Origin: Luteolibacter rhizosphaerae
GTDB taxonomy: Bacteria > Verrucomicrobiota > Verrucomicrobiia > Verrucomicrobiales > Akkermansiaceae
Length of the DNA: 64,000 bases
Assembly (NCBI RefSeq): GCF_025950095.1
Contig: NZ_JAPDDR010000002.1
Coordinates: 496,001 to 560,000, forward strand
Reading direction: 5' to 3'
Shown piece by piece: positions 1 through 64,000 of the stretch. The notes under the pieces were generated by a model. That model was given only the letters and a program-made list of their open reading frames with translations, did not search any database and was not told the DNA's origin. How positions within the stretch are numbered: position 1 is the first letter of the stretch; the number at the start of each line of letters is the position of its first letter. The position numbers and the translations under genes are program-made.

Positions 1-171
1 CGCGTGCTAAAAGGCCTGCAGCTTGCACAGGCCAACACTTGGGAGCGGCTCGTGGAGAACATGAACAACCACATCCAAGAGGTGGTAGATTCCCGCGGGC
101 CCCAGGGCATTGCAAGCCGCCGCGCGCCCTCTTCCAACGTGGCTACGGGAATTGCTCCTTCCTATGTTTGA
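1..171 (+). CDS. C-terminal end of a probable glycosyltransferase (partial)
   Basis: The frame is open from the first base of the window and ends in TGA at 169-171, giving the last 56 residues of a longer protein. The stretch with LQLAQANTWERLVENMNNHI resembles the final amphipathic helix of GT-B glycosyltransferases, where a conserved W lies in an x-A-x-x-x-W-x-x-x-x-E pattern. Its stop codon overlaps the start of glf by eight bases (ATGTTTGA), so the two are translationally coupled. A transferase acting with a UDP-galactofuranose supply would fit. The catalytic part lies outside the window, so the family assignment is tentative. Confidence 0.5.
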   Translation, partial: RVLKGLQLAQANTWERLVENMNNHIQEVVDSRGPQGIASRRAPSSNVATGIAPSYV

Positions 172-1285
172 CTATCTGATCGTAGGTGCTGGATTTGCGG
201 GCAGTGTTTTGGCCGAGCGCCTTGCGCGGGGCGCAGGCAAGCGTGTGCTGTTGGTCGACAAGCGGATGCACATCGGAGGCAATGCCTACGATTTCTATAA
301 CGAGCATGGCATCCTGGTCCATCGCTACGGTCCCCACATCTTCCATACTAACTCGGCGGAAGTATTCGACTACCTTTCCCGATTCACAGCGTGGCGGGAA
401 TATCAGCACCGGGTGAAGGCCTCCGTCGATGGGATGTTGGTTCCGATCCCAATCAATCTGGATACCGTGAACCAGCTATACGGGCTGCAACTGGATCCCG
501 CCGGCATGAAGGAGTTTTTGGCGCAAGTGGCGGAGCCGGTATCACCGTTGGTCACCTCGGAGGATGTCGTGGTGAGCGGCATGGGGCGCGAGTTATACGA
601 AAAATTTTTTCGTGGCTACACCCGTAAGCAGTGGGGCTTGGACCCCTCTGAACTGGACGCTCAGGTAACAGCCCGGGTGCCGCTCCGGGTCAACCGCGAC
701 TGCCGCTATTTCACGGATTCTTTTCAAGCCATGCCATTTGCGGGCTACACGCGCATGTTCGAGAACATGCTGGACCATCCTAACATCAAGCTGATGCTCA
801 ACGTCGATTTCAGGGAGATCGGAGGGCAGGTAAAATACCAGGAAATCATCTTCACCGGTCCTGTGGACGAGTATTTCGACCACCGCTTCGGAAAGCTTCC
901 CTACCGCTCTCTGGAGTTCCGTCATGAAACCCACCATCGCCCCGACTTCCAGGGTCACGCCGTGATCAATTATCCCAACGACTACGCCTTCACCCGGGTC
1001 ACCGAGTTCAAGTATCTAACCGGGCAGGTCCACCCGTCGACGAGCGTGGTTTACGAGTACCCGAAAGCCGAGGGAGATCCCTACTACCCTATCCCGCGTC
1101 CGGCGAACGCGGATTTATACAGGCGCTACAAGGAATTGGCGGCAGCGACCGAGGGGGTGCACTTTGTTGGCAGACTGGCGACTTATAAGTACTACAACAT
1201 GGACCAGGTGGTGGCCCAGGCCCTCCAGCTTTTCGGCCGCTTGACGGGACTGAAACGCCAGGAAGCAACAAGCCTCCGATCCTGA
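164..1285 (+). CDS. glf: UDP-galactopyranose mutase
   Basis: This 373-residue flavoprotein interconverts UDP-galactopyranose and UDP-galactofuranose in the cytoplasm, feeding galactofuranose into surface polysaccharide. It begins with the FAD-binding Rossmann motif VGAGFAGSVLAERLA. It has the family signatures RYGPHIFHTN near residue 62, YTRKQWGLDP near 160, and the C-terminal FVGRLATYKYYNMDQ that closes on the flavin. The length matches bacterial Glf. I chose ATG 164 over an upstream TTG at 110 because MFDYLIVGAG is the normal N terminus and the ATG overlaps the preceding stop codon. The GH2 gene follows after four bases, so it belongs to a polysaccharide operon. Confidence 0.95.
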   Translation: MFDYLIVGAGFAGSVLAERLARGAGKRVLLVDKRMHIGGNAYDFYNEHGILVHRYGPHIFHTNSAEVFDYLSRFTAWREYQHRVKASVDGMLVPIPINLDTVNQLYGLQLDPAGMKEFLAQVAEPVSPLVTSEDVVVSGMGRELYEKFFRGYTRKQWGLDPSELDAQVTARVPLRVNRDCRYFTDSFQAMPFAGYTRMFENMLDHPNIKLMLNVDFREIGGQVKYQEIIFTGPVDEYFDHRFGKLPYRSLEFRHETHHRPDFQGHAVINYPNDYAFTRVTEFKYLTGQVHPSTSVVYEYPKAEGDPYYPIPRPANADLYRRYKELAAATEGVHFVGRLATYKYYNMDQVVAQALQLFGRLTGLKRQEATSLRS

Positions 1286-1289
1286 TCCA

Positions 1290-4109
1290 ATGTTCCAAAG
1301 CATTCAGATCCCGCGTCCGGAATACCCGCGCCCCGAGCGTCAACGGGGGCGCGTTGAAGGGATCGACTGGCTAAATCTGAATGGCCCTTGGGAGTTCCGC
1401 TTTGACTACAAGCGGATCGGAATCGAGCGCGAATGGTATGTCCCGCGGCGGGACAGTTGGGAAGACCAGATCATTGTTCCCTTCTGCTGGGAATCTCTCG
1501 CCGCTTGGGGAGCCGGCGATGGGGCCGGCAACGACCACTACTATTCCACGCGTTGCTTCGTGAACGCTTATGAAGTGACCCACGAGAATCACAGGACCGC
1601 CGAGCGCTATGAGGTGGGCTGGTACCGCCGCGAGATAGCGGTGCCCACGGACGGGCCCTGGAAGGACCGGCAGGTGATCCTCACGATCGGAGCCGCGGAC
1701 TTCTTCACGGATGGATGGTGCAATGGTCTGCCTTTGGGACGACATGATGGGGGCTATGATCCGTTCGAGTTCGATCTAACCGAAGCGCTAGGTGCCCCGG
1801 GCCCCGATGGCATGAGGCGCGGCTTGCTGGTGCTACGAATCGAAGATCCCATGGACCATGCCGACCAACCGGTGGGCAAACAATGGGGCTGGTACACGAC
1901 CACCAGCGGCATCTGGCAGACCGTGTTCGTGGAGCCCCGCTCCATCACCCACATCGACTCCTTTCGGATCGTTCCTGACATTGACCAGCGTCTCGCGGCG
2001 ATTGAGATCGCATGTCGGCATGCCGGGGAAGCAAGCAGGGTCACTGTCCAGATCATTCCACCTGCCGCACCAGCTTTCCGGCTTGAAACAAGCGTGGTAG
2101 CCGACCAGGCCACGATCATCGCCGGAATCAACCCGGTCGCCCTCTGGGAGCCGGGCGACCCACAGCTTTATCAGATCGAGTTTCAGCTTTTCGACCCCTC
2201 AGGAAAGCTTCTGGACGAGGTGAGGGGCTACTTCGGAATGCGGAAGATTAGCACGGCACCAGCCGAAGATGCACCTGCAATACTTTGCTTGAACAACCAG
2301 CCGATCTACCTCCGCGGAGCCCTCTACCAGTCGTATTTCCCGGAGGGTGTCTACACTGCCCCATCAGCCGGAGTCCTGCGCGACGACATCAAATACGCCC
2401 TCGCGGCGGGGTTTGATTTCCTGCGCGTGCATATCAAGCTGGATGACCCTCTGCTGCTCTATTACGCCGACACCTTGGGCATCATGTTGATGCAGGATTT
2501 TCCGAACTTCGGCGAGGGCGGCGATACCCCGCTCGGAAGGAGGCGCTTCGAAGCGATGCTCAAGGCAGGAATTAAACGGGATTTCAACCACCCTTCGATC
2601 GTCGCATGGTGCATCTTCAACGAAACTTGGGGCTTTGGCGGCCAGAGTGAATTGATGAAGCTGATCACACCCCGGCTACCCGCAACCGGCGCGCCCGGTC
2701 GTTCCGAGGCCATTGATCACACACCCTCGTTCCGTTGGATTCACGAAGTGTGGTTGCTGGCTAAGGAACTCGACCCTACCCGCTTGATCGAGGACATGAG
2801 CGTCGTGATGTGGGAGCATCTCCCCGCATACGGCCATGTGGAAACGGACATTAATTCTTGGCACTTTTACATCAACGATTACCCCAAGGCCCGCGACCAC
2901 ATCACGAAGGTGGTCGGAAGCACCTACCATGGTTCCCCGTTCAACTATATCGAGGGCTACACCCAGCGCAATGTGCCTCTGATTAGCAGCGAATACGGGG
3001 GATGCGGTGCCCTGGATCCCGATCAGGATATCAGTTGGTCCTTCAAATTCCTCACCAATGAACTGCGCCGGCATGGCCAGATTTCCGCTTACATCTTCAC
3101 TCAGTTGATGGACGTCGAGTGGGAACACAACGGCATGCTGAACTACGACCGGACCCCGAAAAGTTTTGGTTATCATCCTTCCCTCATCAACCGTGGTGAC
3201 GTGCTGCCCATAGACAGCGCTCCGATCTCCCTCCAACGCGAGGGCGACACGATTGAGGTGGAGGTCCTTTCATCCCATTTCTCCCGCCGCCGCCGGCCCC
3301 AGGTGAGCCTTCACTGGCGCTACTCCGGAATGGACACCTTGGCGAAATTCTACCCCGACCTGGCGCGTGGCAGCGAGGAGATCGAGTTCAGGCACCATCA
3401 TGTAGGCTTGGCCCGCTTGCTGAAACTAGACTTGCCTCAAGAGCCGATGCTCTGCTCGCTTGCTGTCTCCGCCGTCACTCCTGACGGCGAGGTGATCGCA
3501 TCCAACTTTATCCAGCATCTCGTTAGCAACGGGCCGCCGCGGGAACGGGAGGAGCGTAAGAACCTGCTGATTCTTAGACGAAAGGTAAGCGACTGGAAGA
3601 GCGCATTATGGTCGAACGGCCACTCTGACCGCGCGGAGGCAAACCGGGACTCGAAGTGCTGCGGAGGGGGCGCGGGCAGATTCGAATGGGAATTCCACGA
3701 TGAAGCCTTTCGTTCCCTCGGGAGAGCCGCGAGGCTTACATTTCTCATTGAAGCTTCTTCCGCACGCGAGGGCATACGTCAAACGGCCACCTTGCGACAT
3801 CCAAGCCGTCTCGACATTAGCATTAACGGACGATTACTTTCCAGCGCCCTCCTGCCCGACCATCCGCACGACACCCGAGGTGCCCTCAGTTTTTTGAAGG
3901 GCGGCAACGGTGCCTACGGGTATCTGCACCGTGTCACGCTCGAGCATGATCTCCTGGACGAAGTCGCATCCACCGTTGAGTCGACGGGCCGGATCTCCAT
4001 CGAGACAGCGGTAGTCCACTCTCCCACAGGTGGCCTCGTGGTTTACGATTACGATTCGGGCCGCTTTCCCGTGGCCCCGACCCTCATCATCCACTGGCCG
4101 AATTCCTGA
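1290..4109 (+). CDS. Glycoside hydrolase family 2 protein
   Basis: The 939-residue protein has the GH2 order: a sugar-binding jelly roll (about 25-220), an immunoglobulin-like domain (about 220-320), and a TIM barrel (about 330-620). The barrel carries the acid/base motif FNETWG (E445) and a likely nucleophile in LISSEYGG (E568). A C-terminal beta-rich region of about 300 residues follows. Family members are beta-galactosidases, beta-glucuronidases or beta-mannosidases; the substrate cannot be read from sequence. There is no signal peptide, so it appears cytoplasmic, which is unusual for scavenging and fits a role in trimming or recycling polysaccharide made by this operon. It starts four bases after glf and ends eleven bases before the GH1 fusion gene. 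Confidence 0.88.
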   Translation: MFQSIQIPRPEYPRPERQRGRVEGIDWLNLNGPWEFRFDYKRIGIEREWYVPRRDSWEDQIIVPFCWESLAAWGAGDGAGNDHYYSTRCFVNAYEVTHENHRTAERYEVGWYRREIAVPTDGPWKDRQVILTIGAADFFTDGWCNGLPLGRHDGGYDPFEFDLTEALGAPGPDGMRRGLLVLRIEDPMDHADQPVGKQWGWYTTTSGIWQTVFVEPRSITHIDSFRIVPDIDQRLAAIEIACRHAGEASRVTVQIIPPAAPAFRLETSVVADQATIIAGINPVALWEPGDPQLYQIEFQLFDPSGKLLDEVRGYFGMRKISTAPAEDAPAILCLNNQPIYLRGALYQSYFPEGVYTAPSAGVLRDDIKYALAAGFDFLRVHIKLDDPLLLYYADTLGIMLMQDFPNFGEGGDTPLGRRRFEAMLKAGIKRDFNHPSIVAWCIFNETWGFGGQSELMKLITPRLPATGAPGRSEAIDHTPSFRWIHEVWLLAKELDPTRLIEDMSVVMWEHLPAYGHVETDINSWHFYINDYPKARDHITKVVGSTYHGSPFNYIEGYTQRNVPLISSEYGGCGALDPDQDISWSFKFLTNELRRHGQISAYIFTQLMDVEWEHNGMLNYDRTPKSFGYHPSLINRGDVLPIDSAPISLQREGDTIEVEVLSSHFSRRRRPQVSLHWRYSGMDTLAKFYPDLARGSEEIEFRHHHVGLARLLKLDLPQEPMLCSLAVSAVTPDGEVIASNFIQHLVSNGPPREREERKNLLILRRKVSDWKSALWSNGHSDRAEANRDSKCCGGGAGRFEWEFHDEAFRSLGRAARLTFLIEASSAREGIRQTATLRHPSRLDISINGRLLSSALLPDHPHDTRGALSFLKGGNGAYGYLHRVTLEHDLLDEVASTVESTGRISIETAVVHSPTGGLVVYDYDSGRFPVAPTLIIHWPNS

Positions 4110-4120
4110 TCCGATAGCTT

Positions 4121-6235
4121 ATGAAGCCAGTCTCGCCACCGCCCCTCCAAGCGCCTCTTGAATTGTGGGGGGGTGTGGAGTGCACGCTCAACCGGGTCGG
4201 CGATCAATATCATAGCCAGCTGGCTTGGAGCGGGCACCTTCGTCGCATCGGGGATCTAGACCTTTTCGCTGAGTTGCGGATGACGTCCATACGCTATCCG
4301 GTCTTGTGGGAGATGTTGTCACCTACCAAAGGGACCATCAACTGGCAATGGGCGGATCAACGCCTGGACCGGCTGCGCGCACTCGGGATCAGGCCGATCA
4401 TTGGCCTCGTCCACCATGGCGCCGGCCCGCGCCACGCTTCGGTGGAGACCCCCCTGTTCGCGCCGTGTCTCGCCGAATATGCCGGAGCTGTAGCCCGCAG
4501 ATTCCCGTGGGTGGATGCCTACACACCGGTGAATGAGCCGCTCACCACGGCGCGTTTCAGCGGTCTCTATCGCCTTTGGCACCCGCATGGGGGCGATCAG
4601 AGGACCTTCCTACGGGTGCTGCTCCATGAATGCAAGGGCACCATCTTGGCAATGCGCGCGATCCGGGCAATAAATCCGGGTGCTACTTTAATCCAACCTG
4701 ACGACCTGGGCCGGATTTTCGGTACCGCCGAAATGGCGGCAGAAATCGAGTTCCAGAATCATCGGCGATGGTTGGGGTGGGATCTCTTGTGCGGGAGGGT
4801 GGACGCGAGGCATCCCTTGTGGCGTTACCTGCTCGCCAACGGTGCCACGGAGCGGGAGCTGGATTGGTTTTCCTCAAACCGCTGCCCACCCGATGTGATC
4901 GGGATCAACCATTATCCCACAAGCGACCGCTACCTCGATCACAAGGTCGGAAACTATCCTGGTCTCACATTGACCCGGGACACTCCCACGCTGCATGCAG
5001 ACTTGGAAGCGGTGAGAGTCCGGACTTCACCGCCAGGGGGCTTTTATGCCCGCCTGACAGAGGCATGGGAACGTTACAAAATCCCGTTGGCTATTACTGA
5101 ATGCCACCTTGGATGTACCCGGGAGGAGCAAGTGCGGTGGTTTGCCGAATCCTGGGATGCAGCAGAGCGAGCACGAGCGGACAGCGTCCAGATCGGCGCG
5201 GTGACCGCGTGGGCGCTATTGGGGTCTCACAACTGGAACTCTCTGGTGACCCGTGACACGGGCTACTACGAGCCCGGTGCTTTTGATGTCCGTGGTTCGG
5301 TTCCCCGCCCCACCGCGGTTGCCGCCGTGCTACGGAGTCTCGGGAGTTCGCAGGAACTTCCCCACCCGCTGCTCGCGCAGCCGGGGTGGTGGCACCGTCC
5401 TGATCGCTTCCGCGTGGAAGGCGTGGCTGATACAGACATCCACGGCCTTAACCGGCGCATTCCCCAGGAGCGGGCGGCCCCTTTGTTAATCATTGGCGGC
5501 AGCAGTTCACTCGGCAGCAGCTTTATCCTCGCGTGCAAAAACCGCGGGCTCGATTTCAAGGCGCCGGGAAAAATGAACCCGCATGCCCTGCACAAATTTA
5601 TCCACGATGGGAAGCCTTGGGCAGTGGTGAACGCGGGTGATGCGGGTGACCCGCTCTTCTCTCTCAGCCTCGCCGAGGCCTGCCGGGATGCCGGTTCCAC
5701 ATTTCTATGTTTCTCCTCCGCGGAGGTCTTCGACGGAAAAGGTAAGAAGCTCTACCTGGAGAGTGATCCCACGATTCCCAACAACGCTTATGGAAGGAGC
5801 ATGGCCGCTATGGAAGACGGAGTACTGAAGATCATACCGAAGGCGTTGATAATCCGGAGCGGCCCCTGCTTCCGGGAGGGTGAAAGCCGCAGCATTATGG
5901 CAAAGACCTTGGGATCTCTCCGGGTAGGACGCAAGGTCGTCTGCCGCGCCGGCGATATTGTTTCGCCGACCTACGTGCCGGATCTTGTCGAAGCTGCGTT
6001 GGACGTCCTGATCGACGGTGCCGCGGGTATCTGGCATTTGGCCAATTCCGGCCAACGAACATGGCTTCAAGCCACCCGTGAAGTCGCGCAACTCTGTGGC
6101 TTCTCCCCGCCCTTGGAGGGCTTGGATGATTACTCCGCCCGCTTCTCCGCCCTCGGGACGGAGAAGGGACAAATCTTACCTTCATTCGAGGATGCGATTC
6201 TACGTTACTCCCAAGCACTCAAACGGACCGGCTAA
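4121..6235 (+). CDS. GH1-like glycosidase fused to an RmlD-like sugar-nucleotide domain
   Basis: Residues 1-420 form a GH1-type barrel with the acid/base motif TPVNEP (E139) and the nucleophile motif ITECHLG (E327). Residues 453-704 form a Rossmann domain like dTDP-4-dehydrorhamnose reductase: LLIIGGSSSLGSS, then FSSAEVFDG, then YGRSMAAMED. The Y-x-x-x-K catalytic pair of that family reads Y557-G-R-S-M561 here, so the lysine is lost, and the glycine-rich loop is altered; reductase activity is doubtful. No signal peptide is seen, so it is probably cytoplasmic. Proteins with this GH1 plus RmlD arrangement are known near polysaccharide genes. It is the fourth gene of the operon and is followed after six bases by an unknown gene. 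Confidence 0.85.
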   Translation: MKPVSPPPLQAPLELWGGVECTLNRVGDQYHSQLAWSGHLRRIGDLDLFAELRMTSIRYPVLWEMLSPTKGTINWQWADQRLDRLRALGIRPIIGLVHHGAGPRHASVETPLFAPCLAEYAGAVARRFPWVDAYTPVNEPLTTARFSGLYRLWHPHGGDQRTFLRVLLHECKGTILAMRAIRAINPGATLIQPDDLGRIFGTAEMAAEIEFQNHRRWLGWDLLCGRVDARHPLWRYLLANGATERELDWFSSNRCPPDVIGINHYPTSDRYLDHKVGNYPGLTLTRDTPTLHADLEAVRVRTSPPGGFYARLTEAWERYKIPLAITECHLGCTREEQVRWFAESWDAAERARADSVQIGAVTAWALLGSHNWNSLVTRDTGYYEPGAFDVRGSVPRPTAVAAVLRSLGSSQELPHPLLAQPGWWHRPDRFRVEGVADTDIHGLNRRIPQERAAPLLIIGGSSSLGSSFILACKNRGLDFKAPGKMNPHALHKFIHDGKPWAVVNAGDAGDPLFSLSLAEACRDAGSTFLCFSSAEVFDGKGKKLYLESDPTIPNNAYGRSMAAMEDGVLKIIPKALIIRSGPCFREGESRSIMAKTLGSLRVGRKVVCRAGDIVSPTYVPDLVEAALDVLIDGAAGIWHLANSGQRTWLQATREVAQLCGFSPPLEGLDDYSARFSALGTEKGQILPSFEDAILRYSQALKRTG

Positions 6236-6241
6236 GCGTCG

Positions 6242-6619
6242 ATGCAACCGATCAATATCAATCTTGTGCCGAAACAGTGTTGGTCCGTCGTTAGTGACGC
6301 CCGCCATACCCTGCTCTGTGAGCAGCTTGCAGGACGGAAAGTAACCTATTGCTTCACCGACTACTCCCAGCGTGTCGTTGAAAGTGGCATCGGTCGCCTT
6401 ACTTTCTATTCCCATCGCCTGAGCCGCGCTTGGATCAGGACTTGCTTCGCCGTCGTCAACTTAGAAGGGCCGATCGTGGAATGGGCATTCTTTCTTCCCT
6501 GGAGTTCTCTCGAAGTTCTCGGCACCGCGGAGGGGGACCCAGGCGACGCGGAGTTCCTCCTGTCACTGCCTTGGGATTCTGTGACCAGCGGGGATGGCAG
6601 CCATCCGCCTGCTCCTTGA
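6242..6619 (+). CDS. Unknown small protein, end of the polysaccharide operon
   Basis: This 125-residue protein is not recognised. It begins MQPININLVPKQCWSVVSDA six bases after the GH1 fusion gene, so it is probably co-transcribed. It has a mixed alpha/beta look, with hydrophobic strands around RTCFAVVNLE and WAFFLPW, no membrane span and no signal peptide. The C-terminal 25 residues are rich in G, D, S and P and probably disordered. Codon choice resembles its neighbours, which supports a real gene. Confidence 0.55.
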   Translation: MQPININLVPKQCWSVVSDARHTLLCEQLAGRKVTYCFTDYSQRVVESGIGRLTFYSHRLSRAWIRTCFAVVNLEGPIVEWAFFLPWSSLEVLGTAEGDPGDAEFLLSLPWDSVTSGDGSHPPAP

Positions 6620-6647
6620 GTTTCCCGCTTTCAATGCGACTTAGACG

Positions 6648-6983
6648 TCAGGATCCATCTGTCCAAAGCTGGACCGCATACACCTCTCCGTGAACCTGGC
6701 CTCGGACGATGTCCAACTTCCGGCAGTCCGGAATTTGGTGGACTTCACGAACCTCCGTGATGGCAATGTTCCTACCGCTGAGAATCAGGAAGTTTGAGAC
6801 TCCGCTTACGAAGGCAGTTTCTACCGCCAGCGAAGTGTTCCGGGCCTGCATTCGTCCCAAGCGGACAAAAGAGCCCGCCTTGGCTTGTTCGTCCTCGGCC
6901 ACGATGCATTTGGAGGTACTGAGGTAAAAATCCACCTCCCGCCCACCCTCCTTGCCATCGAGCTTCCAATATTTCATAGTCAT
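6648..6983 (-). CDS. Unknown 111-residue protein
   Basis: The minus-strand frame reads MTMKYWKLDGKEGGREVDFY and continues with alternating hydrophobic and charged residues typical of a small beta-rich soluble domain. It ends in VYAVQLWTDGS. It has no signal peptide, no membrane segment and no family I recognise. Either ATG 6983 or the in-frame ATG at 6977 could start it; no clear ribosome binding site favours one. It points toward the polysaccharide operon, converging with the gene that ends at 6619. Confidence 0.5.
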   Translation of the reverse strand: MTMKYWKLDGKEGGREVDFYLSTSKCIVAEDEQAKAGSFVRLGRMQARNTSLAVETAFVSGVSNFLILSGRNIAITEVREVHQIPDCRKLDIVRGQVHGEVYAVQLWTDGS

Positions 6984-7181
6984 AGACTTCGGTGGTGGAC
7001 TGACCCGCGCGGCAAATGGTTCTCGAGAAGGGGTCTTCCAGTTCCGGTCATACCCACCGGCTTCCCTCCTCCCGCTCGCCAGAGGCCAGCTTTTGAGACT
7101 GCGGCCTGAGTGTTGTCATGGAATAGGGTAGCCAATCTCCTCCAAGCTCCCCGCCAGTGAGCAGCGTTGTCTTCGGTGCCC

Positions 7182-7619
7182 TCAGGGCCCGAACTTACCC
7201 GGAGCCTGTTTCGGGGTACTGTCGGTTTGAGGGAAGGGGCCGCGGGACACCGATACCCCTCCCGGGTCCTCTACCCTCACTCCGTGGTGATACGTCGGGT
7301 CCCGGATCGTGTCCGCTTCGGCCAAAGCTGTAAAGGCAATCAGGCCGACACAATGGACAGCCGCTAAGCCCATCATCCAATAGATCAGCTTGCGCTCGTG
7401 ATTCAAATGCATGAATACGAGAGCGACCAAGGAGGCCTTCAAAGTGGCGATCATCAATCCCAACACCATATCCCAACCATCAAAGCCATGCTTGCCGAAA
7501 TCGAAGGCTGGGACGGTGGCCACCGCGACCGTGGCGAGAGTGCCACCGAAAAGCGCAACGCCCACCATCGCATAGAGGCGCATCGATCGGCGGATCGCTG
7601 AGTGAGGAGAACTATCCAT
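7182..7619 (-). CDS. Cytochrome c oxidase subunit IV-like protein (prokaryotic type)
   Basis: This 145-residue protein has three membrane segments at about 16-37, 51-72 and 79-100. It carries the family pattern in the second helix and loop, MIATLKASLVALVFMHL followed by NHERKLIYW, as in CtaF/CyoD-type subunits that help assemble heme-copper oxidases. The C-terminal 40 residues are polar, glycine- and proline-rich and extend beyond the usual length of about 100. No other oxidase subunit gene lies nearby, so this is an orphan or a duplicate of the main locus copy. The family assignment is firm; function here is inferred. Confidence 0.8.
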   Translation of the reverse strand: MDSSPHSAIRRSMRLYAMVGVALFGGTLATVAVATVPAFDFGKHGFDGWDMVLGLMIATLKASLVALVFMHLNHERKLIYWMMGLAAVHCVGLIAFTALAEADTIRDPTYHHGVRVEDPGGVSVSRGPFPQTDSTPKQAPGKFGP

Positions 7620-7820
7620 GGCTTTCCCCCCGCAATCAACGTGCCGACCTCACCAAAAGCCGAAGCAATCAGGGGCACCTGTTAACGACGGGACGATTTT
7701 CCTCCATGCGGTCACGACAGGCAGGAGTAGCGCGCGAACCGCTAAAGATGTTTCTGTCCATGTGGCGGGCGCCCGGATGACAAAGCCCGTGACGGATGAT
7801 CGGAAGAGCGCCTTTGCAAG

Positions 7821-8957
7821 CTACCGCGCGGCGTGAGCGGAGCTCGATTGCCGGAATCTATTGCCATTACGACGGTAGCATTTGCATCCCGCCCCCTGTT
7901 GTAGGCTGAAGGCAATCGCTGGGCCTAAACTACATTCAACCGTGGCGATGGTCTCCACGACCTGCCCCGACCACCGGTGCCGGACAACTGCCTCTGGTAT
8001 CCACCGTTTGAGCCGTCTTTCCAGTTTCTGGTAATGACTGCCAGTGTCGACGTCCTGCCCGGTGCGGTGATCTTCGCCCCCAAGGATGCAGTAATCGGCC
8101 TCTATGCCGCTTTCGACCCGGAGGTATAGGAAGGGATCGGCGGTATCCGACCAGATCATGGGTTTGATGATATTCTTCGGAATCTCTGCGCCGATCGCGT
8201 AGGTCGAGTAAAGGGCGAGTTTGGTTTGGAAGGAAGCGGCACCGACCGCGCTTGCGTCCCCCTGAAGCGGGACATGCGTTGCGACAAAGACATGTTTGAA
8301 TCTGATTTGATGCCCACCCGCGGTGGCGCTTCCAGGCTCCATCCCGAATTCGGTTACCTCCGTTTCCTCGAAGATCCCGGCGCCCGTTCGGGTCGCGAGT
8401 GCGGCCAGGTGGTCGCAATAACCGAGGGGATGAAACTTCGCCTGTTTCGCGAAGAGGATCCCGGGCCGTGAGGTGACGGGGGCACGGTCGAGAAACTGCG
8501 AGTCAAACCCGAGCTGGCGCCCTACCAGCGCTTCTTGACGGAGTAGAGCCGCCTCCTCCTCGAGATTGCACCCCTCGGCGGCCGCGAGGTACCCCGGGAC
8601 GACTTCGTGGTCGCACTGGATACTCTCATCCCTGACCGTGTCTGCAATGAACTCCATCGCTTCGCGCCCAGCCTCCCAGGCAAGTCTCGCGGTATCGCGG
8701 CTGAAGGTGGACGTGAGGTCCGAAAGCCTGGTGTCGGTCATATAGGTCAGGTGCGCGGTGGTGTGACCGGTGTCCCTGCCGCCAAGCCGGTCACGCTCCA
8801 CCAACGCAACAGAGAAACCTTCCCTCGCCAGCAGGTAAGCCGCGGTTATTCCCGCGACACCTCCTCCGACGACCAGTATGTCGGTTTCGATGGATGAATC
8901 GAGGCGGGGATACGAGGTGTTGTGGTCATCCTCAAACCAGCAGGGTCGCGTGTTCAT
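7821..8957 (-). CDS. FAD-dependent oxidoreductase (DAO family), probably C-terminally truncated
   Basis: Residues 25-55 hold the dinucleotide-binding motif TDILVVGGGVAGITAAYLL with the trailing acidic residue ALVERD, then GGRDTGHTTAHLT as in glycine-oxidase-like DAO proteins. Close relatives in stress islands are about 500 residues and end in a Rieske iron-sulphur domain. Here the sequence stays family-like to HRWSGQVVETI (about residue 338) and then becomes an unrelated cysteine- and arginine-rich tail. There is no expected G-L-P-Y-I-G segment and no C-x-H Rieske motif, so a frameshift or deletion has probably removed the FAD-domain end and the Rieske domain. It may be inactive. The start ATG 8957 gives a normal N terminus (MNTRPCWFEDD). 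Confidence 0.75.
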   Translation of the reverse strand: MNTRPCWFEDDHNTSYPRLDSSIETDILVVGGGVAGITAAYLLAREGFSVALVERDRLGGRDTGHTTAHLTYMTDTRLSDLTSTFSRDTARLAWEAGREAMEFIADTVRDESIQCDHEVVPGYLAAAEGCNLEEEAALLRQEALVGRQLGFDSQFLDRAPVTSRPGILFAKQAKFHPLGYCDHLAALATRTGAGIFEETEVTEFGMEPGSATAGGHQIRFKHVFVATHVPLQGDASAVGAASFQTKLALYSTYAIGAEIPKNIIKPMIWSDTADPFLYLRVESGIEADYCILGGEDHRTGQDVDTGSHYQKLERRLKRWIPEAVVRHRWSGQVVETIATVECSLGPAIAFSLQQGAGCKCYRRNGNRFRQSSSAHAAR

Positions 8958-9243
8958 GATCTTTCAGTTCTCTCTCCGGCGATCGTCCCGTGGTTGTAAC
9001 GCCCGCCGGAGGCCAGGCTGAGCTGTTACAACCGTTCCTCCCGTCGTGATGCACTTCCGTCGTTAACGCGGGAAACACCCACCGCGCACACGGGGACTGC
9101 GACACCGCTGAAACCGACGGTCCTGCGGTTGCCCAAAGCGCCTGGGAAGATTTTAATGTGTCCACGGCAGACGAGGTCCTGCGCCCGAGTTTTAGTCCTG
9201 CAACGCTGCCAGATTAGCTTCCACTCCCGCGTGCAGGCAGAAC
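8958..9243. other. Intergenic region upstream of the FAD oxidoreductase
   Basis: No convincing gene is present. The short frames here lack recognisable composition and overlap each other. The region should hold the promoter of the minus-strand oxidoreductase gene. Together with the hairpin at 9244-9273 it separates that gene from the frameshifted DUF892 gene. Confidence 0.5.
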
Positions 9244-9273
9244 GAAGGCCCCGCAGCATGCCGCGGGGCCTTC
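9244..9273 (-). terminator. Strong hairpin, probable terminator of the DUF892 gene
   Basis: An 11-bp perfect stem (GAAGGCCCCGC pairing with GCGGGGCCTTC) encloses an eight-base loop. It lies 15 bases past the end of the minus-strand DUF892 gene. A T-rich run (GGTTTT) follows only on the plus side, so the structure could also stop transcription from the left. Stem quality is seen directly; the role is inferred. Confidence 0.65.
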
Positions 9274-9288
9274 CGGTTTTGGCGAACA

Positions 9289-9794
9289 TCACTCGGACGC
9301 CGCCCCTTCCACGGCCGCCGGCACCAGTTGCTCCGCGATGCCGGTCAGCAGCTTGTCCGTGTTGCCTTCTTCATCAAGGGTCGATTGAAGCAGCTCGACA
9401 ACGTCAGCGAGGCCCAATGCTTCGGCGAGCGCCCGGGCGGTGCCATATCCCGCAATCTCGTAGTGCTCCACCTTCTGGGCGGCTCCAATCAGGCCAAGGT
9501 CCTTGATAGTCCCTTCACCGTTTCTTCAATCATTTCAGATCCCTCCTCCACGAGGCCCTTCATGGCCTTGCAGACCTTGCCTTTCGGGGTGATTTCCAGC
9601 AACTTCGCTACTTCTTCGAGCCGCTCGGCATGCACCTTGGTTTCCTCAAGATGGGTTTTGAATGCCTCTTGGAGCTCGGGGTTTGTTGCTGCCTTGGCCA
9701 TCTTGGGCAACGCTTTGATCAACTGGTTTTCGGCGCTGTATAGGTCCTTGATTTCCTGGGCGAGCAGTACTTCGACTGTATCGAGTTTCGGCAT
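9289..9794 (-). pseudogene. DUF892 (YciE/YciF) ferritin-like protein, frameshifted
   Basis: The first part, starting at ATG 9794 (MPKLDTVEVLLAQEIKDLYS), follows the DUF892 four-helix pattern for about 101 codons and runs into a stop at 9489-9491. The family's C-terminal portion continues at once in another frame (KDLGLIGAAQKVEHYEIAGY and on to VPAAVEGAASE). One base is missing near 9511-9514, in GTGAAGGG-ACTATC. Restoring it would give a 168-residue protein of normal length. The lesion may be a recent mutation or a sequencing error. DUF892 proteins are soluble ferritin-like stress proteins of poorly known chemistry. An upstream in-frame ATG at 9821 is less likely as the start. Confidence 0.8.
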
Positions 9795-10039
9795 GATTGT
9801 ATTTGGTTGGCGGCAACCCATCGCAATCCGTGTGCCGGGGCTCAGGACTCGCAGTCCGCGTCTGTGGCCCTATGGGTTGCGCTCAGCGTCTGCGTTATGC
9901 GAAGAGGAAGTGCATCATGCATAGGCTCCACAGGACAGTCGGACGTCTTGAACGACGAGCCGCGCTGCCAAGGCTGAAGCAGTGCGCAATTTTGAAAGCA
10001 CGGGGTTTTGGCATCTCGCGTGCGATAGCGCCGCCCAGC

Positions 10040-10651
10040 ATGAACAGACGAATCCTTTTAAGATCGGCGGGGTTCACCGCGATGGGCTTGTCGCTTACCC
10101 TTACCGCCAAAGCGAAAGATGACGGCAAGGCCGGAGAGCTCGGAGCTGCCGAGTTCAAAAAGATCAATAGCGAGGCCGGGTCGAAGCTCAAAGCTCTCAA
10201 AGTGAACGACACCGCCCTGTCTGAAGCGGATAAAGCCCTCGTGGACGAAGTCGCACTCGGCGGGATGATGCAGCTTCAAGTCAGCGAAATTGCATTGGAG
10301 AAGACCACATCGGCTGATGTGAAGCTGATCGCCGGAGCAGAGGTGGAGGAACAAACGGGATTGGCCGCGAAGCTAAAGGAGTTTGCATCGGCAAAAGGGA
10401 CCAAACTACCTACCCAACTCAACGACAAGGGGCGCAAATTGCTGGCCGATTTGAAAGCGGCGGGCAAAGAGCTCGACCGGGTTTATCTCGAGAAGAGCGG
10501 GGTTGAAGGGCACCAGGAGCTCATGAAGACCATGAGCAAGGTCAAGGCGTCTGCCGTCGACAATGCGCTCAAGGCGCTCGCCGAAACCGCGTTACCGCTG
10601 ATCGAAGTCCATCTGGCGGTGGCCAAGCAAGAAGTTCTGGCGCTCGGCTGA
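10040..10651 (+). CDS. DUF4142 exported ferritin-like protein
   Basis: The 203-residue protein begins MNRRILLRSAGFTAMGLSL, a twin-arginine-like signal peptide ending near TAKA (about 25). The rest is four long amphipathic helices of the DUF4142 family, including FKKINSEAGSKLKALKV and LEKSGVEGHQELMKTM. Family members are predicted periplasmic ferritin-like bundles often linked to stress. I chose ATG 10040 because the residues before it in the longer frame are not family-like and the signal peptide starts exactly there. It heads a plus-strand run of stress genes. Confidence 0.82.
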   Translation: MNRRILLRSAGFTAMGLSLTLTAKAKDDGKAGELGAAEFKKINSEAGSKLKALKVNDTALSEADKALVDEVALGGMMQLQVSEIALEKTTSADVKLIAGAEVEEQTGLAAKLKEFASAKGTKLPTQLNDKGRKLLADLKAAGKELDRVYLEKSGVEGHQELMKTMSKVKASAVDNALKALAETALPLIEVHLAVAKQEVLALG

Positions 10652-10720
10652 TCATAGACCCGCGCAGATACCGGCTCCGGAATCCACATCGAAGGCAATC
10701 TCTTCTCCACGGCTGAACCC

Positions 10721-11218
10721 ATGAAGATCGAAACTCCCACGGACATTTTCTTTGATCAGCTGAGGGACCTTAATAGCGCCCTTCAGCAGGTCGCAGGAAC
10801 CCTGCCTGACCTTATCGGCTGGTCTACGGCGAATGATCTCCGCAAGCGGCTTGAAAAATATCATGAACTGATCCTTTCCTATCTCCAGGAAGTGTCGGCC
10901 ATCTTTGAATCCCACGGGGAGGATTCCGGCAATGACAAGTGCAAGGCAATCGCCGGCTTGATCGAGGGAGGAAACCAGCACCTGGAAATTGCTGAGGGAG
11001 CGGTCATACGCGACCTCCTCCTGATTGCACACAGCAGCCGAATCGGTCATTACATGCTTGCCGCTTCGCGCTTCGCGGGTGGAATTGCCACGACCTGTGG
11101 CCTCGTGGTTGAGGCAGACGTGATCACGGAGAATTCGACCGCCCAGATAGATTTCATGGACGGGCTTGAACACATCGCTTCGAAGGACTTCGGCGTGGAG
11201 ATCGGAGGTGCTAATTGA
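10721..11218 (+). CDS. DUF892-type ferritin-like protein
   Basis: This 165-residue all-helical protein follows the DUF892 layout: an N-terminal helix FFDQLRDLNSALQQV, a central pair with YHELILSYLQEV, and HSSRIGHYMLAASRFAGG matching the family's H-Y-x-I-A-x-Y-G helix. It is diverged from the copies at 9289 and 28131. It is cytoplasmic by lack of signal. Its stop overlaps the TTG start of the next gene, so the two are coupled. Confidence 0.7.
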   Translation: MKIETPTDIFFDQLRDLNSALQQVAGTLPDLIGWSTANDLRKRLEKYHELILSYLQEVSAIFESHGEDSGNDKCKAIAGLIEGGNQHLEIAEGAVIRDLLLIAHSSRIGHYMLAASRFAGGIATTCGLVVEADVITENSTAQIDFMDGLEHIASKDFGVEIGGAN

Positions 11219-11835
11219 AGCGCTTCTTCAAGAACAACGGGCTTTCGCTGGTCCTGCTGCTCTTGTTCCTGGCTTTCTGGGCGGCGCAGTCGGTGGCCGG
11301 TCATCATGTCTACAATGACGAACAGCTGCAGCACGGGCAGCCAGCGGTGGCTTATGGAGATTATCTCGCCAGCGGTCATTTCTGGCAGGCGACGGGCGAG
11401 AACTGGGAAAGCGAGTTCCTCCAGATGGGCTTCTACGTAATCCTCACCACCTTTCTCTTCCAAAGAGGCTCGGCGGAGTCCAACGACCCCGAGGAAGCGG
11501 ATTTACTGGCGAGGCAGCGAAGGAGGAAGCGTCGTACGTGGCTTTACCGTAACTCACTCTCCCTCGCGTTCCTGGCTCTTTTCGGCGGAGCATTCTTTAT
11601 TCATGCCTTGGGAGGGCTTGAGGAGGAGAACCAAGAACGCGGGGAGCATGGACAGCCTCCCGAATCATTGGCGGAGTTCATCTCGGGATCCGAGTTCTGG
11701 TTCCAATCCTTCCAGAACTGGCAAAGCGAGTTCCTGGCCGTGCTCTCGATCGTGGTGCTCAGCATTTTCCTGCGGCAGGACGGTTCACCCGAAAGCAAGG
11801 ACGTCGAGGACCCAAACTCCAAGACCGGCTCATGA
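11215..11835 (+). CDS. DUF6766-like membrane protein with internal duplication
   Basis: The 206-residue protein has four membrane segments at about 8-28, 67-83, 110-130 and 170-185. The two halves are repeats of each other: each has a helix, an amphipathic W-x-S-E-F-L segment (ENWESEFLQMGFYV and QNWQSEFLAVLSIV), a second helix and a S-x-E-S tail (RGSAESNDP and DGSPESKDV). The TTG start overlaps the preceding stop and the gene's own stop overlaps the next ATG, so it sits in a tight operon. The family is of unknown function and common in soil-bacterium stress islands. Confidence 0.75.
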   Translation: MKRFFKNNGLSLVLLLLFLAFWAAQSVAGHHVYNDEQLQHGQPAVAYGDYLASGHFWQATGENWESEFLQMGFYVILTTFLFQRGSAESNDPEEADLLARQRRRKRRTWLYRNSLSLAFLALFGGAFFIHALGGLEEENQERGEHGQPPESLAEFISGSEFWFQSFQNWQSEFLAVLSIVVLSIFLRQDGSPESKDVEDPNSKTGS

Positions 11836-12767
11836 TGCCACCATGCCCCACGTTCGACGCGATCGTCATTGGCGGCGGGCCGGCTGGTTTGAGCGCGGGG
11901 TTGCTGCTTGGACGATGCCGGCGCAAAGTGGCGCTCTTCGACGAGGGCCGGCCCCGCAACGAGATGTCGCCCACGGTGCACGGCTTTCTGGGTGCACGGA
12001 ACTTGTCACCCCACCAACTGCTTGCTGTCGGACGGGCTCAAATTGCGGAATACTCCGATGTCCTTCTCTACAGGCAGCGGGTCGTCGAGGTCACGCATCA
12101 GGGTGGGCTTTTCCGCGCCTTCTTGGAAGACCGTTCCGAGTTCCAGGCACGGTCTATGATCGTCGCCACTGGCCTTGTGGACCGCTTACCCGACATCCCG
12201 GGGCTCGCTCCGCTTTATGGCAAAGGAGTATACCCCTGTCCTTACTGCGATGGATGGGAGAACCAAAACCGTCCAATCGCCGCACTGGGTTCCGGGAAGG
12301 AAGCGGCGGATCTGGCGCTGGAACTTAAATTGTGGAGCAAGCACGTCTCCCTTTTTCTGGTAGATCCGCCTCCTGATCGCGAATTGCTTGAGCAACTTTG
12401 CAACGAAGGGATTGCCGTATACCGAGCCGATCCGGTACGCCTCCTTGACCAGAACGGCACCCTCTCGATAGCGGAATTGGCCGATGGGACTACCGTTCCC
12501 TGCGAAGCGTTGTTCCTGGTCGCCTGCCAGGTGCAACACCACCACTTCATGGAAAAGATGGGGTGTCGACTTTCGGAGTGCGGTCAGGTCGAGAGCGATG
12601 ATCAAGGGAGGACCAACATGCCGGGTCTATTCGTGGCCGGCAACGCCAAGCAGGGATTGCAACTGGCGATCGTTGCAGCAGCCGATGGAGCCAAGTGCGC
12701 GGCCGCTGCCAACGACTGGCTGCTCCAACAGGATCTGGAGCAAGGCTCTAATAATTTGGACAATTAA
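11832..12767 (+). CDS. Thioredoxin-reductase-like NAD(P)/FAD oxidoreductase
   Basis: This 311-residue flavoprotein opens with FDAIVIGGGPAGLSAGLLL (FAD site). It has the redox-active motif CPYCDGWE near residue 137, as in TrxB-like disulfide oxidoreductases, and an NADPH-domain loop ALGSGKEAADLALEL with a weakened glycine motif. The C-terminal FAD segment is NMPGLFVAGNAKQGLQLAI. It probably reduces a thiol partner in the cytoplasm; no thioredoxin gene is adjacent. ATGATG at 11832 overlaps the DUF6766 stop. Confidence 0.85.
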   Translation: MMPPCPTFDAIVIGGGPAGLSAGLLLGRCRRKVALFDEGRPRNEMSPTVHGFLGARNLSPHQLLAVGRAQIAEYSDVLLYRQRVVEVTHQGGLFRAFLEDRSEFQARSMIVATGLVDRLPDIPGLAPLYGKGVYPCPYCDGWENQNRPIAALGSGKEAADLALELKLWSKHVSLFLVDPPPDRELLEQLCNEGIAVYRADPVRLLDQNGTLSIAELADGTTVPCEALFLVACQVQHHHFMEKMGCRLSECGQVESDDQGRTNMPGLFVAGNAKQGLQLAIVAAADGAKCAAAANDWLLQQDLEQGSNNLDN

Positions 12768-12772
12768 GCCCC

Positions 12773-13276
12773 ATGGACCAAGAACTCCAACGATACCTCA
12801 ATGACCATCTTGCCGGCTCCGCGGGAGCGATCGGTCTTATTCAAAAGCTGGCCACCACCGCCGAGGATCCGGCCGAAGCGGCTTTCTTTCACTCGCTTGA
12901 ACGGAAGGTGGAAGCCGACCGCGCGCTTCTGAAAGATCTTATCGCTCTTCTGGGTCAGTCCAGCAGCTCGGTCCTCGAGACCGCAGGCAGCATTACCGGC
13001 GCGGCAAGCAGGCTCAAGCTCGGCTGGGAGGGGATGGAGCCCGGGCAGCTAGGGAGATTCGAGGCGATGGAACTCCTGGCTCTGGGTATTCAGGGTAAAA
13101 GGCTGCTTTGGCTGATGCTTGCGGAGCTGGCACCTTGTGTTCCCGAATGGGAAGGTAAGAACTTCACGGAGCTTGAGCTGGAGGCCATCAATCAGAGGGA
13201 CTCGGTGGAAGAACTACGGATTGTCGCCGGGCGTGACGCCTTGCTGCACCGGGACCGGCATCAGCATCCCAGGTGA
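12773..13276 (+). CDS. Unknown helical protein, last gene of the stress run
   Basis: The 167-residue protein (MDQELQRYLNDHLAGSAGAI) is predicted all-helical and resembles ferritin-like or hemerythrin-like bundles in length and pattern. It has an internal H-S-L-E-R-K-V-E-A-D helix and acidic mid-region, but I do not recognise a specific family and cannot assign metal ligands. It begins five bases after the flavoprotein gene and ends in a His/Arg-rich tail (RDRHQHPR). It is probably co-expressed with the 10721-12767 genes. Confidence 0.65.
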   Translation: MDQELQRYLNDHLAGSAGAIGLIQKLATTAEDPAEAAFFHSLERKVEADRALLKDLIALLGQSSSSVLETAGSITGAASRLKLGWEGMEPGQLGRFEAMELLALGIQGKRLLWLMLAELAPCVPEWEGKNFTELELEAINQRDSVEELRIVAGRDALLHRDRHQHPR

Positions 13277-13483
13277 CCTAACAGAGAATATCCAGCCATT
13301 GCGTTGTTAGTCGGAGAGATTGCATCTTGAGCAGGATTGTTAGGAAGCCGGGCGCTTGGAGTGCCTGACTTGCAGTATCCCCGCAGCTCTTCGGATGGCA
13401 CCCATTCTGCAATCTGCCCCTAAACACGTTCAACCATTCCTAACGCCCGAAGCACTCCAGTTCTTTATTCGAGCACCCACCCC

Positions 13484-15649
13484 ATGCACCAACCCAACCG
13501 TTCAAGCTGCGATGTTCCCGAGGAACCTGTGCTCGATCCAGGCTCTCCCTTCCCGCAGGGTGCAACCTGGACCGGCGAAGGAGTAAACTTTTCGCTGTTT
13601 GCGGAACGCGCGGAGATCGTGGAACTCTGCCTGTTCAACCACCCATCCGACACTGAGGAATCCCGACGCATCCGGCTGACGCAAAAGACCAACGGCATAT
13701 GGCATTGCTTCCTTCCCGATCTTGGACCGGGCCAACTTTACGGCTATCGGGTCCACGGGCCTTACGACCCTACGGCGGGCCTGCGCTACAATCCGAACAA
13801 GCTGTTGCTCGATCCATACGCCAAGGGTATCGGTCGCGCCCTGGTCTGGGATGACGCGCTGTTCGGCTACACGGTAGGGCACGAAGACGGGGATCTGAGC
13901 TTCGACACCCGTGACAGCGCGCCCTTCGCCCCCCTTGGATGCGTGATCGACGGGTCCTTCGACTGGGGGGACGACAAGGCGATCCAACGGCCCTGGTGCG
14001 AAACAATCGTCTACGAAACCCATGTGAGAGGCTTCTCGATGAAGCATCCGCAGATTTTAGAGGAGATGCGCGGGACCTATGCGGCGCTGGGCTCACCCGA
14101 AGCCATCGCTCATTTCCAGAAGCTCGGGGTGACGGCCATTGAGCTAATGCCGATCCATCACTTCATACAGGACCGCCATTTGCTTGAACGCGGCCTTTCC
14201 AATTACTGGGGATACAATTCACTCGGTTACTTTGCGCCCGAGCCTTCGTATGGAGGTGGTGGCTGTCCTCACTCCATCGCAAGGGAATTCAAGCAGATGG
14301 TGAAGTCCCTCCACGCCGCCGGTCTGGAGGTTATCCTTGACGTGGTCTACAATCATACGGCCGAGGGAAGCGAGCTCGGACCAACACTCTCGTTCCGGGG
14401 AATCGACAACCATGCCTACTACCGTCTGGCGAAGGATGCCCCCCGATACTACATGGATTACACCGGCTGTGGGAACACCTTGAACATGGTTCACCCGCAT
14501 TCCTTGCGGTTGTTGATGGACAGCCTGCGCTACTGGGTGACGGAGATGCACGTCGACGGCTTCCGATTCGACCTGGCGTCCGCCCTCGCGCGCGAACTGC
14601 ATGAAGTGAACCAACTCGGCCCTTTCTTCGACGCGATCTATCAGGACCCCGTGCTCGCCCTGGTGAAGCTAATCGCGGAACCCTGGGATCTCGGGGAAGG
14701 TGGCTATCAGGTCGGAAACTTCCCGCCCGGCTGGACCGAGTGGAACGGAAAGTATCGCGACACCGTCAGGAGGTTCTGGAAAGGCGAGCACGCCACCGGC
14801 GCCGACCTGGCCACGCGGCTCTCCGGGAGCGCCGATCTGTACGAAACCACCGGCCGCAAGCCTTCCGCCAGCATCAACTTCGTTACCGCCCATGACGGCT
14901 TCACGATGCGGGACCTCGTCAGTTACGAGAACAAGCACAACGAAGCCAACGGCGAGGGCAACGCCGACGGGCTCGACCAGAACGATTCGTGGAATTGCGG
15001 TGCGGAGGGAGAAACCGGGGACCCCGGCATCCTGCAACTGCGGGCCCGTCAGCAGCGGAATCTCCTGGCGACCCTGATCTTTTCCCAGGGCGTGCCGATG
15101 ATCTCCGGCGGCGACGAGATCGGCAGGACGCAGCACGGCAACAACAACGGCTACTGCCAGGGCAACGAACTCACTTGGTACGATTGGCAGCCTGGCGAGG
15201 CCGGCGCGGACCTGTTGGAGTTCACCCGCCGCGTCGTCTCGATCCGCCGCGGTCATCCGAACTTGCGCCGCCATAGCTTCAGGGAGGAAGACCCGCTCGT
15301 TGCCCCCGGGGCGAACAGCCTCGCCTGGCTACGGTCGGACGGTGTGTGGATGGGCGACAATGACTGGGAGGAGCCGTGGATCCGCACGCTAGGGGTTTAC
15401 CTCGCTGGCACCGCGCCGGAAATTCGCGACGATCGCGGGAACCGGGTGCCGGACGACGACTTCATTCTTCTCCTTAACGCCCACGACGAGCCGTTGTCCT
15501 TCGCCTTGCCCGACAACCTGCCGGACGGCTGGACGGTAGCGCTGGACACTGCCGCGCCCGACACCTGGAGCGGACGCCCGGAAGCGCCGGCAGAACTGCC
15601 CGTGCAAATGTCGGCCCACTCTCTCGTTCTGCTTCGCCATGCACGCTGA
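13484..15649 (+). CDS. glgX: Glycogen debranching enzyme GlgX (isoamylase type)
   Basis: The 721-residue GH13 enzyme hydrolyses alpha-1,6 branches of glycogen or limit dextrin. It has an N-terminal CBM48 region (FPQGATWTGEGVNFSLFAE) and then the GH13 barrel with LDVVYNHTAEGSE, DGFRFDLAS (nucleophile Asp), LIAEPWDLGEGGYQVGNFP (acid/base Glu) and FVTAHDGFT. The length matches the family. It is the first gene of a four-gene operon in which every junction overlaps; its stop lies eleven bases inside treY. It would supply linear maltodextrins for TreY, the role of treX in other genomes. Confidence 0.95.
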   Translation: MHQPNRSSCDVPEEPVLDPGSPFPQGATWTGEGVNFSLFAERAEIVELCLFNHPSDTEESRRIRLTQKTNGIWHCFLPDLGPGQLYGYRVHGPYDPTAGLRYNPNKLLLDPYAKGIGRALVWDDALFGYTVGHEDGDLSFDTRDSAPFAPLGCVIDGSFDWGDDKAIQRPWCETIVYETHVRGFSMKHPQILEEMRGTYAALGSPEAIAHFQKLGVTAIELMPIHHFIQDRHLLERGLSNYWGYNSLGYFAPEPSYGGGGCPHSIAREFKQMVKSLHAAGLEVILDVVYNHTAEGSELGPTLSFRGIDNHAYYRLAKDAPRYYMDYTGCGNTLNMVHPHSLRLLMDSLRYWVTEMHVDGFRFDLASALARELHEVNQLGPFFDAIYQDPVLALVKLIAEPWDLGEGGYQVGNFPPGWTEWNGKYRDTVRRFWKGEHATGADLATRLSGSADLYETTGRKPSASINFVTAHDGFTMRDLVSYENKHNEANGEGNADGLDQNDSWNCGAEGETGDPGILQLRARQQRNLLATLIFSQGVPMISGGDEIGRTQHGNNNGYCQGNELTWYDWQPGEAGADLLEFTRRVVSIRRGHPNLRRHSFREEDPLVAPGANSLAWLRSDGVWMGDNDWEEPWIRTLGVYLAGTAPEIRDDRGNRVPDDDFILLLNAHDEPLSFALPDNLPDGWTVALDTAAPDTWSGRPEAPAELPVQMSAHSLVLLRHAR

Positions 15650-18059
15650 ACTGGTCGCCACCTACCGCCTTCAACTCGGCAAGAACCTCACCTTCGACGC
15701 GGCGGCAGACCTTGTCCCCTACCTGTCGGACCTGGGGATCAGCCATCTTTACCTATCGCCACTCCTCAAGGCGGCGGAGGGGAGCGAGCACGGCTACGAT
15801 GTTGCCGACCCCACCCGCATCGACGATCGGATCGGCGACGAGGCCGCGTTAGGCCGGCTCTTCCGCAGGGTCAAAGAGCACGGCATGGGGATTGTCCTCG
15901 ACATCGTGCCGAATCACCTCGCTGCCGTCATCTCGAACCAGTGGTGGCGGGACGTGCTGGCCAAAGGCAGGGACAGCGAGCATGCCGAGGTTTTCGATAT
16001 CGAATGGAGGCCGCCCGACTCCGACGGCAGTGGCAAGGTGCTGCTACCCGTATTGGAAGATCATCCGTCAGCCGTACTCGAACGCGGTGAACTCAAGGTT
16101 GAGGACGACGAGCTCGTTTATAATAACACTCAGCGGCTGCCCTTGAGCGCCGAGGGCAAGGACATGGCCGCGAAGGGCTCCGGGGTGCGGGAAATCCTCG
16201 ATGCCCAGCATTACCGGCTCACCCGCTGGCAACTCGCGGGGGACGAGATCAATTATCGCCGCTTCTTCATGGTGGCTACCTTGGTCGGCGCGCGGGTCGA
16301 GGTTCCCGCCGTCTTCGAGAAAACGCACGCGACCTTATTCGAACTGCTTGACCAAGGGCCGATCGACGGGATTCGCGTGGACCACCCGGATGGTCTCCGC
16401 GATCCCGCGGGATACCTGCGCACGCTCCGCTCGCGGATCGGGTCGAGGTGGCTGGTGGTTGAAAAAATCCTCGAACCGGGCGAGAGCCTGCCGGCGGATT
16501 GGCCGGTTGAAGGTACGACCGGTTACGATTTTCTCGAACGGGCAGGAGGACTCTTCATCGATCCAGGCGGCGAGAAGATCTTGGACGATCTCTACACCAC
16601 CTTCACCGGGCACAGGTCGCCCTATGGCGAGCTGGTCAGGGAGAAAAAGCGGCAGGTGATCGGCGAAGGATTCGATTCCGATCTGAGGAGGCTGGTCGAA
16701 CGATTGCGGGAAGCGGCCGAGCACCTCGGACTGGCCTACTCGCGCCGGGAGATGCGGCGGGCGCTTGCCGAACTGATCGCCGCCTTTCCGGTCTATCGCA
16801 CTTACCGCCCGCAGGACGGGGAATTCTCCCCGCAAGACGAGGCGGCCCTTTCCCATGCGTTTTCGGATGCGAAACACGGAGCTCCGGGCATCGAGCCCGG
16901 CCTTTGGAACCTGATCTCGCGGGTGCTTTCTGGCGGGGTTGACGAGTTTCCCGCGGCCCGCGACTTCGTCGCCCGCTTCCAGCAACTTACCGGCCCGGTA
17001 ATGGCGAAGGGAGTGGAAGACACCACCTTCTACTGCTTCGATCGCCTGCTGGCGCTGAACGAGGTGGGCTGCGATCCCGTGCGCTTCGGGGTAGGTCCGG
17101 ATGCCTTCCATCAAGCCTGCATCGAAAGCCAGCGCCGGTGGCCGCGTTCGATGCTGGCAACCTCAACGCACGATACTAAGCGCAGCGAGGACGTCCGCGC
17201 CCGCCTGTCCCTGCTCTCGGAATCGGGTGTTGCGTGGGCGGACGAAGTACGCAAGTGGTCGGCCCACAATGAAAAGGCATGGGGTGGGCGCACTCCGGAC
17301 CGCAGTGCGGAGTATCATCTTTACCAAACGCTCATCGGTGCGTGGCCGATGGCGACGGAGCGACTGCTCGGCTACATGCAGAAGGCCTGCCGCGAGGCAA
17401 GGACCCGCACGAGCTGGGACCTCCCCGACCTGATCTACGAGGAAGGAGTTCAAGGCTTCATCCAGAATATTCTCGGCGAGCCCGTGTTCGTGCGGATGTT
17501 CGAGGAATTCGTGCAGCCGCTGGTGATGCCAGGGCGCATCAACTCGCTGGCCCAACTTCTCGTCAAGCTGACTGCACCCGGGATTCCCGACATCTATCAG
17601 GGGTGCGAGATTTGGGACTCCAACCTGGTCGATCCGGACAACCGCCGCGAGGTCGATTTCCTGCAGCGCACCGGGCTACTCGGCACCCTTGCGCAAGGGG
17701 AGGGGCCGCCGCCGCTCGACGACGACGGCCTCGCGAAGCAGTACGTGATCAAGCGTACCCTGCAGCTGCGGAAGCGACATTCCGCGTGTTTCGGGGCGTG
17801 TGAGCCGGGTAGCTACCGGCCGCTTCACGTGACCGGCCGAAAGCTGAGCCACACGCTCGGTTACCGGCGCGGGGAAGACGTGCTGGTGGTCATCCCGCGG
17901 CTGGTGCTCACACTGAACGGTGACTGGCAGGACACGGCGATGGAATTGCCGAAGGGCAACTGGAGAAATGCATTTGACGGGGCCGTGTATACGGAGGGCC
18001 CCGCATCCTTGGAAAAGCTGTTGCTGAAGTTACCCGTGGCTCTACTCGAAAGGATATGA
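15639..18059 (+). CDS. treY: Malto-oligosyltrehalose synthase
   Basis: The 806-residue GH13 enzyme isomerises the reducing-end alpha-1,4 bond of a maltodextrin to an alpha,alpha-1,1 bond. Visible family marks are ATYRLQLGKNLTFDAA at the N terminus, HLYLSPLLKAAEGSEHGYDV, DIVPNHLA, DGIRVDHPDGLRDP (nucleophile Asp), WLVVEKILEPGE (acid/base Glu) and ATSTHDTKRSEDVRARL. The start overlaps glgX by eleven bases and the stop overlaps treZ by four (ATGA). Length is in the normal range for TreY. Confidence 0.95.
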   Translation: MHAELVATYRLQLGKNLTFDAAADLVPYLSDLGISHLYLSPLLKAAEGSEHGYDVADPTRIDDRIGDEAALGRLFRRVKEHGMGIVLDIVPNHLAAVISNQWWRDVLAKGRDSEHAEVFDIEWRPPDSDGSGKVLLPVLEDHPSAVLERGELKVEDDELVYNNTQRLPLSAEGKDMAAKGSGVREILDAQHYRLTRWQLAGDEINYRRFFMVATLVGARVEVPAVFEKTHATLFELLDQGPIDGIRVDHPDGLRDPAGYLRTLRSRIGSRWLVVEKILEPGESLPADWPVEGTTGYDFLERAGGLFIDPGGEKILDDLYTTFTGHRSPYGELVREKKRQVIGEGFDSDLRRLVERLREAAEHLGLAYSRREMRRALAELIAAFPVYRTYRPQDGEFSPQDEAALSHAFSDAKHGAPGIEPGLWNLISRVLSGGVDEFPAARDFVARFQQLTGPVMAKGVEDTTFYCFDRLLALNEVGCDPVRFGVGPDAFHQACIESQRRWPRSMLATSTHDTKRSEDVRARLSLLSESGVAWADEVRKWSAHNEKAWGGRTPDRSAEYHLYQTLIGAWPMATERLLGYMQKACREARTRTSWDLPDLIYEEGVQGFIQNILGEPVFVRMFEEFVQPLVMPGRINSLAQLLVKLTAPGIPDIYQGCEIWDSNLVDPDNRREVDFLQRTGLLGTLAQGEGPPPLDDDGLAKQYVIKRTLQLRKRHSACFGACEPGSYRPLHVTGRKLSHTLGYRRGEDVLVVIPRLVLTLNGDWQDTAMELPKGNWRNAFDGAVYTEGPASLEKLLLKLPVALLERI

Positions 18060-19807
18060 CGATGATGGGATCCAAACTCAAGGTATGGGCACCCGCCGCC
18101 GCCGACGTGAAGGTCGTCGCGGACGGCGAGATGCAGGAGATGGTGCAGGATGGGTCCCGCCCCGGATGGTGGCAGAGCCGAGGAGAGTTTCCGCCCGCAA
18201 CGCGGTACGGCTTCCTGCTGGATGGCAGGGGACCCCTTCCAGACCCGCGCTCTCCTTCACAGCCCGAGGGCGTGCACGGTCTTTCCCAAACGGTCGATCA
18301 TTCCTTGTTTCCTTGGACGGACAGGGAGTGGATGCCACCGGCGTGGCCAGGTGCGGTCGTTTATGAACTGCACGTGGGGACCTTCACAGGCGAAGGGACT
18401 TTCCGCGGGGCGATCGGACGGCTCGGTGAACTGGTGGACCTTGGCGTCACCCATGTGGAGCTGTTGCCGGTCGGGGAATTCCCCGGCGACCGCGGATGGG
18501 GATATGACGTCGCATCCATCTTCGCGCCCCATCATGCCTATGGCGGCCCTGAGGAACTGAAGTACTTCGTGGACGCCTGTCATGACGCCGGCCTCGCGGT
18601 GATCCTGGATGTGGTTTACAACCATCCCGGCCCGGATGGGAATTACCTGGCGAGCTACGGCCCGTACTTCACCAATGACCATGTTACCCCTTGGGGCGAC
18701 GGCCCGAATCTCGACGGCGAACATCGCGGGGAAGTCCGCGACTTCTTCATCGGGAATGCACTGATGTGGATGCGCCATTATCACGTCGACGGATTGCGGC
18801 TCGATGCGATCGACAAGGTGAAGGATGACTCGCCGGAACATTTCCTGATCCAACTTCGGAACGAGGTGGACCGGCTCGCGGCAGAGACGGGACGCCCCTA
18901 CGTGCTGATCGCGGAGTCCGCCGCGAACGATCCCTGCTACGTCATCCCGCGGGAAAACGGCGGCTACGGCATGAACGCGCAGTGGAACGATGACATCCAC
19001 CATTCGATCCGCACCTTTTTCACGAAGGAATCGGAGAGTTACTACTGTGATTTCGGGAGACCCGAGCACGTCGTGAAGTCGCTCGTAAACGGCTACTATT
19101 ACGACGGCTGCTATTCCCCGCACCGCGAGGGCCCGCACGGGCATCCGCCCGGGGATATCCCCGGCCATGCCCTTATGGCCTACCTCCAGACCCACGACCA
19201 GATCGGGAACCGTGCGCTGGGAGACCGATTCCACCAGCACGAGCGTTGCGACGAACTCGCGCAGCAGATCGCATCCGCCTTCATCCTGCTGTCGCCCTAC
19301 GTGCCGATGATCTTCATGGGCGAAGAGTGGGCCGCAACGACGCCCTTCATGTATTTCACCAATTACACCGACCGGAAACTGGCGGGGGAAGTCGCCATGC
19401 GCCGGCAGCGGGAATTCGGCGAAGCGGGATGGCCGCCGGGCGAACTCCCGGATCCCGAGGACCCCGCGGTGTTCCGGCGCAGCAAGCTGGACTGGCACGA
19501 ACGGGACAACCCGGGGCACCGGGAGATGCTGGATTGGTACCGCCGCTTGCTGGCTCTCCGACGCGGCACTGCCGAGCTGGGCACTTTGGACAGGACCAAC
19601 ATTTCCTTGGAGGCAGGAACGGAATGGCTGCTGATGAGGCGCGGCCCGTATATCATCGCGGGCGCGATTGGAGAAAGCATCACCCCGATCCCCGCCGGTA
19701 TTCCGACCGAGGCGAAGCGGATCGCCGGGGCGGGCGCTGAACCGAGGCACCGCAACGATGGAACACTTGAGTTCCCGGGTAAAGGCATCGTTATATTTGG
19801 ACCATGA
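18056..19807 (+). CDS. treZ: Malto-oligosyltrehalose trehalohydrolase
   Basis: The 583-residue GH13 enzyme releases trehalose from maltooligosyl-trehalose made by TreY. It has an N-terminal beta domain (LKVWAPAAADVKVVADGEM), the barrel motifs LDVVYNHPGPDGNYL, DGLRLDAIDKVKDDS (nucleophile Asp), LIAESAANDP (acid/base Glu), and LQTHDQIGNRALGDR, plus YVPMIFMGEEWAATTPF. The start overlaps treY and the stop overlaps the trehalase gene by four bases each. Confidence 0.95.
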   Translation: MTMMGSKLKVWAPAAADVKVVADGEMQEMVQDGSRPGWWQSRGEFPPATRYGFLLDGRGPLPDPRSPSQPEGVHGLSQTVDHSLFPWTDREWMPPAWPGAVVYELHVGTFTGEGTFRGAIGRLGELVDLGVTHVELLPVGEFPGDRGWGYDVASIFAPHHAYGGPEELKYFVDACHDAGLAVILDVVYNHPGPDGNYLASYGPYFTNDHVTPWGDGPNLDGEHRGEVRDFFIGNALMWMRHYHVDGLRLDAIDKVKDDSPEHFLIQLRNEVDRLAAETGRPYVLIAESAANDPCYVIPRENGGYGMNAQWNDDIHHSIRTFFTKESESYYCDFGRPEHVVKSLVNGYYYDGCYSPHREGPHGHPPGDIPGHALMAYLQTHDQIGNRALGDRFHQHERCDELAQQIASAFILLSPYVPMIFMGEEWAATTPFMYFTNYTDRKLAGEVAMRRQREFGEAGWPPGELPDPEDPAVFRRSKLDWHERDNPGHREMLDWYRRLLALRRGTAELGTLDRTNISLEAGTEWLLMRRGPYIIAGAIGESITPIPAGIPTEAKRIAGAGAEPRHRNDGTLEFPGKGIVIFGP

Positions 19808-21312
19808 AGCCGCCCGATTTTCCAGCTTCGACGGAGCAGTCGGAGCTACGAAGTTACGTTGACAGAACCTGGGACTCGCTCACCCGCGGGACGGGACGCA
19901 TCTTCGCCGCGATCGACGATCCGAAGCTGCCCCCGGATGCCGGAGAAATCCTTTACGTGCCGTCTTCCGAGAATCTCGAGGCCGTGACCGCGAAAATCAT
20001 GGCCAACATTCCTGCCGGACGTCGACCTCGCCTCGAAGTGAGAAACCTTCCGGCGGAGCGGGACTCGATCCGCGAGCACGGCCTCTTGTATCTGCCGGGC
20101 GACTACGTGGTGCCTGGGGGGCGCTTCAACGAGTTCTACGGCTGGGATTCCTACTTCATCTCTCGCGGGCTTCTCATTTCGGGCCGGTTGGAGCTTGCGC
20201 GCAGCATGGCGGAGCAGGCCCTGTATGAAGTGCAGCATTACGGATCCGTCCTCAATGCGAACCGGACCTATTATCTTACCCGTTCGCATCCGCCGGTGCT
20301 CTCGATGATGGTGGCGGACATCTTCAGGGCGACCGGTGACCGCGGATGGTTGTCGGCCGCCTTGCCGCTGGTGGAGAAATACTACTACTACTGGCGGGTT
20401 CCGCCGCACCTGAACCAGGCCACGGGCTTGTCGCGGTACCGCGACCTTGGCAACGGGCCCGCCCCGGAAGTGCTGGCATCAGAACGCGACGAATCCGGCC
20501 GCTCCCACTACGACCGGGTGAAGGGCTTCCTCAAGGAGCACCCGATCGATGACTACGACGTTGACCTTTATTACGACCGGGAGCGGGACGAGCTGACAGA
20601 CCTCGCCTACATCGGCGACCGCTCGATGCGCGAATCAGGATTCGATCCCACCGACCGCTTCGGAAAGCTCAATCTCGATGTCGTTCACTACGCTCCGGTT
20701 TGCCTCAATACTTTGCTTCTGAAAATGGAAGAGGAGCTCGCGGTCTTTCACCATGAACTCGGGAATCCCGACGCCGCCCGTTTCTGGGAAGAGCGCGTAA
20801 TGGAGTCGAAGGAGCGGATCAACCGGTATTTCTGGAATGAAAGGCGCGGCTTGTATTTCGACTACCATCTGGGCCGGGAGTCACAGCGGGAGTATCCCTT
20901 TCTCACGACTTTCTGGCCCCTTTGGGCAGGCGTTGCCTCGCAGGAGCAGGCGGAGCGCGTGGTTGGGAACCTCGATCTGTTCCTCCAGCCGGGTGGGCTC
21001 GAGGCCAGCCCGGCGGTCACCGGCGAGCAGTGGGATGCCCCCTTCGCATGGGCACCGCTCCAGTTGCTTGCGGTGGACGGCTTGGAGCGCTACGGCTTTC
21101 ATGAAGAGGCGCGGGAGATCGCGCGGCGCTTCGTCGCGATGGTTGCGACCTCTTTCAAAAAGGAAGGCGTCCTGCGGGAGAAATACGACGCGCGCTCCTG
21201 CACCAGCAACATCGAAGGCAAGATCGGCTTCGGCTATGTGACGAACGAGCCCGGCTTCGGATGGACCAATGCGGTGGTCGCCGAGTTTCTCGGAAGGTTC
21301 GGGGACGGGTGA
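19804..21312 (+). CDS. Trehalase, GH37, neutral type
   Basis: The 502-residue protein carries both GH37 signatures: PGGRFNEFYGWDSYF (about residue 101) and EQWDAPFAWAPLQLL (about 410). It also has RESGFDPTDRFG, matching the neutral-trehalase segment with the catalytic Asp, and EKYDARS with the probable base Glu near 460. There is no signal peptide, so it is cytoplasmic. It is the last gene of glgX-treY-treZ and overlaps treZ by four bases, so a trehalose-degrading enzyme is made together with the trehalose-forming pair. It lacks the calcium-binding N-terminal region of yeast neutral trehalases. Confidence 0.9.
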   Translation: MKPPDFPASTEQSELRSYVDRTWDSLTRGTGRIFAAIDDPKLPPDAGEILYVPSSENLEAVTAKIMANIPAGRRPRLEVRNLPAERDSIREHGLLYLPGDYVVPGGRFNEFYGWDSYFISRGLLISGRLELARSMAEQALYEVQHYGSVLNANRTYYLTRSHPPVLSMMVADIFRATGDRGWLSAALPLVEKYYYYWRVPPHLNQATGLSRYRDLGNGPAPEVLASERDESGRSHYDRVKGFLKEHPIDDYDVDLYYDRERDELTDLAYIGDRSMRESGFDPTDRFGKLNLDVVHYAPVCLNTLLLKMEEELAVFHHELGNPDAARFWEERVMESKERINRYFWNERRGLYFDYHLGRESQREYPFLTTFWPLWAGVASQEQAERVVGNLDLFLQPGGLEASPAVTGEQWDAPFAWAPLQLLAVDGLERYGFHEEAREIARRFVAMVATSFKKEGVLREKYDARSCTSNIEGKIGFGYVTNEPGFGWTNAVVAEFLGRFGDG

Positions 21313-21370
21313 GAGATGGCCATCGCACGAATGCAGGAGCTCTGGCACCCCGTTTGCAAAAGAGGAGCCC

Positions 21371-22354
21371 ATGAAAACCAAATGCCGGGTCGTCCTGATA
21401 TTTGCGCTTATCCTCGCCTCTTGCTCCACGGGCGAGCGCCAGGGCGCGTTCGCGGGAAAAACCGTTCTGATCACTGGTGCCTCCAGGGGATTCGGCAAGG
21501 GCGCCGCGCGCGAATTCGCGCGACAGGGAGCGAACGTCGTGCTCACCGCGCGCCGTGGTCCGCTGCTTGACGAACTAGCCGCAGAGATCCGCAGCCATGC
21601 CGGATCCGCATATGCGGTGCGGACGGATGTGACCAAGACCGCGGAGGTAGACCGCGCCGCACGCGACGCGGTGCGGCGTTTCGGAAGGATCGACGTCTAG
21701 GTGAACAACGCCGGAACCGGAGCGATTGGCGGCTTCGAGGAAATCCCGAACGAAGACCACTCGGAGGTAGTCGATGTAACCCTGAAGGGCGTGATCTACG
21801 GCAGCAACGCGGCCGTCCGGCAGTTCAAATTACAGCGGAGTGGCGTCCTTGTGAATGTCGGCTCGATCGACAGCGAGGTGCCGCTGGCTTACCAAGCCTC
21901 CTATGCAGCCTCAAAGGCCGCGGTGCTGAGCCTTGGGCGTTCCTAGAACGAGGAACTGCGGCTCATCGGCTACCGGAACATCAAAGTGTCCACCGTGATG
22001 CCTTGGGCGGCGGATACTCCCTGGTGGGAGCATGCCGCCAACTACAGCGGCGGGACTCCTCGAATGGCGGCCATGGATCCCCCGGGAAAAGTCGTGGCCG
22101 TAATCGTGAAAGCCGCGCTACATCCTCGCGAGGAGATGCCGACGGGGTGGAAGGCCCGCGCCTCCTACTGGTCGCACCGCCTGATGCCGGACTTAACCGA
22201 GCGGAGCTCGGCAAACATCGCGCATAAATGGCCGATCCAGACTGCACCCCCTTTCCCGGCCACGAAAGGAGCGCTTCATAGGCCTAGCCCTTCGGGAACG
22301 GGCGTGGGCGGAGGCGTGAGGGAGAGGATGAAAATCGAGGATCAGAATCGGTAA
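21371..22354 (+). pseudogene. SDR-family oxidoreductase lipoprotein with two in-frame amber stops
   Basis: The frame reads as a 328-codon short-chain dehydrogenase with a lipoprotein signal (MKTKCRVVLIFALILASC), the cofactor motif TGASRGFGKGAA, the motif NNAG, and the catalytic YxxxK in YAASK. UAG interrupts it at 21698-21700, where tryptophan is expected (IDV-W-VNNAG), and at 21943-21945, where leucine is usual (before NEELR). No base is inserted or deleted and the C-terminal family pattern continues to the end (TPWWEHAANYSGGTPR, GWKARASYWSHR). It is therefore most likely a recent point-mutation pseudogene. Other genes here end normally in TAG, arguing against amber recoding. An SDR with a lipobox is itself unusual. 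Confidence 0.85.
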
Positions 22355-22719
22355 CTCTCGCGAAGCGACAGGCTCGGATCAGTCGAACCGGGAAGCTGTT
22401 AGAATCAAGGTGGAAGGATCAGCGGTATGCCGAGAGGCTATCCAGGGTGCAAAGCTTGGTCTTCGCTACCAACCCGTTCGACGCCCCCAAATCACATTGG
22501 TGCTGGTGGTCGACTTCGAGCAGCGACGGTGAATGTCTGCGTGATGAGGTCGTTGCAATTTCGCTTCACGCCAAGGCTAGTTGTTGAGGGCCATTCGCCA
22601 GTTCGCCTATTAGGCTTCGCAACGAGGTAGTCCCCCTCACGCCCGTCTAGGAACGTCCTGATCAAAGAACGATACCGGATCAAACTTGCATTTCAAAGTA
22701 CGGTAGACGATGTATTCAG
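22355..22719. other. Intergenic region without a supported gene
   Basis: Short frames occur on both strands, but none has family-like or neighbour-like composition. The region should hold the promoter of the OBAP lipoprotein gene at 22720. No clear hairpin terminator was found for the upstream pseudogene. Confidence 0.45.
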
Positions 22720-23460
22720 ATGAAGACCTTTCTGCCGATACTCGTTCTGACTGTCCCAGTTTTGCTCGCACTCTCCTGCAAAGAGAGTCCGGAAGACAAA
22801 GCGCATGCGGGGGGCGAAGATAAACGCGGAAAAACCAAGCTCCTGGAAGCCGGTGCGGAGGCGCTCCAGTCGGAAGCTCCCCTCAAATCGATCCATGCCC
22901 ATGTCTGCGGGTTCCACTTTTACAACGGCGACATCAAGCGCCAGGTGACAGCCCATCACTACTGCTCGCACCTGGGGGAAGAGATCATGCAGTGCGTTAT
23001 CTATGATACCGACAAGCCTGACGCAAAACTGATCGGCATCGAGTATATCATCACCGCCAAGCTTTTTGAAGGCCTTGATCCGGAAGAAAAGAAGCTGTGG
23101 CACAGCCATGTTCACGAGGTGCAATCGGGCCAGCTGATCGCTCCACGAATTCCGGCGGTAGCCGAGAAACAGCTGATGAAACACCTGGTTGGCACTTATG
23201 GAAAGACCTGGCACACGTGGCAAGTTGACCGCGGGGACGAGTTACCGCTTGGTATTCCGCAACTCATGATGGGCTTCACGAAGGATGGGCAGGCGGAATC
23301 CGGTCTCATCAAGTCGCGTGACGAGGGTTATGGAATTTCGTCGGACGAGAAGAAGAGGGATCGCTCGGACATTCCCGCGCCGCAGATACTTCCCGGTGCC
23401 AACAACTGGGAATCGGGGGAAGCAGTCCAACTGGAATCGCGAACGATACCAGCGAAGTGA
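22720..23460 (+). CDS. OBAP-family (DUF1264) lipoprotein
   Basis: The 246-residue protein starts with a signal peptide ending in a lipobox-like LALSC (Cys about 20). It then shows the oil-body-associated protein family pattern: HAHVCGFHFYNGD, QVTAHHYCSHLGEEIMQC, EEKKLWHSHVHEV, TYGKTWHTWQVDRGD and LPLGIPQLMMGFT. The many conserved histidines suggest a metal or ligand site, but the biochemical role of the family is unknown. The C-terminal 50 residues are polar and probably disordered. It would sit on the periplasmic face of a membrane. It stands alone, with stress genes on both sides. Confidence 0.85.
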   Translation: MKTFLPILVLTVPVLLALSCKESPEDKAHAGGEDKRGKTKLLEAGAEALQSEAPLKSIHAHVCGFHFYNGDIKRQVTAHHYCSHLGEEIMQCVIYDTDKPDAKLIGIEYIITAKLFEGLDPEEKKLWHSHVHEVQSGQLIAPRIPAVAEKQLMKHLVGTYGKTWHTWQVDRGDELPLGIPQLMMGFTKDGQAESGLIKSRDEGYGISSDEKKRDRSDIPAPQILPGANNWESGEAVQLESRTIPAK

Positions 23461-23688
23461 TAAGGCTGGCGGGCTCCCGATGGGGACCTGGGATTTCCCA
23501 TTGCCTCTCGAACCGTCGTGAAAGGAACGACCAAAATCCTAAAACGCGCGATGAGACTACCGGAGTCCGAGGCGAGTCGACCTGTGATGGCTACGACCTA
23601 AGTCACGGACGCCCGGCGTAGAGCGTTGGTGAAGCGAATGCGGAGGGCAACCTGGCACTGGTGATGGCTGGTATGCATGCCTCGCGTC

Positions 23689-24132
23689 TCAGGGTATCTT
23701 TTCTCCACCGATACTTTTCATCACCAGCCGGGTCAGGGCTTGCTCGGAAATGCCTGATGCGTTTTCCCCTTCCACCTTCCATTCCGGCGGTCCTGCAGAT
23801 GGTATCACCTGCATTCGGCCGTCGAGAGCGCAGGCTACGGACTCTTGATCCAGAATCCAACCAATCAGCTCTGCGAGTGTGATCAAAAACGGCTGCTGCT
23901 CCGGCCATTCGGAATTCTCACAAAAGCATTCCAGTACCTGCAGGTCGTCGGATACCCGCCGCCCTCCCTCCATCTTAAACGTCCCCCGCGCAGGATAGCT
24001 GGTCACACCGCCGAGACGATCACACATGATCCCTTCCACGGTGGAACAAAGCTCTTTTCCACCGGCGCAGCCGATCGGAAAGTAGAGTATGAATTTGCGG
24101 GGCAAGGACGGGCCGGCGAGTTGGTCCCTCAT
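23689..24132 (-). CDS. Unknown 147-residue protein
   Basis: The frame from ATG 24132 (MRDQLAGPSLPRKFILYFPI) shows a coherent alpha/beta pattern: a G-C-A-G-G-K turn, a cysteine pair (LECFCE) and a helix FLITLAELIGWILDQESVAC. No family is recognised. The frame stays open upstream to 24420, but that part is proline- and tryptophan-rich without order, so I prefer the inner ATG. It has no signal peptide. It converges with the OBAP gene and lies downstream of, and on the same strand as, the stress SDR. Confidence 0.5.
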   Translation of the reverse strand: MRDQLAGPSLPRKFILYFPIGCAGGKELCSTVEGIMCDRLGGVTSYPARGTFKMEGGRRVSDDLQVLECFCENSEWPEQQPFLITLAELIGWILDQESVACALDGRMQVIPSAGPPEWKVEGENASGISEQALTRLVMKSIGGEKIP

Positions 24133-24394
24133 GAGCGGATCATACGTTAGCCCCTCGCGGCATTCCATTAGGCATTCTCTAAAGCCTTGGCCGGTCCCGG
24201 CACGCGGTCTCGCCAGCGAAGTGAACCAAACCGGGAGGGGCTGGGGACCGCCGCCATCGCGTGGGGCGCTTCCATACATCGTGTCTTCGCAGACAGTCTG
24301 CCACCAGCATCCAAAGCAGGGTGTTCGCCTATTAGCGAATTTGGTGTCCCAAGACATCGCCGGAGAACCGTGCCAAAGGACGTAAATGAGGTGA

Positions 24395-25279
24395 TCAGCC
24401 GTTGATGATTTCCCCGCCATTGGGATGCAGGACTTGCCCCGTTATGTAGCTGGCGGCCGCGCTTGCCAAGGACACGAAGCATTCCGCACATTCCCACGGT
24501 TCGCCGGCGCGCCCCAGAGGCACGTCTGAACCGAAAGTCGCGACCTTCTCCGCGGGAAAGGTGGCCGGGATCAGAGGGGTCCAGATCGGTCCGGGCGCGA
24601 CGGCATTGACGCGGATCTTTTTCTTGGCCAGTTGTCCGGCGAGGGACCTGGTAAACGCAACGATCGCCCCTTTGGTGGCGGAGTAATCCAGCAGCTCCGG
24701 GCTCCCGCGGTAGGCAGTGACGGAGGTAGTGTTGACAACCGCCGGGTGCTCAGATGACTCGAGGTGCGGCAGCGCCGCCGAGGTCAGATAAAAGAGTGCG
24801 AAAATGTTGGTCTGAAAGGTCTTCTCCAACTGGTCCTCGGAAATATCGGTGATGCAGGGCTGCGGATGCTGCTCCGCTGCATTGTTCACAAGAATGTCCA
24901 ACTTTCCAAAGGCCTCCATAGTCGTAGCAACCGCATCCTCGCACCGGGATTTCACTCGGATGTCGCACCGATGGAACAGGCACCGTCGACCCTTTTGTTC
25001 GACCAGCCTGGCGGTTTCGCGGGCGTCCTCTTCTTCTTCGAGATAAATGATCGCCACGTCAGCACCTTCTCGCGCGAAAGACATCGCTACGGCACGCCCG
25101 ATTCCCGAGTCGCCGCCAGTAATGAGCGCCACCCGCCCTGCGAGCCGCCCGCTTACCTTCAGTTCGGAGTTCTCGCTGTGCGGCGTCGGACGCATCTCCC
25201 CTTCCCGTCCGGGTTGGTGCTCCTGCTCCTGCGCTGGACGAAGGGCCTTCTTCTCGTTGTCTTTGGATTGATTCGCCAT
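24395..25279 (-). CDS. Stress-type SDR oxidoreductase (YghA-like)
   Basis: The 294-residue protein has a hydrophilic N-terminal extension of about 45 residues rich in Q, E, K and P. A classical SDR domain follows with ALITGGDSGIGRAVAM (cofactor loop), DILVNNAAEQHP, and the catalytic Ser-Tyr-Lys in NTTSVTAYRGSPELLDYSATK. This extension plus SDR layout is typical of YghA-type enzymes in general-stress regulons, usually NADP(H)-dependent with uncertain substrate. It is cytoplasmic and appears intact. Its upstream side faces the gap before the alcohol dehydrogenase gene. Confidence 0.88.
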   Translation of the reverse strand: MANQSKDNEKKALRPAQEQEHQPGREGEMRPTPHSENSELKVSGRLAGRVALITGGDSGIGRAVAMSFAREGADVAIIYLEEEEDARETARLVEQKGRRCLFHRCDIRVKSRCEDAVATTMEAFGKLDILVNNAAEQHPQPCITDISEDQLEKTFQTNIFALFYLTSAALPHLESSEHPAVVNTTSVTAYRGSPELLDYSATKGAIVAFTRSLAGQLAKKKIRVNAVAPGPIWTPLIPATFPAEKVATFGSDVPLGRAGEPWECAECFVSLASAAASYITGQVLHPNGGEIING

Positions 25280-25820
25280 CGAGCAGCATTTGCATGTCGC
25301 GAGCCGAGGATGAGCAAGTTTTACTCCTCGCCCTCGCGGCAGTCATACGATCCGGCCCTAAAGCGGAATTCCTTGGTCGCCTTCAGATAATAGTTTTTCG
25401 AGTCGGACACTACCTTACTTCCCGGCAACACGAGGGCGTCCGAGCAGCCGCCCCCATCAGAAAAGCCGCTGGCAATCGGAAAATACCGCGACCTAGCGGT
25501 GGTTAGGGAATCTTCTCTAATCGGCCATGAGGTGAAGCTTTCCCAGCAAGCGAGTTGGGGACTTCTCCGGAGCTACGCGGTATTAATGCGATCGAAGGAC
25601 TCGGGCCTCTTCGTGCCTTTACGACCAAGCTAATGTAGTTCCGGTTCACGATGACATGTCCGCAAGGAACCCTGGAGGGAGAGCAACCATGGGGCCACCT
25701 CGTAGCAAGCTCATTATGCCCGGAGAGAGGTCGATTTGCACATCCTAGACGAAGGCGGTGGTGATAGGAGTGATAAAGTCCGCACTTCTGCAGCGGCACG
25801 CGTACTGCAAAAGCCCCCGC
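25280..25820. other. Divergent intergenic region
   Basis: About 540 bases separate the minus-strand SDR and the plus-strand alcohol dehydrogenase. It should contain both promoters. I see no convincing coding frame, repeat or terminator. The open frame that joins the dehydrogenase upstream of ATG 25821 has no family similarity. Confidence 0.45.
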
Positions 25821-26969
25821 ATGTTAGCTATGGATTACAGGGGAGCCCGGCGGGTTCGTGCCCAGCAGAAGCCAATGCCCGAGATCCAGCATCCGCGCGA
25901 TGTAATCGTGCGCGTCACACGTTCCTGCATCTGCGGTTCGGATCTCCATCTCTACAACGGCGCAGTTCCCGACACACGGGTGGGAACCACCTTCGGTCAC
26001 GAATTCACCGGTATTGTGGAAGACACCGGCGGTGCCATCACTAGCCTCAAGCGTGGCGACCACGTTCTTGTCCCCTTCAATATCGCGTGCGGACAATGCG
26101 CGTTCTGCCTGGAGGGGCTCTTCGGAAATTGCCATGAATCCAACCCGGGGGCCACGGCTGTCGGAGGGATTTTCGGATACTCTCACACCACGGGAGGGCA
26201 TCAGGGAGGTCAGGCCGAGTATGTTAGGGTTCCATTTGCGGACGTGGGTCCGATGATTATCCCACCCGACATCGAACCGGACAATGCTGTGATGCTCACC
26301 GACGTCGTCCCTACGGGATATCAGGCGGCCGAGATGGCAGGCATCCAACCGGGTGACACCGTCGTTGTTTTCGGCGCCGGTCCCATCGGAATCATGGCTG
26401 CCCGGTGCGCATGGCTTTTCGGAGCGGGCCGGGTGATCGTGGTAGACGAGTTGGATTATCGTCTCGATTTCGCCCGCCAGTATGCCCCCTGCGAGGTCCA
26501 TAATTTCCATACAATGAAAGATCCGGTGCTGTTCATCAAAAAGGCCACCGGTCTAGGGGCGGACGTTTGCATCGACGCGGTAGGAGCGGAAGCAGCAGGG
26601 CGCGCAATGCAAAGTGTTCTCGGGCGCAAGCTGAAGCTCCAAGGGGGATCGTCCACGGCCCTCCACTGGGCGATCAACTCGGTCCGCAAAGGGGGCGTCG
26701 TTTCCGTCGTGGGTGTCTACGGGCCAACGGCCACCATGGTGCCGTTTGGAAACGTGGTAAATAAAGGAATCACGATCCGCGCAAATCAGGCCTCCGTGAA
26801 ACGGCTCCTCCCAAGATTGGTTGAGCACGTGAGATCGGGGATCATCGATCCGAAGGCCCTGATCACCCACCGGTTTTCTTTGGAGGATGTTTCCAACGCC
26901 TACCGGATTTTCTCGAGTAAACTCGATGGATGCATCAAGCCGCTACTTATCCCACCCACCGCCGAATAA
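25821..26969 (+). CDS. Zinc-dependent alcohol/formaldehyde dehydrogenase
   Basis: The 382-residue medium-chain dehydrogenase has catalytic-zinc residues in SCICGSDLHLY and FGHEFTGIV. The four structural-zinc cysteines are in CGQCAFCLEGLFGNC, and the NAD site is VVFGAGPIGIMAARCAW. Length and the segment around KLQGGSSTALHWAI fit the glutathione-independent formaldehyde-dehydrogenase-like group often found beside catalase and ferritin-like genes. ATG 25821 gives the family-like N terminus MLAMDYRGARRVR; ATG 25830 is the alternative. It is followed after seven bases by an unknown gene. Confidence 0.88.
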   Translation: MLAMDYRGARRVRAQQKPMPEIQHPRDVIVRVTRSCICGSDLHLYNGAVPDTRVGTTFGHEFTGIVEDTGGAITSLKRGDHVLVPFNIACGQCAFCLEGLFGNCHESNPGATAVGGIFGYSHTTGGHQGGQAEYVRVPFADVGPMIIPPDIEPDNAVMLTDVVPTGYQAAEMAGIQPGDTVVVFGAGPIGIMAARCAWLFGAGRVIVVDELDYRLDFARQYAPCEVHNFHTMKDPVLFIKKATGLGADVCIDAVGAEAAGRAMQSVLGRKLKLQGGSSTALHWAINSVRKGGVVSVVGVYGPTATMVPFGNVVNKGITIRANQASVKRLLPRLVEHVRSGIIDPKALITHRFSLEDVSNAYRIFSSKLDGCIKPLLIPPTAE

Positions 26970-26976
26970 AGAAACC

Positions 26977-27459
26977 ATGATACCGGAAGATTATAAAAAA
27001 GTTCCCGGCTGGGGAGTGGATGCAGACCCTAAGAACGATCCCACGTACCCCATGCGCTTGCGGGATCCGGACCTACCGCGCGGGCTTTCATGGAAGCGCC
27101 CACCCCTCCAGGTTGCCACCGTGGAGATCCTTCATTCCAACGAGCGGCCGGGCCTCTCCGCGGTGTTCGGCGAGGCAAGTCCACCAAAAGGCGTCAGTGG
27201 CGTACTGCGACGCTACGCTTTCCGGCATAGTGAATCGGCTTACCGGCACTGGCTGCCGCTCATGGCAGCCGATCGTATCGGAGCAATAGAAGGCATCTTT
27301 GAAGATCTAGGGACAGGTCGGGTGCCGAACATCATCAAGGAGAAGGGATGGGGAGCGGAATGGAAATTCAACCGGAAAGCTTTTGCAACCCGCATCCTTT
27401 TGGTCACAGCAGTCGCCGGTGCAGGCGCTCTTGCTGCATGGGTCTCTATCCGTGACTAG
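26977..27459 (+). CDS. Conserved hypothetical protein with a C-terminal membrane anchor
   Basis: The 160-residue protein starts MIPEDYKKVPGWGVDADPKN and has WKRPPLQVATVEILHSNERP, then a helix-rich centre (RRYAFRHSESAYRHWLPLMAADRI). One membrane segment lies at about 138-157 near the end. I recognise it only as a conserved family of unknown function seen next to similar dehydrogenase and stress genes. The start is seven bases after the dehydrogenase stop, so the genes are co-transcribed. The soluble part is predicted cytoplasmic, tethered by the tail. Confidence 0.7.
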   Translation: MIPEDYKKVPGWGVDADPKNDPTYPMRLRDPDLPRGLSWKRPPLQVATVEILHSNERPGLSAVFGEASPPKGVSGVLRRYAFRHSESAYRHWLPLMAADRIGAIEGIFEDLGTGRVPNIIKEKGWGAEWKFNRKAFATRILLVTAVAGAGALAAWVSIRD

Positions 27460-27488
27460 CCCCGGTCAACAAGTTGGAGGGGTTCAGG

Positions 27489-28076
27489 ATGAAATGCGCG
27501 CTTTTGCTTATCGACGTCATCAATGACATGGACTTCCCCGGTGGCGAAAGGCTTTTGAAACGTGCACTGCCCGCGGCACAAAGGCTGTCGTCACTCCGGA
27601 ACCGCGCGCGCGCCGCCGGCATTCCGATTATATACGTGAATGATAATTTCGGACGGTGGAATTCCGATTTCCAGTCGCAAATCCGCCGCTGTGTTTCAAC
27701 CGGATCTACGGGAAAGGACGTGGTATCGCTTCTGATGCCTGAAGAGGAGGACTACTTCGTCCTCAAACCTAAACACTCCGGCTTCTACTCGTCCTCCCTC
27801 GAGGTGCTGTTGAACTTCCTCGCAATCGATACCTTGATCTTGAGCGGCTTCGCAGCCGATATTTGCGTTCTTTATACGGCGAACGATGCCTACATGAGGG
27901 ACTATCACTTGATCATCGCCAGCGACTGCGTCGCGTCTGAGACGGACGAAGGCACTAATATCGCACTGGATCACATGAACGAGAGGCTGAGGGCCGAAGT
28001 CGTTTTGGGGGCGAATATCGACTTGAGGTTGTGCAAGGAGGCTCCTGAGGCCGAACGCACTGAGCGAGCCCGCTGA
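27489..28076 (+). CDS. Isochorismatase-family cysteine hydrolase
   Basis: The 195-residue protein has the catalytic triad of the family: Asp in LLLIDVINDMDFPGG, Lys in VLKPKHSGFYSS, and Cys in SGFAADICVLYTANDA. The family hydrolyses amides or vinyl ethers; nicotinamidase-like and isochorismatase-like activities both occur, and the substrate cannot be told. A good ribosome binding site (GGAGGGG) lies just before ATG 27489, which decides the start against the in-frame TTG at 27474. It is cytoplasmic and fits in the run that ends with manganese catalase. Confidence 0.85.
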   Translation: MKCALLLIDVINDMDFPGGERLLKRALPAAQRLSSLRNRARAAGIPIIYVNDNFGRWNSDFQSQIRRCVSTGSTGKDVVSLLMPEEEDYFVLKPKHSGFYSSSLEVLLNFLAIDTLILSGFAADICVLYTANDAYMRDYHLIIASDCVASETDEGTNIALDHMNERLRAEVVLGANIDLRLCKEAPEAERTERAR

Positions 28077-28130
28077 GTGGTATTGGCACGCCACTTGCGA
28101 AAGCGAGCTCTCCAACCCCAACGCACAACG

Positions 28131-28616
28131 ATGAAAACCGCACAGAACGACATTGCCGACTGGCTTAGAGATGCACATGCCATGGAAGCCAACCTTGCTG
28201 ATATGCTCAAAGGCCAGGTGGAGCACTTAGGTGATTACCCGGAGCTTCAGGCCGGTGTCGCCGCCCACGCCGAGGAGTCCCTCCGCCACGCCCAAATGGT
28301 GGAAGCAGCATTGACCTCCCTCGGGGAGGATACCAGCAGCCTCAAGGATGGAGTGGCAAAACTATCGGGAAAATTGAGTCCCTTGGGCATTGGCATGGCC
28401 TCGGATGCTCCCGTTAAGATTGTCCTCTCAAACTACGCTGCTGAACATTTCGAGATCGCCTGTTACAGATCGCTCGAGGCTGCCGCCGAGGGGGCGGGGT
28501 TTACCGAGATCGCAGAGACATGCCGTGCGATTCTGGGCGACGAGGAACGAATGGCTGCGACATTGGAACCCCTCATTCCTCAGATCACTCGCACTCACCT
28601 CTCAGCTCGTGCCTGA
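28131..28616 (+). CDS. DUF892 (YciE/YciF) ferritin-like protein
   Basis: The 161-residue protein (MKTAQNDIADWLRDAHAMEA) is a four-helix ferritin-like bundle. It has HAEESLRHAQMVEAALTSLG in the second helix, NYAAEHFEIACYRSLEAAAE in the third, and LGDEERMAATLEP in the last; the histidines and glutamates are placed as in DUF892 metal sites. It is intact, unlike the copy at 9289. ATG 28131 is chosen because the earlier residues of the frame are not family-like. It lies 34 bases before the manganese catalase gene, consistent with a joint oxidative-stress role. Confidence 0.85.
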   Translation: MKTAQNDIADWLRDAHAMEANLADMLKGQVEHLGDYPELQAGVAAHAEESLRHAQMVEAALTSLGEDTSSLKDGVAKLSGKLSPLGIGMASDAPVKIVLSNYAAEHFEIACYRSLEAAAEGAGFTEIAETCRAILGDEERMAATLEPLIPQITRTHLSARA

Positions 28617-28650
28617 AGTTTCGACCTAAACCCCTCAACCTGATTATATC

Positions 28651-29586
28651 ATGTTCTACCACGCTCAAAAATTAATCAATCCTATCGTTGCAGACGAACC
28701 CGACCCGTCAGCGGCGAACGCTCTTCAAGAGGGCCTTGGAGGTCAGTTCGGCGAGATGCGCACAATGATGCAGTATCTATTCCAGAGCTTCAACTTCCGG
28801 GGAGATGGGAAGGCCTACCACGACCTGATCCAAGGAATTGCCATCGAGGAAATCAGTCACGTGGAGTTGATCTCCAAAACTATTTCCCGGTTGCTTGATG
28901 GGGCGCCGGAATACCATGGCAAAAAATTTGATGTCCCCGGTAAGGGCGGCGCGGCAACCATGGAGATGGCGAAGGAGCAACAAAATCCCCATCATTTCAT
29001 CGTCGGTGCCCAAGGTGCGCTCCCTGTAGACGCGGCTGGCAATCCTTGGTGTGGAAGCTATGTCCATTGTAACGGGAACCTAATCCTCGATCTCCTCGAC
29101 AACCTTGTGCTGGAATCCACGGGGCGCCTTCAAAAGTGCCGCATCTACCAAATGTCTAAAAACAAGACCCTGCGCGCCACGGTGGCATTCCTGATCGCAC
29201 GGGACGAAGCCCATGAGATGGCTTTCGCAAAAGCGCTGGAGACGCTTGGGGTCGACTGGGCCAAGATCCTGCCGATTCCGAAATTCGATTCCTCGAAGTA
29301 TCCCGAGGTCAAGAAGCTGATCGATGCAGGCATTAACCGTGAGCAGTATCACTTCCGGTTGGACGGGTCTCAAATGGCAGCGATTTTCAGCGGTCCGGCT
29401 CCGGCGAATGACGGCACGGAGCTTATTACTCTTGCTGAGCCCAAACAATCCTATCCCGACCCCGGAGCTCCGGAACGCCCGGAAGAGTTCGCCCCCGGAC
29501 TCGATCCAGAGTTGCAGGCTTTGGCTGACGCGCTTGTAGAGGTAAAGGTTAAGATTCAAAAGTCCGCAAAGGAGTCGAAGGAATGA
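28651..29586 (+). CDS. Manganese catalase
   Basis: The 311-residue protein starts MFYHAQKLINPIVADEPDP and shows the dimanganese ligands of non-heme catalase: FGEMRTMMQYLFQSF, AIEEISHVELI, and RDEAHEMAF with glutamates and histidines in the expected places. The enzyme disproportionates hydrogen peroxide in the cytoplasm. The C-terminal 70 residues (PGAPERPEEFAPGLDPE and a Lys-rich end) form the usual extended tail. It follows the DUF892 gene closely. Confidence 0.93.
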   Translation: MFYHAQKLINPIVADEPDPSAANALQEGLGGQFGEMRTMMQYLFQSFNFRGDGKAYHDLIQGIAIEEISHVELISKTISRLLDGAPEYHGKKFDVPGKGGAATMEMAKEQQNPHHFIVGAQGALPVDAAGNPWCGSYVHCNGNLILDLLDNLVLESTGRLQKCRIYQMSKNKTLRATVAFLIARDEAHEMAFAKALETLGVDWAKILPIPKFDSSKYPEVKKLIDAGINREQYHFRLDGSQMAAIFSGPAPANDGTELITLAEPKQSYPDPGAPERPEEFAPGLDPELQALADALVEVKVKIQKSAKESKE

Positions 29587-31116
29587 GTCCCCGCGGGCAT
29601 CCATTCCGACTCGAGATGCGAAGCGGATCCTGACGCCACCCTTGGGTTAAGGCTCAATACGTGTGATAGTGGGCGCGGGTCGAATTCAGCCTCAGGTGGC
29701 TCCGCCTCATCAAGGACTTTCACGGCCGACATCCGAGACCAGGGCACAACTATGTCAGCTAGTGTTTCGACGATGCGACGCCCCCTTGGCGAGGAACTCT
29801 TGATGAAATTGTGAAGGCCCGCAAGGCAAGGGGAAATGGACTATCCCAGTTCGACCCCCGGGTCTTCTGATCCATCTCCATAGAAAAGCGCTCAGCGCGG
29901 ACTTGTCCCCCCTCTTTCTGTCGGCTCTCGCGAGATGCGCTTCGGGGCGCGGCGCATGCCACCTGCGGCGCCGCCATCGCCTTCTCGCTGATACGTTGCC
30001 CCGGATTCAAGCCCGCCTGCCGCTTTCAAGCCGGTAGGCGGGTGCTTTTTGGAGATGACCCAAGCTAGACGTGCGCGAGTTGGGCGCAGGGAGCGAACGG
30101 CCCTGCGACCACCACCTTCACGCTGGATAGTCCGGTGGGTTACTTCGGCCTGTGGTGGTGGGGGGACAACAGAACGTGCTGGAATCCTACTCGGGCACGG
30201 ACCTCGTGGCGCGCTTTTCACCCACCGCTTTCGTAGGCTCGGTGGTGATCATCGAGAAGCACTCTCCCCGATCCTCCTCCTCGCCCCAGACCTCAGCCAT
30301 CAGGATTACCTTGTTGCCGGTCCTGGTGAACCGGAGCTGCATAATCCCGCCGCCGCCACCCTGTAACCTTCCCAAGAATGCAGACGCGGAAATGAATCAC
30401 CTGATCGATTTGAACTGGTTTCGCCCGAGTCCGATTTTCAGTTGGTCTTTGCGGGAATACCCCCACCCGGGGCTTTTTCTGGCCGCGCGGCGTGTAGCGA
30501 AAAACCTCATGACATCAGGCGGAAAGTGGGGTCGGGGAGAGTCACCGTGCCCGCAGCGTCGGCCGGACGATCCGATTACTTTTCTTACTCGAACATCGAG
30601 GCCTCCAGCGCGTTGGCGACGAAACACTCCACGTCGAAGCCGTGTGTTCGATTTCGTTGGCTGTGCTCATTTGCCAAAACCATAGCATCACGGTCAACGC
30701 CGAGTGCCTGCTCGTCGGGCTGCAATGGTTGCCTACATTAGTGGGATCGGACCCGATTTGGCGGAATGCTATGATTGGCGAATATAGCCCCGACAATCTC
30801 TATCCGCGTGGACGGAGCGGCGTTGGAAAGTTGGGGGAGAAGGTATCCAAAGTCGTGGCGATGATCCATTGGGCAGTACAGCAGTGGTTGCGCGCCCCAA
30901 AAAACCTTTCGGTTGCTCGTTCCAGGACCTGGACCCTCTCTGACGGGGCGGCCGTCGGGGTTGCCTTTGAATGCCGTGAGAACGGGGCTTCGCAAAAAAC
31001 AATCTCACCGTGCGGAGTGCATCACCGAAAACTTAAGAAGGCTGAAACGCCTGCGCTCCAAAGGGCCATCCTGTAATGCCACCACCATCCGGCATGATCT
31101 GCGCGACAGGAATCCG
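29587..31116. other. Long gene-poor stretch between catalase and Ku
   Basis: About 1.5 kb with no gene I can support. It contains the terminator-like hairpin at 30012-30050. A minus-strand frame open from 30585 up to 30737 (ending FVANALEASMFE) has protein-like composition but no start codon. A short minus-strand ORF lies at 30187-30375. These look like remains of decayed genes. The last 100 bases should hold the Ku promoter. Confidence 0.5.
30012..30050 (+). terminator. Hairpin with T-run
   Basis: Eleven bases CCCGCCTGCCG pair with CGGTAGGCGGG (one G-T wobble) around a nine-base loop, followed by TGCTTTTT. This has the form of an intrinsic plus-strand terminator. It lies about 430 bases after the catalase gene, so it may belong to a lost gene. 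Confidence 0.55.
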
Positions 31117-32031
31117 ATGGCGCGATCTATTTGGAAAGGGGCAATCGCTTTCGGTCTCGTAAACATCCCGGTGGGTCTGACCAGTGCCGAGGAGCCTGAA
31201 GCGGAGGTCGGCCTTCATATGGTCGATAAGAAGAACAACGCCAGGATCCGGTATAAGAAGGTGAATGCTGAAACTGATGAGGAGGTGCCTTGGGACCGGA
31301 TTGTGAAAGGCTATGAGCATGAAGAGGGGCACTATGTCCTCTTCGATGACAAGGAGCTTGATTCAGTGCAGCCGGAGCTGACGAAAACCATCGAGATCAA
31401 ACAGTTCGTCGACCTTGCCGATATCGAGCCGTTGCTTTACGAAAAGCCTTATTACCTGGAGCCGGAGAAGCGTGGTATGAAAGCGTACGCCCTGCTGCGC
31501 GAAACACTTCGGCAGACCGGCAAGGCAGGGATTTCCCGTGTGGTGATCCGGACCAAGGAATACCTTGCCGCGATGTTCGTTCGTGACGACGTCATCGTCC
31601 TCGAACTTATGCGCTTTCCCGACGAGGTGAAGCCAGCCTCCAAGCTCGATTTACCATCAAGTAAGGATTCAAAATTCGAGCCCTCCAAGAAGGAGTTGGA
31701 GCTTGCGAAGAATCTCGTCGACCAAATGACCGAGGAGTGGAACCCGGAGGACCACCACGACGAGTATCAGGCCAAGCTGATGGAGTACATCGATGAAAAG
31801 ATTAAAAAAGGTGCGAGTGCCGCGGTGAAAGGCGGAGATCGCGAGAAGGAAGGATCGGTCACCGCGAGTAACACCATCGATCTTGCCGCTTACCTAGAGC
31901 GAAGCATCTTGGGCGGGAAAGGCTCCAAGAGCGGCGGTGTGGCACCCGCCAAAAAATCAGCGGCCAAGAAGGCGGCTAAAAAACTGCCGAAGAAAGCGTC
32001 CGCGAAGAAGGCAGCAAAGAAGTCCGCGTGA
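31117..32031 (+). CDS. ku: Ku-like DNA end-binding protein
   Basis: The 304-residue protein begins MARSIWKGAIAFGLVNIPV, the standard bacterial Ku N terminus, and has a full Ku core (LHMVDKKNNARIRYKKVN, RGMKAYALLRETLRQ, LELMRFPDE). The homodimer rings DNA ends and recruits LigD in non-homologous end joining. A Lys/Ala-rich tail of about 30 residues (KKSAAKKAAKKLPKK) follows the core, as in Ku proteins with an extended DNA-binding C terminus. ATG 31117 is chosen because upstream codons of the open frame are not family-like. It heads the operon with the gene at 32038 and the LigD fusion. Confidence 0.95.
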   Translation: MARSIWKGAIAFGLVNIPVGLTSAEEPEAEVGLHMVDKKNNARIRYKKVNAETDEEVPWDRIVKGYEHEEGHYVLFDDKELDSVQPELTKTIEIKQFVDLADIEPLLYEKPYYLEPEKRGMKAYALLRETLRQTGKAGISRVVIRTKEYLAAMFVRDDVIVLELMRFPDEVKPASKLDLPSSKDSKFEPSKKELELAKNLVDQMTEEWNPEDHHDEYQAKLMEYIDEKIKKGASAAVKGGDREKEGSVTASNTIDLAAYLERSILGGKGSKSGGVAPAKKSAAKKAAKKLPKKASAKKAAKKSA

Positions 32032-32037
32032 TTGCCT

Positions 32038-32406
32038 ATGTCCATTACCGCCATCGAAGGGCTCGCAGACTTGGGAATGTGGGACGATGCATGGGTGGCA
32101 TTGGATGGCCTCAGCCCTGGTGAACGTTCCACTCCGGCCGCCCTTCGCCTCCGCTTGCGATGCTGTCCGCGAACGCATGCATGGGCGTTGGGAGAAGCGG
32201 TGGCCGGAATGCTCCGGAACGGGCCCACCGCGGACCGCAACGCCGCAGCGGTGTTCTACCACGCCAATGCTCGCCGGCTTATCAACGCAGGAGACCGGCC
32301 CGGCGCGGCGGCGTCGGTTTCAGCTGCGATTGAAACGTGGCCGGACTATCACATGGCGATCATGCTAGATCCCTTGCTAAACTGTGATGGGCAGGAGCCT
32401 CGCTGA
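32038..32406 (+). CDS. Small helical-repeat-like protein between Ku and LigD
   Basis: The 122-residue protein (MSITAIEGLADLGMWDDAWV) has alternating short helices with TPR-like spacing (WDDAWVALDGLSPGE, AAAVFYHANARRLINAGDRP). I do not recognise a family. It starts six bases after Ku and ends 27 bases before the LigD fusion, so it is expressed with the end-joining enzymes and may bind one of them. There is no signal or membrane segment. Confidence 0.65.
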   Translation: MSITAIEGLADLGMWDDAWVALDGLSPGERSTPAALRLRLRCCPRTHAWALGEAVAGMLRNGPTADRNAAAVFYHANARRLINAGDRPGAAASVSAAIETWPDYHMAIMLDPLLNCDGQEPR

Positions 32407-32433
32407 GCCCCGTACACCGAAGTCAGGAGCGTC

Positions 32434-35400
32434 ATGAAAATCGCGACCTTCAACGTCAACGGGGTCAACGGACGTCTGCCGGTACTGCTGCGTTGGCTCC
32501 AAGAAGCGAAGCCGGACGTGGTGTGCCTTCAGGAATTGAAGGCGTCACACGAAAAGTTCCCGATCTCGGCGATCCGGGACGCCGGCTATGGCGCTGTATG
32601 GCAGGGCCAGAAGAGCTGGAACGGCGTTGCGATCCTAGCGCGCGGATCCGAACCCCTTGAGACCCGCAGAGGGCTGCCCGGCGATCCGGACGACACTCAC
32701 AGCCGATATCTGGAAGCGGCCGTGGACGGGCTGCTCGTGGGATGTCTTTACCTGCCGAACGGTAACCCTGCCCCCGGGGCGAAGTTCGAATACAAGCTCC
32801 GGTGGTTCGACCGGCTGCTTGAACACGCCCACGGACTTCTCTGTCGGGATCTGCCGATTGTCCTGGCGGGGGACTACAACGTGATGCCCACGGAGTTGGA
32901 TGTCTACAAGCCGGAGAAGTGGGTTGATGACGCACTGTTCCGGCCGGAGGTCCGCGAGTGTTTTCGAAAGCTGGTCGACCAAGGATGGGCCGATGCGATT
33001 CGCGCTCTCCATCCCGACGAGCGGATCTACACGTTTTGGGACTACCTGCGGAATGCCTATGGCCGCAACGCCGGACTTCGGCTCGATCACCTCCTGCTCA
33101 GCCCCAAGCTCGCGACTCGGCTGGTAAGAGCGGAAGTAGACAAAGAGGTGCGTGGTTGGGAGAAGGCAAGCGATCACGCACCGGTGTGGATCGAACTCGG
33201 GAAGGCGAAAGTCCGAGCGAAAGCGCAAAAGAAGGCCGCAGCGAGGCGCGCGAAGACGAAGGACTCGGAGCAGTCCGAGGCTGCGTCTCCGCTGGGCAAG
33301 TACAAGGCGAAGCGGAACTTCGCAAAAACGCCGGAGCCCGGCCCTCAGATCGGGGATGCCTCAGGTCGCTCATTCGTGGTGCAAGAACATCACGCGCGGC
33401 GGCATCATTTCGACTTCCGGCTTGAGATTGACGGCGTTCTCGTGAGTTGGGCGGTCCCGAAGGGTATTCCCGAAGATCTCGTTGCGAAGCGCCTTGCCGT
33501 CCACGTTGAGGACCATCCGCTGGAATATGGGAAGTTCGAGGGCGTGATCCCTGAAGGTAACTATGGTGCCGGCACGGTGGCGATCTGGGACAAGGGGACG
33601 TGGGAGCCGATGGACAAGGGATGGCGGAAGGACTTCGCGAAGGGCACTCTGAAGTTCCATCTCCGGGGTGATCGCTTGAGCGGCCCCTACTTGCTTGCCC
33701 GGATGAAGGAGGAACCGAATTGGATGCTGAAGAAGCTGGAGCCCTCCACGCATCCGCAGCCCAGCTTTGAAGCCGAGCGGGAGACGCCGCGGTATGTAGC
33801 TCCCCAGCTGGCGCAGGTCGTATCCACAGTTCCCGCCGGCCGCGACGTCGTCCACGAACTCAAATTCGACGGGTATCGGCTGATCGTCGTCAAGCACCGT
33901 GGCCAGCTGACGGTCTACACCCGCAATGGTCACGACTGGACCGACAAGTTCCGCCCTCTCGCGAAGCACCTGACAGCAGTCTCTAAGAAGGATTTCATCC
34001 TCGATGGAGAGGCTGTCGTCTGGGACGAGAAGGGGCGAAGCAATTTCGGAGATCTCCAAGCGGCCCTTAAGGGGCGTCCCAATGAGATATCCTTCGTTGC
34101 CTTCGACCTCCTGCACTTCGACGGCTTCAACTTGCGGGACTTGCCGCTTGCCGAACGGCAGAAGCGCTTGGCGGAGGTGGTCGGCGAAGAAGGGACGGTG
34201 AAACGCTCCACCACCTGGTCTCCTGAAATGGGTGCCGATCTCTACAGGCAGGCTTGCAAGCTGGGACTGGAGGGCATCATCACCAAGAAACTGAGTGGAA
34301 CCTACAAGCCCGGCGACCGGCGGGACTGGACGAAATCAAAATGCCGTCCCCGCCAGGAGTTCATCGTGTGCGGCTATACGCCACCTAAAAGCTCATTGCC
34401 GGGGTTTTCATCGCTGGTCCTCGGGACATTTGAAAACGGGAAGCTTGTTCCTCGTGGCAAGGTCGGCACCGGGTTCACTGAGGATGACCGGCGGGAATAT
34501 TTGGCATTGTTGAAGCCGCTCAAGACCAGCAAGCCCGCGTTCCCGTTTGATGAGGAGGTGATTTGGCTGAAGCCCATCAAGGTTGCAGAGGTGGTGTTTG
34601 CCGAGATCACCCGGGATGGATCCGTGCGACAGGCTTCGTTCGTTGCATTTCGGGAGGACAAGAGCCCGGATGAGGTCCACATGGATGCGGTCCAGACCGC
34701 GACTGCTGACGGCAAGGGGGCGAAGGTGGCCGGGATCGCGATCAGCAATCCGGACCGGATGGTCTTTCCCGGCGACGGGGTGGCCAAGCTGGAGGTCGCC
34801 AAGTATTACGAGCGGGTTGGAGAGCTGATGCTCCCCTTTGTGGCCAACCGGCCTCTCGCGTTGTTGCGGGCACCGGCGGGAATTACAGGCGAACTGTTCT
34901 TCCAAAAGTCGTTCACCACCCACATACCCGACGGGGTGAAGCAGGCGAAGTTACCGGATGGCGACGACATCTTCTTCATCAAAGACGTGAAAGGCCTGGT
35001 CTCACTCGCGCAGTTCAGCGCCATCGAATTTCATCCGTGGGGTGCTCCTCTCAAGAATGTGGAGAAGCCTGACTTCCTGACGTGGGACCTGGATCCCGAG
35101 GAGTCCGTTCCGTGGAAGGAAGTGCTCGGCGCAGCGTTGCTGCTGCGCGACTTTCTTCGGGAGCGGGATCTCGAAACCGTTGTGAAGACCTCAGGGGGGA
35201 AGGGGCTTCACATCATGCTTCACCTGAAGCCGAACCACGATTGGACAGTGATGAAACCGTTTGCCAAGGCCGTTGCATCTGCCGTGGCAGCCTTCAATCC
35301 TTCGCGATTCACGGTCACCTCGACCAAGTCCAAACGGACCGGCCGAATCTACATCGACTGGATGCGGAACGGGCGCGGAGCGACATGCATCGCCCCATGG

Positions 35401-35577
35401 GGCCTTCGCGCCAGACCGGGCGCAACAGTCTCCATGCCCATCAATTGGGCCCAGTTGCCTGAGTTGGCGAAGGCCGGATTTACGATACACCAGCCGCCGG
35501 AGTACCCGAAAGAATGGGAACAGCTCCAGCCCCACACCATCCCGATGGCGCTGCTGAAAGACCTTGGGGTCGCTTGA
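32434..35577 (+). CDS. ligD: Exonuclease III fused to DNA ligase D (four-domain end-joining protein)
   Basis: This 1047-residue protein joins two enzymes. Residues 1-255 are a complete exonuclease III/AP endonuclease with catalytic residues N7, E34 (CLQELK), D147/N149 (LAGDYNV), D218 (LRLDHLLLS) and D247/H248 (SDHAP). A Lys/Ala-rich linker (256-285) leads to a LigD phosphoesterase domain (about 286-440) with H319, H325, D327, R329 and H361. Next is an ATP-dependent ligase (about 455-755) with nucleophile K477 in HELKFDGYR. The polymerase/primase domain (about 765-1047) has metal-binding D885/D887 (TWDLDPEE) and GGKGLH. LigD is normally PE-LIG-POL or POL-PE-LIG without ExoIII. All active sites look intact. 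It would process, fill and seal broken ends held by Ku. Confidence 0.93.
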   Translation: MKIATFNVNGVNGRLPVLLRWLQEAKPDVVCLQELKASHEKFPISAIRDAGYGAVWQGQKSWNGVAILARGSEPLETRRGLPGDPDDTHSRYLEAAVDGLLVGCLYLPNGNPAPGAKFEYKLRWFDRLLEHAHGLLCRDLPIVLAGDYNVMPTELDVYKPEKWVDDALFRPEVRECFRKLVDQGWADAIRALHPDERIYTFWDYLRNAYGRNAGLRLDHLLLSPKLATRLVRAEVDKEVRGWEKASDHAPVWIELGKAKVRAKAQKKAAARRAKTKDSEQSEAASPLGKYKAKRNFAKTPEPGPQIGDASGRSFVVQEHHARRHHFDFRLEIDGVLVSWAVPKGIPEDLVAKRLAVHVEDHPLEYGKFEGVIPEGNYGAGTVAIWDKGTWEPMDKGWRKDFAKGTLKFHLRGDRLSGPYLLARMKEEPNWMLKKLEPSTHPQPSFEAERETPRYVAPQLAQVVSTVPAGRDVVHELKFDGYRLIVVKHRGQLTVYTRNGHDWTDKFRPLAKHLTAVSKKDFILDGEAVVWDEKGRSNFGDLQAALKGRPNEISFVAFDLLHFDGFNLRDLPLAERQKRLAEVVGEEGTVKRSTTWSPEMGADLYRQACKLGLEGIITKKLSGTYKPGDRRDWTKSKCRPRQEFIVCGYTPPKSSLPGFSSLVLGTFENGKLVPRGKVGTGFTEDDRREYLALLKPLKTSKPAFPFDEEVIWLKPIKVAEVVFAEITRDGSVRQASFVAFREDKSPDEVHMDAVQTATADGKGAKVAGIAISNPDRMVFPGDGVAKLEVAKYYERVGELMLPFVANRPLALLRAPAGITGELFFQKSFTTHIPDGVKQAKLPDGDDIFFIKDVKGLVSLAQFSAIEFHPWGAPLKNVEKPDFLTWDLDPEESVPWKEVLGAALLLRDFLRERDLETVVKTSGGKGLHIMLHLKPNHDWTVMKPFAKAVASAVAAFNPSRFTVTSTKSKRTGRIYIDWMRNGRGATCIAPWGLRARPGATVSMPINWAQLPELAKAGFTIHQPPEYPKEWEQLQPHTIPMALLKDLGVA

Positions 35578-35588
35578 GAACCGGCGGG

Positions 35589-35765
35589 CTACTTACCAAG
35601 TTCCCGCCTGACGTCGTCCACCATCGGCCCGACCTTCTTGACCGCGTCCTTGAGCTGGTCAGGCGTTACCCCGAGCTTCTTCGACCAGTTGCGGACCTCG
35701 TAGTCTTCGTTCGTGTTGATCCGCTCCCGATCGGGCCCACCTGTTTTGGATTTGTCGTCTGACAT
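35589..35765 (-). CDS. DUF3606 small protein
   Basis: A 58-residue protein reads MSDDKSKTGGPDRERINTNE and then DYEVRNWSKKLGVTPDQL, ending RRELGK before TAG. This is the DUF3606 pattern: a basic/polar start with R-I-N, then W-x-x-x-x-G-V-x-x-x-x-L. The function is unknown; members are short and abundant in soil bacteria. It runs head-on into the LigD gene, ending eleven bases from its stop. Confidence 0.85.
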   Translation of the reverse strand: MSDDKSKTGGPDRERINTNEDYEVRNWSKKLGVTPDQLKDAVKKVGPMVDDVRRELGK

Positions 35766-35819
35766 GCCGGATCAGCTTACGCCAGACCTCGACGTTTGCA
35801 ACGGGCGGAGCGATCACGA

Positions 35820-36089
35820 TCATGACGGACACGGGTCATCGCGCAGTTCGAGTAGCCACGGTGCCTCGGCGACCAGCCGATCCCGCCCCTCCACCTGCAA
35901 GGCGGAGAGGAGTCGTTCGTCCACGACCAGCGGACAGGATGGAGCTGTCTCAAAAGGTTCCTCATTGGTCGGCCGGAAGTCCACCAGACCCGCGTCCTTG
36001 CCGACTTCCAGGGTCGCAAGCCACACTTCCCGCCCCACGTGAAGTTCTACACAGATCCCATCGTAGGCGTGCAATTCTTGAAGAGTCAC
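35820..36089 (-). CDS. Unknown 89-residue protein
   Basis: The frame (MTLQELHAYDGICVELHVGR, ending WLLELRDDPCPS) has a compact alpha/beta composition and no signal or membrane segment. I do not recognise it. It lies 54 bases upstream of the DUF3606 gene on the same strand and may be co-transcribed with it. Overlapping plus-strand frames look like shadows. Confidence 0.55.
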   Translation of the reverse strand: MTLQELHAYDGICVELHVGREVWLATLEVGKDAGLVDFRPTNEEPFETAPSCPLVVDERLLSALQVEGRDRLVAEAPWLLELRDDPCPS

Positions 36090-36239
36090 ACATTAGGTTA
36101 GAGCGTTATCGGGGGCAGCGCAACGTTACTGACACAACGAAACCGAGAATAGCGTGAAGCGCGAAAGACCAATCCCGTGGCGATAAAGCTGCCACTGGAC
36201 ATCGAGCCGCCCGAAAAGTTTTCGCCCGACCCCTACCCC

Positions 36240-36437
36240 CCACTACCCGGCGGGAAGGCCGGTGGGATCATGCGGATGGACGGCCAGTCGCCACGCGGTC
36301 TCCGACTCACTCCTAGAGTGCTCGACCATGGGCAGAGACTCATCGGGCGGTAAACCAATCCGGACGAGTAGCGAGGCCGCGAGGGTTCCGGTTCCTCGGA
36401 ATCAGTGCGGCCGGTGTCTCTCCGCGGTGGTTGCAAA
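36240..36437 (-). pseudogene. Decayed C-terminal fragment of a CX5R protein phosphatase
   Basis: On the minus strand one frame reads GTGTLAASLLVRIGLPPDES, then VEHSRSESETAWRLAV. It matches the intact phosphatase at 51158-51709 (GRTGTVAASLLVRIGLPPDD, then IERAGSEPETARQLEL). The part that should carry the catalytic HCAAGVGR is replaced by a stop-containing stretch, and no upstream domain is present. It is a remnant of a second copy, not a functional gene. Confidence 0.75.
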
Positions 36438-36477
36438 GTGTTGAAGTGAGGCCAAGTTCAGGCACTCCCAGAGTCTC

Positions 36478-39255
36478 ATGAGCTTAAAACCGAAGCCCCA
36501 CGATACGTTTACCCGGAGCCTGGTGATCGGTGTATTGCTGACTGTGGCAGCCGTCACAGCCCGATGGCTTCTTGCGCCATGGCTCGGAAATCGCCTTACT
36601 CTGGTGACCCTCTTTCCTGCCGTTGCGGTCGTCGTTTGGCTGGCCGGTTACCGAGCTGCCATCATACCCGCGGTGATTGGCTTTCTCCTCTGCGACACAC
36701 TCTTCATGGATGGGACGTGGCCGGCGGTTCCACGAACGGTTTCGGCAATCACCTTCGCTGTTGCGATCACGTTCGTGATCGTGAGCGGGGAATCAATGCG
36801 ACGTCATCGCGCCTTGGCCGATGCCAGGAAAAATCTTCTTCATACTACTTTGCAGAGCATCGGGGATGGGGTGATTACGACCGATCCGAAAGGGACCGTA
36901 ACCGATCTTAACAAGGTGGCATCCGCACTCACCGGTTGGTCCTTGACCGAGGCAGTGGGCCGCCCCGTTACCGAGGTGTTCCCCATCATTAATGAAACTT
37001 CGAGGCTCCACGTTCCAAACCCGGTAATGCGGGCTTTAGCCGAGAACGCCGTGGTGGGATTGGCAAACCACACCTTGCTGATTTCGAAAAATGGTACCGA
37101 AACTCCAATCGACGACAGCGCGGCACCGATCACCGACTCAAAGGGCTCGATCCTGGGCGGAGTGTTGATCTTCCGCGATATCGCCGAACGCCGCCTTACG
37201 GAAGCAAAGCTTCAACAAAGTGAACAACGGCACCGGTTCCTAGCCGAACTCGCATCGGCCACGCAACACCTGACCGAGGCTGAGGAAATAATGTCGACCA
37301 CAGCGCGGATGCTCGCCCAGTTTCTAGCTGTTGACCGATGCGCCTACGCAGTTGTCGAAGACGAAGCGGTTTTTGACATAACCGGGGACTACGGGCCAAC
37401 GGTTGCCAGTATTGTTGGAAAATGGGACGTTGCTGCTTTCGGCCCGGAGTGCGTCCGACGCATGTTGGCGAACGAACCCTTCGTGGTTGAGGACGTTGAT
37501 GCGGATACGCGTGTTGCAGATTCCACAGCAGCTTATCGAGCAACCTCAATCAGGGCCGTGATTTGTGTGCCATTGTTCAAAGACGGAAAGTTCACGGCCG
37601 CGATGGCTGTGCACCAAACCATTCCGCGCAAATGGTCCTCCGCGGACATTGAAGTGGTCCGCGTGGTGGTAAGCCGTTGCTGGGAATCACTCGAGCGGGC
37701 CCGATCCAACCGGGCCCTAAAAGCGAGTGCCGAGCGGCTGACTTTGGCCCTGGCTGCAGCTCAGCTCGGCGACTGGAGTTGGGATGCCGGAACCGACATC
37801 GTGGATCTTTCGCCGCGCGCTGCCGAAATATTCGGGTTGGATGAGACAACGGAGATTGAGTGGAAGGAAATGCAATCGCTATTAGACCCTGAAGACGCCG
37901 AGCTGGCCAAAGAGGCGGTGGAACGAGCCATGGCATCCGACTCCCAGTATGACATGGAGTATAGGGTAAATAGAAACGGCTCCGAAGTATGGGTGGCGGC
38001 ACTAGGTCGCGCGACATTCAAGGACGGAATCCCCATGGGAATGTACGGCGTTGTTCAGGACATCACTCCCCGCAAAGCACTGGAAAAGGAACTCTTGGAT
38101 CAAGCGGTGGAACTTGCGATGGCAGACCGCCAGAAGGATGACTTCATTGCATTGCTAGCCCACGAGCTGAGAAATCCGCTCGCGCCAGTCAGGACCGGCT
38201 TGGAGCTTCTCCGTGTTGGCACTAACGAGCCGAACGGCATCGAACGGGTGCGAAGCATGATGGAACGTCAGCTCAACCACATGGTCCGGCTGGTGGACGA
38301 TCTGTTGGACGTGTCGCGCATCACCAGGAACAAACTGTCTTTACAGTTCGAACCGGTGTTGTTCCGGGACGCGGTATCCCACGCGCTGGAAACTGTGGGT
38401 CCGCAACTCGAAAGCTCCAAGCAAACAGTCCGCGTTCGCTTGGACGACCCTGACGTCATTGTCTGGGCAGATCCGACACGTCTTTCCCAGGTTCTCGGGA
38501 ACTTGCTCGCGAACGCTTCGAAATTCTCACCCTCAGGGGCCGCGATCGAGGTCAGAGGCACTGTCGAGCGCGATAATGCAGTAGTGTCCGTAAGCGATCC
38601 CGGGATTGGCATCTCATTCGAGGACCTCCCGCACGTATTCAGCATTTTCGCCCAGGCGGCACGATCAATCTCTTCGTCAAAGGGCGGGCTTGGACTCGGG
38701 CTTCATCTCGCAAGATCACTAATGGAACTTCAAGGCGGTTCACTTGAGGCCAAAAGCGGAGGATTGGGGAAGGGCAGCACGTTCACACTTTCGATCCCCA
38801 CGCTACAATGTCGCGAGGTCGATACCAAGGAGAGAGAGGACCGCCACTCAGGGGCATCCCCACTTCAGGGGATGAAAGTGCTGGTTGCCGACGACAATGC
38901 CGATGCGCTCGAAGCTCTTTCCCTTCTGCTCTCTACCTTGGGTGCTGATGTCCTAGCTGCCCGAGGAGGATCCGAAGCGATCTCTGTTTTTCAGAAATCC
39001 AGTGTGGAATTGATCCTGATGGACGTGGGGATGCCGGAGGTTGACGGCCTGCAAGCAACGAAGCTGATCAGGAGCCTTGATGGCGGCCATCGGCCTATCA
39101 TCATAGCGCTCACCGGCTGGGGCCGGCCGGAAGATCGCGATGCGACTGCCGAGGCGGGATGCAACGGTCATCTGGTGAAGCCCGTTAAAATAGCAGAACT
39201 GGAGTCGCTGATTGCGGCGCTGGGCGGTGCCCGAAAAGGTAAAAATGAGCAATGA
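36478..39255 (+). CDS. Hybrid sensor histidine kinase/response regulator
   Basis: The 925-residue protein has an N-terminal membrane module of four helices (about 13-105, DUF4118-like), a PAS domain (about 115-240), a GAF domain (about 250-405), a second PAS (about 415-535) and a HisKA domain with H562 in ALLAHELRNPLAP. An ATPase domain follows (NLLANASKFSP, GLGLGLHLARSL), then a receiver with the phospho-acceptor D849 in LILMDVGMPEVDG and a conserved K in LVKPVK. No separate response regulator or output gene is adjacent, so the partner is unknown. It begins 40 bases after the decayed phosphatase fragment. Confidence 0.93.
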   Translation: MSLKPKPHDTFTRSLVIGVLLTVAAVTARWLLAPWLGNRLTLVTLFPAVAVVVWLAGYRAAIIPAVIGFLLCDTLFMDGTWPAVPRTVSAITFAVAITFVIVSGESMRRHRALADARKNLLHTTLQSIGDGVITTDPKGTVTDLNKVASALTGWSLTEAVGRPVTEVFPIINETSRLHVPNPVMRALAENAVVGLANHTLLISKNGTETPIDDSAAPITDSKGSILGGVLIFRDIAERRLTEAKLQQSEQRHRFLAELASATQHLTEAEEIMSTTARMLAQFLAVDRCAYAVVEDEAVFDITGDYGPTVASIVGKWDVAAFGPECVRRMLANEPFVVEDVDADTRVADSTAAYRATSIRAVICVPLFKDGKFTAAMAVHQTIPRKWSSADIEVVRVVVSRCWESLERARSNRALKASAERLTLALAAAQLGDWSWDAGTDIVDLSPRAAEIFGLDETTEIEWKEMQSLLDPEDAELAKEAVERAMASDSQYDMEYRVNRNGSEVWVAALGRATFKDGIPMGMYGVVQDITPRKALEKELLDQAVELAMADRQKDDFIALLAHELRNPLAPVRTGLELLRVGTNEPNGIERVRSMMERQLNHMVRLVDDLLDVSRITRNKLSLQFEPVLFRDAVSHALETVGPQLESSKQTVRVRLDDPDVIVWADPTRLSQVLGNLLANASKFSPSGAAIEVRGTVERDNAVVSVSDPGIGISFEDLPHVFSIFAQAARSISSSKGGLGLGLHLARSLMELQGGSLEAKSGGLGKGSTFTLSIPTLQCREVDTKEREDRHSGASPLQGMKVLVADDNADALEALSLLLSTLGADVLAARGGSEAISVFQKSSVELILMDVGMPEVDGLQATKLIRSLDGGHRPIIIALTGWGRPEDRDATAEAGCNGHLVKPVKIAELESLIAALGGARKGKNEQ

Positions 39256-39435
39256 GTGTAGAGGCCCGCGGTGCACACCGCTTCAGGTTAAACGTTCCAC
39301 GGCCGGTCGCGCTTCGCAGCTACCTCCAATCGTGATTCGTGTGATGGAAGAAGCCGGTGATCCAATAGTTAGCCCCATCCTCCATCGGCACGGGACGGAA
39401 CGCGGTACCTCCGCATCCGCGCTTTCTCACCGTGG

Positions 39436-39768
39436 TTAGGGTAAGGAGGCAACGGCGTCAACAGCCGCCACGAAGTAGAATTCCTCGATCACGAACTGGA
39501 GCGTCAGGCAGCCATCGGTCCGGCTGGCCCTTAGCCCGCCATGGCAATATTCGCAGTTCTGCGCCTCCTCGTCGTCCCACGCCTTCTCCAGCAGCTCGCG
39601 GGCGATGCGTCTCATTTCGTCTTGTATCGGAACCCCGCCGTCTTGTTGGGGCCGCGTGCTGATGTTCCAGCCAACGGCCGCCGCGGCTACCGCAACCTTG
39701 GCGAAATTGAACTGCGCCATCGTGGTCTCGATGGCCCTTGAACGAAGTTCCGAGGGATCGGGATTCAT
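39436..39768 (-). CDS. Unknown 110-residue protein
   Basis: The frame from ATG 39768 (MNPDPSELRSRAIETTMAQF) holds an alanine-rich helix (FAKVAVAAAAVGWN), a C-x-x-C pair in QNCEYCHGGL and a hydrophobic C terminus (FVIEEFYFVAAVDAV). No family is recognised; the C-x-x-C could bind metal. ATG 39786 is an alternative start. It is divergently placed from the Hsp20 gene about 200 bases away. Confidence 0.6.
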   Translation of the reverse strand: MNPDPSELRSRAIETTMAQFNFAKVAVAAAAVGWNISTRPQQDGGVPIQDEMRRIARELLEKAWDDEEAQNCEYCHGGLRASRTDGCLTLQFVIEEFYFVAAVDAVASLP

Positions 39769-39968
39769 GGGGAGAATCATGTACAAAAGTCGGCGGATTT
39801 CAACCCTGCCGGGCGTGAATGAGCTCCCTTTCAGCTCGCGAAAAAATTCTCGTTCAGGTCAGACAAGACGCGCGGATTCTGTCGCTCCATGATTGAACCG
39901 GCTCGCTCGCGACCCGGCGGGGCGAGCGGGCTGCTAGATCAACCACCCGCCTTATCCATACTGGAAAT

Positions 39969-40424
39969 ATGAATGCATTGATTCGATGGGACCCGTTCCG
40001 CGAATTGGCTGATGTGCATGGTCGTCTGTCCAGCATCCTCGGCCGCTCCCCGCAGAACGGAACAAGTAACCAAGGTGAAACCGCAGCTTCACCGGATTGG
40101 AGTCCGGTGGTGGACATTGCGGAGAACGACGGCGGCTATCTGTTGAAGGTCGAGATCCCGGGCGTCCGGGAAGACGCCGTGTCGGTCCGATTGGAAGGCC
40201 GGAGCCTTACCGTCCAAGGCGAACGCAAACCCGAGTTGGGCAACGATGTGCGCTACCTGCGTATGGAGCGTGCCTACGGGACCTTCTCCCGGGTGTTCCA
40301 ACTTCCGGAAAACGTGAATTCCGAGAGCGTCGAGGCCCGGTTCAAATACGGAGTGCTTCAGATCCACATTGCCAAGAGCGAGGCATCCAAGCCCCGGGTG
40401 ATCGAAATCAAGGGAGAAACCTGA
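39969..40424 (+). CDS. Hsp20/alpha-crystallin family chaperone
   Basis: The 151-residue small heat-shock protein has an N-terminal arm (MNALIRWDPFRELADVHGRL), the alpha-crystallin domain (PVVDIAENDGGYLLKVEIPG, GRSLTVQGERK, GTFSRVFQLPENVNSESVEA, KYGVLQIHI) and the I-x-I-like tail (RVIEIKG). It holds unfolding proteins in the cytoplasm. The ATG gives a standard N terminus. A strong hairpin follows, then the exported tandem Hsp20 gene. Confidence 0.93.
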   Translation: MNALIRWDPFRELADVHGRLSSILGRSPQNGTSNQGETAASPDWSPVVDIAENDGGYLLKVEIPGVREDAVSVRLEGRSLTVQGERKPELGNDVRYLRMERAYGTFSRVFQLPENVNSESVEARFKYGVLQIHIAKSEASKPRVIEIKGET

Positions 40425-40481
40425 CGCGCTCGCCGCTGAGCCTCCAGCAGGCTCAAGACAGCAACCTGCATTCAAGAATGT

Positions 40482-40518
40482 GGTGGTCCTCCCGGTGCCA
40501 CCGGGTGGGCCACCCTTT
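40482..40518 (+). terminator. Hairpin after the Hsp20 gene
   Basis: The arms GGTGGTCC and GGGCCACC enclose a second pairing CCCGGTG/CACCGGG, giving a long, nearly complete stem followed by CTTTCT. It lies about 55 bases after the Hsp20 stop and 36 bases before the tandem Hsp20 gene. It may stop or attenuate transcription between them. Confidence 0.55.
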
Positions 40519-40553
40519 CTCATCAGCACCATTAACACCGAAAATAATCACCG

Positions 40554-41498
40554 ATGAAAAATCTATCACATCTCAAACGGAGCACCCGCCTGTTTGCGGG
40601 TGCGATAACGGCAGCCGGCTGCTCACTACTTCTGGCAGCTCCTTTCTTGGCCGCCGAGGAAAGTAAGGACCAAAGCTTTCTACAGAAAGTCCAGGACTGG
40701 CAGAACGACATGTCGACCAGGTTCCGGGACACGTGGAGAAATCTCCGGAAGGAGGGAACTCCATCGGTCGTCTCCGCTTCGATCGATCTGCGCGAGCAGC
40801 AAGAGAACTACATGCTCCGTCTGGACCTGCCTGGCCGCGATCTGGAGCGAGTGGAGGTCAGCTTGAAAGGCAACGTACTCCACATTTTGGTTCCGGAGGA
40901 GGGGAACCTTGGGCGATACGAGCAAAACGTAGAGCTTGCCGGGGCCAAGCCGGGAGTCGAGCCGCTGATCGACCGCAGGAAAAATGATGGAATCATCACC
41001 GTGACCGTCGCCAAGGGAAAGCAGGCACTATCGCCACTTTCAAGGGGGGTGGTCCCGGACATCGCACTCCTCGCTCCTTCCAAGTGGGAGAGCGATGTGC
41101 TGCGGAAGATGGAAGACCTCCAGCGTGAGATGGATGAGATCTTCCAGAGCGGCTTTGGGAAGGTTCCCCGTGCCCCTGAGCTATCGCTTTACTTCGACCA
41201 GCCGAGATTCGGATCGTTCATCGACCTGAAAGAGGACGGTTCCAATTATGTCGTAACCGCCTACCTGCCCCAACGCGACGTCAAGAACGTCAAGGCTACC
41301 CTCGAGGGCAGGATCCTAAAGATTGAAGCCGCGGCCGAAAACAGTCCGACGAAGTCCGGTGACGACGGGAAGACGTCGGTTACACGGCGAGCCTACTATT
41401 CGCAGCACCTTACCCTGCCGGGCGAGGTCAAGGCCGACCAATTAAACGTGGAGACGAAGGAAGGACTCTTGAAAATCGTGGTGCCGAAAGCCGGGTAA
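40554..41498 (+). CDS. Exported protein with two tandem Hsp20 domains
   Basis: The 314-residue protein begins with a positively charged, hydrophobic signal peptide (LFAGAITAAGCSLLLAAPFL, cleavage near AAE about 33). Two alpha-crystallin-like domains follow: about 70-160 (VVSASIDLREQQENYMLRLD, NVLHILVPEE) and about 215-314 (FIDLKEDGSNYVVTAYLPQR, GRILKIEAAAE, GLLKIVVPKAG), joined by a charged helix (VLRKMEDLQREMDEIFQSGF). Small heat-shock proteins are normally cytoplasmic and single-domain, so export and tandem organisation are notable. The cysteine in AAGCS could be a lipidation site, which is less likely. Confidence 0.85.
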   Translation: MKNLSHLKRSTRLFAGAITAAGCSLLLAAPFLAAEESKDQSFLQKVQDWQNDMSTRFRDTWRNLRKEGTPSVVSASIDLREQQENYMLRLDLPGRDLERVEVSLKGNVLHILVPEEGNLGRYEQNVELAGAKPGVEPLIDRRKNDGIITVTVAKGKQALSPLSRGVVPDIALLAPSKWESDVLRKMEDLQREMDEIFQSGFGKVPRAPELSLYFDQPRFGSFIDLKEDGSNYVVTAYLPQRDVKNVKATLEGRILKIEAAAENSPTKSGDDGKTSVTRRAYYSQHLTLPGEVKADQLNVETKEGLLKIVVPKAG

Positions 41499-41635
41499 AA
41501 GGGCGCATCAGCGGTGGAGTCGGGAGGTTGCTCAAAACGAGTGGCTTCCCGCCTTCCCGTAAATCGTGTACCCAGCCGCGAGTGGGACGGCACGGTTGAA
41601 TAGCGCGTCGTCAGCAAGAGTCAGAATACTTACGA

Positions 41636-42067
41636 TTGGAAGTTTTGGAGCACGACACTCGGAAGGATTCAAGCCATCCCGCGGGCTCCGGTCACCTTTA
41701 TTTACAGGCGAATGTCTCACGGGCGCTATGGGAACTGATGGACCCTATCAAGTCGTGGGGAGAGCGTGTGCTATCGGCCTGCCGGCTGGTGCGCAGATCC
41801 CACGACGAAGAGTTCTTCACCTACTACATGTCCGATTCGACCCTGGCAGCGTGGCGGGATTGCGAACCCGGTCGATTCAACAAGGCGGATGAAGAGCTGG
41901 CAGACGTGGAGATTCGGGAACTTGCGAGCGCCCTGCGTTGCTATCTGAGAGGCGCGTTGGTTGACGAAGGGATCCGTCTCGCCGGCCAAGACCCCCGGCA
42001 ATTCGATGAGATCGGACTCATCACCCGGCGAGATCAAGACATGAGCCGTCCACACCGGAACGCCTGA
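41636..42067 (+). CDS. Unknown 143-residue protein
   Basis: The frame is helix-rich from about residue 35 (MDPIKSWGERVLSACRLVRR, then ADEELADVEIRELASALRC), with an R-R-S-H-D-E-E-F-F-T-Y-Y segment. No family is recognised. TTG 41636 is a weak start; ATG 41738 is a good alternative and would give 109 residues. It has no signal peptide. Confidence 0.5.
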   Translation: MEVLEHDTRKDSSHPAGSGHLYLQANVSRALWELMDPIKSWGERVLSACRLVRRSHDEEFFTYYMSDSTLAAWRDCEPGRFNKADEELADVEIRELASALRCYLRGALVDEGIRLAGQDPRQFDEIGLITRRDQDMSRPHRNA

Positions 42068-42251
42068 GAACGCGGCACTTTTGAGCCAGGGCGTTCCCAG
42101 CCTCCGCTAGGGAAGCCTATGCTGTGGCAGACCTTGAGCCGAAAGCCCGTCTCCCTGCATCTCCTCCCTTTCTTGGCTATCTGACGATCTCAGCGTCCCC
42201 AGCGCGACGTTCCCTCCATGTGGGGTTTCGATATGGAAAATTCGCACGTCT

Positions 42252-42278
42252 TGTCACAAATGGACGGCCTGAATCGTC
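42252..42278 (+). promoter_or_regulatory. Predicted ECF41 sigma-factor promoter
   Basis: TGTCACA at 42252-42258 and CGTC at 42275-42278 are separated by exactly 16 bases, matching the described ECF41 promoter pattern. It lies 12 bases before ATG 42290 of the carboxymuconolactone-decarboxylase gene, the usual sole target of ECF41 factors. The sigma gene at 42807 is therefore probably autoregulated through this promoter. Motif and spacing are seen directly; binding is inferred. Confidence 0.75.
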
Positions 42279-42289
42279 AGAATGGATGT

Positions 42290-42757
42290 ATGAACCAAGA
42301 CAGCACGCTTGTTGGCCGCATCGATCCATGGAAAGCCGCTCCCGAGGTCTTCAAGGCCGCGTTGGCTCTCGAAACCGCCGTCAAAAGCTTCGGAATCGAT
42401 CCAAAGATCCTTGAACTCATAAAGCTCCGCGCCTCCCAGATCAACGGCTGCGCTCATTGCATCAACTTACATTTCAACGATGCAGTCAAAGCGGGTGAAT
42501 CTCCCCAGCGATTGAATCTGCTGCCCGTATGGAGGGAAGCACCTCATCTCTACACGAATTCCGAGCGGGCTGTCCTGCGGTGGACCGAATCCCTCACCAA
42601 ACTGCCAGGCAATCACGTGAGCGACGAAGACTATGTTGAGATCAGTTCCCACTTCAACGAAGCTGAGGTGGCTCGCATCACGCTCGCGATTGCGACTATC
42701 AATGCTTGGAATCGATTCGGGACAGCGTTTCTCCCGACCGTTCCTGCTACCGCCTGA
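42290..42757 (+). CDS. Carboxymuconolactone decarboxylase/AhpD-like protein
   Basis: The 155-residue helical protein has the family redox motif in SQINGCAHCINLHFNDA (C-x-x-C plus His about five residues on) and LLPVWREAPHLY, matching alkylhydroperoxidase-like CMD proteins. It lies just upstream of an ECF41 sigma gene, the conserved pairing for this regulator group. The start at ATG 42290 is supported by the promoter just upstream; transcripts would have a very short leader. Its substrate is unknown. Confidence 0.88.
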   Translation: MNQDSTLVGRIDPWKAAPEVFKAALALETAVKSFGIDPKILELIKLRASQINGCAHCINLHFNDAVKAGESPQRLNLLPVWREAPHLYTNSERAVLRWTESLTKLPGNHVSDEDYVEISSHFNEAEVARITLAIATINAWNRFGTAFLPTVPATA

Positions 42758-42806
42758 CCTTCTTGGCGTGATTCTATCGAGAAAGCATCATCCTCTTCCG
42801 CCATCC

Positions 42807-43649
42807 ATGTCCTCCGCCAACGATCATCGTCCGCATCTTTTCGGCATCGCATATCGCATGCTCGGACGAGTTACCGAAGCGGAGGACATGGTTCAGGAGG
42901 CCTATCTCCGCTACCATTTGGAATTGGAGGGCAGCATCAGTCTTCCGAAAGCATGGCTGACGAAAGCCGTTACTCGTCTCTGTATCGACCAGTTGCGCTC
43001 CGCCCGCCGCCAACGTGAGGAATACGTCGGATCATGGCTTCCCGAACCGATCATCGGAGAAAATCTCCCTGACGAGCTGGCCGACACTTTGAGCACTGCG
43101 TTCATGCTAATGCTTGAGACGCTTTCTCCGGTCGACCGTGCGGTCTTCATTCTGCGCGAGGCATTTGACCATGACTATCCAGCGATTTCCGAGATCACCG
43201 GACGTTCCGAAGCTGCCTGTCGTCAGATCGTCTCCAGAGCCAAGGATAAGCTCGGTCGACAATCCACCAACGCACCTACGGCGACAGAGGAAGCCGAGCG
43301 GCTCGTGAGAGAGTTCCTTTCCGCCGCCCAATCGGGCGAACTCTCGCAGCTACTTGCGCTCCTCACCGATGATGCAATACTTTACAGCGACGGCGGCGGA
43401 AAGGTTCGCGCGGCGCTTCTCCCTATCTACGGTCCGGACAGAATTGGCCGTATGTTCATGGGGATGCGCCGCTTGAATACTGAAGGGAGTCCGCCTCCAA
43501 GATTCGTTACGATCAATGGCAGTCCGGGTGTTGTGATCAGTCACGGAGAGCAGGGGGTCAGCGTCATGACATTCGCTTTTGAAGGAAACCGAGTGAAGGC
43601 CGTCTATGTGGTCCGAAATCCAGATAAGATTGCCGGTGTCCTGCCTTGA
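42807..43649 (+). CDS. ECF41-type RNA polymerase sigma factor (SigJ-like)
   Basis: The 280-residue protein has sigma regions 2 and 4 (FGIAYRMLGRVTEAEDMVQE; FDHDYPAISEITGRSEAACR) and a SnoaL-like C-terminal domain of about 110 residues. The four ECF41 hallmark motifs are all present: WLPEP between the sigma regions, then DGGGK, NGSPG and NPDKI in the C-terminal domain, which acts as a built-in regulator instead of an anti-sigma factor. The start ATG 42807 is 49 bases after the CMD gene, so the two are co-transcribed. Confidence 0.93.
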   Translation: MSSANDHRPHLFGIAYRMLGRVTEAEDMVQEAYLRYHLELEGSISLPKAWLTKAVTRLCIDQLRSARRQREEYVGSWLPEPIIGENLPDELADTLSTAFMLMLETLSPVDRAVFILREAFDHDYPAISEITGRSEAACRQIVSRAKDKLGRQSTNAPTATEEAERLVREFLSAAQSGELSQLLALLTDDAILYSDGGGKVRAALLPIYGPDRIGRMFMGMRRLNTEGSPPPRFVTINGSPGVVISHGEQGVSVMTFAFEGNRVKAVYVVRNPDKIAGVLP

Positions 43650-43955
43650 AGGAACAAGCCTCTCACTAACCAAGCCGACACTCGCGGGGTCAAAACTAGC
43701 TTCCGCAGGTTGGGTCAAAAAAAGTCTACCAGTATATCCGATTTGTACTGGAAAGCATCAAGCTCTCGATCCTTTTACTGACAATGTAGTCGTGTTGAAA
43801 TTGCAGGCGCTTCCAGCAAAAGCGGCATTGGCGGAGAAGTTCCGCCGGTGTGGTCCGCGTTCATACATCCTGGCTTCGTTTGTAGGCCGACGCGATAACC
43901 TCGCCGCTTGGGCAATCACCCTAAAGAGTTCAAGATGCTAGGCCGGTCAATGCGC
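43650..43955. other. Intergenic region between converging genes
   Basis: The sigma-factor gene and the antiporter gene converge here. Only short, unconvincing frames are present and no clear hairpin terminator was seen. Confidence 0.4.
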
Positions 43956-45242
43956 TCACCTTTGACCGTGACGGTCCAGTAAGCGCGTAACCGGTGCTGC
44001 CAACATGCCGTGAACTACAATCGAGATTACGACGACGAGCCCCACAAACGCCCACAAGCGGCTCGCTTCGGGAAAAACATGCCGGTCGAGGGCAAACGCC
44101 ATGTAGTAGATCGACCCTATTCCACGGACCCCGAAAAAGCTGATGGCGATTCGCTCCCTCCATGTCGCTTCTGTAAACCCGATCATTCCCGCCATTCCGC
44201 TCATCGGTCGAATCACCAACACGGTCAGGACGGCCACCAGCGAGAGCTTCCAGTTGAGCGGGGCCAGGAGCCCACCCGCGAGAGCACCGCCGAGCGCGAG
44301 CAGTACGGTGGCCGTCAAAACTCGCTCGGCCATTTCTGAAAAAGAGTGGAGGGACTCGTGGTAGTCATGATCGCGCCGCTCGCTTCGTATGGCCACGGCT
44401 CCCACAAAGACGGCGAGGAATCCGTAAGCATCGATGTATTCCGTCGCTCCGTAGATGATTAGAGTAGCAGCCAATGCCCCAGGACCCACCATCGCGGTCG
44501 CCGCATGGTTCCGCATGGGTATTGCAAGAATGATCCGGCCCAGGAGATTGCCTAGAATCAGCCCGCAGAGAAGCCCTCCAATGATTCGATAGGTGACGTC
44601 GAAAGCGAACCAGTGGCTGGTCCAACCGGCCAAAGTGCCGTTCACTGCCAAAGAGAGAGCGGCGTAGACGAATGGGAAGGCCATGCCGTCGTTCAGGCCA
44701 GCCTCGGATGTAAGCACGAACCGGAACTCGTCTTCTTCGGCATTGTCTTGATCGCCCTCCTTGGCGACCTCGGCGTTTCGGGAGCCCCGCCGGGGTGGAC
44801 CGACTTGAATTTCTGATGCGAGAACGGGGTCGGTAGGAGCGATGGCCGCACCCACCAGCAAGGCTGCGGCAGGGGCCAGGCCGGCAATCCACCAGCCTGC
44901 CCAAGCGGCGGCGGCAATGGACAGGGGCATGGTTATGCCGAGTAGACGCCATGTTCCCTGCCATCGACTCCATCCAAAAGGCCGGTCGATTTTAAGTCCG
45001 GCACCCATCAGGGAAATGACCACAACTGCCTCTGCCAGCTTCTCTGTAGCGGCACCCGACTTCAAAAGATCGAGCGTATGAAGACCGAACGGTAGCGAGA
45101 ATACTGTAAAACCGAAGGCTAGCACGGCCATCGGCATCGAAACGGGGAGTCTCCACAGCAAGCGGGGAAGAAAGGCAGCGGCAAACATCGAAATTCCCAA
45201 GAAAACAACTAACAGGTCGCTTTGGTCGAAGTGCAGCACCAT
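43956..45242 (-). CDS. CPA1-family Na+/H+ antiporter
   Basis: The 428-residue membrane protein has about 12 predicted helices and the CPA1 signatures AAIAPTDPVLASEIQVGPP (ion-binding helix break) and FVLTSEAGLNDGMAFPFV (conserved N-D pair). An acidic loop (EVAKEGDQDNAEEDE) lies between them. There is no C-terminal nucleotide-binding domain. It exchanges sodium or potassium for protons across the inner membrane. It is a single gene transcribed opposite to its neighbours. Confidence 0.9.
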   Translation of the reverse strand: MVLHFDQSDLLVVFLGISMFAAAFLPRLLWRLPVSMPMAVLAFGFTVFSLPFGLHTLDLLKSGAATEKLAEAVVVISLMGAGLKIDRPFGWSRWQGTWRLLGITMPLSIAAAAWAGWWIAGLAPAAALLVGAAIAPTDPVLASEIQVGPPRRGSRNAEVAKEGDQDNAEEDEFRFVLTSEAGLNDGMAFPFVYAALSLAVNGTLAGWTSHWFAFDVTYRIIGGLLCGLILGNLLGRIILAIPMRNHAATAMVGPGALAATLIIYGATEYIDAYGFLAVFVGAVAIRSERRDHDYHESLHSFSEMAERVLTATVLLALGGALAGGLLAPLNWKLSLVAVLTVLVIRPMSGMAGMIGFTEATWRERIAISFFGVRGIGSIYYMAFALDRHVFPEASRLWAFVGLVVVISIVVHGMLAAPVTRLLDRHGQR

Positions 45243-45526
45243 TCAAATTAACATCGCGGGAAAGAATTCGCGAGCGAAGGTCCATTCTCCGAAACAGAGG
45301 TGAACATCTGCCGGCCCGCAAAATGTGGAGGGAATCAACGGGGGATTGAGCTCCGATGGAGGAATGCCAGTAAATGGTTGGTTAAGGTGGCTGTTCGAGC
45401 CCGGCTCGCCGTCACCGAGGCTGGCTCTTCAAAAAGGCTGCCGGCGGTTGCAGTGAGCAGATTGACGGCCGCCACGAGCATCCTTGGATTGATCTTTTCG
45501 CTGGCGACCTTGAGTCCGATCTACAA

Positions 45527-45880
45527 GTGAAAATCGGCCACGATGAGGGTTATTACATCGCTAGTGGGGTGGAGTGCCCTCACGGTGCGGACATGAAGCA
45601 TCATTTTGCTGCCCTTGAGGCCCTCTTGGACTCGATTAATCCAATCGATCAGGTTGAGAGCCTGAAGGCATTTGCCGCGATCGACGCGGTTACGCGAGTC
45701 CTCGAAGAAAGCTTCGAGATTCCCCCATACCCGGCGGAAAAGCTGCGAAAATTTCGCGGGGAGGCGCTCCACGCCATCGTTCCCGGCGAATTGACGAGGC
45801 ACCTTCCATCCTCACACTATATCGCAGAGGCGCGCTTCGCGCTGAGGCAAGCGAACGAAGAACTTGTCAAGGACGACTAG
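45527..45880 (+). CDS. Unknown 117-residue protein
   Basis: The protein has helices with an alternating hydrophobic pattern (HHFAALEALLDSINPIDQVE, LKAFAAIDAVTRVLEESFEI), ending RFALRQANEELVKDD. No family is recognised. GTG 45527 would start it; ATG 45593 is an alternative that keeps the helical core. It lies before a decayed receiver fragment and a histidine kinase. Confidence 0.5.
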   Translation: MKIGHDEGYYIASGVECPHGADMKHHFAALEALLDSINPIDQVESLKAFAAIDAVTRVLEESFEIPPYPAEKLRKFRGEALHAIVPGELTRHLPSSHYIAEARFALRQANEELVKDD

Positions 45881-45974
45881 CCCATCCTGTGCACGATCGA
45901 CTCATGCAATCTGCCCTTATACCTGCTTCTACCGGGTTGCGTCGCACATCGCGTTCTCACCTCTGGCTCCAAGA

Positions 45975-46170
45975 CTTCTTCAGTTCGATGGCTACGAAGT
46001 AGCGCGGAGGGTCTTGCAACAGTCTCTTCAAACAACGTTCATTGCGGTCTCGGGATGGGGTGGTGTTTGGACCGAAGCCGATCCCAAGAGGCAGGTTTTA
46101 CTCATCATCTCGTGAAACCTGTGAAGCTGGACGAACTCGTGTCTTTGGTCGCTGACTCAGAGATTCTCGG
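45975..46170 (+). pseudogene. Remnant of a response-regulator receiver domain
   Basis: One frame reads QFDGYEVARRVLQQSLQTTF and IAVSGWGG. After a frameshift near 46060-46085 the next frame reads SQEAGFTHHLVKPVKLDELV. Together they form the C-terminal half of a receiver domain, including the conserved Lys-Pro. The N-terminal half with the phospho-acceptor Asp is missing. It is not functional. The region to 46623 holds no further gene. Confidence 0.75.
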
Positions 46171-46623
46171 ATCAGTCCCTCGCATTACACAGCGGAATAC
46201 CGAGTTTTGCTACCTACAGTTTCTCGACTGTTTGTCGCCTTGCTCGCGCATCGCGGGAAAAAACGCGGCAAGCTCTCCATAATGCCAAATTCCCTTACAC
46301 CGCTGCCTTTCGGCGAACAACGCGAACATCCCGTGGATTGCCAGCGTGGCGATTGGGTTACGAAAGAGGCTGTCCCACGTTGGACCGGTCGTAAGGAAAC
46401 CCAAGCGTTTCGTCCCCCGGAGGCCAGCCGCCGCTCTCGGGCTTGGATCTTTTTACCAGTGCTTCAGGCGACCTCGGCTGGAGAAGAGGTGGTGTGGAAG
46501 CGAGTAATCTGAACACCCGAGTAGCGCTGCTCCTTTAGGCTTTGGCGCATATCTCGCGAGAGCTTGCGTCGATTGTGGCGGAATCTCCTCGAATAACTTG
46601 CGCGAAGCGGATAAACGGCGGGA

Positions 46624-47772
46624 ATGCGGCTTTACCAGTTCATTTCGGACAACATTGATCAGATTGTTCGGGAATGGGAGGAGTTCGCCCGGAAAATCTG
46701 GCCCGCCGGAGACCAGGGCCCCCGGCTGCTTCGCGATCACGCCGACGAGATGCTTCTTGCCGTCATCAAGGACATGCAACGTCCCCAGAGTCCTTCCGAA
46801 CAGCGCGGGAAAGCTACCGGCGAGGGGCCGACCTCGCGCGAAAGCGAGTTGGTGGATCATTCGTCTGTAAGACATGCTGCGAGCCGCGCAGAATCCGGCT
46901 TTGATCTTCGATCCTTGGTCGCTGAATACCGGGCCCTTCGCGCCAGCGTTCTACATCTATGGAGCCTCCAATCCGATCAAGAGCCAGAACATCAGATCGG
47001 CGATATGACCAGATTCAACGAGGCCGTGGATCAGTTGCTGGCCAAATCGATCGTCCATTACGCTGAGCGTATCGACCACTCGCGGGAGATATTCCTCGGA
47101 ATTCTTGCGCATGATCTGAGAACACCGCTTCATGCGCTAGCCATGGTTTCAGGGATGCTCGAGCAGCATGGCGATCTTTCCGGGCTGGCTCTCAAAATGG
47201 CATCCCAAATTGCAGTCTCCGTCCGAGCCATGGAGAAAATGATCAGTGACTTGCTGGAATTTACGGGGATGCGGCTGGGAGCGAAAATGATCGTAGCGCG
47301 CCAGGTCATGGACTTGGAGAAGCTTTGCCTTGAAGTCGTAGAAGAAATGAGGGCGGCGCATCCATCACACACTTTTTCCCTCGTCTGCGATATTGATCCC
47401 TCGGGGGCGTGGGATCGCGCACGCTTGAGACAGGTCATTTCCAATTTGTTGGGGAACGCCGTACAGCACGGCTCGCCGACTGCCCCGATAAGCTTGTTCC
47501 TAGAGGATAATGGAGGAGATGTTTTGTTGGGGGTTCGCAACTTCGGGGTGCCCATTCCCAAAGAATTCCGTTCTGTAATTTTCGATCCACTCCGCCGCAA
47601 TTCGGGCAGTGACCTTTCAAGACCCCCTGGAAGCATCGGGCTGGGACTCTACATCGCGCGCGAGGTGGCGTCGGCCCATGGCGGCTCGATCAACGTGCAG
47701 TCAGACGAAAATGAGACAGTGTTCATTGTTCGGCTTCCTCGTGAAGTAGGCGGGGATAGCAGATCCACCTAG
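46624..47772 (+). CDS. Sensor histidine kinase, soluble
   Basis: The 382-residue protein has an N-terminal helical sensor domain of about 150 residues (LYQFISDNIDQIVREWEEFA, similar to the RsbR N-terminal type). A HisKA domain follows with H163 in GILAHDLRTPLHALAM, then an ATPase domain (RLRQVISNLLGNAVQHGSP, GSIGLGLYIAREVASAHGG). No membrane segment is present, so it senses an internal signal. A decayed receiver fragment lies 450 bases upstream, perhaps the remains of its partner. Confidence 0.88.
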   Translation: MRLYQFISDNIDQIVREWEEFARKIWPAGDQGPRLLRDHADEMLLAVIKDMQRPQSPSEQRGKATGEGPTSRESELVDHSSVRHAASRAESGFDLRSLVAEYRALRASVLHLWSLQSDQEPEHQIGDMTRFNEAVDQLLAKSIVHYAERIDHSREIFLGILAHDLRTPLHALAMVSGMLEQHGDLSGLALKMASQIAVSVRAMEKMISDLLEFTGMRLGAKMIVARQVMDLEKLCLEVVEEMRAAHPSHTFSLVCDIDPSGAWDRARLRQVISNLLGNAVQHGSPTAPISLFLEDNGGDVLLGVRNFGVPIPKEFRSVIFDPLRRNSGSDLSRPPGSIGLGLYIAREVASAHGGSINVQSDENETVFIVRLPREVGGDSRST

Positions 47773-48449
47773 CGCCGACAAGCCGTCCTTGGAGGTGATG
47801 GCTAAAAGAAAAATGACCGATGTGCAGGCTCGCATTCCGAACGAATGAATTCCGGAAGTAGTCCCAGAACACAGGGATGCGTTGACCTGGGAACAGAAGA
47901 TTGATCTCGCGGGATCCCGATGATCTCCCGGCGTTTTGCAGCGCGATCTGCCGTGCGCTTGAAGGAGTTTAAGCCGGCATGAGAGCCAAAGGGCGATTCG
48001 CAGGTGCAGAGAAGTGCTGGCTACTGAGGGAAGTTTTTCCGGAGCCCCTACCCCCTCCACCCCTTGCTGATGCGGGTGAGCGAGTCGCTCGGCATCAGCT
48101 GACGAAAGCATGGCAGTCAGATGAAAAACGTCACTCCGGGCCAAATCGACAAGGGCGCAGGCCAGGCAGCCGAAGGTGAGCGCTCCACCTCGGGATTGTC
48201 GCATCCCTGATGGGCGACGTCATCCGGATTCCGGGAACCGTCATCAGGATCGGTCTGGAGACTATTCTTGGCCTACTCCCATGGCCTGGAGATACAGTCG
48301 CATCGCTCGTGGGTCTGGCGATACGAGGCAGGTCTGCACCGGTAGCACACTGGCCAGCGTAATCTCTACCACGATTTTCATGATCCGGTCGTATCTCTCT
48401 TGGGGATGCGGAAAGATTGTCAATTCGGCGGTCGTTAGAGGCGGGGCAA
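47773..48449. other. Gene-poor stretch with a hairpin
   Basis: No supported gene. A tiny frame at 48121-48210 (29 codons) has no good support. The hairpin at 48066-48099 is the only clear structure. Confidence 0.45.
48066..48099. repeat. Imperfect inverted repeat
   Basis: GCTGATGC and GCATCAGC form the outer arms, with an inner stem GAGCG/CGCTC around an AGT loop and unpaired bases between the two stems. No T-run follows, so it is more likely a processing or protein-binding structure than an intrinsic terminator. Confidence 0.45.
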
Positions 48450-50915
48450 ATGATTTTTCCCGCCCGCCGCCGCAGCCTTGCACTCTCTTTCCTCCTGCCG
48501 CTCGCTTCGATTGCCGCGGAAGCTTTGGCGACTCCCCCCGGCCGCCCCGACCAACGCATAAGATTCTGCGGATTCGGGGGAGATGGCGCTCTCCTGGATT
48601 GTCTGGCGGAGTGGTGGCCGAACCTGGACTACTGCCGTGCCTACGATCCCGCCCGTGTGGCCGACATGGCGGACTTGGCAAAGGCGGCCAAGCAGCGGTC
48701 GATGCGCTTTACGGTCCAAGCCGCGGGACCCGTTATGCCCGAGGGTCATCTGGACAAGCATAATGCATGGTCGATCGATTTTCTGAACCGCAAGCCGGCA
48801 GAACTCGGCTTTGCTCACCCGGTCGCCGACTACTGCCACCCGGCCACCCTTGCTGCGGCGAAAGACAACCTTCGCGTCTCGATGGAGGATGTGGGTGCGG
48901 ATGCATTCACAATGGTCGATTTCGTCTGGCCATGGGTGGGCGGACAGTGGGGGTATTCGGAGGCCTGCTTCAGGGCCTACCGTGGTGCCCTGGCCGGCAG
49001 CGATGGCGGCCTGCGGATCACCGGTCCGGGGAAGCCGCGGACGATGAGCTTCTGGGACTACCTCGCGGAGCTTTCCGGGGTCCGCTTCCAGCCAGCCGAT
49101 CTCGGGCTGCGAAGCTGGAGTGAATACGAGCCGGTCCGGCCCAACTTGGTCGGCGAAAATCCGACTCAGGAGCAGCGACGGAATGCGTTCCTCTTCCGGG
49201 CGCTCTTCCACTGGTGCTGGTTGAAGTATGCACAGGAGACGGGTGCACATGCAAAATCACTAGGCGGGGAACTCGAGGCATCGCTCAATCCGGAGAACAC
49301 AGGAAATGGCACCGACCTGCTGATGTGGGGACGTTTGGCGGACACCGGCACTCCATGGCTGGAGCAGTGGGGCAGCCCGTGGAACGCCATCGCCGGCTAC
49401 CACACTTACCGCTATTTTACCGAACCCTATCGACTGGTTGATGCAAAGCAAAGGAAGCGATTGGGCCTCATTGGCGAGACAGGCGCGGCTGGCGGGCACC
49501 CGGACTCCGGATTTGGGCCGGCCCGGCCCCATTACTGGGATCCCAATAGCAACTACGCGATAACCTGGGCGATCAGCGCGGCGGGCAATTTTGACGACCG
49601 GGAGGAGGACTACATCTGGGCATCTCCCTCGGAGACTCTGGACCCGGCCGGCCCGCAGGCCGACTGCTGGCGTGGCTACGTGAAGGCGATGGATGGCTTC
49701 TGGCAGTACGCCCTGGATGCACCGGTGCGGCCAATCGCGCCCGTTCTGTCGATCGTCAACCGTTCCATCCTCCATTCCACCGACAACTCCGAGCAGTCGG
49801 TCCACCAGAAGTATAGCCTGGCCCCCGCTCTCGTGGACCTGCATGTCGATTTCGAACAGGCCTATTTCCCCCTGAGCGACGCCATGCTGGCGGGAAGGAA
49901 GGTGCTCCTCTTCGCTCCATGGGACTATCCGCGCGATGTGCTTCCCCGGCTTCAGGCGTGGCTGAGGGAGGATCTCTCGCGGGTGCTGGTGACCCACAGC
50001 TTCGTGCCATCACGGCCATGCAAGGGTTTGGCCCTCGACCCCTTGACAGGGCTGGATGAGCCGGATGCTGCAAAGATTCTGGGCCTGCAACAACTTCGGG
50101 CAACGGAAGTGCGTGAAGGAAAGATCGGGAACATCGCCGCGGAGTGGGAAGGACATTTCGCGATTGCCCCCGGAACCATGATCAAACTCGACAAATCCTT
50201 GGTGGCTTGCCCGGGGGAGGCTCTGGTCACTCTGGGCGATGAATCTCTGGTTACACGGGTGGCCGTCCCCGGTGGCGGACAGGTCATCTACCTGAATTTC
50301 TCACCGCCGGAGCGCTACGAGGACAGCGGCACGGATACCGCGATGCTCTACCGAGAGGTCATGGCGGCCATCACGAAGACCATCGGCATCACACCGCTTG
50401 CGGAGGGATCCACAAGTTGGGCCTGCGCCCGCTATGATCTGGCGGAAGGTCATGCCTACTTCCTGCTGGATCGCACGAAGGTGAAGGCGGATCGCTTCAC
50501 CGAGGAGACAACTTCCATGGAGCCAGCGGCAAAATTATACCTGAAGCTTAAGGCCGGTACACGCTATCTCATCTATGACCAACTCGCCGATACCGTGGCC
50601 ACCCGCTCGGCGGACGATCTGGGTCGACTTGAGATCTTTCTCTCTGGACGATCCGTCCGGCTGCTTAAAGTGATGCCAGTGAAGTCCGGACCGGGGATGG
50701 TCTTTACAACTTGCGAACGACGAGACCGGGCGGGGCGGGGTGATATTCCGGCCAAGCTTCACGCCCATCGCGCTGGGAAGGCAATTGTCAGCGGCATTCA
50801 GCCGGGTGCGAAGATCATGGTGAACGGCGTCGCCGCGCCGACCTTTGATACGTCCCTGCCGGACTGCAAAATGGTGCTGCTTCCGAAAGGAGACCACTCG
50901 CTGGAGGTGAGGTGA
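48450..50915 (+). CDS. Large exported protein, possibly a glycoside-hydrolase-like barrel
   Basis: The 821-residue protein starts with an arginine-rich signal peptide (MIFPARRRSLALSFLLPLAS). The region about 25-440 is rich in aromatic residues and reads like a TIM-barrel sugar hydrolase (YCRAYDPARVADMADLAKAA, FVWPWVGGQWGYSEACFRAY, QWGSPWNAIAGYHTYRYF). About 440-640 resembles a Rossmann-like trimerisation region of GH42-type proteins (AMLAGRKVLLFAPWDYPRDV, RVAVPGGGQVIYLNF). The C-terminal part looks beta-rich. I cannot name catalytic residues with confidence, so the substrate is unknown. The in-frame upstream ATG 48417 is less likely because it would not give a signal peptide. Confidence 0.7.
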   Translation: MIFPARRRSLALSFLLPLASIAAEALATPPGRPDQRIRFCGFGGDGALLDCLAEWWPNLDYCRAYDPARVADMADLAKAAKQRSMRFTVQAAGPVMPEGHLDKHNAWSIDFLNRKPAELGFAHPVADYCHPATLAAAKDNLRVSMEDVGADAFTMVDFVWPWVGGQWGYSEACFRAYRGALAGSDGGLRITGPGKPRTMSFWDYLAELSGVRFQPADLGLRSWSEYEPVRPNLVGENPTQEQRRNAFLFRALFHWCWLKYAQETGAHAKSLGGELEASLNPENTGNGTDLLMWGRLADTGTPWLEQWGSPWNAIAGYHTYRYFTEPYRLVDAKQRKRLGLIGETGAAGGHPDSGFGPARPHYWDPNSNYAITWAISAAGNFDDREEDYIWASPSETLDPAGPQADCWRGYVKAMDGFWQYALDAPVRPIAPVLSIVNRSILHSTDNSEQSVHQKYSLAPALVDLHVDFEQAYFPLSDAMLAGRKVLLFAPWDYPRDVLPRLQAWLREDLSRVLVTHSFVPSRPCKGLALDPLTGLDEPDAAKILGLQQLRATEVREGKIGNIAAEWEGHFAIAPGTMIKLDKSLVACPGEALVTLGDESLVTRVAVPGGGQVIYLNFSPPERYEDSGTDTAMLYREVMAAITKTIGITPLAEGSTSWACARYDLAEGHAYFLLDRTKVKADRFTEETTSMEPAAKLYLKLKAGTRYLIYDQLADTVATRSADDLGRLEIFLSGRSVRLLKVMPVKSGPGMVFTTCERRDRAGRGDIPAKLHAHRAGKAIVSGIQPGAKIMVNGVAAPTFDTSLPDCKMVLLPKGDHSLEVR

Positions 50916-51085
50916 GAAGAAATGAAATCGCCCCGGCTGGATCACTTCTTTCCTCGGCTGAGGTCTGTTCATTGTGGCGGTCGTCATTGCGAAGCTTCAT
51001 CGTCCGCGTTGCGACGCCTCCAGCAGAGTGATCACTTCTTTTCCGCTCAGCCTTGATTGAGTTCAGCGCTTGATCAAGAGGCAGC

Positions 51086-51172
51086 GTGGCGACGCTCAGC
51101 TTCGCGATTCTGCTAATTGCCGGGGTGATCGCTGGAGTCGTCCTCATCATCATCGGGTCACTCGCGCTGTAG
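51086..51172 (+). CDS. Possible 28-residue membrane peptide
   Basis: From GTG 51086 a short frame encodes one hydrophobic span (ATLSFAILLIAGVIAGVVLI, ending GSLAL). It overlaps the 3' end of the minus-strand phosphatase gene by 15 bases. Support is limited to its strongly hydrophobic composition. Confidence 0.25.
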   Translation: MATLSFAILLIAGVIAGVVLIIIGSLAL

Positions 51173-51709
51173 AAACTGATTATCGGTTGGATGTCGGCCT
51201 GAGGCCGCTGGAATCTCACGGACGAGTTCTAGCTGCCGCGCGGTCTCCGGCTCACTGCCAGCACGCTCGATCGCTGCGAGGCCGTCATCTGGCGGTAGCC
51301 CGATCCGAACTAGTAACGAGGCAGCAACCGTTCCGGTTCGCCCGACTCCGGCGGCGCAATGGATAGCGAGAACGGTTGCCGGGGATTGCAGAAGTCCGAT
51401 CAATCGGTCCAGCAGTATCAGGAATGTCGGCAGATCGTCCGGAACCGACTGATCACGGATTGGAAACTCCAGCCAGCGCTCGCCGAGTGCCGTGGCATCC
51501 AGAAACCTTCGGTAATCTGGAGCCTTTCGCTTCCTTTCTGCTTCCCCGGCCAAGCAGAGAACCCAACCCTCCGAGTCGCCTTTGGTCAGTTGCCGCCAGA
51601 ACTCCGTGTGAAATTCGGCAGGCCTCCAGTAGCCGGGCATGTTTGTGAGGTAGAGCTGGCCGGTAAACCGAGGGGGAAGGACAACGGGGCGGAAGGGAGA
51701 GGCACGCAT
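51158..51709 (-). CDS. CX5R protein phosphatase (dual-specificity-like)
   Basis: The 183-residue protein has the phosphatase loop HCAAGVGRTGT (Cys nucleophile and Arg), preceded by the acid-loop region (LEFPIRDQSVPDDLPTFL) with a candidate general-acid Asp. ATG 51709 gives MRASPFRPVVLPPRFTGQLY, a sensible N terminus; the open frame extends to 51778, but that part overlaps the intergenic repeat. No signal peptide. It could act on phosphotyrosine proteins or small phosphorylated molecules. A decayed copy of its C terminus lies at 36240-36437. Confidence 0.85.
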   Translation of the reverse strand: MRASPFRPVVLPPRFTGQLYLTNMPGYWRPAEFHTEFWRQLTKGDSEGWVLCLAGEAERKRKAPDYRRFLDATALGERWLEFPIRDQSVPDDLPTFLILLDRLIGLLQSPATVLAIHCAAGVGRTGTVAASLLVRIGLPPDDGLAAIERAGSEPETARQLELVREIPAASGRHPTDNQFLQRE

Positions 51710-51757
51710 GGAGTAACCACTCCAGCACACGTGGCAAGTCGGGCTCCTGAGCTTACC

Positions 51758-51842
51758 GAGAGAAGCCCTTAGGCACAAAGCTTTGATACACCCCAGCGGG
51801 ATCTTTACGGAGCACGCCAGAAGGCCCGACCTTCCGGGCTTT
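51758..51842. repeat. Dispersed intergenic repeat, copy A
   Basis: The copy begins GAGAGAAGCCCTTAGGCA, then has GCTTTGATACACCCCAGCGG, CTTTACGGAGC and a small hairpin AGAAGGCCCG...CGGGCTTT. It is clearly alignable with copy B at 54801. It lies between the phosphatase and uvrA genes. Confidence 0.7.
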
Positions 51843-51963
51843 GCGGTTGTCTGGTGCTACGAGCTGTGCTAGCGGCGCGAGTCGTAAGCTTTTGCAGGAC
51901 TGATTATTTCAACGCGCGGTAACATTCCCGCTGCAAACGACCGTATTTCCAAAGGCCCGCAGA

Positions 51964-54627
51964 CTACTTGGCTGCCACGATCCTATTGAAGAGCGCCCGG
52001 AGATATGGCGCGGTGCGACTGCTTTTTGCCTCGGAGACCTCGACGGGGGTGCCGCTGGCAATGATGCGCCCCCCATTCTCACCAGCGCCGGGACCGAGAT
52101 CGATCACCCAGTCGGTCTGGGCGATGGAGCGTATGTCGTGTTCGACGACTATGACGGTGTTTCCCGCATCCACGAGGCCCTGGAGCTGACGCATCAGGCG
52201 GTCGGCGTCGGCGGGATGCAAGCCCGAGGTCGGCTCGTCGAGGATGTAAAGGGTATTGCCGCGTTGCGCCCTTTGCAGTTCGGTGGCCAGTTTGATTCGC
52301 TGGGCTTCGCCCCCGGAGAGTTCCGTCGCCGGCTGGCCGAGGCGCAGGTAGCCGACTCCGATCTCGCGGAGCACCAAGAGCGAGCGCATGACGTTCTCTT
52401 CCCCCGCGAAGAACTCGCATGCCTCTCCAACTGTCATGGCTAGCACTTGGGCAATGTTCTTTTCGCGCCACTCGATCTCAAGCGTCGGGGCGTTATACCG
52501 GGAACCCTGGCAGGAGGAGCAGGGTGCGTAAACGCTGGGGAGGAACAGTAGTTCGACCATGACAAAGCCCTCCCCTTCGCAGGTAGGGCAGCGGCCCTCC
52601 GCCACGTTGAAGGAGAATCGGCCGGGGCCGTAACGACGGCGTCGCGCGGCCGGTGTCGCGGCGAAGAGTCGGCGCACATGATCGAAAAGGCCGCTGTAGG
52701 TGGCGAGGTTCGATCGCGGAGTGCGGCCTATGGGCTTCTGATCCACCCTCACGAGACGCCGGATGTGCTCCATGCCGCTCACAATGCGACCAGAGGTCTT
52801 TTCCTGCGCGATTTCCAGAAGCGGGTCGAGTTCCTCGTCCTCGGATTCGGGCGGATCGCCACCGAGCTGTTCCTGGATCAGTTCCGGTAGCGCCTGGCCG
52901 ACCAAGCTGGATTTTCCCGATCCGGACACTCCGGTCACCGCGGTGAAGCAGCCTATGGGAATGTCGATGTCGAGGCCGAGCAGATTGTTGCGGGCGATTC
53001 CTTCCAACCGCAGCCAGTCGCGGGCCGTTCGAGGAGTACGGGCTTCCGGCGGTTGCAGGTCGAAGAGATACCTCCGGGTGATCGAAGCCTTGATTTTTCC
53101 AAGCCCGTCGGGAGGCCCGCTATAGATCACCCGCCCGCCCTCGCTTCCCGCGCCTGGCCCCACGTCCACCAGCCACTCTGCCTGGCGGATGATGTCCAGA
53201 TCGTGTTCGACGATGAAGAGTGAATTTCCCGCCGATAGCAGGCCGCGCAATACCGTCAACAACGCCTCGCCATCTGCCGGGTGCAATCCCGCCGACGGTT
53301 CGTCCAGCACGTAAATCACGCCGAAGAGTTGGGAGAACACCTGGGTGGCCAACCGGAGGCGTTGCAGCTCGCCAGGGGACAGCGTGGGCGTGCTGCGGTC
53401 CAGGGAGAGGTAGCCCAATCCAAGGTCGATCAGCGGATGCAACCGCTCCAGCAGCTCCGAGCACAGGCGCTGGGCAGTGAGGCGCTTTTCCTCGGAAACC
53501 GAAGAGGTCCGGCGAACGTCAGGCGCGCCCCTGTGGGCGGAACCGCCCGCCGCGACGCGACGCTCGGTGGCAGCGACGCAGGCCTGCTTGTCGAGGGTCT
53601 GGTCGCTGGAGAGGTCTTTGATATGGGATAGATCGCCCCGCGCAATTGGTGCGAGCAGGGCCACGAGTCCCTCGAACGAAAGTTCACCAAATTCGGCAAC
53701 GTCCAGCCCGCAAAAATTCACCGACAACGCCTCTTTCTTCAATCGCTTGCCGGCGCAAACGGGGCAGTCCCGGCCTATGAGATAGCGCGACACCCGCTTC
53801 TTCATGAGGGCGCTCTTGGTGTTGGCAAAGGTTTCCAGCACATAGCGGCGCGCGCCGGTGAAAGTTCCCTGGTAACTGGGCTCGGTGCCCCGCTTGCGGG
53901 CGACACGGGTCTGTTCCGGGGTGAGGCCCGCATAGACCGGGACGGTGGGCTGTTCGTCTGTGAAGAGTATCCAGTCGCGCACCTTCTTCGACAGTTTGCG
54001 CCAGGGCGTGTCGATGTCGTATCCCAGAGAGACGAGGATATCGCGGAGGTTCTGCCCGTGCCAAGCCGGGGGCCAAGCCGCGATGGCACGCTCGCGGATC
54101 GTTAGCGAATCATCGGGCACCATCGTCTTTTCGGTCGCCTCATAGACGCGCCCCAGCCCATGGCAGGCCGGGCAGGCGCCCTGCACCGTGTTGGGTGAAA
54201 AATCCTCGGCGTAAAGCATTGGCTGATCCGGCGGATATTCACCGACCCGGGAATACAGCATTCGCACCAGGCTGGAGATGGTCGTGACGCTGCCCACCGA
54301 GGAGCGGGTGTTGGTTGCGCCGCGCTGCTGCTGCAAGGCCACCGCCGGAGGCAGCCCGCTGATGGTATCCACCTCCGGAACGCCTGCCTGGTCGATCAGA
54401 CGGCGGGCGTAGGGCGAGACTGACTCCAGATACCGTCGCTGTGCTTCAGCGAACAGCGTGCCGAAGGCAAGCGACGATTTCCCTGAACCGGAAACCCCGG
54501 TGAAGACAACAAACGCATCGCGCGGAATATCGACATCCACGTTCTTCAGATTGTTCTCCCGCGCGCCACGAACATGGACGCAGGGAGGAATGTCTTTCCG
54601 GGCGTCAGGGCGGGGTTCCAGCGGCAT
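51964..54627 (-). CDS. UvrA-like excinuclease subunit, class II (UvrA2)
   Basis: The 887-residue ABC-type protein has two Walker A motifs ([17 protein letters not shown] near residue 43 and [16 protein letters not shown] near 565), two signature motifs ([14 protein letters not shown] and [16 protein letters not shown]), and Walker B motifs ([14 protein letters not shown] and [14 protein letters not shown]). Zinc-finger cysteines occur in [12 protein letters not shown] and [13 protein letters not shown] with CSSCQGSRY. It is shorter than housekeeping UvrA (about 940) and lacks an obvious UvrB-binding domain, as in UvrA2 proteins linked to DNA-damage tolerance or drug resistance. It is monocistronic on the minus strand. 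Confidence 0.92.
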
Positions 54628-55375
54628 GGTAATGATGAGGTTCCATTTCTGCGGGGTGCAGAGCGGGCAATGCTACCACCGTCAGCGCCTCTTCGCTACT
54701 TCTCGTAAAAGTTCAAGGCACTGCCATGAACTGACCCATAGGCAAAGGTCCTCAATTCCACGTCGTTGGTCAGTCCGACATGCCCCTGGGGTCTCTCTTC
54801 GAGAGAAGACCGGAGGCAGGACGCTTTGTTATACCCAAGCGGAACCTTTACGGAGCGCTAGAAGGCCCGTCATTTCGGGCTGCTGGGGGTTTCCCGGCAC
54901 GCTGGCTTTACGAAAAGCCAGGCGGTCCTCGTAGGCTCCGGGAGCCCTTGGGCAGGGGAGGGAAGCACTGTCGCTTCGGCGTGGAGGGTGGGCTCCTACG
55001 TTATTTCCCAAGAGCGAGTAGACCAAGGTCCCTGCAAGGCAATGTTAGCGCCTCATTCAAAGTCGGCGACAAAGTCAGGAAGCCGCTCCATGGGGCTGTG
55101 GGCATCGGAGATCTAGATTGAGCCCACCGAGTATGCGGCGCAGCTCTTCTAAGGGGGATCTCATTGGCGCCCATAAATTGGAGTTCATGCTTCTGCCTCC
55201 CCATAGTAGCCATACCGGCTCAGCATGAACACAAGCTACTGATCCAAAGAGAGTTAAGCTCGCCATGCTGGCTGTCGCCCGTAAGGGAAACCTTAGCCGC
55301 AAGGATTTGCTTTGGGGAGACGGGCAGCATGACGAAATTGGCGGCTTACCTTCCTAGAAAAGGCTCGGGTGTTCC
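54628..55375. other. Intergenic region containing repeat copy B
   Basis: About 750 bases with no supported gene. It should hold the uvrA promoter near 54628-54700. The second half shows only short frames. The dispersed repeat copy occupies about 54801-54885, with a possible extension to 54955 (TCGTAGGCTCC, shared with copy C). Confidence 0.5.
54801..54885. repeat. Dispersed intergenic repeat, copy B
   Basis: It starts GAGAGAAGACCGGAGGCA, then GCTTTGTTATACCCAAGCGG, CCTTTACGGAGCG and AGAAGGCCCG...CGGGCT, where GCCCG and CGGGC can pair. It aligns along its length with copy A and in the core with copy C. Confidence 0.7.
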
Positions 55376-56197
55376 CTACCCCAAGCTCATGCCTTCTCGG
55401 TCAGACTCCTCCGCAGAATCCGTGACGTGATCGTCCGGTTTGCCTCCATTCAGGTCCCATAGGTAGGCGATCACCAAGGCGAAAAACTCGTCAATCCCGT
55501 CGTAGATGTTCTGAAGCACCTCTCCAACGGGAGAATCAGAGGTATGATCCTTGAGCGGGAAAAAGCCAAACCGTGGCCCGGGATGCGCGTGCTGAATGGT
55601 GATAAGCCGCAAGGTCCCCTTATGGACCACGAAATCTCTTAGTGAAAATCTGGGACCTTTGTCGATGGATACCAGCAGAGTCAGCCACCCGTTCTCGGCG
55701 AGCCCGTACGTTGGGTCAAAGGTCAAGGCTTCATCAAAATAGGTTTTGAATACTTCCGGCAGATCGTCCCGTTTTCTGAGATCATTGATGCTTTCCCTGC
55801 CGGACCCACTTGTGAAAGACAACGTGAGACCCCAAGCCAGGATATCGAGGATGGAGCGCGCCTGCGTGAGATAGGCTTCGATTTTGGACACAATCAATGC
55901 AAAATCCACCTCCTTAATGGCACTTCGGTGAGCATAGGCTTCGTCTAACGCGTCGATCTCTGCCCTTAGGAACGACAGGCTTAACCATTTCAAATGAATC
56001 GCTGAGGCTTTGTTGCGGTAATTGGCAATTCCCAAGCGAGCGGCGTCTGTCCGAATCGCTTCTCCGAGTTCGAGAATTTGAGAGCCCAATAGTGGATCCG
56101 GCATCGACACCGTAAGTGAGTAACTAAATGCTTTGGCTTCCATAAGGTGCGTATATACTGAATCTTGGGTCCATTCGGCGGCGCGTGCGAGGGCCAA
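55376..56197 (-). CDS. Unknown protein, third gene of the HNH operon
   Basis: The 273-residue protein (start ATG 56197; ATG 56143 possible) is mostly helical in its first half (IHLKWLSLSFLRAEIDALDE, VDFALIVSKIEAYLTQARSI) and mixed in the second (GWLTLLVSIDKGPRFSLRDF, DGIDEFFALVIAYLWDLNGG). No signal peptide, membrane span or known catalytic motif is evident. It looks AT-richer than flanking genes, hinting at transfer. It lies 29 bases after the 317-residue gene, so it probably acts with it and with the HNH nuclease. Confidence 0.6.
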   Translation of the reverse strand: MALARAAEWTQDSVYTHLMEAKAFSYSLTVSMPDPLLGSQILELGEAIRTDAARLGIANYRNKASAIHLKWLSLSFLRAEIDALDEAYAHRSAIKEVDFALIVSKIEAYLTQARSILDILAWGLTLSFTSGSGRESINDLRKRDDLPEVFKTYFDEALTFDPTYGLAENGWLTLLVSIDKGPRFSLRDFVVHKGTLRLITIQHAHPGPRFGFFPLKDHTSDSPVGEVLQNIYDGIDEFFALVIAYLWDLNGGKPDDHVTDSAEESDREGMSLG

Positions 56198-56226
56198 GCG
56201 TGGTCATGACGCCCGAGACCCATCGA

Positions 56227-57180
56227 TCAATGTTCTTTTGGTGGATCGGACCTTCGAGGAGTCGAGATGAGCGAAACCAATTCACCGCTTACATGAATGA
56301 GATCGGGTTCAGCCTCCGAGAATAGTTCTCCTCCAGCGATTTGGCACGTATTGGTTTGAAAAATGAGCTGTTCGTTTATTGCGAAGGCATAGGAATCCAA
56401 GCCTCTCCCCCACAGACCATCTTTGCTCTTAGGGTAGGAGTCGTAGCTCTCGCGATTATAATGAGTCTTCATGATGTTTGCGAATGCCTTTTCCGCGTCG
56501 GCAACCATGGTCATTTGTTCGATAGAGTCGACCCCCCCTCCGAATGCCTCGTCAATATCACTGATTCCGATATCGGTTTGAATCGATATATCATCGATGT
56601 GAAACATGAAGAGCATCACCTCATCCGTCAGACGGGCTTCAGTCTTGATTTGCCCTTCGTTTGACAGAATCTTACTACGGTTGACGTGCCCGTCAAAAAG
56701 ACGACTGAAACTGTCCCCTTTCTTCGAAATGCCGACGTAATGCAGCTTGAAGGTGCTGAGTGGCTTGGTGTCAGCCAGTCCGGTGACATGAACTACACCA
56801 TGAGAGTGTTGGTAAAGGAGAATGTCAGGGGTGCACCAATAGACGGGCTCCTGATCGGCGTGGAGAGGCAATGCCCGAATCTTCAAGCACTTTGGGCCCA
56901 ACTCCACCTGTATGCTGTCCGGTAGATCAAGTTGACCAAAATCTAATGCGAGTGGTCCGCAAATCTGTGCTCCACACTTTAGATTGAAAACCCAGACCCC
57001 GTCCGGGCCATTTGGATGGGCAACGTCCTCAAATAAGAGTTCTTCCCTTTGCCCAATAAAATATAGCTTACTGCGCTTCAGTATATCCCTAACATTTGGA
57101 TCATTATATAACCAGTCTCCTTCCTGGTTGGAAATCGGCGGGTAGCTTAAATGCATCAGGTATATTCCACTCTTTCTCAT
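56227..57180 (-). CDS. Unknown protein, second gene of the HNH operon
   Basis: The 317-residue protein begins MRKSGIYLMHLSYPPISNQE (ATG 57156 is an alternative start). It has beta-rich segments (DGVWVFNLKCGAQICGPLAL, FKLHYVGISKKGDSFSRLFD) and a helical region with VDSIEQMTMVADAEKAFANI and SKDGLWGRGLDSYAF. I do not recognise the family. AT-rich codon use differs from the flanking genes. It begins 19 bases after the HNH nuclease gene stop. Confidence 0.65.
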   Translation of the reverse strand: MRKSGIYLMHLSYPPISNQEGDWLYNDPNVRDILKRSKLYFIGQREELLFEDVAHPNGPDGVWVFNLKCGAQICGPLALDFGQLDLPDSIQVELGPKCLKIRALPLHADQEPVYWCTPDILLYQHSHGVVHVTGLADTKPLSTFKLHYVGISKKGDSFSRLFDGHVNRSKILSNEGQIKTEARLTDEVMLFMFHIDDISIQTDIGISDIDEAFGGGVDSIEQMTMVADAEKAFANIMKTHYNRESYDSYPKSKDGLWGRGLDSYAFAINEQLIFQTNTCQIAGGELFSEAEPDLIHVSGELVSLISTPRRSDPPKEH

Positions 57181-57199
57181 TGACGGGAGTTCTCGGTGA

Positions 57200-57982
57200 T
57201 TAGGTCGGCAGAGAAGGGCCGCTACCGTGCCGTGATTGCTTGATTCGAAGCTCTTCCAGCATAAGCGCAGGTCGGCGGCGGTGCAGCATCGCGTGGCAGT
57301 TCGGGCAAACCGGGATCAGGTCGTTGATTGGGTCCACCTCGTATTCATCCCCGATGCTGGAAATCTCCTTGAGGTGATGGACGTGGATGAAGTCCGTTCC
57401 CAGATCACCCCAGGTCTCTTCGAAGTCGAACCCGCACACCTGGCACGAGCAGCCGTAGTGATCGATGCAGGCCCGACGTGCCGCAGGGTTCCGTTCATAG
57501 GCATTGACGGTCACTTGGACCATTGCCCCCTCACGAAACGTCTGGCCACGGATCTCGCCGGGAGTCTCGGCTGGGCGAGGAGCCGGATCGCGGTCGAACG
57601 ACCAAAGAACTCGAATCGGCGGTCCGTCCTCTTGCTCCACAGCTGTTCCTATCCCGGCGAACTCGAAGGGATCACGATCACCGGATCTGAAGAAGACGTA
57701 AACTTCATGGTCGCCCGACAGTAGCTGCCGAACCTGCGGCTGATCGAGGCGAGTCCCGGTTTTCCCAGACCAACGCAGGCGGTCGCCTTCGAACCGGTTC
57801 GGGTAATCGTGGCCGGTCCTGCCCGCAGTGCCGACGTTGCAGAAAATGAAGAAGGCTCCCCTTTGGAAGGAGTAGCCGGTAGACCAATCACCCCCGCTTC
57901 TTTTCTCCTGCTCAAGCCCGATACGTTCCGCCACATCGGCTCGGGAAAAGCGCTCGCCGATGGTGAATTGGTAGAGAGGCAT
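57200..57982 (-). CDS. HNH endonuclease with N-terminal YDG/SRA- or DUF3427-like domain
   Basis: The 260-residue protein has an N-terminal domain (about 1-130: RGAFFIFCNVGTAGRTGHDY, NRFEGDRLRWSGKTGT, YVFFRSGDRDPFEFAGIG) similar to the DNA-reading domain of ScoMcrA-type enzymes. A C-terminal HNH nuclease follows with zinc cysteines C180/C183 (CSCQVCG), H202/H203 (IHVHHLKEIS), N220 (VDPINDLIPVCPNCH) and H234. This architecture is known from restriction enzymes that cut modified DNA. It is the first gene of a minus-strand operon with two unknown genes. Confidence 0.82.
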   Translation of the reverse strand: MPLYQFTIGERFSRADVAERIGLEQEKRSGGDWSTGYSFQRGAFFIFCNVGTAGRTGHDYPNRFEGDRLRWSGKTGTRLDQPQVRQLLSGDHEVYVFFRSGDRDPFEFAGIGTAVEQEDGPPIRVLWSFDRDPAPRPAETPGEIRGQTFREGAMVQVTVNAYERNPAARRACIDHYGCSCQVCGFDFEETWGDLGTDFIHVHHLKEISSIGDEYEVDPINDLIPVCPNCHAMLHRRRPALMLEELRIKQSRHGSGPSLPT

Positions 57983-58090
57983 GGGCGGGGCGGGCAGGCG
58001 ATGGATAGAGACAGCTTAAAAATCGAAGATCAATGCTCCTCGTCGCCTTTTCGCCCGTCGCCTGCAGTCGAGATCCTCGACCGGAGATGG

Positions 58091-58161
58091 CTCGTGATTC
58101 GGCGGTCCGAGGTCAATGGCACCACAGAGTGGGTTCTTGTCGAGGAGAGGCAACTGGGCAT
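58091..58161 (+). pseudogene. SH3-tail fragment matching the following protease gene
   Basis: This frame reads VIRRSEVNGTTEWVLVEERQ, nearly the same as VTGRSEVNGTTEWVPVEDGN at the C terminus of the 58233-60671 gene. The DNA is almost identical over about 55 bases (compare 60572-60627). The rest of the domain is missing. It is the remnant of a duplicated copy of that gene. Confidence 0.75.
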
Positions 58162-58232
58162 AATGCCCGAGTGCCTACGGGAGCATCGATCTGACCGACC
58201 CACGTGCACCAAACTGCTAGAGATTTCCCCCC

Positions 58233-60671
58233 ATGAAAAAGCTCGGTATCATTTCTGTCTTGGTGGCAGTTATCCTGGGAATCTATGGGAGCGCCTGCAA
58301 TAGAGCGGGGAGCGAAGAAGATTATTGGAGCGGCGTCCTTGGACGGCAAAAGCACTATGGCTTCAGCCAATCGCGATACAACGAGACCCAAGATAAAATC
58401 GACTCGTATTCCAGAGGACGAATTGAAACGCGGAATCTCGCGTTTGGTGCTGCTGGAGTAGCCGCGGTTTTAGGCTTCATGTTGATCCTTATCGCGCCGA
58501 AAGCCGCCAGTGACGCACAGGCCCGGGCCGCACGACATTTGACCCGTTCTAAAAAAGACTCATCGCCTATTTCGGGTTCCCCCGAAGCTACGAGCTTCAC
58601 GTTGAGCTGCGACGAACTCAGGCTTTTCATCGAGTTCGCGCTGAGGCGTGGCGAATTCGGTCGAATCGGCTCCTCGCCGGAAATGGAGATTTCCTTGCCC
58701 TTGATGGGGTTGGCCGAAGAAGAATGCGCTATCTCTCTGGACGAGGCCGGAGTCCTCTGGCTGATCCGGGAAGGAAAAGAGCAGCCCGTCGAGTTGGAGC
58801 CGCCCGCGTACTTCCGTGCCGGTCCCTATAGGTTCCTCGTTAGGGAAAAAGTGGAAGTTCCTGCGACGCCAGCGCCACCACCAGCGAAAGCCGGACCAGC
58901 ATTGGCTGAGCCACCCGCGCCCGCCCCCAAGCGCCGATCCCCGAAGGCTGCAATCGCGGTTCTGTCCGTCGTCTGTCTCGCCGCCGCAATCTGGTTCGCG
59001 GTTCAGAACGCCAAGGACAGGGAGGTCCCGGCTGCCCCTGCGTCGACGCAGACAGCATTGATCCCCCAATCTGATCCTGCCCCCAAGGCTGCATCAGCGG
59101 TCGCGTCAGAAGCGAAACCACCTCCGTCGGATAAGGCGGAGACCGAAGCTGAAACCGCCAAAGCCACGCCATCCGCTGCACCTGATTCTCCGCCGGTTGC
59201 GGAGCCAAAAGAAACGGACACGATCGATCTTGAGAAGTTGGCAAAGGTGGTGAGTCCTTGCGTTTTTCGTGTCGAGGTGGTCGACGAAGCGGGCACAGCC
59301 ATCGGTTTAGGAACCGGCTTCGCTGTCTCTTCGGACGGGCTGGTGGCGACCAATTTCCATGTGGTCGAGCACGGTGCGAAGTTTGCGCTGATTACCCAGC
59401 AGGGAGCAAGGTTCGACAACGCTCAGCTCGTAGCCGAAGACCCGGCCTCTGACCTTGCTGTTCTAAAGATCGAGGCAAAGGACCTTCCGTTTCTTAAGCT
59501 CGCCGCCTCAAGTGATGTGCCGGTTGGCAGGAGGGTTGCGGTTTTCGGGAGTCCCCAAGGCCTGGGAGGTACGCTTTCGGAAGGGATTATCTCAGCCACA
59601 CCGCGAGACCTGAAGGAGCGCTTGCCGGACCAACTGCTGCCCAATGGAGGCGTTTTGCTCCAGACCAACGCTCCTATTTCTCAAGGGTCGAGTGGTTCGC
59701 CGCTCTTTGATTCCGAAGGCCGGGTCATCGGGGTCATGACGATGATACTCCATGGCGCGTCTCAGCCGCAAAATCTGAATTTCGCAGTTCCGGTTGAAGC
59801 ACTAAAACCACTGATTCCAAAGACTGGGTTTCAATGGCCGTTTTTCGGCCGTCAACGTCCAAAGCCAGGGGATTCAACAGCTGAAATGAAGGTGCCGGAC
59901 AAGGGCTCCAAACCGTCCGAAGTTGCTCCTATGGCTGACCCGGCCTACCGGGAGCTACGCGCAAAAATTGAGAAGCAGGAATGGGTGGAGGCAATGAAGC
60001 TCGCAGGTGCGCTCGTAGAGAAGTATCCGAAGGCAGCGGTCATTCACTTCGACTACGCCTATTGCGCATCTGCTCTCAGGCTGGACCGCCAGGCGGAGTT
60101 GTCATACCTCAAGGTTTTAGAGATTCTTCCGAACGATGCTGCAACCTGGCACAATCTTGGAATCGCAATCGCGAACCAGAACCAGACGGAGAGGTCCCTA
60201 GCTGCCTTTGAGCGTGCTGTTGCACTGAAACCTGATGCGGCAGGCTCCTGGAGACAAATTGTGATCGGCAACGTTGTCCTTGGGAACTGGCCCAAGGCGA
60301 CCACAGCGCTCAACACACTCGATCAAGTCAATCCGGCTGAATCAAAAGAACTCTCCCGCTTTCTTTCCAGATTCAGGCTTGGCGACGCCGGTTTCAGGCA
60401 AGCAGTGGCCGGGAACCTTTCAAAGAAGCTCGGAAACATCGCCAAGGACGGCGCAGTCAGGGTTCGTGTAGTCGGGGTCGGAGCGAACGACACGCTTTCC
60501 GTTCGCTCAGGTCCGGGTGCCACCTTTTCGGTTGTGACTGCGGTCGCCAACGGCACGGAGATGTTTGTGACTGGGCGATCCGAGGTCAATGGCACCACCG
60601 AGTGGGTGCCGGTAGAAGATGGCAACTGGTCCGGTTGGGTTGCCGCGAGATTCCTCGCGCCAGTCGATTAG
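58233..60671 (+). CDS. Membrane-bound trypsin-like protease with TPR and SH3 domains
   Basis: The 812-residue protein has an N-terminal signal or anchor with a possible lipid Cys (GIYGSACNR), then membrane segments at about 70-89 and 238-257. A Pro/Ala/Glu-rich linker leads to a trypsin-like domain (about 335-525) with H376 (VATNFHVVEHG), D407 (DPASDLAVLKI) and S487 (SQGSSGSPLFD). TPR repeats (about 545-690) and a bacterial SH3 domain (about 730-812) follow. There is no PDZ domain, unlike DegP. The triad is intact. A protease from another gene lies at 63322. Confidence 0.88.
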   Translation: MKKLGIISVLVAVILGIYGSACNRAGSEEDYWSGVLGRQKHYGFSQSRYNETQDKIDSYSRGRIETRNLAFGAAGVAAVLGFMLILIAPKAASDAQARAARHLTRSKKDSSPISGSPEATSFTLSCDELRLFIEFALRRGEFGRIGSSPEMEISLPLMGLAEEECAISLDEAGVLWLIREGKEQPVELEPPAYFRAGPYRFLVREKVEVPATPAPPPAKAGPALAEPPAPAPKRRSPKAAIAVLSVVCLAAAIWFAVQNAKDREVPAAPASTQTALIPQSDPAPKAASAVASEAKPPPSDKAETEAETAKATPSAAPDSPPVAEPKETDTIDLEKLAKVVSPCVFRVEVVDEAGTAIGLGTGFAVSSDGLVATNFHVVEHGAKFALITQQGARFDNAQLVAEDPASDLAVLKIEAKDLPFLKLAASSDVPVGRRVAVFGSPQGLGGTLSEGIISATPRDLKERLPDQLLPNGGVLLQTNAPISQGSSGSPLFDSEGRVIGVMTMILHGASQPQNLNFAVPVEALKPLIPKTGFQWPFFGRQRPKPGDSTAEMKVPDKGSKPSEVAPMADPAYRELRAKIEKQEWVEAMKLAGALVEKYPKAAVIHFDYAYCASALRLDRQAELSYLKVLEILPNDAATWHNLGIAIANQNQTERSLAAFERAVALKPDAAGSWRQIVIGNVVLGNWPKATTALNTLDQVNPAESKELSRFLSRFRLGDAGFRQAVAGNLSKKLGNIAKDGAVRVRVVGVGANDTLSVRSGPGATFSVVTAVANGTEMFVTGRSEVNGTTEWVPVEDGNWSGWVAARFLAPVD

Positions 60672-60679
60672 GCTGGAAG

Positions 60680-60790
60680 CTGCAGAAAGAGGAAGCAGGC
60701 TCGCTTCCCGGTAGCTCCGGCCCTCTGATATACCCAAGGGTCACTTTTACGGGGCGTGACCCAAAGGCCGTAGCTGCGGGGCTCCAAGGC
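60680..60790. repeat. Dispersed intergenic repeat, copy C
   Basis: The core CTGATATACCCAAGGG, then ACTTTTACGGGGCG and CCAAAGGCC, matches copies A and B. A downstream part (TTCGTAGGCTGCC near 60833) resembles the extension of copy B. It is the most diverged copy and lies just after the protease gene. Confidence 0.6.
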
Positions 60791-60909
60791 CAAGGGAAGG
60801 ACTCCAGGGCCTACGAAGTGCCAGCCCGGCTTCGTAGGCTGCCCCGGAAAACTGAGCGTGGACGAGCGACCGCTTGACATTCATTCGGGGATGGTGTTCA
60901 GATGAACTA

Positions 60910-61176
60910 ATGACCGCGCTGCATCCTTCGCCTCCTCGCTGCACGACCCTCGAAGAATGTCGTGTCGGGGACTGGGAGGACTCGCGGTTTGTTCGGGAGT
61001 GGAGCCTACGGGAAGGCGTCCAGCTTTATCAGCCCCTGGGACCCGGTGAACACGGGGGGAGCCCGTTCGACGAAACCCGCTTCGACTACGGCCGACCGAT
61101 CTGGGAGTTCCGGCGGTGCTTGTCGCCGCGGGCCGACGATCTTGGCGGACATTCAATTTGGAGGCGCATCGCGTGA
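60910..61176 (+). CDS. Unknown 88-residue protein
   Basis: The protein (MTALHPSPPRCTTLEECRVG, ending LGGHSIWRRIA) is rich in aromatic and charged residues (FDETRFDYGRPIWEFRRCL) and has no signal or membrane segment. It is not recognised. It lies four bases before the next gene, so the two form a pair. Confidence 0.5.
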   Translation: MTALHPSPPRCTTLEECRVGDWEDSRFVREWSLREGVQLYQPLGPGEHGGSPFDETRFDYGRPIWEFRRCLSPRADDLGGHSIWRRIA

Positions 61177-61180
61177 GGCA

Positions 61181-61567
61181 ATGGAGGCGGGCGATCCAGC
61201 ACGCCCGGAGGCCGTTTGGCGTGAAGCAGAGCCACGGTTAGGAAAGGCCCGCGTGAAGGGCTACGTCGGGCGCTTGCGTCCCGGAATCGTGGTCTCCGTG
61301 ATTGAGCTTACCCATGGCGATCTCGTGGCGCGGGTTGAAACCGACTGGGGCCTCAGCCGCCGGATGTTTTGCCACCACTTGGACTTCGGTTTGGAGTTCA
61401 AGACCAGGACCGGCGAGTGGGTGCGCGAGGGCGATTCCCGCGCCCTGCGGTTCCTCCTCCGGGTCAGGGATGAACTTGCGGCTGGAAAGCCCGAGCGACA
61501 TGTCAGCGACGACGGGCGCAGGCTCGATGCTGAGATGGTCGCCAAGGTTCTGCGACGAAATGGGTGA
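61181..61567 (+). CDS. Unknown 128-residue protein
   Basis: From ATG 61181 (MEAGDPARPEAVWREAEPRL) the protein has beta segments (KGYVGRLRPGIVVSVIELTH, LVARVETDWGLSRRMF) and an end helix with VAKVLRRNG. It is small, soluble and not recognised. The frame stays open upstream, but that part overlaps the previous gene and is not protein-like. It lies 72 bases before the HNH-like effector gene. Confidence 0.5.
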   Translation: MEAGDPARPEAVWREAEPRLGKARVKGYVGRLRPGIVVSVIELTHGDLVARVETDWGLSRRMFCHHLDFGLEFKTRTGEWVREGDSRALRFLLRVRDELAAGKPERHVSDDGRRLDAEMVAKVLRRNG

Positions 61568-61639
61568 CTCTCCTACGTAAAGAAGTAATGGAGGCAGCAG
61601 CGAGAAGCCAGCAATCTCCACCTTCTCCCCCCCAGAACC

Positions 61640-63250
61640 ATGGTCTTTCGAATAGCACTTCTAGGACTCCTTGTTGCAGTGGCAGTGGCCATTTTCGCGA
61701 CCCTGCCTTCGGTCAAATTGAATCCGGTCGAGCGTGAGGTTCAAGCAACCGACGAGTTCGGGATCGATCTCGCCTTTACTGAGCCGCTGTTCCCACCGCG
61801 AAGCCTTTCCGAGTTCCCCGCCGGCGGAGACTCTAGCGAGAAATGCCGAGTCCTTTTCAGCGATGACTCGGTGTTCGTTGATCTGGGTGCGGGCCTGTCG
61901 GGGGAGAATTACTACCGATTCTGCGGCAAGCTTCGGAATCATCCTTCGATCCTTTTCGACTTCGAGAGCGACGCGGAAGGATTCCGTTCATTTCTCAACG
62001 AGGCTTCGTTCGTGAGCGCTGGCCTTGAGAAAGGAATGCTTTCGACGGGGACTGATCACGCAGTCGCGGTGTTTAACGGCATCGGGGATGTGGGCAAAGA
62101 GGTCGCGGTTCTTATAAGGGACATCGCCCTCGGTTCGTACAAGTTGGCACTGGATCCCCAATACCGAGCGAAGTTCATGAATTCCATGGCGGAGGTTCTC
62201 GCACGCCTCGGCCGAAAGATTGACGAGCTTACATGGAGCAGTGTGTGGGAAGTCATTCGAAGACTGGATCCGTCCCAGATAGACGACGCCATACAGGGGA
62301 TTGCCCACTTGTATTGGGAGGACAAACGGGAGCTTGAAGCCAAAGAAGCTGGTTTTGGGACAGAATCAATCCGGCTTGGGGAGGCAACGTGGCAATTGCT
62401 TGATTCCAGAACCGGCGCGCGGGTGGCTGGCAGCTTCGCACCTGACGTCGCCATTATCACCGTGTCCATCGCTCTTGCGCCAGCAAGTGGAGGATCGTCC
62501 CTCTCACTCTCCTCGGTTGGAACGTTTGGCCGCACCATCGGAACCAAGGTGGCGGGAAAGGTCGGTAGATCCGAGGTCCTTCGCCTGGCTTCGCCGGATG
62601 ACATGGCTGAGCTGACTTCTCTCTTCGCGCATTCCGGGACGTTGTCCGCGCGTGCCCGAAAAGCACTGGAGGTGTCGCATGCGGCCAGCGCAGCAAAATC
62701 TTCTAGGCTCCTGAGCCTCACCTCGCTCGTTGATCCAGCCAAGATCTCAACGCTCGCGTCTAACCGTGCGATGAATGCTCGGCTTAAGAAGCTGCTGTAT
62801 CAGCTCCATTCCGTCGAAGGCGCAGGCGTCAAACCAGGTGATGCTCTAGGCGAAGTCTACCGAGGGTTGCTCGGCAAACCAGTTCCCCCCGGCTACTTTC
62901 ACTCGGCCTCATTGGAGGGCAGCAACATCGAGGCCAACTACCGACTGGCCCGCGAATGGGGGCTGTTCGACTCGCCTGAGAACCTCGATGCGCTTCGGCA
63001 CGGTCGTTCTCCGAAGATCCTAAATGGCCCTCACGCTGGAGAGTTGGTGGATATCGACCATCGAATTCCCGTGAAGTTCGCGCCCGAACTGTCGAACTCT
63101 CCAGGTAATCTCATTCTCTCGCCCTCGTCTGCCAACCGCAGCAGAGGGGCGGCAATCGACCACCGTATGAAGTCGGCGGTAGAGGCTTTTGAAAAGGAGA
63201 CGAATTGGCGAGCTGGGCCCGAACTTCGCAGCATGCTCCTGGCTCCCTAA
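61640..63250 (+). CDS. Membrane-anchored protein with a C-terminal HNH-like nuclease motif
   Basis: The 536-residue protein has one N-terminal membrane segment (IALLGLLVAVAVAIFATL), a long mixed region of about 300 residues without recognised domain, and a C-terminal part (about 455-520) with LVDIDHRIPVKFAPELSNSP, then GNLILSPSSANRSRG. That has the D-H, N and N-x-S-R-G spacing seen in HNH/EndoU-like toxin nucleases (H474, N490). It resembles the tip of polymorphic toxins. No immunity gene is certain; the two small genes upstream are candidates. It precedes a trypsin-like lipoprotein gene by 71 bases. Confidence 0.65.
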   Translation: MVFRIALLGLLVAVAVAIFATLPSVKLNPVEREVQATDEFGIDLAFTEPLFPPRSLSEFPAGGDSSEKCRVLFSDDSVFVDLGAGLSGENYYRFCGKLRNHPSILFDFESDAEGFRSFLNEASFVSAGLEKGMLSTGTDHAVAVFNGIGDVGKEVAVLIRDIALGSYKLALDPQYRAKFMNSMAEVLARLGRKIDELTWSSVWEVIRRLDPSQIDDAIQGIAHLYWEDKRELEAKEAGFGTESIRLGEATWQLLDSRTGARVAGSFAPDVAIITVSIALAPASGGSSLSLSSVGTFGRTIGTKVAGKVGRSEVLRLASPDDMAELTSLFAHSGTLSARARKALEVSHAASAAKSSRLLSLTSLVDPAKISTLASNRAMNARLKKLLYQLHSVEGAGVKPGDALGEVYRGLLGKPVPPGYFHSASLEGSNIEANYRLAREWGLFDSPENLDALRHGRSPKILNGPHAGELVDIDHRIPVKFAPELSNSPGNLILSPSSANRSRGAAIDHRMKSAVEAFEKETNWRAGPELRSMLLAP

Positions 63251-63321
63251 GTTCACGGCTCTCTGGTGAAATCAATGAATTCGCCTCGATTCCACACGCT
63301 CCCATCGCTATCCATAGACCC

Positions 63322-64000
63322 ATGTGGAGATTCTTTAGCTGCGTTGCCTTTCTCATTTCGGGCTTGGCAGCCTGTGCTGTTGAGCAAGATCTCCCTCAGC
63401 TGGTGGAGAAAATCTCACCTTCCGTTGTTTCCATCCAGGTGTTGACTGCAGAAGGTGGAGAGCGTCTTGGCAGCGGGTTCTTTGTGGGGCCAAACGGCGA
63501 AGTCGCCACGAACTACCATGTGGTAGAGGGAGGGCGAAGAGTGACGGCCAAGACATCAACTGGCGTTCAGCTTTTTAGCTCCGGCGTTCTGACGCTCGAT
63601 GAGAAAACTGACCTGGCCATCCTGAAATTTGGAGCAAAGGATGTTCCTCCCGTAGTCCTCGCCGACCCTGCGAAGATCCGTAAGGGCGAGCCGGTGATGG
63701 TGACAGGGAGTCCCCAAGGGTTCGATCAAAGCGTATCGAACGGCATTGTCTCAGCTGTCAGAACTGAAGGGGCATGGGAGCAAATCCAGATCACCGCCCC
63801 CATTTCACCTGGCTCCAGCGGATCACCCGTGGTCAACATGTCCGGTGAGGTCGTTGGCATTGCGACCTTCATGCGGATCGATGGTCAGTCGCTCAACTTC
63901 GCTAGCTCAGTGAAGCACTTGAAGTCATTGGTAGACGGCTTGAAGAACTTGGAAGTGACGCCGCTCGCCGCGGCGCTCCCCGCACGGGAGAGGGCGAGAG
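63322..64000 (+). CDS. Trypsin-like serine protease lipoprotein (partial)
   Basis: The frame runs past the window end with 226 codons seen. It starts MWRFFSCVAFLISGLAAC, a signal peptide with a canonical lipobox (LAAC). The protease core has H66 (VATNYHVVEGG), D97 (DEKTDLAILKF) and S166 (ISPGSSGSPVV). It is closely similar to the protease domain of the 58233-60671 gene and lacks the preceding long membrane linker. The C-terminal part lies outside the window. Confidence 0.88.
   Translation, partial: MWRFFSCVAFLISGLAACAVEQDLPQLVEKISPSVVSIQVLTAEGGERLGSGFFVGPNGEVATNYHVVEGGRRVTAKTSTGVQLFSSGVLTLDEKTDLAILKFGAKDVPPVVLADPAKIRKGEPVMVTGSPQGFDQSVSNGIVSAVRTEGAWEQIQITAPISPGSSGSPVVNMSGEVVGIATFMRIDGQSLNFASSVKHLKSLVDGLKNLEVTPLAAALPARERAR

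Follow-up and report, generated by a model that had tools for sequence, protein, structure and literature searches.

An exonuclease III domain fused in frame to ligase D in Verrucomicrobiota belongs to a subfamily that co-occurs with Ku

Bacterial end joining is usually drawn as the work of Ku and ligase D (LigD), with the phosphoesterase (PE) domain as LigD's own means of end cleaning. A gene of Luteolibacter rhizosphaerae raises the question of what an exonuclease III (ExoIII, Xth) contributes when it forms part of the same polypeptide as a LigD. The window analysed is a stretch of 64,000 nucleotides (contig NZ_JAPDDR010000002.1, positions 496,001–560,000, forward strand), in which an earlier note had described one uninterrupted frame joining a full ExoIII through a Lys/Ala linker to complete PE, ligase (LIG) and polymerase (POL) domains, encoded beside Ku. 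The open reading frames of the window bear out the first of these points, as 32434–35577 (+) is a single ORF of 1047 aa with an ATG start and no internal stops. The gene, its domains and its upstream neighbours are as follows (window coordinates):

31108..32031 (+): Ku gene, upstream of the fused gene (PF02735, TIGR02772)
32032..32406 (+): 124-aa ORF with a TTG start, between ku and the fused gene (no Pfam or NCBIfam family)
32434..33201 (+): ExoIII (Xth) domain, residues 1–256 (PF03372, TIGR00195; best structure matches NExo 2jc4/6fk4, 213 bits)
33202..33291 (+): linker, residues 257–286, about 30 aa, Lys/Ala rich (alignment of six fused proteins)
33292..33741 (+): LigD 3'-phosphoesterase (PE) domain, residues 287–436 (TIGR02777, PF13298)
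33766..34698 (+): ATP-dependent ligase (LIG) domain, residues 445–755, KxDG at 477 (PF01068, PF04679, TIGR02779)
34726..35553 (+): primase-polymerase (POL) domain, residues 765–1040, DxD at 885/887 (PF21686, TIGR02778)

Profile matches confirmed both halves as complete. All Pfam matches on the fused protein exceed the curated cut-offs (Exo_endo_phos 4–248, LigD_N, i.e. PE, 317–423, DNA_ligase_A_M 457–636, DNA_ligase_A_C 657–743 and LigD_Prim-Pol 785–1024), as do the NCBIfam matches to exonuclease III (TIGR00195 exoDNase_III, 251.4 bits against a cut-off of 182.6; TIGR00633, 237 against 99), to the three LigD domains (TIGR02777 PE, 196 against 144; TIGR02779 LIG, 286 against 228; TIGR02778 POL, 282 against 215) and to DNA ligase D as a whole (TIGR02776, 569 against 373). 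The ExoIII half carries N7, E34, Y106, N109, D147, N149, D218, D247 and H248. In an alignment of the six fused proteins found in this study (see below) the LIG motif (K477, D479, G480), the POL residues D885 and D887 and the PE positions H319, H325, D327, R329, H361 and Y365, which we take to be functional residues of that domain, are kept in every copy; the sole exception among the catalytic positions checked is Tyr973, which is Phe in two copies (L123 and L124). The predicted gene product is a LigD of PE-LIG-POL order with four catalytic domains, the added one being ExoIII at the N terminus, attached by a short variable linker. Structure prediction for the full-length protein was of low quality (mean pLDDT 60.8, pTM 0.37), with confidence mainly in the ExoIII part.

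The position beside Ku held only in part: in the host genome a Ku gene lies just upstream (304 bits against the TIGR02772 cut-off of 150), but Ku was found within the fetched flank at just two of the six fused loci. The 124-aa ORF that separates ku from the fused gene is no more than a candidate gene. The host genome also encodes two other LigDs (64 and 60% identical), neither with an ExoIII domain; a second Ku adjoins one of them. It has a separate ExoIII as well, which scores above the cut-offs of TIGR00633 and TIGR00195. A search for Nfo gave a single weak match (19.9 bits), below the cut-off.

The ExoIII type was then followed through genome samples and a plasmid collection, with a match defined as E <= 1e-60. 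In the host family (Akkermansiaceae), with up to eight candidates scored per genome, it occurs in 7/260 genomes as nine genes. Six of these are fused to LigD and come from five genomes (G000, which is the genome of the window, G143, G114, G242 and two in G157), and three are unfused (G097, G154 and the second gene of G143). The fusion is therefore rare (5/260 family genomes). The order sample (9/288 genomes with the ExoIII type) added two to the family set, both unfused, and the phylum sample, with up to five candidates scored per genome, gave 4/387, two of them fused. An order that we refer to as Bacteroidota-like has the ExoIII type in 27/248 genomes, in frames of 191–324 aa; none is fused. 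Three ExoIII sequences from this order (L139, L142 and L150) are protein-identical to loci labelled Bacteroidetes, Bacteroidota and Chitinophagales, hence the name used here. In the family, order, phylum, Bacteroidota-like and sphingomonad samples searched, the fusion is not a common LigD subclass, in line with the earlier view that no standard ExoIII-LigD fusion is known. In the sphingomonad order 390/396 genomes match, at a threshold that there also admits Xth of about 60% identity; among the matches listed just two frames exceed 700 aa, neither with LigD. These two (G1117, 852 aa, and G1376, 710 aa) were rejected as fusions, since the additional length is open frame upstream of xth that contains no LigD domain. 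A scan of GTDB contigs gave one fused locus among the best 80 of 585 relatives, in an Akkermansiaceae MAG (L013, the same locus as G242). In the plasmid collection the ExoIII type is found in 292 records, in 11 of which one place covers 80% of the fused protein, and among those opened a single frame is present only in decayed copies from Mycetohabitans. The phage collection gave 83 matching records, none covering 80% of the fused protein; among the 15 matches listed the ligase region alone was matched. Thus no further intact ExoIII-LigD fusion was found outside the five Verrucomicrobiota genomes in the samples looked at.

Mycetohabitans was considered as a second, independent functional fusion and rejected because its ExoIII half is decayed. 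In M. rhizoxinica B12 (a CDS of 1176 aa) and in the HKI 454 copy, Asn stands at catalytic Asp147 and Glu at Asp218, and the ExoIII half is without the Asp-His end. M. endofungorum has two overlapping genes, not one fused frame. The records of M. rhizoxinica H14 and H15 are annotated with two separate genes.

The six intact copies appear to share one origin. In a tree of 23 LigDs they form one clade (bootstrap/SH-aLRT 96/98), and of 200 bootstrap trees 98% imply a single fusion change. Three unfused LigDs make up the branch next to this clade, namely that of G265, the C11 copy of the window genome and a gene of G143, the last of which overlaps xth at its end. A rapid tree of 120 ExoIII domains, built without the short match from L117, also grouped these six (SH-aLRT 89, which is under the starred level). 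In none of the five other fused copies do the two halves have a stop or frameshift between them. Between the window and a relative (L120), dN is 0.055–0.085 in the four domains and dS at least 1.39 (saturated in places), while dN of the linker is 0.73; all five pairwise comparisons show a dN far lower than dS in each of the catalytic domains. Across the six fused proteins the linker has a dN of 0.59–1.29 and a nearly constant length. Its sequence is not conserved, the answer to a check that had been proposed earlier (17–37% identity in the linker as opposed to 58–91% in the catalytic domains). These rates indicate that all four domains are under purifying selection and that the linker alone drifts.

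The ExoIII type was also compared with the distribution of Ku and ligD. In the Bacteroidota-like order Ku is present in 24/27 ExoIII-positive genomes as against 32/221 ExoIII-negative ones (Fisher p 5e-15, ancestry and genome size being ignored); the searches for the ExoIII type and for Ku each took in 248 genomes, which from their matching handles were taken as the same set. In Verrucomicrobiales the figures are 9/9 ExoIII-positive as against 2/15 hand-chosen ExoIII-negative genomes, again ignoring ancestry and genome size, and it should be noted that 13 of those 15 are from the same genus and that G000 was counted from the window. The ExoIII type also adjoins ligD in Bosea, several Sphingomonadaceae, Dyadobacter, Mycetohabitans and G143. 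Among 121 ExoIII sequences (counting the window; L122, L016 and L149 were removed as duplicates) 15 have ligD nearby, eight are in frame with LigD (the six intact copies and two identical decayed ones from Mycetohabitans) and for 98 the fetched flank contains no match to ligD, a number that is an upper bound because the flank varied between loci, from as much as 6 kb to no more than 1.5 kb. At 70 of 80 loci (the best 80 of 585 relatives) the exonuclease alone was found within up to 6 kb, and in the sphingomonad order a LIG or POL sequence adjoins ExoIII in 6/30 loci returned. Adjacency to ligD recurs, yet is not the rule. Together, the Ku co-occurrence and the occasional ligD neighbourhood of the subfamily may be weightier than the fusion itself. 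Neither of them figured in the earlier note.

Where ligD and xth are neighbours, the loci could be divided by the presence of PE. Eight sphingomonad loci (L027, L043, L054, L060, L189, L190, L226 and L227) have a ligD frame without a PE match; in all eight xth starts within 11 nt of the end of the PE-less ligD, in five (L043, L189, L190, L226 and L227) the two overlap by 4 nt, and in L227 ku follows xth. It has been proposed that PolX exonucleases make up for a missing nuclease domain of LigD (PMC9226535, accessible text), and the PE-less pairs suggest that the ExoIII type could do so too. As a general replacement of PE it was rejected, as PE is present at no fewer than 11 loci where ligD lies near xth (L018, L033, L049, L055, L115, L117, L118, L119, L127, L164 and L191). 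Six others (L156, L197, L198, L201, L202 and L221) end short of the expected PE site and are outside these counts.

The active site of the ExoIII half was compared with those of its solved relatives. The best of these are structures of NExo, an ExoIII-family 3'-phosphatase of N. meningitidis (PDB 2jc4 and 6fk4), followed by 2voa (186 bits), which we take to be a structure from Archaeoglobus, 1ako (149), presumably E. coli ExoIII, and APE1 entries (about 120–125). According to the accessible text of PMC6294502, NExo lacks AP-endonuclease activity and Asn108 is important for its phosphatase; changing its His167 to Gly or Ser, the residues reported at this position in AP endonucleases, yields some AP activity, the Gly form being far slower than NApe. 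The equivalent of Asn108 is present here, as Asn109, in 121/121 subfamily sequences and in 31/32 of a further sphingomonad set (one has Lys). The equivalent of His167 is absent: Leu168 takes its place in the window and in every other subfamily sequence that has a residue at this position (120/120 in total), and in 32/32 of the further set, so that the likeness to NExo is incomplete. In a control with hand-picked, more distant sphingomonad Xth (58–62% identity) the same Leu was found in 15/15. Eleven of these come from genomes with a single match, in which the Leu-type Xth may serve as the general AP endonuclease. The control shows that Leu does not exclude AP incision, and it weakened Leu168 as a proof of NExo-like specificity. 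The separate ExoIII of the host genome has Gly at the NExo-167 position, so that the fused copy need not serve as a general AP endonuclease. On the whole the active-site residues lean towards 3'-end healing and do not decide between this and AP incision.

The reading that we favour, at a probability of about 0.53, is that the fused protein would be an end-healing module for Ku-LigD joining. Ku would bring the enzyme to a double-strand break, where the ExoIII domain would clear blocked 3' ends (3'-phosphate, 3'-phosphoglycolate or 3'-unsaturated aldehyde) and might also trim a few nucleotides; POL would then fill in, PE would trim a 3' ribonucleotide end and LIG would seal last. This order of events after recruitment, from clearing to sealing, is the one we infer to be most likely. 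The fusion would deliver the nuclease 1:1 at the break, and AP sites close to breaks may be a further target for incision by the protein. Since PE itself is described as a 3'-phosphatase and 3'-ribonuclease (PMC13201618, accessible text), 3'-end healing by ExoIII would be partly redundant. More broadly, and tentatively, the ExoIII subfamily might be an unrecognised third component of one bacterial end-joining branch (Ku, LigD, Xth), adding to PE or, in some sphingomonads, replacing it; the Verrucomicrobiota fusion would be its extreme form, one enzyme that both joins dirty breaks and completes abasic-site repair after a glycosylase.

The main rival to end healing is AP-site incision by a near-complete base-excision enzyme. 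ExoIII would make the incision on the 5' side of the abasic site, the 5'-dRP would be taken off by the LigD part, POL would fill the one-nucleotide gap and LIG would seal, with Ku-dependent joining as a second use. We think this unlikely, although several published properties speak for it: in the accessible parts of the sources, the LigDs of B. subtilis and P. aeruginosa have 5'-dRP lyase activity and the former, by its dRP-lyase, polymerase and ligase activities together, repairs uracil-containing DNA in a reaction reconstituted with UDG and an AP endonuclease, after the cut by the latter (PMC4770248), so that a fused AP endonuclease would supply the missing incision step; AP-lyase is also described in the B. 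subtilis PolDom (PMC13201618), and mycobacterial LigC1 binds ExoIII and XthA (PMC5663958). The distant sphingomonad Xth add that Leu may tolerate AP sites. This has to be set against Leu168 itself, at a position where Gly or Ser is reported for AP endonucleases, against the Gly-type ExoIII that the genome already encodes and against the co-occurrence with Ku, which points to breaks.

Other explanations carry less weight. A role of the ExoIII domain chiefly in end resection for microhomology joining, through sustained 3'-5' digestion, would fit the exonuclease activity described for NExo and NApe (PMC6294502, accessible text), but in a related in vitro gap repair EndoIV performed best, which the accessible text of PMC5663958 links to its having no strong 3'-5' exonuclease, and we regard the proposal as quite improbable. 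Joining of two independent enzymes for co-expression alone, the linker being cut in the cell, is very improbable: a Lys/Ala-rich linker that drifts in sequence and the existence of unfused ligD-xth pairs are what it would lead one to expect, whereas retention of the frame in 6/6 copies at nearly constant linker length is not. An assembly or frameshift artefact, of which the decayed Mycetohabitans fusion with its dead-looking ExoIII half might be a reminder, is refuted for the Verrucomicrobiota copies by their number (six intact copies in five separate genomes) and by dN well below dS.

Compared with known systems, the LigD part has the same three domains, order and motifs as PE-LIG-POL ligase D (P. 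aeruginosa type, PMC1378119, accessible text; TIGR02776), with Ku nearby in the host genome, and differs in the N-terminal ExoIII of about 256 residues on its linker of about 30 residues. NExo, the best sequence match among solved structures, shares the Asn at N108; the fused ExoIII differs from it in having Leu for His167 and in being joined to a ligase. The stand-alone ExoIII beside ligD (Sphingobium, Bosea, Dyadobacter and Mycetohabitans endofungorum) is of the same subfamily (58–76% identical to the fused domain) but is a separate gene, and eight of its sphingomonad ligD partners are without PE. PgVPolX, a giant-virus polymerase-lyase-ligase (PMC5537341), is similar in concept, being a single chain with several activities of base excision; it is built on a Pol beta-like core with a C-terminal domain, and the accessible part of that paper mentions neither ExoIII nor LigD. 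A literature search, with most subscription papers outside its reach, found no description of an ExoIII-LigD fusion or pairing. An older review gives LigD arrangements as combinations of nuclease (PE), ligase and polymerase (PMC1378119, accessible text), and a survey places 20 additional domains of Ku and LigD proteins in a supplementary table (PMC7719229, main text), so that an earlier bare listing of the fusion is possible. The conserved fusion, the Ku co-occurrence and the ligD neighbours together hint at an overlooked end-processing partner in bacterial end joining. They also connect end joining to base excision repair in a way that can be tested, and the fused protein could be a practical four-domain tool for repair in vitro.

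In five sphingomonad loci a ligD gene without a PE match is followed by an xth gene of the subfamily found in the fused protein, the end of the one overlapping the start of the other by 4 nt in each case.

Pairs of ligD (no PE match) and xth in sphingomonads (coordinates within each locus)
L226, 1529-4266: ligD-xth pair
L227, 1812-5400: ligD-xth pair, then ku
L189, 2890-5672: ligD-xth pair
L190, 2830-5612: ligD-xth pair
L043, 382-3116: ligD-xth pair

The Verrucomicrobiota-family genome G143 carries a fused ExoIII-LigD gene and, at another site, an unfused PE-LIG-POL ligD with a 4-nt overlap between its end and the beginning of xth (L127 1414-4664, G143:C18). The arrangement varies within Mycetohabitans, as xth and ligD are separate, overlapping genes in M. 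endofungorum, whereas in M. rhizoxinica they make up a single long frame in which the ExoIII half has decayed. The POL end differs in Mycetohabitans HKI 454.

Mycetohabitans xth/ligD regions (coordinates within each locus)
L114, 4001-7531
L116, 4001-7348
L115, 4001-7511

Two plasmid copies appear broken: on an Ancylobacter plasmid (L117 2001-2784) the xth adjacent to ligD is split in two frames, and on Novosphingobium pSA2 (L191 3034-5504) the ligD frame begins within the ligase region. The group holding the record L079 (genome G762), titled Azovibrio restrictus, has ExoIII matches that include exact ones to Bacteroidota records, and this title may be that of a mislabelled MAG.

Around the fused gene of the window, the 124-aa ORF between ku and the fusion (32032-32406) has no match in Pfam or NCBIfam, and upstream of ku a manganese catalase match (28651-29586) scores 207 bits, below the model cut-off of 350. 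A 717-aa ORF, catalase-like by eye, precedes the fused gene of the relative L120. In G157, a Verrucomicrobiota-family genome with two fused copies, one Ku match (G157:C13:286085-286624) falls in an open frame of 532 aa, which exceeds in length the other Ku-match frames listed.
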